21,721 nucleotides of DNA from a virus, in IMG/VR virus record IMGVR_UViG_3300042691_014458, positions 1 through 21,721 of that record; one strand, written 5' to 3'. The notes under the pieces were generated by a model. The model searched no databases and had not been told where the DNA came from. It worked only from the letters and a program-made list of their open reading frames with translations. Made by a program: the position numbers and the translations under genes. Within the stretch, counting starts at the first letter, position 1. Each line of letters starts with the position of its first letter. This document shows, in pieces, positions 1-21,721 of this stretch.

Positions 1-57
1 TTGTTGAAATTTTTTCTCACCACAAATATTACATGACGATTCATTCTTTATACTCAC
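1..57 (-). CDS. Partial small protein with CxxC motif (runs off left edge)
   Basis: An open frame starts at a GTG at base 57 and continues off the window after 19 codons. It has a Shine-Dalgarno-like AAGGG about 7 bases upstream, inside the end of the preceding gene, which it overlaps by 17 bases. The visible peptide contains CNICGEKKF, half of a possible zinc-binding knuckle. The frame is too short to judge coding potential. The CxxC, the ribosome-binding site and the overlapping layout typical of this cluster are the only support. A different ATG in another frame (bases 46-44) also stays open to the edge and cannot be excluded. Confidence 0.35.
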   Translation of the reverse strand, partial: MSIKNESSCNICGEKKFQQ

Positions 58-301
58 TATTTACCCTTTCGCCGTCAATGCAAATTTCACCTTTAAAAAC
101 ATAAACATTTGAATCAACTCGTATTTGTTCAAATACTTGATTGTTTACACATTTATAGGGGTCTTTGTAATTCATAAAATAATAGTATGCACCGTAACCA
201 ATGCCTGCTAGTACAAGCAGTATAGGAATTATTTTGATATATTTTGATAACTCTGGCAAAGCCGAGAGTATTTGTGGTAGAAATTTAAGTAAATCTTTCA
301 T
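41..301 (-). CDS. Small single-pass membrane protein, unknown function
   Basis: This 86-residue protein has a hydrophobic stretch at about residues 22-43 (IIPILLVLAGIGYGAYYYF) that should span the inner membrane once. A short helical N-terminus and a polar C-terminal half of about 43 residues with two cysteines flank it. Its ATG overlaps the stop of the upstream metallopeptidase gene in an ATGA junction at 298-301, so translation is probably coupled. I do not recognise the family. Small membrane proteins of this kind in T4-like genomes include spanins, holin-like proteins and host-modifying factors, but nothing here selects among them. Confidence 0.7.
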   Translation of the reverse strand: MKDLLKFLPQILSALPELSKYIKIIPILLVLAGIGYGAYYYFMNYKDPYKCVNNQVFEQIRVDSNVYVFKGEICIDGERVNSEYKE

Positions 302-705
302 TGGTAGTTTGCTACAAAAGATTCATAAAGGTTTAAACCGTAGAGCTCTGCCTCGATTTCCCAAGGTTTGTTTTCGTATACAATATTTTTAGAAACTTTT
401 TTGCCTCGCCATCTTGTCATCGGTTCATTTAAATATCCCAACGAATATTGTTTTACGTGAACCATTTCATGCGCCAAGGTTTTTAGTTTATCATCTATAC
501 TCAAACAACGGTTTACTTCAATGATAAAAGAATCTGGTTTACCTTTAAGGTTATAATTATCTATATAGACTAGACCAAAAACATCTAGATTTTTGTACCG
601 AATTGTAAGTTCTAATTGAGCGATTCTCGCAGGCGTAAACAGCAACTCGGCAAAATGATCAATTGCCAAGAGGTGTTTTTTCGGTACTTTTCCATTGATA
701 ATCAT
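298..705 (-). CDS. SprT-like zinc metallopeptidase domain protein
   Basis: This 135-residue protein carries a zinc-protease signature HEMVHVKQY, with His79, Glu80 and His83 as the HExxH core. The downstream PWEIEAE (residues 114-120) supplies a plausible third glutamate ligand. This arrangement, and the MIINGKVPKK N-terminus, match the SprT-like proteins common in T4-like phages of aquatic bacteria. Its role in phages is unknown; the cellular Spartan/SprT family cleaves DNA-bound proteins. No clear Shine-Dalgarno precedes the ATG, and a strong sigma70-type promoter ends only 5 bases before it, so the message may be leaderless. There is no alternative ATG before the catalytic motif. Confidence 0.85.
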   Translation of the reverse strand: MIINGKVPKKHLLAIDHFAELLFTPARIAQLELTIRYKNLDVFGLVYIDNYNLKGKPDSFIIEVNRCLSIDDKLKTLAHEMVHVKQYSLGYLNEPMTRWRGKKVSKNIVYENKPWEIEAELYGLNLYESFVANYQ

Positions 706-710
706 ACGTC

Positions 711-739
711 ATTGTAACACGGAAAAATGTGTTTGTCAA
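711..739 (-). promoter_or_regulatory. Sigma70-type promoter for the SprT-like gene
   Basis: On the minus strand TTGACA (739-734), a perfect -35, is separated by exactly 17 bases from TACAAT (716-711), a five-of-six -10. It lies in the 36-base gap between two genes and points at the SprT-like gene. The predicted start of transcription falls at or next to the ATG at 705. Confidence 0.7.
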
Positions 740-741
740 GC

Positions 742-1056
742 TCACCACTTTTCTGCCCGAGACCACGATGAATCATAATCTAGATTATAATCGGTTACAT
801 CAGGAATGTCAACAGCAAAATCATCTACCGAAATTTCTCTCCAATCTTCACCTTTATTCATTGCCGTAACCATGCGGCGAGATTTTTCTTGGGTAGCAAT
901 ACCTTCTGGTGTTTGGTGATATTCGATGAGTTTTTTGCGGCGAACTTTTTTATCTTCTTCAGTATGCTCACGAACATTGCCGCAAGACCTTGAGCAAAAG
1001 GGACCACGTTTCGTATGAGTAGTGCCGCAGCGAGGACAATCTTTTTCTTTTGCCAT
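742..1056 (-). CDS. Small zinc-finger protein, unknown function
   Basis: The protein has 104 residues when started at the ATG at 1056. An N-terminal zinc finger has the form CPRCG, then CSRSC (Cys7, Cys10, Cys21, Cys25). A very basic helical stretch follows (KKVRRKKLIEYHQTPEG) and the C-terminus is acidic, so a nucleic-acid-binding role is likely but unproven. I chose the ATG because MAKEKDCPRCG is a natural beginning. A longer GTG-initiated form from 1119 would overlap the upstream gene by 50 bases. The ATG sits just after a hairpin and lacks a clear Shine-Dalgarno. Confidence 0.75.
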   Translation of the reverse strand: MAKEKDCPRCGTTHTKRGPFCSRSCGNVREHTEEDKKVRRKKLIEYHQTPEGIATQEKSRRMVTAMNKGEDWREISVDDFAVDIPDVTDYNLDYDSSWSRAEKW

Positions 1057-1062
1057 AAAAAT

Positions 1063-1080
1063 ACCCAGACTAAGCTGGGT
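1063..1080 (-). terminator. Hairpin at a gene junction, possible terminator or translational control
   Basis: On the minus strand a 6-bp stem ACCCAG/CTGGGT encloses a 6-base loop and is followed by ATTTTT. The loop contains the stop codon of the upstream gene, and the T run leads directly into the ATG of the zinc-finger gene 7 bases later. It may be a weak intrinsic terminator or a structure limiting ribosome access. Confidence 0.45.
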
Positions 1081-1339
1081 TTTCGTTACCTTGTAATAAT
1101 ATACTAGGATCTTTTTCACAAAGGAAGTTTATATACTTGACGGCATCATTTTCGTTTTCAAAGTACCGAATGATGGTTTGACAAGTGTAAGCAGAAATAA
1201 AAATGAGTAGTACACTTTCATCTTTAGAGATGGAGAATTTAATGTACCACCCATTTCGTTCTACTGGTGACCAAAATTTTAAATCACTTTTTACTTGATT
1301 GAACTTTACCTGGTTCAAAGTCAATGGCTTCTTTTGCAT
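1070..1339 (-). CDS. Hypothetical protein, 89 residues
   Basis: I do not recognise this protein. It is mixed alpha/beta in character, with an aromatic central part (NGWYIKFSISKDESVLLIFIS) and a likely C-terminal helix (ENENDAVKYINFL). The ATG at 1339 has a reasonable ribosome-binding site (TTAGGAAACTATG on the minus strand), but it makes the gene overlap the end of the phasin-like gene by 56 bases. The true start could be further in, although no better ATG exists. It ends in the loop of the hairpin described at 1063-1080. Confidence 0.6.
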   Translation of the reverse strand: MQKKPLTLNQVKFNQVKSDLKFWSPVERNGWYIKFSISKDESVLLIFISAYTCQTIIRYFENENDAVKYINFLCEKDPSILLQGNENPA

Positions 1340-1532
1340 AGTTTCCTAATCCTACTACAAATTTTTCAGACTCTTTGGTATATGTAGTAAAAAAGGAATA
1401 TGTAGCATGGTCAAAAGCTTTATTGTATGACTTGAAACCTTCAACTTTAAGGTCAATGAAGGCCTTCATAAAATCTTTTTGACGCTCTGCAACTTCATTG
1501 AAAGTCGGTACTGGTGGGAATGTATAAAACAT
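1284..1532 (-). CDS. Small helical protein, phasin-like
   Basis: This 82-residue protein has a short N-terminal segment (MFYTFPPVPTF) followed by amphipathic helices rich in Phe, Lys and Ala (RQKDFMKAFIDL, then ESEKFVVGLGNYAKEAIDF). The pattern recalls phasins, the helical proteins that coat polyhydroxyalkanoate granules, but the resemblance is weak and by eye. Translation starts one base after the stop of the 47-residue gene upstream, with AGGAG inside that gene's end as ribosome-binding site. Confidence 0.65.
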   Translation of the reverse strand: MFYTFPPVPTFNEVAERQKDFMKAFIDLKVEGFKSYNKAFDHATYSFFTTYTKESEKFVVGLGNYAKEAIDFEPGKVQSSKK

Positions 1533-1533
1533 T

Positions 1534-1677
1534 TTAGTTTCTCCTGTAATTTGAATAATATTGGATCCAATGTTCTACGTCAGCCGTAGATTTTGGATTT
1601 TTAGACTCAATAAATACTTCTATCTCCGATTTATGATCCGGTGTTAGAAAATCGATTAATTTTTGTAAGCAACTCAT
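1534..1677 (-). CDS. Hypothetical small protein, 47 residues
   Basis: The ATG at 1677 is preceded by a good ribosome-binding site (CAGGAGTTTTT on the minus strand), and the frame stays open for 47 codons to a TAA at 1534-1536. The peptide starts MSCLQKLIDFLTPDHKSEIE and is mostly helical and polar. Its stop lies one base from the ATG of the next gene, whose ribosome-binding site it contains, so the two are probably coupled. It is the first gene of the leftward block, diverging from the structural genes. No family is recognised. Confidence 0.7.
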   Translation of the reverse strand: MSCLQKLIDFLTPDHKSEIEVFIESKNPKSTADVEHWIQYYSNYRRN

Positions 1678-1777
1678 AAAAACTCCTGTACAAGTATATA
1701 TCCAATCCTATGTTGCAAGAGCACATTTTTTACGGTAATTAGTTTGACTAAATAGTGTATAAATTCAAGAGGTACCC
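1678..1777. other. Divergent intergenic region
   Basis: This 100-base gap separates the leftward accessory genes from the rightward virion genes and must hold promoters for both. On the plus strand there is a late-type CTAAATA and a partly matching TATAAATT. On the minus strand the AT-rich stretch around TATATACT could be a -10, but no -35 stands at a proper distance, so I do not place that promoter. Confidence 0.5.
1748..1754 (+). promoter_or_regulatory. Candidate T4-type late promoter CTAAATA
   Basis: CTAAATA lies 23 bases before the first gene of the structural block. It resembles the T4 late -10 (TATAAATA), which needs no -35. A second copy, CTAAATA, stands at a similar distance before the IscA-type gene on the other strand. 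TATAAATT at 1758-1765 is an alternative, but it would start transcription within the ribosome-binding site AAGAGGT (1769-1775). Confidence 0.45.
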
Positions 1778-1975
1778 ATGCCAAACACAAAAGTAAAATC
1801 GCATAATCTTGCAAACACCGCAGTCACAGCAGGTTCTTATGGCGGGGATGGAAATGCAGCGGCTATTACTGTCGATGCACAAGGTCGAATCACAGCAGCA
1901 TCAAATGTTGCGGTAAGTGGCGGCGGTAGTGCAGAATCTTCAATACCAACAATGTTAATGTTATCGGGAATGTAA
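1778..1975 (+). CDS. Short tail-fibre-like protein
   Basis: This 65-residue protein includes AVTAGSYGG and TVDAQGRITAASNVAV, a pattern I associate with beta-structured repeats in tail fibres of T4-like phages. It is much shorter than a fibre and ends in an unusual SIPTMLMLSGM, so it may be the N-terminal or connector remnant of a larger fibre, or a stand-alone virion decoration. An AAGAGGT ribosome-binding site precedes the ATG. It is first in the structural block, one base ahead of the next gene. Confidence 0.7.
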   Translation: MPNTKVKSHNLANTAVTAGSYGGDGNAAAITVDAQGRITAASNVAVSGGGSAESSIPTMLMLSGM

Positions 1976-1976
1976 A

Positions 1977-2309
1977 ATGCCACAAACCTTCAAAGTACTA
2001 GGACAATCAAATCCAACAGCATTTACAAATACAACTTTGTATACTGTACCAGCAGCGACTCAAGCGGTTATATCAACAATTACAATTGCAAATGCCAATA
2101 CTTCCGCAAATGCAAATTATAGTATTGCGGTACGCCCAGCCGGAGAAGCTATTGCTGCAAAACACTATATTACAAACAACAATGTGGTTCAATCGGTGGA
2201 TAGTATCGCATTGACTTTGGGATTGACTTTGGGAAATACTGATGTGGTTACTGTTTATACTTCATCATCTAATGTTTCATTTGGTATTTTTGGATCAGAG
2301 ATAACGTAA
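1977..2309 (+). CDS. Virion structural protein, beta-sandwich type
   Basis: This 110-residue protein is rich in Thr, Ser, Asn and Val with alternating hydrophobic residues, suggesting a beta-sandwich. Motifs such as KVLGQ, LYTVPAATQAV, IAVRPAGEAI and a C-terminal FGSEIT resemble small virion proteins found next to tail-fibre genes in T4-like phages. The same FGSEIT ending closes the giant fibre encoded further on, hinting at a shared fold or assembly element. It starts one base after the preceding stop, and one base separates it from the glycine-rich adhesin gene. Confidence 0.7.
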   Translation: MPQTFKVLGQSNPTAFTNTTLYTVPAATQAVISTITIANANTSANANYSIAVRPAGEAIAAKHYITNNNVVQSVDSIALTLGLTLGNTDVVTVYTSSSNVSFGIFGSEIT

Positions 2310-2310
2310 T

Positions 2311-3246
2311 ATGGCGATCAAGTCATTTGTAGAACAAAATATTAGATCACAAAGATTTAATAGAAGAGACACCTCGAATCCTTCGCGCAACGTAACTACT
2401 CCCACGGTCGAGTATTTGGTAGTTGCGGGTGGCGGTGGTGGTGGATACGGATCATCCTCTGGAGGTGGTGGAGCTGGAGGACTTTTAACAGCAACTAATT
2501 TTTCTATAACCAAAGGTTCTTCTTTAACTGTTACTGTTGGCGCGGGTGGTAATGGAGGCACCACGGCCAGTGGATCTAAAGGTTCTAACTCAGTTTTTAG
2601 TAGCGTCACTGCTATAGGAGGAGGTTTTGGATCTTATAATGGTGCTAGTGGTGGTACCGGTGGATCAGGCGGCGGCGGTGGATTGAGTACGTTTACTGGC
2701 GGAGGCGCAGGTGGCACCGTGCAAAGTTCCGGCCAAGGAAATGCCGGCGGTGCAGCAACTGGTGATGGTTCTACTAGATTTTCATCCGGTGGAGGTGGAG
2801 GAGCAGGAGGTAACGGACAAACATGGACAACAGGTGTAACTGTCGCCTCTGATGGAGGATTAGCACTTCAATCATCAATATCTGGAACTTTAACATATTA
2901 TGCCGGCGGCGGTGGCTCAGGACAAGACACTCGAGCAACAGCTCTGACTAGGGCTGGATACGGAGGAGGAACTACTACAACTTCTCAAAAAGGAGGAGCG
3001 GGTGATGGAGGTACTAATGGAAGCGCAGGGCAAAGTGGATCTACAAACACCGGCGGTGGCGGCGCCAGCGGTTCTTATAGTCCTGGAGGCACTGGAAATG
3101 GAGGCGCAGGAGGTTCCGGAATTGTAATTATAAGATATACTTCAAATTTTCTGGATGCTGCTTCGACCACAGGATCTCCAACACTAACAATTTCTGGTGG
3201 ATTTAAAATTTATACTTTCACAGGTTCAGGTTCAATTACTTTCTAA
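2311..3246 (+). CDS. Glycine-rich tail adhesin
   Basis: This 311-residue protein has a polar N-terminus (about 1-32) and then YLVVAGGGGGG. Many poly-glycine runs of 3-6 residues fill residues 38-270, and GSGIVIIRYTS near 270 begins a beta-rich C-terminus ending GSGSITF. The YLVVAGGGG and GGSGIVIIRY motifs mark a glycine-rich domain common in phage tail proteins. The gp38 adhesins of T-even relatives such as S16 use packed polyglycine II helices with variable loops to bind outer-membrane receptors. A receptor-binding role is therefore likely; attachment to the neighbouring long fibre is inferred from position only. Confidence 0.75.
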   Translation: MAIKSFVEQNIRSQRFNRRDTSNPSRNVTTPTVEYLVVAGGGGGGYGSSSGGGGAGGLLTATNFSITKGSSLTVTVGAGGNGGTTASGSKGSNSVFSSVTAIGGGFGSYNGASGGTGGSGGGGGLSTFTGGGAGGTVQSSGQGNAGGAATGDGSTRFSSGGGGGAGGNGQTWTTGVTVASDGGLALQSSISGTLTYYAGGGGSGQDTRATALTRAGYGGGTTTTSQKGGAGDGGTNGSAGQSGSTNTGGGGASGSYSPGGTGNGGAGGSGIVIIRYTSNFLDAASTTGSPTLTISGGFKIYTFTGSGSITF

Positions 3247-3271
3247 TCACGAAAAATAAAAAGAAAAAGAT

Positions 3272-6200
3272 ATGCCATTAACACAACTAACAGGCGGATT
3301 AATTGAACCAGGATCAATTCAACAGTCCGATTTAAGTACAGAAGTAGCAGCAAACATATCTTCTGCTTTTGCTGCGGCTAACTCCGCAGCATCTTACGCC
3401 AATCAGGCATTTTCTGCGGCGAATACAGCATCATCGGGTAGCATAGATAGTTACGCTAGAGATACAGCGAATAGTGCCGCTTTTTATGCTAATAGTGCAT
3501 TTAACGAAGCGAATTCGGCCTTCAATAAAGCCAATACTTCTGTTATAGCAGGTAGTTATGCAAACTCAGCATACAGTCAGGCCAACAATGCAACTACAAA
3601 TGCTGGAGTGGCAGACACTAAAGCTGTAAATGCGGGATCATATGCTAACTCTGCGTATAGTCAAGCTAATACCGCCACAACAAATGCATCTACAGCTGAT
3701 GGTAAAGCAGTAACAGCTGGTAACTATGCGAATACAGCATACAGTCAAGCAAACACCGCAACTATTAATGCTGCAACAGCCGATAGTAAAGCAGTAAGTG
3801 CTGGAGAATATGCTAATACTGCCTTTGGTCAAGCCAATACGGCCGTAACCAATGCTGCTACAGCTGATGATAAAGCTGTAAGTACTGCATCATATTCTAA
3901 TTCAGCATTTGGTGCCGCTAATAGTGGTTCATCTTATGCCAATTCAGCATATACTCAAGCTAATACAGCAACAACAAATTCAACTACAGCTGATCAAAAG
4001 GCCACAAGTGCTGGAGAATACGCTAACTCAGCCTATGGTCAATCTAATACCGCAATCACTAATGCATCTACCGCTGATGGTAAGGCTGTAACAGCTGGCA
4101 TTTATGCCAACGCTGCCTTCAGTGAGGCCAACACTGTTGATTCTAAAGCAGTAACAGCTGGTAACTATGCCAACTCGGCATTTGGTGTTGCGAACACTGC
4201 AACTACAAATGCTGCGACTGCCGACAGCAAAGCAGTATCATCCGGAGTTTATGCTAACAGTGCTTATGGTGCTGCTAACACAGTAGATTCTAAAATTATT
4301 GATGTTGGTGGTTATGCTAACTCAGCATACACTCAAGCAAATACCGCAGATAGTAAAGCAGTAACATCTGGTAACTATGCTAACTCAGCATATACTCAAG
4401 CAAATACATCTGACAGTAAAGCGGTAAGTGCTGGTAGTTATGCTAACTCAGCTTACACACAAGCAAATACAGCAACTACAAATGCAGCAACTGCCGACAG
4501 TAAAGCTGTAAGTGCAGGATCATATGCTAATTCGTCCTTTAGTGTGGCTAATACAGCAACTACAAATGCTGCTACAGCTGATGGTAAAGCTGTTGATGCA
4601 GGACAATATGCTAACTCTGCTTATACTCAAGCAAACACTGCAACTACAAATGCTGCTACAGCTGATGGTAAAGCAGTAACAGCTGGCAGTTATGCTAATG
4701 CAGCGTTTGGTATTGCCAACACAGCAGATGTCAATTCTATTTCTGCTGGTAACTATGCTAATGCTGCTTTTGCTGTGGCCAATAGTGGTATTACCGATTC
4801 TTGGGCTAGAGATACTGCAAACGCTGCATCTAGTTATGCCAATTCAGGATTTTATACTGCTAATAGTTCTGGTCTTTATGCTAATGCAGCATTTGCGGCC
4901 GCAAATACAGGAGTGCCAGATACTTTAGCTAGAGATACTGCTAATGCGGCATCAAGTTATGCCAATTCTTCTTTTAATACAGCGAATACTGCTGACAGTA
5001 AAGCAGTGAGTGCTGGTAGTTATGCTAACTCAGCTTTTGGTGCAGCAAACACAACAGCAATTTACGCAAACGCTGCATTTGCTGATGCCAACACCAAATT
5101 TAGTTCATCGGGCGGCACAATCTCTGGTAACGTTACTATCCTCTATGATCTTAGTGTCTTAGGAAATGTTAGTTTTACAGGAAATGTTACTTCTGTAACT
5201 GTCACTGGTAATAGTGGTCAATTTTTTGGTGAAGCGAACGGGCATAACGCATTATATGCTGGTATTCCTGTTGGATATGACTATCAGCCACATACAGTAT
5301 TTCAAGCATCAACAAATGAGGATAATTACTCTCAAATAAACATTCAAAACATTAATCCTGGAAATAACGCATCATCTGATTATGTTGCTACGGCCGATAA
5401 CGGTACTGAAAATGATACTTATATTGACATGGGTATTGCTAGTAGTCTGCATGCCGATCCTGAATTTACGTTAGTTGGTCCAAATGATGGTTACTTGTAT
5501 GTGTCTGGCAATACAGTCACGGGCGGTGGTGGCCTTGTAATTGGTACACTTTTAGAAAATGATGTCATATTTACTGCTGGTGGCATGAATGAAGAAAATG
5601 AACAAATGCGTATCATTGGTTCAAGCAATACGATTAACATTCGTTCTAATGTAGATTCAAGTATCGCAAAGAGTGTTTTATTGGGACCAATTGCAAACCT
5701 TCATATTACAGGTGGTTCAAATGATGATTATATTAGAACCGATGGTTCAGGTAATCTGACATTTGCAAATTTAACTTCCGCAAATGTAATTAAAGTTTTA
5801 TATGATACAGCTAACACTACTAGTCAAACAGCTGTAAGTTCTAGTTCATATGCAAATGGCGCTTTTGCTGCAGCTAATACAGCAGACCAAAAAGCTGTAA
5901 CGGCTGGAACATACGCCAATGCGGCATTTGCAGCCGCTAATACAGGCGCCAGTAGTTCAGACCAATATGCTAGAGACACTGCTAATGCTGCATCTAGTTA
6001 TGCCAATTCATCTTATAGTCAAGCAAACACAGCCACAACTAATGCTGCTACAGCTGATGGTAAAGCTGTAACAGCTGGATCATATGCTAATGCTGCCTTT
6101 GCTTTAGCTAATACCTCAGATAGTAAAGCAGTAACAGCAGGTAACTATGCTAATTCAGCTTATGGTCAAGCTAATACAGCAACTACCAATGCTACTACTG

Positions 6201-7507
6201 CTGACTCTAAAGCTTTAACGGCAGGTGATTACGCTAACTCATCCTATACTCAAGCTAATACTGCTACAACAAATGCATCTACAGCTGATGGTAAAGCTGT
6301 AACAGCTGGTAACTATGCTAATAGTGCTTATGGTCAAGCTAATACTGCTACGACTAATGCTGCAACTGCTGATGGTAAAGCTGTAACAGCAGGATCTTAT
6401 GCTAATGGAGCTTATACTCAAGCTAATACCGCAACTACTAATGCTGCTACAGCTGATGGTAAAGCAGTAACAGCTGGTAACTATGCTAATAGTGCTTTTG
6501 CTGCTGCGAATACTGCTACAACAAATGCATCTACAGCTGATTCTAAAGCTGTTGATGCTGGTAACTATGCTAACTCTGCATTTAGTGTTGCTAATACGTC
6601 AGACAGTAAAGCAGTAACATCTGGATCATATGCTAATTCAGCTTACACGCAAGCAAATACAGCAACTACCGATGCTGCTACTGCTGACAGTAAAGCAGTA
6701 ACAGCTGGTAACTATGCTAATTCAGCTTATACTCAAGCTAATACAGCAACTACCAATGCTACTACTGCTGATCAAAAGGCCACAAGTGCTGGATCATATG
6801 CTAATTCAGCTTATGGTCAAGCTAATACTGCTACAACAAATGCATCTACCGCTGATGGTAAGGCTGTAACAGCTGGTAACTATGCTAACTCGGCATTTGG
6901 TTCAGCTAATACTGCCGACAGTAAAGCAGTAACATCTGGATCATATGCTAATTCGGCATTTGGTGTAGCAAATACCGCAGATAGTAAAGCTGTAACAGCT
7001 GGATCATATGCTAATTCATCATTCACTACCGCTAACACTGTAACATCAGCGAGTTTGTATGCTAATGGTGCTTTTGCTTCTGCAAACACTCGACTAGCTA
7101 CAGCTGGTGGTACAATTTCTGGTGATTTAACAGTAACAGGATTCACCACTTTACAAGAAGTAACAGAAGTTTTAAGTACATTAACTGGTGCTACAGGAAC
7201 AGTAACTCATAACTTAACTGATGGTTCTGTTTTTTATCACACAAGTGCTGCAGCAAACTTTACTGCGAATTTTACAAATGTACCAACCACAACAAGTCGA
7301 TCTATTACAGTTACGATTGTTATAGTACAAGGTGCAACAGGATATATACCAAATGCCGTACAAATAGATGGCGCAGCACAAACAATTAATTGGGCTGGCG
7401 GTGCAGCACCCACACCAACAGCAAACAAAACTGAATTTTATTCATTTAATTTATTAAGAATAGGATCTGCATGGTCTGTATTTGGTTCTGAGATTACATT
7501 TGGTTAA
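3272..7507 (+). CDS. Long tail fibre with alanine-heptad coils
   Basis: This 1411-residue fibre protein has clear modules. Residues 1-25 form an N-terminal tip (LTGGLIEPGSIQQSDL). Residues about 30-610 and 853-1272 are repeats in strict multiples of seven, such as AVTAGSY-ANSAYTQ-ANTATTN-AATADSK, with Ala (or Ser/Val/Ile) at positions 1 and 4 of nearly every heptad, as in a long thin alanine coiled coil. Residues about 611-850 are a beta-rich domain opening with GGTISGNVTI. Residues about 1276-1411 open with the matching GGTISGDLTV and end in FGSEITFG. Lambda Stf has a comparable Ala-rich shaft. The likely role is trimeric host-recognition fibre. The Shine-Dalgarno is weak. Confidence 0.85.
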   Translation: MPLTQLTGGLIEPGSIQQSDLSTEVAANISSAFAAANSAASYANQAFSAANTASSGSIDSYARDTANSAAFYANSAFNEANSAFNKANTSVIAGSYANSAYSQANNATTNAGVADTKAVNAGSYANSAYSQANTATTNASTADGKAVTAGNYANTAYSQANTATINAATADSKAVSAGEYANTAFGQANTAVTNAATADDKAVSTASYSNSAFGAANSGSSYANSAYTQANTATTNSTTADQKATSAGEYANSAYGQSNTAITNASTADGKAVTAGIYANAAFSEANTVDSKAVTAGNYANSAFGVANTATTNAATADSKAVSSGVYANSAYGAANTVDSKIIDVGGYANSAYTQANTADSKAVTSGNYANSAYTQANTSDSKAVSAGSYANSAYTQANTATTNAATADSKAVSAGSYANSSFSVANTATTNAATADGKAVDAGQYANSAYTQANTATTNAATADGKAVTAGSYANAAFGIANTADVNSISAGNYANAAFAVANSGITDSWARDTANAASSYANSGFYTANSSGLYANAAFAAANTGVPDTLARDTANAASSYANSSFNTANTADSKAVSAGSYANSAFGAANTTAIYANAAFADANTKFSSSGGTISGNVTILYDLSVLGNVSFTGNVTSVTVTGNSGQFFGEANGHNALYAGIPVGYDYQPHTVFQASTNEDNYSQINIQNINPGNNASSDYVATADNGTENDTYIDMGIASSLHADPEFTLVGPNDGYLYVSGNTVTGGGGLVIGTLLENDVIFTAGGMNEENEQMRIIGSSNTINIRSNVDSSIAKSVLLGPIANLHITGGSNDDYIRTDGSGNLTFANLTSANVIKVLYDTANTTSQTAVSSSSYANGAFAAANTADQKAVTAGTYANAAFAAANTGASSSDQYARDTANAASSYANSSYSQANTATTNAATADGKAVTAGSYANAAFALANTSDSKAVTAGNYANSAYGQANTATTNATTADSKALTAGDYANSSYTQANTATTNASTADGKAVTAGNYANSAYGQANTATTNAATADGKAVTAGSYANGAYTQANTATTNAATADGKAVTAGNYANSAFAAANTATTNASTADSKAVDAGNYANSAFSVANTSDSKAVTSGSYANSAYTQANTATTDAATADSKAVTAGNYANSAYTQANTATTNATTADQKATSAGSYANSAYGQANTATTNASTADGKAVTAGNYANSAFGSANTADSKAVTSGSYANSAFGVANTADSKAVTAGSYANSSFTTANTVTSASLYANGAFASANTRLATAGGTISGDLTVTGFTTLQEVTEVLSTLTGATGTVTHNLTDGSVFYHTSAAANFTANFTNVPTTTSRSITVTIVIVQGATGYIPNAVQIDGAAQTINWAGGAAPTPTANKTEFYSFNLLRIGSAWSVFGSEITFG
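3540..5095 (+). repeat. Heptad-coding repeat block 1
   Basis: Degenerate direct repeats of 63 or 84 bases (21 or 28 codons) encode the alanine-heptad shaft. Every unit is a multiple of 21 bases, so unit gain or loss keeps both reading frame and coil register. A segment near 3985-4100 is nearly identical to 6765-6880 in block 2. Confidence 0.85.
5810..7090 (+). repeat. Heptad-coding repeat block 2
   Basis: A second array of the same 63/84-base units follows the central beta domain. Neighbouring units here are more alike at the nucleotide level than many in block 1 (for example around 6040-6080, 6370-6400 and 6435-6475), suggesting recent duplication or gene conversion. Confidence 0.85.
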
Positions 7508-7509
7508 AT

Positions 7510-8070
7510 ATGCCTAGATTATCTTCGATAAACACATTCGTTTTAAATTCTGTAATTGGTTCGGTAGCAACTGATCCAGAGCAAGCTAATTATCAAGGTG
7601 CCACTATGGTCTTTGTTTTACAAGGATCCGCACCAACAGGATGGGTTAAAGACACTTCAGATACCGATTATACTTTACGATGTGTTACAGGATCAGTATC
7701 AAGTGGAGGATCATCAGGATTTTCTTCCGTTATGTCATCTAAATCTTTAACAGGTAGTCTATCGGTAACTGGAACTGTAGGAGGAACATCACTTACATCT
7801 AGTATGATACCCTCCCACAACCACGGACCTTATCCTGCTGCAGCAACTGTTGCTGCCAGCACAACTTCTCCTGTAATACCAGGACCATCAATAGCCAGAA
7901 CAGTATCTAACAATTTTACACCTGGTGTGGTAAATCCAGGTGGTGTTAATCCTGGAGTTACAGCAACTGCTCATGATCATCCGTTAAATCCAGCAACAAG
8001 TCCTGTAACCTTCACCACAGTAAATTTAGCTATTAAATATGTGGATTCAATTTTAGCAACAAGGACTTAA
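7510..8070 (+). CDS. Tail tip/adhesin paralogue 1 with two HxH motifs
   Basis: First of three consecutive paralogues, 186 residues. A conserved core APTGWVKDTSDTDYTLRCVTG (41-61) is followed by two HxH motifs, HNH at 103-105 and HDH at 155-157. A closing strand LAIKYVDSILATRT ends the protein. In T4 gp37 and gp12, HxH motifs from each subunit of a trimer bind metal ions along the fibre tip or collar, so a metal-stabilised trimeric beta structure is likely. It has an extra N-terminal segment of about 25 residues compared with its sisters. The gene follows the giant fibre by 2 bases. Confidence 0.75.
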   Translation: MPRLSSINTFVLNSVIGSVATDPEQANYQGATMVFVLQGSAPTGWVKDTSDTDYTLRCVTGSVSSGGSSGFSSVMSSKSLTGSLSVTGTVGGTSLTSSMIPSHNHGPYPAAATVAASTTSPVIPGPSIARTVSNNFTPGVVNPGGVNPGVTATAHDHPLNPATSPVTFTTVNLAIKYVDSILATRT

Positions 8071-8071
8071 T

Positions 8072-8569
8072 ATGGCATTAGTTATAGAATCAGGATCAAG
8101 AACAATAATGAAAATGACCACTCCACCAACGGGATGGACAAAAGATACTACATATGATAATTATGCACTAAGAGTAACTACCGGTTCTGTTATTAATAGA
8201 ACTACAGGAGAGTCTTTTTCTACAGTTTTTAAAAATTATAATAGCATTGGTGTACCGGCACCTGGACTTTCTTATTCTGCTGTAAACGCCACTGTGATAG
8301 ACGATGCGGCAATGACAACGCATAATCACACTACCATAACACACCCATCCGCATTGTTAACTAGACGAGGTGGTGCAGGTAATACGAACGTAGCTCGTAC
8401 CCCAGCGGGAGCACCAGTTACTTTTAGTAATAACCCTGGTGGTGGAGGATCACATACTCATCCAATTGGAACTGTAGCCGTTACTGGTTCAATTAATCAG
8501 AGTGGAGTTAATTCAGAAATAAATTTGAATATAAAATATGTTGACACTATTATAGCGGTTAGGAGTTAA
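8072..8569 (+). CDS. Tail tip/adhesin paralogue 2 with two HxH motifs
   Basis: Second paralogue, 165 residues. It shares PPTGWTKDTTYDNYALRVTTG (18-38), HNH at 84-86, HTH at 128-130 and a C-terminal LNIKYVDTIIAVRS with its neighbours. The region between the HxH motifs is the least conserved part and may carry receptor-facing loops. AAGGA sits 6 bases before the ATG, inside the end of paralogue 1. It could be a trimeric tip protein or a structural collar; sequence alone does not decide. Confidence 0.75.
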   Translation: MALVIESGSRTIMKMTTPPTGWTKDTTYDNYALRVTTGSVINRTTGESFSTVFKNYNSIGVPAPGLSYSAVNATVIDDAAMTTHNHTTITHPSALLTRRGGAGNTNVARTPAGAPVTFSNNPGGGGSHTHPIGTVAVTGSINQSGVNSEINLNIKYVDTIIAVRS

Positions 8570-8571
8570 TC

Positions 8572-9075
8572 GTGGCTATTTTTGATTCTGGAACAACAAC
8601 AATTTTTCATCAAACATCCGCACCCACTGGTTGGACGAAAGAAACTGTGAATTATAATAATCACGCACTTCGAGTAGTAAATGGATCGTCTTTGAGTTCT
8701 GGAGGTACTGTCGATTTCACAACAGGTTTTAATACTACATCATATATTTTTTCATCGGTTGCTGTTCCTTATACAGTAGGTAACCATACCTTAACTGGAG
8801 CTCAGTTACCATATCACCTTCATGCTGTTGCGCCATCAACAAATAGATTTGCTATTGGAACTGCTACCACACCCACAAATGCTACATCTCCAATAACTCC
8901 TGCTGTACCCGTTATGACTACTGCCGTACCGGCCGGTGGGCCGATAGGCGCATCAGTAGGTAGTTCAGGAGCGCACAATCACTCAATTACAATTACCGCT
9001 AGTGGTAATGTTTTTGGTCCAAATTCTACAATAGGTGTAAATTATATTGATGTTATTATTGCTTCTTTAAACTAA
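8572..9075 (+). CDS. Tail tip/adhesin paralogue 3 with two HxH motifs
   Basis: Third paralogue, 167 residues, starting with GTG at 8572 behind a good AGGAGTTAATC ribosome-binding site. It has APTGWTKETVNYNNHALRVVNG (17-38), HLH at 82-84, HNH at 135-137 and a closing GVNYIDVIIASLN. The segment between the HxH motifs is Pro/Thr/Ala-rich and unlike that of the sisters. The tandem arrangement implies gene duplication followed by divergence of the central loops. Confidence 0.75.
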   Translation: MAIFDSGTTTIFHQTSAPTGWTKETVNYNNHALRVVNGSSLSSGGTVDFTTGFNTTSYIFSSVAVPYTVGNHTLTGAQLPYHLHAVAPSTNRFAIGTATTPTNATSPITPAVPVMTTAVPAGGPIGASVGSSGAHNHSITITASGNVFGPNSTIGVNYIDVIIASLN

Positions 9076-9087
9076 TTCATATATAAT
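9059..9087 (+). promoter_or_regulatory. Possible sigma70-type promoter before the small tail-region gene
   Basis: TATAAT (9082-9087) lies 17 bases after TTGCTT (9059-9064), a poor -35. It is in the 45-base gap before the gene at 9121, which has a GAAAGG ribosome-binding site. The -10 is perfect but the region is AT-rich. Confidence 0.35.
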
Positions 9088-9120
9088 AGTATATTCGTTT
9101 TTAACCGAAAGGCAATTTTT

Positions 9121-9480
9121 ATGATTCAAACACATAAATTAGTAGTAATTCCTGTTGATGGTATTGTCGTTACAGACCAAGAAGGTTTATCAGAGTTAGA
9201 CTTATCTCAATGTGGAATACCAGATAATATACATGCATTACAATGGAATAATCCCATTTGGCCAGATAAACAAAATTCCCATCTAAATGGATTGCAATAT
9301 GGCCAAGGATCTGGTTGGTTAGAATTTAGATCGACCGATCCTAATGAAAATATAACTGAATTACCACAATGGGCTATCAACTGTTATGATGTATGGTTGC
9401 AAGCATATAATATAAAACAAGCTGCACTAGCGGCATCAGATGCTGCTGATGAAGCCGCAGCTGCAGCAGAAAACAATTAA
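9121..9480 (+). CDS. Hypothetical tail-region protein (assembly-like)
   Basis: This 119-residue protein contains CGIPDNIHALQWNN and GSGWLEF, then a tryptophan-containing segment (LPQWAINCYDVWLQAY) and an alanine/acidic C-terminal helix (AASDAADEAAAAAE). Similar small proteins follow tail-fibre genes in several phages and are often suspected of acting in fibre assembly. The likeness here is by eye and position. The C-terminal helix could pair with the alanine-heptad fibre, which is inference. Confidence 0.6.
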   Translation: MIQTHKLVVIPVDGIVVTDQEGLSELDLSQCGIPDNIHALQWNNPIWPDKQNSHLNGLQYGQGSGWLEFRSTDPNENITELPQWAINCYDVWLQAYNIKQAALAASDAADEAAAAAENN

Positions 9481-9499
9481 ATTAAAAAGTGATTATATT

Positions 9500-10660
9500 A
9501 TGAATAAATCATTAACTGAAAATAATTATATCTATATTCCCAACTTCATTAGTGAAGCCGCTGCAAAAGTCATGGCTTCCAACTTCAAAAGTCACTGTAA
9601 ACAAAATGAGGTTCAAGGAGACAATCAAGCTCCAAATTCTTCAGCGGAATATAATTTCATAGACTTTTTAGAAATGCTATGTGATAAAGTACCAACGGTG
9701 AGCACAATTATAGGTGAAACCGTTTTACCAACATATAGTTATGCTAGAGTGTATAAAGATGGTAGTGTTTTGGAAAGACATAGGGATAGAGATGCTTGCG
9801 AAATAAGTTTAACTGTACATTTAGATGGTGATGAAGATTGGCCAATTTATATTGAAACTCCTGATGGTAATGAAGTTGAATTGATTCTAAAACCAGGTGA
9901 TGCAATGCTTTATTTGGGATGTGTTGCTGATCATTGGAGAAATCAATTTTTAGGTAAAGAATATGTTCAGGTATTTTTACATTATGTAAGAAGTAGAGGT
10001 GATAAAGCTTATACTTATTTTGATAAGAAAAAAGATTCTCCAATCAAAAAAGAAGAAAGTGTGAAACAAGAAAAAACAACACCAGTTAAAATAAACTCCA
10101 AAAATAAAATATCAGATTTCATTCAAATTTATGAAGATATTATTCCCTACTCACTATGTGATGAAATTATAAATGAGTATAAGAATGATGATAATTGGTG
10201 TCTTGCTGGAGTAGGATACGAGGAAATGAATTTAAATGCTAGAAATGTAAATACAATTCCTATTTCACACGAAAATACAATTTTAAAAAATCCCGAAATA
10301 AGAAAACTTTTAGATGATAGACTTTATAAAGTTGCAAATGAGGTCATTAGAAAATATAATGATATTTTCCCACTAAGTCAAATAGAAGAAGATTCTGGAT
10401 ATGATTTATTAAAGTATGAGGTAGGGCAATTTTACCGGCAACATACAGATTCATACAAAAAACATCCTAGAGCAGTGTCTTGTTCTTTCGCACTAAATGA
10501 TGATTTTGGAGGTGGAGAATTTGCTTTCTTTGATAGAGAGTTGATTTATAATTTAAAGAAAGGATCAGTAATCATGTTCCCTTCAAATTTTATGTATCCA
10601 CACGAAATCATGCCTGTAATCAAAGGCACTAGATATTCTATTATTACTTGGTTTGTTTAA
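9500..10660 (+). CDS. Tandem 2-oxoglutarate/Fe(II) oxygenase (prolyl hydroxylase-like)
   Basis: The 386-residue protein joins two double-stranded beta-helix oxygenase domains. Domain 1 (about 1-170) has an HRD iron site (His94, Asp96), a distal His145 (DHW) and a nearby basic residue, Lys153. A lysine/glutamate-rich linker spans about 175-200. Domain 2 (about 205-386) has HTD (His315, Asp317), distal His368 (PHE) and Arg378 in KGTRYS for 2-oxoglutarate. Both iron triads look intact, so both halves may be active. The family hydroxylates protein prolyl or other side chains using O2. The ATG at 9500 fits better than an upstream one overlapping the previous gene. The place among fibre genes suggests a virion or host-surface substrate, but none is shown. 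Confidence 0.85.
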   Translation: MNKSLTENNYIYIPNFISEAAAKVMASNFKSHCKQNEVQGDNQAPNSSAEYNFIDFLEMLCDKVPTVSTIIGETVLPTYSYARVYKDGSVLERHRDRDACEISLTVHLDGDEDWPIYIETPDGNEVELILKPGDAMLYLGCVADHWRNQFLGKEYVQVFLHYVRSRGDKAYTYFDKKKDSPIKKEESVKQEKTTPVKINSKNKISDFIQIYEDIIPYSLCDEIINEYKNDDNWCLAGVGYEEMNLNARNVNTIPISHENTILKNPEIRKLLDDRLYKVANEVIRKYNDIFPLSQIEEDSGYDLLKYEVGQFYRQHTDSYKKHPRAVSCSFALNDDFGGGEFAFFDRELIYNLKKGSVIMFPSNFMYPHEIMPVIKGTRYSIITWFV

Positions 10661-10673
10661 AGGAGATTATATT

Positions 10674-10976
10674 ATGCAATTAAAACCAGGAACATTTTGT
10701 CCTATAATGAAAGAAGAATGTGTACAGTTTAAATGTGCATGGTTTACTAAAGTTGAAGGTTATGATATCAATACAGGTAAGCAAGTTGAAGAATGGAATT
10801 GTGCTATGACTTTTATTCCTATGTTACTGATTGAAAATTCAGGAATGTCTCGTCAAACTGGTGCAGCTGTTGAAAGTTTTAGGAATGAGATGGTGAAATC
10901 TAATGAAGAAACTCAGAAGATATTCTCCAATATGTTGTCAATGAATCCTGAAAACAATACAAAATTACTTAAGTAA
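10674..10976 (+). CDS. Conserved cysteine-containing phage protein
   Basis: This 100-residue protein starts at the ATG at 10674, behind AAAGGAGATTATATT; an upstream ATG at 10653 would add seven residues and lacks a site. Four cysteines lie in FCPIMKEECVQFKCAW (Cys9, Cys16, Cys21) and EWNCAM (Cys43), which could hold a metal or iron-sulfur cluster. RQTGAAVESFRNEMVKSNEE forms a C-terminal helix. I recognise the pattern from T4-like phages of aquatic bacteria, where the function is unknown. Its end overlaps the convergent GIY-YIG-like gene by 12 bases. Confidence 0.75.
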   Translation: MQLKPGTFCPIMKEECVQFKCAWFTKVEGYDINTGKQVEEWNCAMTFIPMLLIENSGMSRQTGAAVESFRNEMVKSNEETQKIFSNMLSMNPENNTKLLK

Positions 10977-11369
10977 ATGTTTTTTTGTAATCTTACAAGA
11001 AACCCATTGATTGTAGTAAGATTCATTCAATAGTGCGTGGCGAGAGAATATCTCCCACGTTTCGTAATAAGACAATTCTGATTTAGTTTTACAGAGGTGA
11101 AGTATCTCTCTTACGTATTGATCTTCACCATTTTTTTTAACTTCTTCTTGTAGTAATAAATTAGAACCCCAGTATGTCATCCAATCAGACGATACTCGGG
11201 TTTTCTTTTTCTTACCTTTAACTTGTGTAGTCTTAGATTTGGTGAAGAATTTTTTACCAATATATTTACGACCACTTTGAGTATGTGTGATTAGATATAC
11301 AAACCCAAAATGGCCGTCTATATTTTCTTCGGTAAATTCTTCACCTGTATTATGAAAATACCAGGTCAT
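10965..11369 (-). CDS. GIY-YIG-like nuclease domain protein
   Basis: This 134-residue protein contains FGFVYLITHTQSGRKYIGKK (21-40), matching the GIY-YIG fold core (here VYL...YIG). A basic segment KVKGKKKKTRVSSDW precedes helices with SYYETWEIF, whose glutamate may be the metal ligand. Members of this type recur in T4-like phages and are sometimes annotated as Seg-like homing endonucleases, though this one is short and lacks an obvious DNA-recognition domain. Its ATG overlaps the stop of the zinc-ribbon gene (ATGA). Confidence 0.75.
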   Translation of the reverse strand: MTWYFHNTGEEFTEENIDGHFGFVYLITHTQSGRKYIGKKFFTKSKTTQVKGKKKKTRVSSDWMTYWGSNLLLQEEVKKNGEDQYVREILHLCKTKSELSYYETWEIFSRHALLNESYYNQWVSCKITKKHLLK

Positions 11370-11515
11370 TCGTCATCATCACCAAAATCCTCAGTTTCAA
11401 TTAAATATTCACCGCAAAATGGACAGTAGTGTGGATCATCTTCACATTTACTTTCATCATATTTAATTGTAAACTCTGAGGAACATGCCCCACAAGTGTG
11501 TTTCAACGAAGCCAT
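11366..11515 (-). CDS. Small zinc-ribbon protein, 49 residues
   Basis: The ATG at 11515 overlaps the stop of the thermonuclease gene (TAATG) and the frame ends in an ATGA overlap with the GIY-YIG-like gene, so it is embedded in a coupled series. The peptide has two zinc knuckles, CGAC (8-11) and CPFCG (31-35), and an acidic tail ending GDDDE. This is a compact rubredoxin-like zinc ribbon. The partner is unknown; the fixed place beside a GIY-YIG-like gene suggests it might assist that protein, which is inference. Confidence 0.75.
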   Translation of the reverse strand: MASLKHTCGACSSEFTIKYDESKCEDDPHYCPFCGEYLIETEDFGDDDE

Positions 11516-11964
11516 TATTGACACCAAGATTGTTTGGCTTCACCAAAATATTCCCGAGCGAAACCGTTTTGAATCAACATACTACGGAGACTTTGACCAT
11601 CTAGAATCATATCACCCAAGACACGACCACCAAATTTATCCCAACCATAGAGTGTGACTTGTCGTTTAATGGACTTTGCAACTAGATTTTTAGTAAACAC
11701 AGTTGCTGCTTGACCACGTTGATCTTCACTTGGACATTGAGCTCTATGGCCTTTTTCTGGCGTATCTACACCATAGATACGAACTGCTAATTCAGGTTTT
11801 AATGGCAAAGGTAAAAAGGGTGCTGCAATCACTACAGTATCACCATCATTTACCCGTACAATTTGTGCATCATACGTTACACCTTTTGCTGTTTTGTCAG
11901 CATAAACATTTCCTATACCAGCGAAAGATAATAGACCAATTAAAAGTATTTTTGTTAATTTCAT
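11515..11964 (-). CDS. Exported thermonuclease (SNase family)
   Basis: This 149-residue staphylococcal-nuclease-like protein has an N-terminal signal peptide (KLTKILLIGLLSFAG..., likely cut after YA at about residue 22). All key residues of the family appear: DGDT (Asp40, Asp42), VRIYGVDTPE (Arg62, Asp67, Glu70) and FGGRVLG (Arg114), with the helix RGQAATVFTKNLV between them. It should hydrolyse DNA and RNA with Ca2+ in the periplasm or outside the cell. Two cysteines (77 and 148) could form a disulfide there. AAGGAG precedes the ATG. The mature domain is compact but complete. Confidence 0.88.
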   Translation of the reverse strand: MKLTKILLIGLLSFAGIGNVYADKTAKGVTYDAQIVRVNDGDTVVIAAPFLPLPLKPELAVRIYGVDTPEKGHRAQCPSEDQRGQAATVFTKNLVAKSIKRQVTLYGWDKFGGRVLGDMILDGQSLRSMLIQNGFAREYFGEAKQSWCQ

Positions 11965-11973
11965 TCTTTCTCC

Positions 11974-12294
11974 TTAAATATTAAAACTTTCACCACAACC
12001 ACATCGATTCTTTTCTAAAGAATTTATAAAATCAAAACCTTCATTGAGTCCATTTCTTTTCCAATCTATTTCCATTCCGTTCAGATAAGGAATATGTTTT
12101 GGGTCAACAAAAATTTTAACACCGTTAGATTCGTATATAGTATCTGTATCCGATACACTATCAACATATTCTAAGGTATAGGCCAAACCACTGCAACCTG
12201 TGGTTCTAACACCAACCTTAATACCTAATCCTTTTCCTCTTTTGTTTAAAGAGTTTAAAGTTTTGCGAGATGCGAGTTCAGTCATTGTGATCAT
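11974..12294 (-). CDS. IscA/HesB-type iron-sulfur carrier
   Basis: This 106-residue A-type carrier has all three cluster-binding cysteines: Cys34 in TTGCSGLAY, and Cys98 and Cys100 in RCGCGESF. The length is that of IscA/ErpA/SufA. Such proteins deliver Fe-S clusters or iron to apoproteins, and similar genes are known as auxiliary metabolic genes in T4-like phages of aquatic bacteria. The first ATG is supported by AAGGAG at a good distance; a second in-frame ATG three codons on lacks its own site. It leads a four-gene series with the nuclease, zinc ribbon and GIY-YIG-like protein. Confidence 0.88.
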   Translation of the reverse strand: MITMTELASRKTLNSLNKRGKGLGIKVGVRTTGCSGLAYTLEYVDSVSDTDTIYESNGVKIFVDPKHIPYLNGMEIDWKRNGLNEGFDFINSLEKNRCGCGESFNI

Positions 12295-12313
12295 AGATTT
12301 CTCCTTCGATCTT

Positions 12314-12320
12314 TATTTAG
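12314..12320 (-). promoter_or_regulatory. Candidate late promoter CTAAATA before the IscA-type gene
   Basis: CTAAATA on the minus strand lies 19 bases before the IscA-type ATG and directly after the terminator of the upstream phosphate unit, a natural place for a new promoter. It matches the motif before the structural block at 1748. Confidence 0.45.
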
Positions 12321-12323
12321 ACG

Positions 12324-12349
12324 AAAAAAAAGCCTCTTACGAGGCTTTT
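12324..12349 (-). terminator. Strong intrinsic terminator after the porin gene
   Basis: On the minus strand GCCTC, a GTAA loop and GAGGC, extended by A/T pairs to a 9-bp stem, are followed by eight T residues. It ends the pstS-porin unit. The plus-strand reading ends in only four T residues and would be weaker. Confidence 0.85.
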
Positions 12350-12366
12350 AATATAACAAAAAAATT

Positions 12367-13773
12367 TTAGAAACTTAATTGACTTCTAAACATAATTGCT
12401 TTTTCACCATTTACACGACTACCAGAACTACCAACTAATGCATCAAACTTTGTATCTACGTAGTTGAGCATGAAACGTAGATTGTCAGTGCAAAACCAAG
12501 TTAGACCGTATGTCATAGCAGTAGCACGATTTGACTTGCCTGTTGCAACGGATACATCACTTGCATCAAACTCACTCATACGTACACCAACCTGCCACGC
12601 ACCACGACCACCTTTGTCGATTGGATTATTTGGTTTAATCCAACCAAACGCACCATCTTTGTATGCATGTGATTCGCCAGTTAAATTATAAACTGCTTGT
12701 ACATAGTACCCTTTGATTTCTTGGTCACTACCTGTTGCAGCATCATATTTAAAATTGAACTGTTCGCCTTGAACTTTGAAACCGTTATATGCAAACGCTG
12801 CTTCTAATCCTTGGCGTGTTCTTGTAGTAGCACCACTCAATGCGGAACCTGTAAACCAACCAGACTGCATACGAGATTCTGTTCTACCACTGGCTGGTGC
12901 AACGCCACTTTTAATTTCACCTGTGCTGTATGCTGCACCCAAGTGTGCAGTGTATGCTTTGCTGCCTGTTAGTTCAGCAATATTAGTTGTTACACGACCA
13001 ATATAATCAAGTCCATCGAACTCTGCGCTCTTATTGGATTTGCCTCTACTTGCTGCTATAGCATATGTAAGGCCAGGTTTTGGCACACCATGTAACATGA
13101 AACCAGTTTCTTTTGCAGGAATAAATTCAGTATCATTCTGACCAATCAAACTACGTTCCATAAAATCTAGATTGTTTGAACTTGTCATTTGTTCAAGACT
13201 AAATGGCATCTTGAATAAGCCAAATTGAAATTGCATTTCTGGATTTGCTGCATAGTTTACCCACATCTCATCTGCTGTTGATGATGTAGAACTAAAGCCA
13301 TCACTTGCACCAAAGTTTGCTAACAATTGATATTTGAAGTCTTTTGCAAATTGTCCACGAACACCAAATCTTGCACGGCGAACTTCGGCTAAGTTTTGAT
13401 ACGAATCCGTGGTTTGGCCGACACCATAATCTGGTGTGTATTGGCGATAGTCCATATGAATTCGACCTGTAAACTGTGCCGTATTGTTTCCATCTTTGCT
13501 TTTGAGTCCGATTCCATTTTCTGTGACTGAACCATCGTTTGCTCTTGCTTGTCTGTATTTGACCGAATCACTAACATCTTTGTCGATTCTTTGTTCTGCA
13601 AACTTTTTGTTTTCTTCTTTTTCTTCATATGCATTGAGTTTTGATTCATATTCTTTTTGAGTGATTATATTCTTCTCTCTTAGAATATTCAATGTATCTT
13701 TATACTCATCAGCATATGCAGGAATTACTGCTGCAAGTGCAACTACGATAGATAATTTTTTAAATAGTTTCAT
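12367..13773 (-). CDS. Outer-membrane porin, OprO/OprP-type (phosphate-selective family)
   Basis: This 468-residue beta-barrel protein has a signal peptide (KLFKKLSIVVALAAVIPAYA, cut before DEYKD). A helical, charged periplasmic segment follows (about 22-70, REKNIITQKEYES). The barrel then begins at GRIHMDYRQY and AEVRRARFGVRGQF, motifs of the phosphate-selective porin O/P family, and continues in amphipathic strands to the C-terminal SQLSF. A terminal Phe is the usual BAM recognition signal. Family members form trimeric channels for phosphate or polyphosphate. Selectivity here is inferred from family and from the neighbour: the start is 9 bases after the pstS stop, and a strong terminator follows. 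Confidence 0.85.
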   Translation of the reverse strand: MKLFKKLSIVVALAAVIPAYADEYKDTLNILREKNIITQKEYESKLNAYEEKEENKKFAEQRIDKDVSDSVKYRQARANDGSVTENGIGLKSKDGNNTAQFTGRIHMDYRQYTPDYGVGQTTDSYQNLAEVRRARFGVRGQFAKDFKYQLLANFGASDGFSSTSSTADEMWVNYAANPEMQFQFGLFKMPFSLEQMTSSNNLDFMERSLIGQNDTEFIPAKETGFMLHGVPKPGLTYAIAASRGKSNKSAEFDGLDYIGRVTTNIAELTGSKAYTAHLGAAYSTGEIKSGVAPASGRTESRMQSGWFTGSALSGATTRTRQGLEAAFAYNGFKVQGEQFNFKYDAATGSDQEIKGYYVQAVYNLTGESHAYKDGAFGWIKPNNPIDKGGRGAWQVGVRMSEFDASDVSVATGKSNRATAMTYGLTWFCTDNLRFMLNYVDTKFDALVGSSGSRVNGEKAIMFRSQLSF

Positions 13774-13782
13774 AATTTATCC

Positions 13783-14805
13783 TTATTTCCAAATTGGGTT
13801 GTTGTCAGGACCTTTTAAGTCTTTTTTCCAATTGTCCTGATTTAATTTAATAACTGATTGTGGTAAATGAACATATTCTAGTTCTTCACTCATCTTGGCA
13901 CCATTCTTCCAACTCCAATCAAAGAATTTCAAAACTGCACGACCTGTCAAACTATCTGCTTGTTGTTTGTGCATGAGAATGAAACTTGCGCCTGTTGCTG
14001 GCCATGCTTCTTTACCTGTTTGCCATGTGAGCAACAAATACATTCCTGGTGCATTAGCCCAATCTGCGTTTGCTGCTGCGGCTTTGAATGAATCGTCACT
14101 TGGTTGTACAAAAACACCATCACGATTTTTTAATTGTGCGTGTGCAATTTTATTTCTTTTTGCATATGCATATTCTACATAGCCAAATGCACCTTTGATT
14201 CTTTGTACTTGAACAGCAACACCTTCATTACCTTTACCACCTACACCAACTGGCCATTTTACTGCTGTGCCTTCGCCAACAGTTTTTGCAAAATCAGCGT
14301 TTGCTTTACCTAAAAAGTTTGTCCAAATAAATGTAGTGCCTGAACCATCTGCACGATGAACAACTGTGATTGCTAATGCTGGTAGATTGACGCCAGGATT
14401 CAAATCAACAATTGCTTTATCGTTCCACTTTGTGATTTTACCAAGATGAATGTTTGCAATAACTTCTGGTGTTAATTTTAATTGACCTGCTGCTACACCG
14501 TCAAGATTGAATACTGGTACTACACCGCCAATTACTGCTGGAAATTGCACTAGACCTTCTTTGTCTAATTCTTCAGGCTTCAATGGCATATCACTTGCAC
14601 CAAAGTCAACTGTTTTTGCTTTGATTTGTTTGATACCACCACCAGAACCGATTGATTGATAATTCAGACCAATGCCAGTGGATGCTTTATATGCTTCTGC
14701 CCACTTAGCATAGATTGGAAATGGAAAAGTCGCACCAGCGCCAGTTAATTCTGCTGCGGATGCGACTCCTGTAAATAACAATAAAGATAAAAGTAACTTT
14801 CTCAT
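13783..14805 (-). CDS. pstS: Periplasmic phosphate-binding protein PstS
   Basis: This is the high-affinity phosphate-binding protein that feeds the host PstCAB transporter. The precursor has 340 residues with a signal peptide (RKLLLSLLLFTGVASA, cut before AELTGAG). Family landmarks are TGAGATFPFPIYAKW, SGGGIKQI, VDFGASDMPL, RADGSGTTFIW (phosphate-binding loop), GKGNEGVA and GAFGYVEYAYAK. Similarity to E. coli PstS runs the whole length. I chose the ATG at 14805, with TATAGGAG before it, over an upstream ATG at 14844 that would put 13 extra residues before the signal peptide. No pstC, pstA or pstB is present, so it must work with host components. The porin gene follows in the same unit. Confidence 0.93.
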   Translation of the reverse strand: MRKLLLSLLLFTGVASAAELTGAGATFPFPIYAKWAEAYKASTGIGLNYQSIGSGGGIKQIKAKTVDFGASDMPLKPEELDKEGLVQFPAVIGGVVPVFNLDGVAAGQLKLTPEVIANIHLGKITKWNDKAIVDLNPGVNLPALAITVVHRADGSGTTFIWTNFLGKANADFAKTVGEGTAVKWPVGVGGKGNEGVAVQVQRIKGAFGYVEYAYAKRNKIAHAQLKNRDGVFVQPSDDSFKAAAANADWANAPGMYLLLTWQTGKEAWPATGASFILMHKQQADSLTGRAVLKFFDWSWKNGAKMSEELEYVHLPQSVIKLNQDNWKKDLKGPDNNPIWK

Positions 14806-14821
14806 GATTTCTCCTATAAGA

Positions 14822-14839
14822 ATTGTGCCTTTGCACAAT
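14822..14839. repeat. Perfect inverted repeat in the pstS leader
   Basis: ATTGTGC and GCACAAT are separated by four bases, 17 bases before the pstS ATG. It could be an RNA hairpin in the leader or a small operator. There is no T run, so it is not a terminator. Confidence 0.5.
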
Positions 14840-14877
14840 ATCACACTTATCTATGAAATCATGATCCTTAAACGGGA

Positions 14878-14910
14878 TTGTAACAAAACCGTCATCGGAT
14901 TGTCATAAAT
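14878..14910 (+). promoter_or_regulatory. Pho-box-like triple direct repeat upstream of pstS
   Basis: Three 7-base units TTGTAAC (14878-14884), CCGTCAT (14889-14895) and TTGTCAT (14900-14906) are spaced by 4 bases each, giving the 11-base period of PhoB sites (CTGTCAT with 4-base spacers). Two units match the consensus at six of seven positions and the first at four. The site is in the 108-base gap before pstS. The repeats read on the plus strand, opposite to pstS, which is the reverse of the E. coli pstS promoter. I see no convincing -10. Confidence 0.6.
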
Positions 14911-14913
14911 CAA

Positions 14914-15600
14914 TTAATACATATTTGGAGGATCTACTTTCCATTCATATCCTTCGGGAACTGGATTCCAATTATTGGTATCTTTTTTCCATGCAAAACC
15001 AATACCCCAATCGTTAGAAGTTTCAATCACGTTTGCTTCAACAGCCCATTCATCTTTATTTAAATTTCTCATGAATACTTTTGGACCAGGATGATATGCT
15101 GTATCATGAAGTCCAACAATTCCATTTTTTCCTAAAATGTTTGTGTATTCCCAATCTTTTAAACATTGATTAACGCTGTGCCACCCGTCGATGAAAATAA
15201 AGTCAAATTCTTTTCTAGTTGCTCCACATTTTTCAAAAATTTGATTTATTATTTTCATATTTTCTTCATAGTTGGAACTATCACCTCTTATAACATGAAT
15301 ATTTTCTTCTTCATTGTTTAGATATTCTCTATCATCTATATCTATTCCAATATAGATAGTTTCTTTTTTCTTATTTTTCAACAACACTTGTGTAAATGAA
15401 TTTTCTCCATTTCTATTGACTCCGATTTCAAGTATAGCGGAACAATTTTCAGAAACTCTCAAAAATCTATCTCTTAAGACCATTCTATTCGCTTCAGTTA
15501 CCTCAGCCCAACCCCTAAATTCTATTCTTGGATCTCCATCACTATCATCCCAAGGTGTAAGATATCTAATATCTTTTATTAAATCATTTTTCCATTTCAT
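14914..15600 (-). CDS. Class I SAM-dependent methyltransferase (Methyltransf_24-like)
   Basis: This 228-residue protein has a Rossmann methyltransferase core. AILEIGVNRNGEN (56-68) is motif I for S-adenosylmethionine, and YIGIDID (83-89) is the second strand. HVIRGDSSN follows, then FIFIDGWHS (135-142), and NGIVGLHDT (159-167) is the strand with the HDT ending common in Methyltransf_24 proteins. The ATG at 15600 is preferred, 8 bases after AGGAG; a GTG one codon earlier is possible. It is the last gene of the nucleotide-metabolism run, 14 bases after nrdB. The substrate is unknown; relatives modify sugars or small molecules. Confidence 0.75.
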   Translation of the reverse strand: MKWKNDLIKDIRYLTPWDDSDGDPRIEFRGWAEVTEANRMVLRDRFLRVSENCSAILEIGVNRNGENSFTQVLLKNKKKETIYIGIDIDDREYLNNEEENIHVIRGDSSNYEENMKIINQIFEKCGATRKEFDFIFIDGWHSVNQCLKDWEYTNILGKNGIVGLHDTAYHPGPKVFMRNLNKDEWAVEANVIETSNDWGIGFAWKKDTNNWNPVPEGYEWKVDPPNMY

Positions 15601-15614
15601 CACTTTTTCTCCTT

Positions 15615-16607
15615 TTAAGCTGCTTTACCCCAAACTTCTTCCCATTGTCCCGACAAGGCACCTTTTGCGTAATCAGTAACACGATTTTCGAAAAAGTTTC
15701 CGTGAATAGGAGCATTAATCATTTCTTCAACCCATGGCAATGGATTTTTCTTTACCTTGAAAATCCCTTTAAGACCAAGAGAAATAAGCCTACGGTCAGC
15801 AATATAGCGAATATAGCGCTTAACATCTTCTGCATCTAGGTTCTCCATTGGACCCATCTCGAAAGCTAGGTCAATAAATTTATCTTCTAGTTCCACCATT
15901 TTTTCTGCAATAGTATATATTCTCGATTTTAAATCATCATTCCAAATTTCTTTGTTTTCTTCCACATATGTACGGAACAATTTAATCATATTCTCGGCGT
16001 GCATTGTTTCATCAACAATAGACCAAGTAACGATTTGTCCCATACCCTTCATCGTACCGTTGCGTGGGAAGTTAAGTAACATGATAAAGGAACTGAATAA
16101 TTGCATCCCTTCGGTGAAAGCAGAGAATACTGCAATGTGAGTAGCAGTAGAAGCAGCATCGCCATTCTGTGAGCTAAGATTAAGTACGTAATCATGTTTA
16201 TCTCTCATTGCCTGATATTCTAAAAATTGATTGTACATTGTATCAGGCAATCCTAATGTTTCAATCAAGTGTGAGTATGCTGCAATGTGTAATGCTTCAC
16301 GAGCTGCAAAACCAAGTAACATCATTCTTACTTCCGGTTGAGGAAAATAAGGAAGATAATTCTTTACATAACCACCTGCCACATCAATGTCGCCTTGTGT
16401 GAAGAATCTAAAAATGTGTGTGAGAAATTGTTTCTGTTCTGTTGTTAATTTGTTTTTCCAATCTTTTACATCTTCGATCATTGGAACTTCTGAATGAAGC
16501 CAATGAGCTTGTTCATGTTGCAACCATGCATTATATGCCCAAGGATATGCGAATGGTTTAAATGCGGTTCTTTCGTCCGTTAGTTTTGTGTCGTGCTTTT
16601 TAATCAT
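15615..16607 (-). CDS. nrdB: Class I ribonucleotide reductase small subunit (NrdB)
   Basis: The 330-residue radical-generating subunit has a full di-iron site: Glu40 (LHSEVPM, where E. coli has Asp84), Glu104 and His107 (REALHIAAY), Glu166 (FTEGMQ), and Glu200 and His203 (VDETMHAEN). Tyr111 stands at the position of the E. coli radical Tyr122. It should pair with the NrdA encoded upstream to reduce ribonucleotides for phage DNA synthesis. The start overlaps the end of the thioredoxin gene by 8 bases, consistent with coupled expression of reductase and reductant. The C-terminus (GQWEEVWGKAA) has no E. coli-like NrdA-docking tail, so the contact probably differs. Confidence 0.93.
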   Translation of the reverse strand: MIKKHDTKLTDERTAFKPFAYPWAYNAWLQHEQAHWLHSEVPMIEDVKDWKNKLTTEQKQFLTHIFRFFTQGDIDVAGGYVKNYLPYFPQPEVRMMLLGFAAREALHIAAYSHLIETLGLPDTMYNQFLEYQAMRDKHDYVLNLSSQNGDAASTATHIAVFSAFTEGMQLFSSFIMLLNFPRNGTMKGMGQIVTWSIVDETMHAENMIKLFRTYVEENKEIWNDDLKSRIYTIAEKMVELEDKFIDLAFEMGPMENLDAEDVKRYIRYIADRRLISLGLKGIFKVKKNPLPWVEEMINAPIHGNFFENRVTDYAKGALSGQWEEVWGKAA

Positions 16608-16845
16608 TGATGAATGCCTCTAGTTCTTGTTTTGTTTTATTTCCTATGAGTCTTTTTGATGCCATATTATCTTCAACGATTACCAATGTTGGTACACTAC
16701 GAATGCCAAATTCTGTTGCAATTTCTGGATTGACATCAATATCAATCACTTCAATTGGTACATTAGTTTCAACTTCTTCTAATGTTTTAGCTAGCATTTT
16801 ACATGGTCCACACCATGATGCTGTAAATCTTAAAACTTTTTTCAT
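16600..16845 (-). CDS. Thioredoxin-like protein, WCGPC
   Basis: This compact 81-residue thioredoxin-fold protein has the classical active site WCGPC (Cys12, Cys15) near the N-terminus and the cis-proline motif SVPT (Pro52). The first helix of full thioredoxins is missing, giving a size like T4 NrdC, although the WCGPC motif is the standard thioredoxin one. It lies between the tiny basic gene and nrdB with overlaps on both sides, so its main client is probably the NrdA C-terminal cysteine pair. Confidence 0.9.
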   Translation of the reverse strand: MKKVLRFTASWCGPCKMLAKTLEEVETNVPIEVIDIDVNPEIATEFGIRSVPTLVIVEDNMASKRLIGNKTKQELEAFIND

Positions 16846-16976
16846 CGACCTTGACCTCTATATTTTTTATTTGATGTTTTTTCTGTTTTATTCATGGAGG
16901 AGGTTTTTTTCTGTCCACCCTGTTTAGTTCTTTTGTGTACTGATTTGTGTTTACTTGTTCCGGTTTGCTTAGCCAT
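16842..16976 (-). CDS. Very basic small protein, 44 residues
   Basis: An ATG at 16976 preceded by AAGGAGATATT opens a 44-codon frame ending in an ATGA overlap with the thioredoxin gene. The peptide starts MAKQTGTSKHKSVHKRTKQG and continues rich in Lys, Thr, Ser and Asn, with no acidic residue except one Glu. It is probably disordered and binds nucleic acid through charge. No family is recognised. The strong ribosome-binding site and coupled position make it likely to be expressed. Confidence 0.7.
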   Translation of the reverse strand: MAKQTGTSKHKSVHKRTKQGGQKKTSSMNKTEKTSNKKYRGQGR

Positions 16977-16985
16977 AATATCTCC

Positions 16986-17150
16986 TTATTTGCTTTTGTA
17001 ATTTACATTTTGTTTTGCTTCCAATTCACGCAAATCGTTTGCCACATCTGATACGCCATGCCAATCTTCAATCGCAATCATTACTTGTAAATAATCCAAT
17101 AATATTTCTTTTTGTGTTTCAAAATTGCTGTAATCTTTACTTTTGCTCAT
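16986..17150 (-). CDS. Hypothetical small helical protein, 54 residues
   Basis: The ATG at 17150 follows AGAGGAAAAAAAGA and the frame runs 54 codons to a TAA at 16986-16988, 9 bases before the next start. The peptide has YSNFETQKEILLDYLQVMIA and IEDWHGVSDVANDLRELEAK, two amphipathic helices likely to form a hairpin. The start overlaps the preceding 43-residue gene by 14 bases. No function is recognised. Confidence 0.7.
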   Translation of the reverse strand: MSKSKDYSNFETQKEILLDYLQVMIAIEDWHGVSDVANDLRELEAKQNVNYKSK

Positions 17151-17268
17151 TCTTTTTTTCCTCTTGTACTATTGCTGGTTTTTCTGGCCATATTTTTTCT
17201 TTAATGTATGAAGCACCAAACCAACCCCATGCTGAAAAGAAACCCCACATAATGATTTCACCTATCAT
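17137..17268 (-). CDS. Small membrane-anchored protein, 43 residues
   Basis: The ATG at 17268 is one base after the stop of the GATase1-like gene, and ATGGAGAAG in that gene's end serves as ribosome-binding site. The peptide opens with a hydrophobic aromatic stretch (MIGEIIMWGFFSAWGWFGAS, 1-20), a probable membrane anchor, followed by a charged tail ending EEKKNEQK. The family is unknown. Confidence 0.65.
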   Translation of the reverse strand: MIGEIIMWGFFSAWGWFGASYIKEKIWPEKPAIVQEEKKNEQK

Positions 17269-17269
17269 A

Positions 17270-17908
17270 CTACTTCTCCATCAATCTGTCAACAAATTGT
17301 TTTAATAATGTATGATGTTTACCATTATTCCAGTGACGATGCAAATAAGGTTTATCATACCAATATTCTTCTGCTTCGAGATGGGGTCCAATCAAACCTA
17401 TACGACCTTGTATAATTGCGGCTGGATCTCCATTTTTATATCTCGCTACAACTTCATAATTCGATTCTTCTCCGATAAATGTAGGTGCATCGTAAAAGAA
17501 GAATCTATCATCTGTGCCGTTCCAGTTACATTCAATTGCTTTACTGTATGATCGTCTGGTACAGGTGTTTGGTCTTTTAATATATTGTTTTGATTCAACT
17601 CCGTACAGTATATTAAAATAATGTTTATCAGCCCAATAGGCACCCATACATATCCCAAGATATCTGCCACCAGATTTGATGTAGTCAAGGATAAAACTCC
17701 CGTGATGCCTAAAATATGTATCGAAAGCATCACTGTCGCCAACACCACCAGGAAAACACAAGAGATCCACATTATCAAAAAAGTCGTTTTCGATTTCATG
17801 TTTAGTAAATAATTTATATGTATAGTTCGGTCCTAGTGCTTTGATTATACCATTGCACGATTGAACCGAACATTTCGGGTGTTGCACAAATAATGCAATT
17901 GTTGACAC
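17270..17908 (-). CDS. Glutamine-amidotransferase-like (BPL_N/GATase1) protein
   Basis: This 212-residue protein has a class I amidotransferase-like fold. ALFVQHPKC forms the first strand, CFPGGVGDSDAF (51-62) supplies the FPGG oxyanion region, and GRYLGICMGAYWAD (81-94) holds the nucleophile Cys87. GPHLEAEEYW (175-184) gives His176 and Glu178 in HxE spacing, so the Cys-His-Glu triad looks complete. The FPGG, GICMGAYWA and GPHLE set recalls the domain attached to some biotin-protein ligases (BPL_N). No synthetase partner domain is present, and the substrate is unknown. The start is GTG, with AAGGA in the end of nrdA; an internal start would remove the first strand. Confidence 0.75.
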   Translation of the reverse strand: MSTIALFVQHPKCSVQSCNGIIKALGPNYTYKLFTKHEIENDFFDNVDLLCFPGGVGDSDAFDTYFRHHGSFILDYIKSGGRYLGICMGAYWADKHYFNILYGVESKQYIKRPNTCTRRSYSKAIECNWNGTDDRFFFYDAPTFIGEESNYEVVARYKNGDPAAIIQGRIGLIGPHLEAEEYWYDKPYLHRHWNNGKHHTLLKQFVDRLMEK

Positions 17909-17918
17909 TTTATATCAA

Positions 17919-19715
17919 TCATCCTTCGCAAGCTAAACAAACATCTTCTGTTGCTAAAGCCTTCAAATCAATTTCTTCGATCACTTTTCTTTCGATTCTC
18001 TTTGACACTTTATCTGCTTTAGCCAATTTCTCACTACGGCAGTAATAAAGTGTTTTGAGTCCTTGTTTCCAAGCCTGAAAGTGTACAGCATGTAGATACT
18101 TTACATTTACATCAGGTCTAAAAAAGAGGTTAATGGATTGCGCCTGGTCAATGTAATTTTGTCTGTTAGCTGCGTGGTCCACAATCCATCTTTGGTCAAT
18201 TTCCATACTAGTTTTGTAGACATCTTTGGTCCATTCATCCAAGAAATCCAAGTGTTGGACGGAACCATCGTTTGCAATGATAGATGACCAGATTTCTTGA
18301 TAATCCAATTTGCTGTCGGCATCACATTTCTCCTTGATTAACTTATCCAAATACTTATTTTTATTTAAGTAGGCTCCAGAAAGAGTATCTTGTCTATAGG
18401 CATTGGCACGATAAGGCTCAACAGAAGGGCTAGTATTGCCCATGATAATAGAGCTAGAAGCATTAGGAGCAATGGCCATAAGATGACTGAAACGTAGTCC
18501 GGTGCCTCTAGCATCCGGTGCTTCACCTCGTTCAGCACCCAATTGAAGATTCGCTTCATTTAATCCTTCTCGTATGTGTTTAAATATTTTATTGTTTGAA
18601 GATGTTGCCAGCGCCGACTCAAACGGTATGCCATTTCTCTGTAGATAAGCGTGAAAACCAAGAGCCCCCACACCAATGCTGCGCTCTTGGATAGCAGAGT
18701 ACCTGGCTCGGCTAATGTGATCAGGAGCATTGCTAATAAAGTACTGAAGTACATTATCCAGCATTTCAGCCGTGTCCCGTAAAAAAAGTTTATCATTTTT
18801 CCACTCATCAAAATACTCCAAATTCAATGACGAAAGACAGCAAACAGCAGTTCTTTCTTTGTCGGTTGGTAAAATAATTTCGCTGCATAGATTACTTTGT
18901 TTAATTGATAGACCTAATTTCTTTTGAAATTCTGGCATTGCACGATTACTTGTATCAATAAAATGCAAATATGGTTCACCCGTCATCATACGCATTTCAA
19001 GTACACGTTGCCACAATTCTCTCGCAGAAACTTTGTCACGTACTTCACCACTATGTGGATCTTTTAGTTCCCATGTATCATCTGCATCATGGTCTAACAT
19101 ACACTTTTCAATTAAATGCATGAAGTCATCTGTAATGTTAATTCCGTGATGTAAATTCAAACAACGCATGTTTTGATCACCCGTTGGTTTACGCATCTCT
19201 AAGAAAATAAGAATATCTGGATGACTAATATCAAGATAAGCAGCGTAAGAACCGCGGCGGGTCCTACCTTGCCTATACGCCAAAGAAGAAGCGTCATAGG
19301 TACGCAAGTGAGGCATAATGCCAACAGACTTATCATCAGCAGAACGAATACCAAGACCAATTCCAACTCCTCCTCCTAACATTGAAAGCCAGTTGACTTC
19401 CGATAACGTATCGACCAAGCCCTCAGCACTATCATCCAAATAAGGTAAGAAACAAGAGATAGGAAGGCCACGCTTACTACGGCCAAAGCTAAGAATGGGA
19501 GTAGAATAACTAAGCCAATGCTTGCTACTATAATTATAAAGTCTTTGTGCATGTTCTTCATTTGAACTAAAAGCTTTTGAAACATATGCAAACCTTTCTT
19601 GTGGAGAGTTTTCTTCCTCTTTCATGTAAGATTCTTTTAATCTTTTTACACCCAACTCATCAAACAAACTATCTTGAGAATAGTCTACCTTAATACCATT
19701 GATGATATCTTCCAT
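17919..19715 (-). CDS. nrdA: Class I ribonucleotide reductase large subunit (NrdA), no ATP cone
   Basis: The 598-residue catalytic subunit is short for the family (about 750-790 in E. coli and T4) because the N-terminal ATP-cone and part of the helical domain are absent. The active site is complete: Cys88 (LPISCFL), Asn275, Cys277 and Glu279 (QSNLCSE), and Cys292 (TAVCCLSS). The tyrosine pair sits in KTLYYCRS, and the C-terminal shuttle CLAC is at 593-596. I chose the ATG at 19715, 8 bases after TTGGAG; an upstream start at 19796 would overlap thyX with unrelated sequence. Without the cone, dATP shut-off should be weakened, which would suit phage dNTP overproduction. Confidence 0.92.
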   Translation of the reverse strand: MEDIINGIKVDYSQDSLFDELGVKRLKESYMKEEENSPQERFAYVSKAFSSNEEHAQRLYNYSSKHWLSYSTPILSFGRSKRGLPISCFLPYLDDSAEGLVDTLSEVNWLSMLGGGVGIGLGIRSADDKSVGIMPHLRTYDASSLAYRQGRTRRGSYAAYLDISHPDILIFLEMRKPTGDQNMRCLNLHHGINITDDFMHLIEKCMLDHDADDTWELKDPHSGEVRDKVSARELWQRVLEMRMMTGEPYLHFIDTSNRAMPEFQKKLGLSIKQSNLCSEIILPTDKERTAVCCLSSLNLEYFDEWKNDKLFLRDTAEMLDNVLQYFISNAPDHISRARYSAIQERSIGVGALGFHAYLQRNGIPFESALATSSNNKIFKHIREGLNEANLQLGAERGEAPDARGTGLRFSHLMAIAPNASSSIIMGNTSPSVEPYRANAYRQDTLSGAYLNKNKYLDKLIKEKCDADSKLDYQEIWSSIIANDGSVQHLDFLDEWTKDVYKTSMEIDQRWIVDHAANRQNYIDQAQSINLFFRPDVNVKYLHAVHFQAWKQGLKTLYYCRSEKLAKADKVSKRIERKVIEEIDLKALATEDVCLACEG

Positions 19716-19738
19716 TCGCTGCTCCAATTTTATTGTTA

Positions 19739-20407
19739 TTAATTTTCTGTGAATTCTTTTGCCATCGGAAATACTTTGGCAACTACTTCTGCACATTTAC
19801 GTGCGATGAGCATGTGCTCTTTTTGTGTGCCGTTTGCTGAACGTAACTGTATGTAGTGTATCCAACTACGCAAGGTTCCATTCATATACAAACGTGATAC
19901 TGTTAGACCTTCTGGCAAAACTACACGGGCTTGTTCTTTTGCAAGACCATTTTCTATAGCCCACTCATACGCTTGTTTTGCTCTTAGAATTACTGATGCT
20001 TGTTCTGATTCCCATCTTTCTTGCAAGTAATCATCATTCGTTTCAATAGAATTTTGTCGATTCTTTGTATCTTGTAATCTAGCTTCACGATACACAAAAT
20101 CCAAATCTTCTACAGGATTAGCATAACGCTGTGAAAATTCCTGAAAAGAAAAAGAACGGTGACGAAGCATCTGTCTAGCAATATCTCTTGTGGTTTCAAT
20201 TTCTAAACACATACTCACCATCTCTAAAGGTGACCAGTGTTGGTTTTTGATGAGATAACGAATTAACTTCTCACTTGTTTCTTTATTTGATTGGTTACTG
20301 GGATTTGATACTCTTGCACAGAAAGCGACTAACTCTTGTAAATCTTTTTCAATGCCACCACCTGATGTTCGTGCTATTTGTGAATAACTAATCAAATTAA
20401 CTTTCAT
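19739..20407 (-). CDS. thyX: Flavin-dependent thymidylate synthase ThyX
   Basis: This 222-residue enzyme makes dTMP from dUMP using FAD, NADPH and methylenetetrahydrofolate. The signature RHRSFSFQEFSQRY (82-95) fits the ThyX motif RHRxxSxxxxSxRY exactly. The length matches the family, and the C-terminal RLYMNGTLRSWIHYIQLR resembles the usual substrate-binding region. It begins one base after the primase stop and ends 23 bases before nrdA, so primase, dTMP synthesis and ribonucleotide reduction share one transcript. Confidence 0.95.
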   Translation of the reverse strand: MKVNLISYSQIARTSGGGIEKDLQELVAFCARVSNPSNQSNKETSEKLIRYLIKNQHWSPLEMVSMCLEIETTRDIARQMLRHRSFSFQEFSQRYANPVEDLDFVYREARLQDTKNRQNSIETNDDYLQERWESEQASVILRAKQAYEWAIENGLAKEQARVVLPEGLTVSRLYMNGTLRSWIHYIQLRSANGTQKEHMLIARKCAEVVAKVFPMAKEFTEN

Positions 20408-20408
20408 G

Positions 20409-21440
20409 TTAAACTCTTTTCCAAAATGTAAATCTAGTTTGTGCTTCCAAACCAGAAAAAGTATTATTACTTATAATTTCTTCAATTGCGTCAGGTGAAA
20501 TGCCTGACATTACCATTTCATTTATATCTTTGGCTTCAATATAATCTGGCCATATCACTACCTTATAACCTAATTCTATCGAATTGTGCATCATCTTTAG
20601 AATTTCTTTATTTCTTTTTTCATTATCATAGATGAGAATCTTTTCTTTGCAATCTACATTCTTAGCTGCGATTGAAAGATTTCCATCACCTGAAGCGATG
20701 CAGTTATTTAGAAACAAGGAATCTAACTGGCCTTCTACAATTCTTACTGGTTGATTTAAATCAACTGTATCCATACCAAACAATAACTTATCTTTTGAAT
20801 CGTTTGTTCTCACGGTAACATAACGAAGCACTTTACTTCCAGATTCCAATGATCGACCAGTTACAGCGATTAATTCATTGTAATGGTCATAGAAAGGTAT
20901 AACTAGACGAGCATCAGGTACTAATTCTTTATCACAATCAGGTATGAGTTTCTTAATGAACTTCTCATAGTTGGTTGTGAAATAGAGGTTATCAAAAAAC
21001 TTTTCTGGTATTTTTCTTTTTTGTACGTATGTTAAACAAAAATGTCCAGAAGGCAAGTCCGAAAGTCTATCTGCGTATTCGAATGTTGTTTGCTTTTTGA
21101 TCTTATCAAATTTGGGTTGTGGTATGTCGAAAGTTGGCTTTTGGTAATTGGAGTTACCTGATTCGCCGGCCTTGTATCTCTCAAGGATATATTCTTGATA
21201 TAAGGCTGAGTCGGTGTGTTTAATAAGATTGCCAAGGTTCGTACTCGCTGCACAATTGTGACATCTGTAAAATAAACCACCAGATTTCTCGAAAACATAT
21301 CCTCGAGCTTTAGATTTATTTTTCTGTGAATCACCACAGAAGTTACAAGAAAAATTGAATAGGTTAGTATCTTTCTGTTTGAAGTTACGCAAACGAGAAG
21401 AAATTAACCGCAAATACTTCACATCAATAGACAGAGACAT
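20409..21440 (-). CDS. 61: DNA primase, T4 gp61 type
   Basis: This 343-residue primase has an N-terminal zinc-binding domain (CNFCGDS, then CHNC: Cys32, Cys35, Cys60, Cys63). A TOPRIM catalytic domain has Glu236 in IVEGQLDSLF, Asp272/Glu274 in LIYDNEK and Asp305 in KDINEM. Length, domain order and motifs such as CGDS...KARG and RLVIPFYD agree with T4 gp61, which makes RNA primers with the gp41 helicase during lagging-strand synthesis. It is the first gene after a strong sigma70-like promoter; the Shine-Dalgarno is weak. Confidence 0.92.
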   Translation of the reverse strand: MSLSIDVKYLRLISSRLRNFKQKDTNLFNFSCNFCGDSQKNKSKARGYVFEKSGGLFYRCHNCAASTNLGNLIKHTDSALYQEYILERYKAGESGNSNYQKPTFDIPQPKFDKIKKQTTFEYADRLSDLPSGHFCLTYVQKRKIPEKFFDNLYFTTNYEKFIKKLIPDCDKELVPDARLVIPFYDHYNELIAVTGRSLESGSKVLRYVTVRTNDSKDKLLFGMDTVDLNQPVRIVEGQLDSLFLNNCIASGDGNLSIAAKNVDCKEKILIYDNEKRNKEILKMMHNSIELGYKVVIWPDYIEAKDINEMVMSGISPDAIEEIISNNTFSGLEAQTRFTFWKRV

Positions 21441-21468
21441 AATATAGTAAATTATTTAATGAACGACT

Positions 21469-21497
21469 ATTATAACAGAAACTTGATGAAGTATCAA
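21469..21497 (-). promoter_or_regulatory. Sigma70-type promoter for the primase run
   Basis: On the minus strand TTGATA (21497-21492) and a perfect TATAAT (21474-21469) are 17 bases apart. Transcription would start near 21462, about 22 bases before the primase ATG. A host-sigma70 promoter fits early or middle expression of the replication and nucleotide genes. Confidence 0.75.
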
Positions 21498-21500
21498 GTT
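21480..21500. repeat. Inverted repeat overlapping the promoter -35
   Basis: AACTTGAT and ATCAAGTT, separated by five bases, form an 8-bp perfect inverted repeat that contains the -35 hexamer of the primase promoter and follows the stop of the upstream partial gene. It may be an operator or a weak terminator (no T run). Confidence 0.5.
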
Positions 21501-21721
21501 ATATAAACAACTTTACCAATGACTCAAATTTAATGTTGGAGATTACCCAAGCTAAGATTATTACCCCACCAGCAATCATCCATTTCCATTGGGTGAGTGT
21601 TTTCATATCATCATCTTCTTTTTGATTATGTTCGGTAATATGGTCGCGTAGAGATTTGATTTCATCCATAATTCTACGCTCGGTAAGTTCTATCTTATCG
21701 GAAAGATTTCTATCTGTCGTG
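21499..21721 (-). CDS. Partial coiled-coil and membrane protein (runs off right edge)
   Basis: An open frame enters from the right edge and ends with a TAA at 21499-21501, giving 73 visible residues. It reads as a charged helical or coiled-coil segment (DKIELTERRIMDEIKSLRDH) followed by QWKWMIAGGVIILAWVISNI, one membrane span close to the C-terminus. This coil-then-anchor plan resembles haemolysin XhlA/holin-accessory proteins of phages, but the start is missing and the match is by layout only. Confidence 0.65.
   Translation of the reverse strand, partial: TTDRNLSDKIELTERRIMDEIKSLRDHITEHNQKEDDDMKTLTQWKWMIAGGVIILAWVISNIKFESLVKLFI

Follow-up and report, generated by a model that had tools for sequence, protein, structure and literature searches.

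In a 21,721-nt stretch of viral DNA (the window), a pstS gene stands 9 nt ahead of a gene for a predicted OprO/OprP-type outer-membrane porin, and we estimate a probability of about 75% that the two form a phosphate-acquisition operon of a T4-like phage, probably infecting Burkholderiales, whose products feed the host PstCAB permease and whose expression is tied to PhoB. The phage PstS would supplement the periplasmic phosphate-binding protein that serves the host permease, and the porin would form a phosphate-type, anion-selective channel through the outer membrane; phage DNA synthesis would thereby stay supplied with phosphate in a starved cell. PHO-box elements close to the promoter would most likely link expression to host PhoB. 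The arrangement suggests help to a starved host in phosphate uptake across both barriers. The phages of this group are T4-related and their hosts are probably water-dwelling bacteria; we infer the host identity (Burkholderiales), the use of host PstCAB and the benefit to the phage.

Structure of the locus

The following features were located in the window.

12328-12349, minus strand: intrinsic terminator 3' of the porin gene (9-pair stem and T run)
12367-13773, minus strand: Porin_O_P gene for a predicted OprO/OprP-type outer-membrane porin, 468 aa (PF07396)
13774-13782, minus strand: 9-nt gap between pstS and the porin gene (sequence)
13783-14805, minus strand: pstS, 340 aa from ATG, with a signal-peptide-like N-terminal stretch (NF008171, TIGR00975)
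14822-14839, minus strand: short hairpin ATTGTGC-AAAG-GCACAAT in the 5' leader (sequence)
14877-14906, minus strand: sigma70-like promoter match, overlapping the PHO half-sites (promoter scan)
14878-14906, plus strand: PHO-box-like array of three half-sites with 11-bp spacing (host-promoter PHO model)

The order on the minus strand is pstS, 9 nt, porin and terminator. A preliminary description had placed the two genes 9 bases apart with a terminator downstream; coordinates and sequence confirmed the spacing, and the terminator was found at 12349-12328, in a region where a scan gave three terminator-type sites against 1.5 expected. The mechanical ORF call for pstS begins further upstream, at a GTG at 14844. 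At the gap, the pstS stop TAA with GGAT resembles a ribosome-binding region for the porin gene. The leader hairpin shows paired changes among related leaders, as judged by eye. Phage-type neighbours in the window comprise nrdA, nrdB, thyX and primase, and a methyltransferase gene lies close upstream of pstS on the same strand.

The PstS protein scored above both NCBIfam equivalog cut-offs, NF008171 (2.3e-125; 418 bits against 339) and TIGR00975 (8.1e-112; 373 bits against 205), and its top PDB PstS matches ranged from 1e-108 to 3e-115. The phosphate-binding pattern given in the available part of PMC10987575 (T, GSGxG, S/D and RxxxSGT/D) was found as T26, G53-S54-G55-G56-G57, S71-D72, R151 and S155-G156-T157, invariant in 16 aligned PstS sequences.

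Conservation of the pair in related phages

The search for adjacent pstS and Porin_O_P genes in viral genomes, proposed in the preliminary description, found both genes, pstS first, in 145 of 148 related loci examined (62 distinct pairs), a pairing that exceeds chance. The gap was exactly 9 nt in 44 of the 62 distinct phage pairs, mostly TAAGGAT. With the gene identities, the gap, the terminator and this recurrence, the original observation was confirmed. The protein set covered these loci apart from 13 of the 145, in which the porin started at GTG or, under the ATG rule, at a distance of over 70 nt, and the phage porin relatives were the best 80 of 110-131.

One alternative is that the two are passenger genes, either functionless recent host DNA or host sequence contaminating the viral contigs. 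This view would fit the bacterial origin of both genes and the fragmentary state of the window and many of its relatives. However, related contigs reach 364 kb, T4-type Gp23 was present in 15 of 40 larger ones (14 over the cut-off), and nrdA, nrdB, thyX and primase are neighbours of the pair in the window, supporting the phage origin originally claimed; nrdB lay within 3 kb upstream on the same strand in 34 of the 62 distinct pairs (median 114 bp). The phage clades are also separate from the bacterial ones, and median dN/dS was 0.12 for the porin and 0.10 for pstS, based on 468-aa porins and 340-aa PstS. As far as conservation goes, the passenger explanation is refuted, and it is extremely improbable; host contamination was rejected on the basis of Gp23 on the contigs and the separate porin and PstS clades.

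None of the 40 related records searched, which include many fragments, contained the PstC/PstA-type permease domain PF00528, against 14 of 14 controls with it, supporting the proposed reliance on a host permease, presumably PstCAB. The genes resemble other phage phosphorus-acquisition genes in being phage-borne and of bacterial origin, with the remaining pathway steps left to the host. Of 51 distinct pairs that had 900 nt or more of downstream sequence, 15 showed a PlcP-like gene directly after the porin, and therefore some phages do not have a closed unit; the pair is conserved, but the closed unit first described does not hold throughout. The interpretation as a whole stands for phage origin, pairing, host-permease reliance and the upstream element, and fails for closure everywhere and, as described below, for the L5 ladder and the site orientation. 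In a second set of phage pstS loci, 59 of 70 were without a porin (52 of these with at least 900 nt downstream). Because many other phages have pstS without a porin, the porin is dispensable for phage pstS in general. A tblastn search of the window porin against 50,697 phage records gave no match at 1e-3.

Bacterial relatives

Phylogenetic trees placed the 28 compared phage porins in one clade beside Burkholderiales genomes, and the 16 compared PstS in one clade beside Burkholderiales genomes that flank the phage porins too. The PstS tree was built without L256, L278, L279 and L283 (start motif missing) and without the second phage PstS group. The compared proteins share a bacterial donor clade. 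The probable donors, Polynucleobacter-like bacteria, are culturable.

In the Burkholderiaceae genome G002 (L315), the porin lies inside a Pho island with ppx, ppk and phoX, and pstS is about 11 kb away. Like the phages, this island contains porin, pstS and PlcP-like relatives, and PHO-like boxes precede both its porin and its pstS; in contrast, adjacent and codirectional copies were seen only in phages. Acquisition of a ready-made pair from a bacterium was unsupported, since no strong PstS lay near 29 bacterial porin relatives within the scanned neighbourhood (up to 6 kb per side, several contigs being shorter); one weak match was found at L163 (E 6e-5). In G066, PstS lies about 640 bp from Porin_O_P in divergent orientation, and L287 has a weak divergent PstS-like ORF that is unlisted in the whole-genome search of its genome, G076. 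Given these neighbours, closeness of pstS and porin is therefore not unknown in bacteria.

Family, fold and constriction of the porin

The window porin matched PF07396 at 3.4e-50 (171.8 bits against a cut-off of 20.9), and its sequence matches included OprO (1.9e-17) and OprP (1e-16). The structural model (pLDDT 81.5) showed an N-terminal helical part followed by a 16-strand barrel (strands of at least 8 residues), and matched OprO with Z 40.9 and OprP with Z 40.6 (rmsd 2.2-2.4 over 359-365 residues), the next structural family reaching Z 25.7. A general porin of the OmpC/PorB type was rejected (Z at most 26 versus 41 for OprO/OprP).

Equivalents of OprP R34, R59, R60, D94 and R133, which we take to be constriction residues, occurred together in all 28 of the compared phage porins and in all 20 beta relatives; among other PF07396 proteins (20 of 30 loci, 10 having given no ORF by the filter), all five occurred in 1 of 20 and four or more in 8 of 20. 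The five-arginine L5 ladder of OprP was absent as such, one or two L5 arginines aligning depending on the alignment; instead, R297, R301, R318 and R320 were invariant among the phage porins. OprP K121 corresponds to Q195, and Y62 and Y114 to R135 and K188. Of the OprP features to be looked for, the basic constriction is kept, but the L5 ladder is absent as such. A porin without any basic constriction that grouped with general porins would have spoken against the original interpretation; this one groups with OprO/OprP and has such a constriction. By its predicted fold and kept constriction residues, it is an OprO/OprP-type outer-membrane porin, and we infer that it transports phosphate.

Instead of orthophosphate, the porin may pass pyrophosphate, polyphosphate or organic phosphate anions, as in OprO-like use. 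OprO ties with OprP as the best structural match, R135 and K188 replace the two OprP tyrosines, and the host porin shares its island with ppx, ppk and phoX, all of which favour such a substrate; however, the partner PstS binds orthophosphate, and we regard this possibility as somewhat unlikely. The two readings overlap, as periplasmic phosphatases would still yield Pi from other forms.

Phage-coded porins in lambdoid phages alter phage sensitivity, and the porin could similarly serve the envelope or the phage itself by substituting a host receptor porin, stopping superinfection or helping release. The OprO/OprP-type fold and constriction, the near-constant coupling to pstS, the PHO-like sites and the Pho-island relatives all speak against this role, making it very unlikely.

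PHO-like sites and composite promoters

We built a PHO-box model from 31 host promoters, excluding L254 and L283, which had no clear box. The window half-sites are TTGTAAC, CCGTCAT and TTGTCAT, with two CTGTCAT-like half-sites at an 11-bp period within 14878-14906. The site scored 13.0 bits, the best position on both strands, followed by an unrelated site at 9.4 bits; an overlapping second half-site pair in the array scored 9.1 bits. It lies on the plus strand, against pstS, and a forward reading was rejected for its low score (-4.0). The Pho-box-like site described upstream is thus the best in the window but reversed relative to pstS, and with the site reversed, the window lacks a box that faces the gene and is trailed by a -10 after about 10 nt. 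Reversed orientation is frequent in host pstS promoters (21 of 33). The sigma70-like match consists of ATGACA, 18 nt and TACAAT with an extended -10; such matches were not enriched in the region (11 versus 10.7 in shuffles).

Among phage loci with an uncut pstS start, PHO-like sites of at least 5 bits were found in 39 of 50 pstS upstreams versus 285 of 4905 control windows (5.8%), while 11 of 50 scored below 5 bits; only 17 of the 50 upstreams outscored every other 130-bp window of their locus. Of 24 bacterial porin relatives (24 of 29 loci scanned), 20 had a site of at least 12 bits upstream. PhoB would bind at these PHO-like sites. In 36 of 86 phage pstS upstreams (a second set, without L388-L394, L448 and L449), a PHO box faced the gene with TAAATA 10-11 nt behind, at one spacing; other spacings from 5 to 19 were not found in those 86. 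A composite search gave 30 matches in 35 records versus 0 for the reversed-order control, 24 at pstS and 6 before one phosphoesterase gene (PlcP-like).

These results bear on whether the pair is an ordinary early or late phage operon with coincidental PHO-like sites. The reversed window site, its overlap with the sigma70-like match and the few sites topping their locus are consistent with coincidence, and a same-strand gene lies close upstream (methyltransferase or nrdB), so read-through is possible. On the other hand, the enrichment over control windows, the single composite spacing with its empty control and the reversed boxes of host promoters argue for a link to PhoB, and we consider coincidence rather unlikely.

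Since in many of these phages the host PHO box stands at a fixed distance (11 nt) from TAAATA, we propose that in such a hybrid a late-type phage promoter would also read the host phosphate state. TAAATA occurs before structural genes too; near gp23 in seven records, it was found upstream of 29 of 111 ORF starts versus 8 of 1654 in-gene windows, across both groups, the control being coding sequence and less A+T-rich than gaps. Against a late-type reading, TAAATA lay within 90 nt in 8 of 14 gp23 upstreams and was missing in 6 of 14, and no composite was found in six high-scoring-Gp23 records (G200, G210, G221, G223, G224 and G227). In the window, TATAAATA gave 0 matches versus 2.5 expected, and CTAAATA 3 versus 5.75. 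Given these mixed TAAATA results, we tentatively suggest, at slightly less than even odds, that a portable Pho-island piece (pstS, the OprO/OprP-type porin and sometimes a PlcP-like phospholipase) travels in T4-like phages that infect Burkholderiales and relatives, often behind a hybrid PHO-box/TAAATA promoter of this late type. The phospholipase would liberate phosphate from host membrane lipids; no phage PlcP was found in the literature searched. Composite promoters would offer a route from host nutrient sensing to lytic phage transcription outside cyanobacteria.

Comparison with known systems

Phage pstS is a textbook phosphate auxiliary gene. The literature searched yielded no outer-membrane porin partner for it and no description of a phage phosphate porin or a pstS-porin pair. 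Coupling of a porin to pstS would extend virus-driven nutrient uptake to a second compartment and would imply that phosphate flux in infected cells is limited by outer-membrane permeability; the phosphate bottleneck at this membrane that was first suggested may reasonably be supposed. In phages, pstS and even pstSCAB have been reported, according to the available part of PMC10987575, whose main text, unlike the pair here, does not contain the word "porin"; the available part of PMC9938194 holds nothing on phage genes.

As here, cyanophage pstS (Kyanoviridae) belongs to T4-like phages and is host-derived, and, as we propose here, it is presumed to use the host Pst permease and to be under host PhoBR control; unlike here, no porin partner is mentioned in the available part of that source (PMC10976474). 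Cyanophage PstS represents another lineage, with 33-45% identity among the matches listed, and another host phylum than the probable host here.

With OprP and OprO of Pseudomonas aeruginosa (2o4v, 4rjw), as described in the available parts of PMC3706956 and PMC4849052, the phage porin has in common the 16-strand barrel and the R34/R59/R60/D94/R133 equivalents. It differs in its 24% identity, shorter L5, lack of the five-arginine ladder, additional basic R135 and K188 and in being phage-coded. Two BFVD entries named "Phosphate-selective porin" also come from phage contigs: A0A8S5S2G8 has 16% identity and a TM of 0.53, and A0A8S5QG53, a fragment, 21% identity and a TM of 0.26, both by window-porin length.

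Organization of the pstS-porin locus

The window, a 21,721-base IMG/VR record and probably itself a fragment, also codes for phage RNR subunits, ThyX, primase and tail-like genes. Its phosphate genes and their terminator are arranged as follows.

Features of the pstS-porin locus in the window
14805-13783, minus strand: pstS, passing two equivalog cut-offs
13773-12367, minus strand: porin gene, matching PF07396, 9 nt after pstS
12349-12328, minus strand: terminator, 3' of the porin gene

Immediately past the terminator lies a gene for a HesB/IscA-like protein (11974-12294, minus strand; phrog_17776, unknown function), with CTAAATA upstream at 12314-12320; a gene of this kind accompanies 5 of the 62 distinct pairs. 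The second gene after the porin encodes a staphylococcal-nuclease-like (SNase-like) protein with a signal-peptide-like start (11515-11964, minus strand) that could release phosphate from DNA; 26/62 pairs have such a gene no more than 3 kb away and on their own strand. A SegE-type GIY-YIG homing endonuclease (10965-11369, minus strand), which might assist the spread of the region, accompanies 27/62 pairs in this way. The 1411-aa protein at 3272-7507 (plus strand), with many similar YANSAYxQANTATTNAxTAD-like repeats, is probably a tail fibre.

Distribution of the pair among phages

We sampled loci by scanning IMG/VR with the porin (best 80 of 110 relatives) and PstS (best 80 of 293), which together with the window's own locus gave 148 loci, several contigs being counted twice. 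Both genes were found in 145, always on one strand with pstS first; the exceptions were pstS without a porin (L114 and L148) and a porin at a contig edge (L068). The loci comprised 62 distinct pairs, separated by exactly 9 nt in 44, and median dN/dS came to 0.12 over 40 porin sequences and 0.10 over 23 pstS sequences. Overall, the pstS-porin pair is a real and widespread variant of phage phosphate acquisition. Among 50,697 phage records, 90 matched PstS, all sharing less than 60% identity with it and 79 carrying cyanophage names; tblastn with the porin gave zero matches. The porin had no PHROG match either. Two phage proteins named phosphate-selective porin in BFVD share 16% and 21% identity with it. 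Among the open-licence papers listed by the literature searches, none describes a phosphate porin or a PlcP from a phage, a limited negative; the word "porin" is absent from the main texts of a survey of phage phosphorus genes (PMC10987575) and a Limnohabitans phage paper (PMC12195039).

Forty larger phage records (31 to 365 kb, many of them fragments) were selected. The T4 major capsid protein Gp23 was detected in 15 (14 above the cut-off), including 11 of the 13 records >130 kb, and because its scores form two groups, the pair appears to be common to at least two T4-like lineages. The PF00528 permease domain was found in 0/40 of these records and, in a control search, in 14/14 genomes. Since many of the records are fragments, the result favours use of the host permease but does not prove it.

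With a more distant host PstS as the query, a porin was missing from 59 of 70 phage loci, and in 52 of these the contig continued for 900 nt or more downstream; pstS without a porin is frequent among phages. In one such locus, L453, the gene directly after pstS resembles, as judged by eye, the SNase-like secreted gene behind the window's pair, and the porin may therefore have joined a phage pstS locus that already existed.

Structural features of the porin

In the structural model of the porin (mean pLDDT 81.5, pTM 0.74), an N-terminal helical part precedes a 16-strand barrel. Its closest solved structures were OprO (Z 40.9; 2.2 A over 359 residues) and OprP (Z 40.6; 2.4 A over 365 residues), and the next family, PorB, scored far lower (Z 25.7). 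In the alignment, the OprP residues R34, R59, R60, D94 and R133 were all retained in 28/28 phage porins and 20/20 beta-proteobacterial relatives. Among 20 other PF07396 proteins for which ORFs could be extracted, one had all five and eight had four or more; because single residues such as R59 (18/20) are family traits, only the full set is telling. Y62 and Y114 of OprP are replaced by R135 and K188, so that the constriction seems no less basic than that of OprP. Loop L5 is shorter than in OprP and lacks OprP's arginine ladder: one or two of OprP's five arginines align, and which ones varies between two alignments. The preliminary description had proposed a porin of the OprO/OprP family; the fold and constriction bear this out, and the OprP ladder is missing. 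The protein is therefore best placed in Porin_O_P: its constriction is of the OprP type, but it does not share the ladder of OprP.

Bacterial relatives

The porin's bacterial relatives (47-54% identity) came from Burkholderiaceae-, Oxalobacteraceae-, Polynucleobacter- and Noviherbaspirillum-labelled genomes, with others at 40% identity or less in Methylophilaceae and elsewhere. A near-complete PstS with 74-76% identity to the phage protein occurs in five of 16 porin-bearing genomes searched, and a 43-residue piece in a sixth. In trees built by a quick method, with SH-aLRT as the only support, 28 phage porins form a single clade (99), as do 16 phage PstS of the kind found in the pairs (100; the second phage PstS group, from the scan with the more distant host query, is absent from this tree). 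Both clades adjoin one genome group, with G001, G002, G005 and G006 in both trees. Across Burkholderiaceae genomes, PF07396 was matched in 4/40 and PstS in 39/40.

The strongest argument for a phosphate role of the porin lineage comes from the phosphate island of the bacterial genome G002, where the porin lies ~11 kb from pstS.

Gene sequence of the G002 phosphate island
porin, ppx, phoX, Acetyltransf_5 protein, PlcP-like metallophosphoesterase
continued: MGDG-synthase-like glycosyltransferase, ppk, pstS, then phoR-, phoB- and phoU-like genes

No strong PstS was found nearby at 29 bacterial porin loci. Divergent pstS/porin neighbors occur in the genome G066, with a weaker version at locus L287; the close pairing was seen in phages alone.

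Predicted PHO boxes at pstS and porin promoters

Host pstS promoters carry CTGTCAT-like half-sites with an 11-bp period and a -10-like hexamer ~10 nt behind. With a model built from 31 host sites, 39 of 50 distinct upstreams of phage pstS reached 5 bits or more versus 285/4905 other 130-bp windows of these loci, and the upstream was the best window of its locus in 17/50, although these 50 are not independent cases because the phages are related. The top-scoring position anywhere in the window was 14878-14895 (13.0 bits); a third half-site extends the array to 14906, and the orientation is reversed. Reversed boxes of at least 9 bits also occur in 21 of 33 Burkholderiaceae pstS promoters (L250-L254 and L256-L283) versus 2.5% of 323 control windows, and in 9 of the 21 they precede the forward box by 58-61 bp. 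Bacterial porin upstreams reached 12 bits or more in 20 of 24 scanned (15 forward and 5 reversed, the latter all from the nearest clade), where 2-8% of other windows at the same loci score as high. The reversed orientation of the predicted site is thus not an argument against a putative role for PhoB.

Expression of the pair would most likely be driven by host PhoB under starvation, or by read-through from upstream genes; the porin would then raise phosphate entry through the outer membrane and PstS would supply it to host PstCAB. Phosphate transport, PhoB binding and a benefit to the phage are inferences. A precedent is cyanophage pstS, which is under host PhoBR (PMC10976474).

The pstS leader of the window contains a short hairpin (14822-14839, minus strand); in some other phages the letters at this position differ and the hairpin persists, as judged by eye.

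A putative composite promoter

Of 86 distinct upstreams of phage pstS, 36 contain two TGTNAY half-sites followed by TAAATA at 11 nt (among them L041, L035, L064, L400 and L408). The spacing was 10 nt in a single case, and other spacings from 5 to 19 were never seen. This composite occurred in 18/50 upstreams of the paired set and in 18/36 from the scan with the more distant host PstS, where the porin is missing or, in a few loci, out of view. It occurred 30 times over 35 records and, read backwards, 0 times; six occurrences precede a calcineurin-like phosphoesterase gene, two others that were opened both precede pstS, and the remaining 22 match in their letters pstS sites of the set above.

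TAAATA, which resembles the T4 late promoter, also precedes structural genes: it lies upstream of gp23 in 8/14 records and before 29/111 ORF starts around gp23 (seven records) versus 8/1654 in-gene windows. It may equally be a host -10. There is little overlap between records that have composites and records that have TATAAATA at gp23.

A PlcP-like phosphoesterase

Among the 51 distinct pairs whose downstream sequence extends for 900 nt or more, the calcineurin-like phosphoesterase gene comes immediately after the porin in 15; it is absent from the window itself. The protein has matches of 44-57% identity (E <1e-50) in 25/40 Burkholderiaceae genomes, scores under the LpxH cut-offs and matches LpxH structures at just 2e-5. 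In the Pho island of G002 its gene adjoins an MGDG-synthase-like gene, an arrangement like that reported for PlcP-Agt lipid remodelling (PMC8528852). The designation PlcP-like is putative and taken from gene context. The composite, with 9-12 nt allowed, was found in 29/62 distinct upstreams of its phage relatives. At least 599 relatives occur in IMG/VR, and genes such as L497:1540-2346, L472:653-1495 and L478:1542-2420, among others, have PHO-box plus TAAATA promoters.
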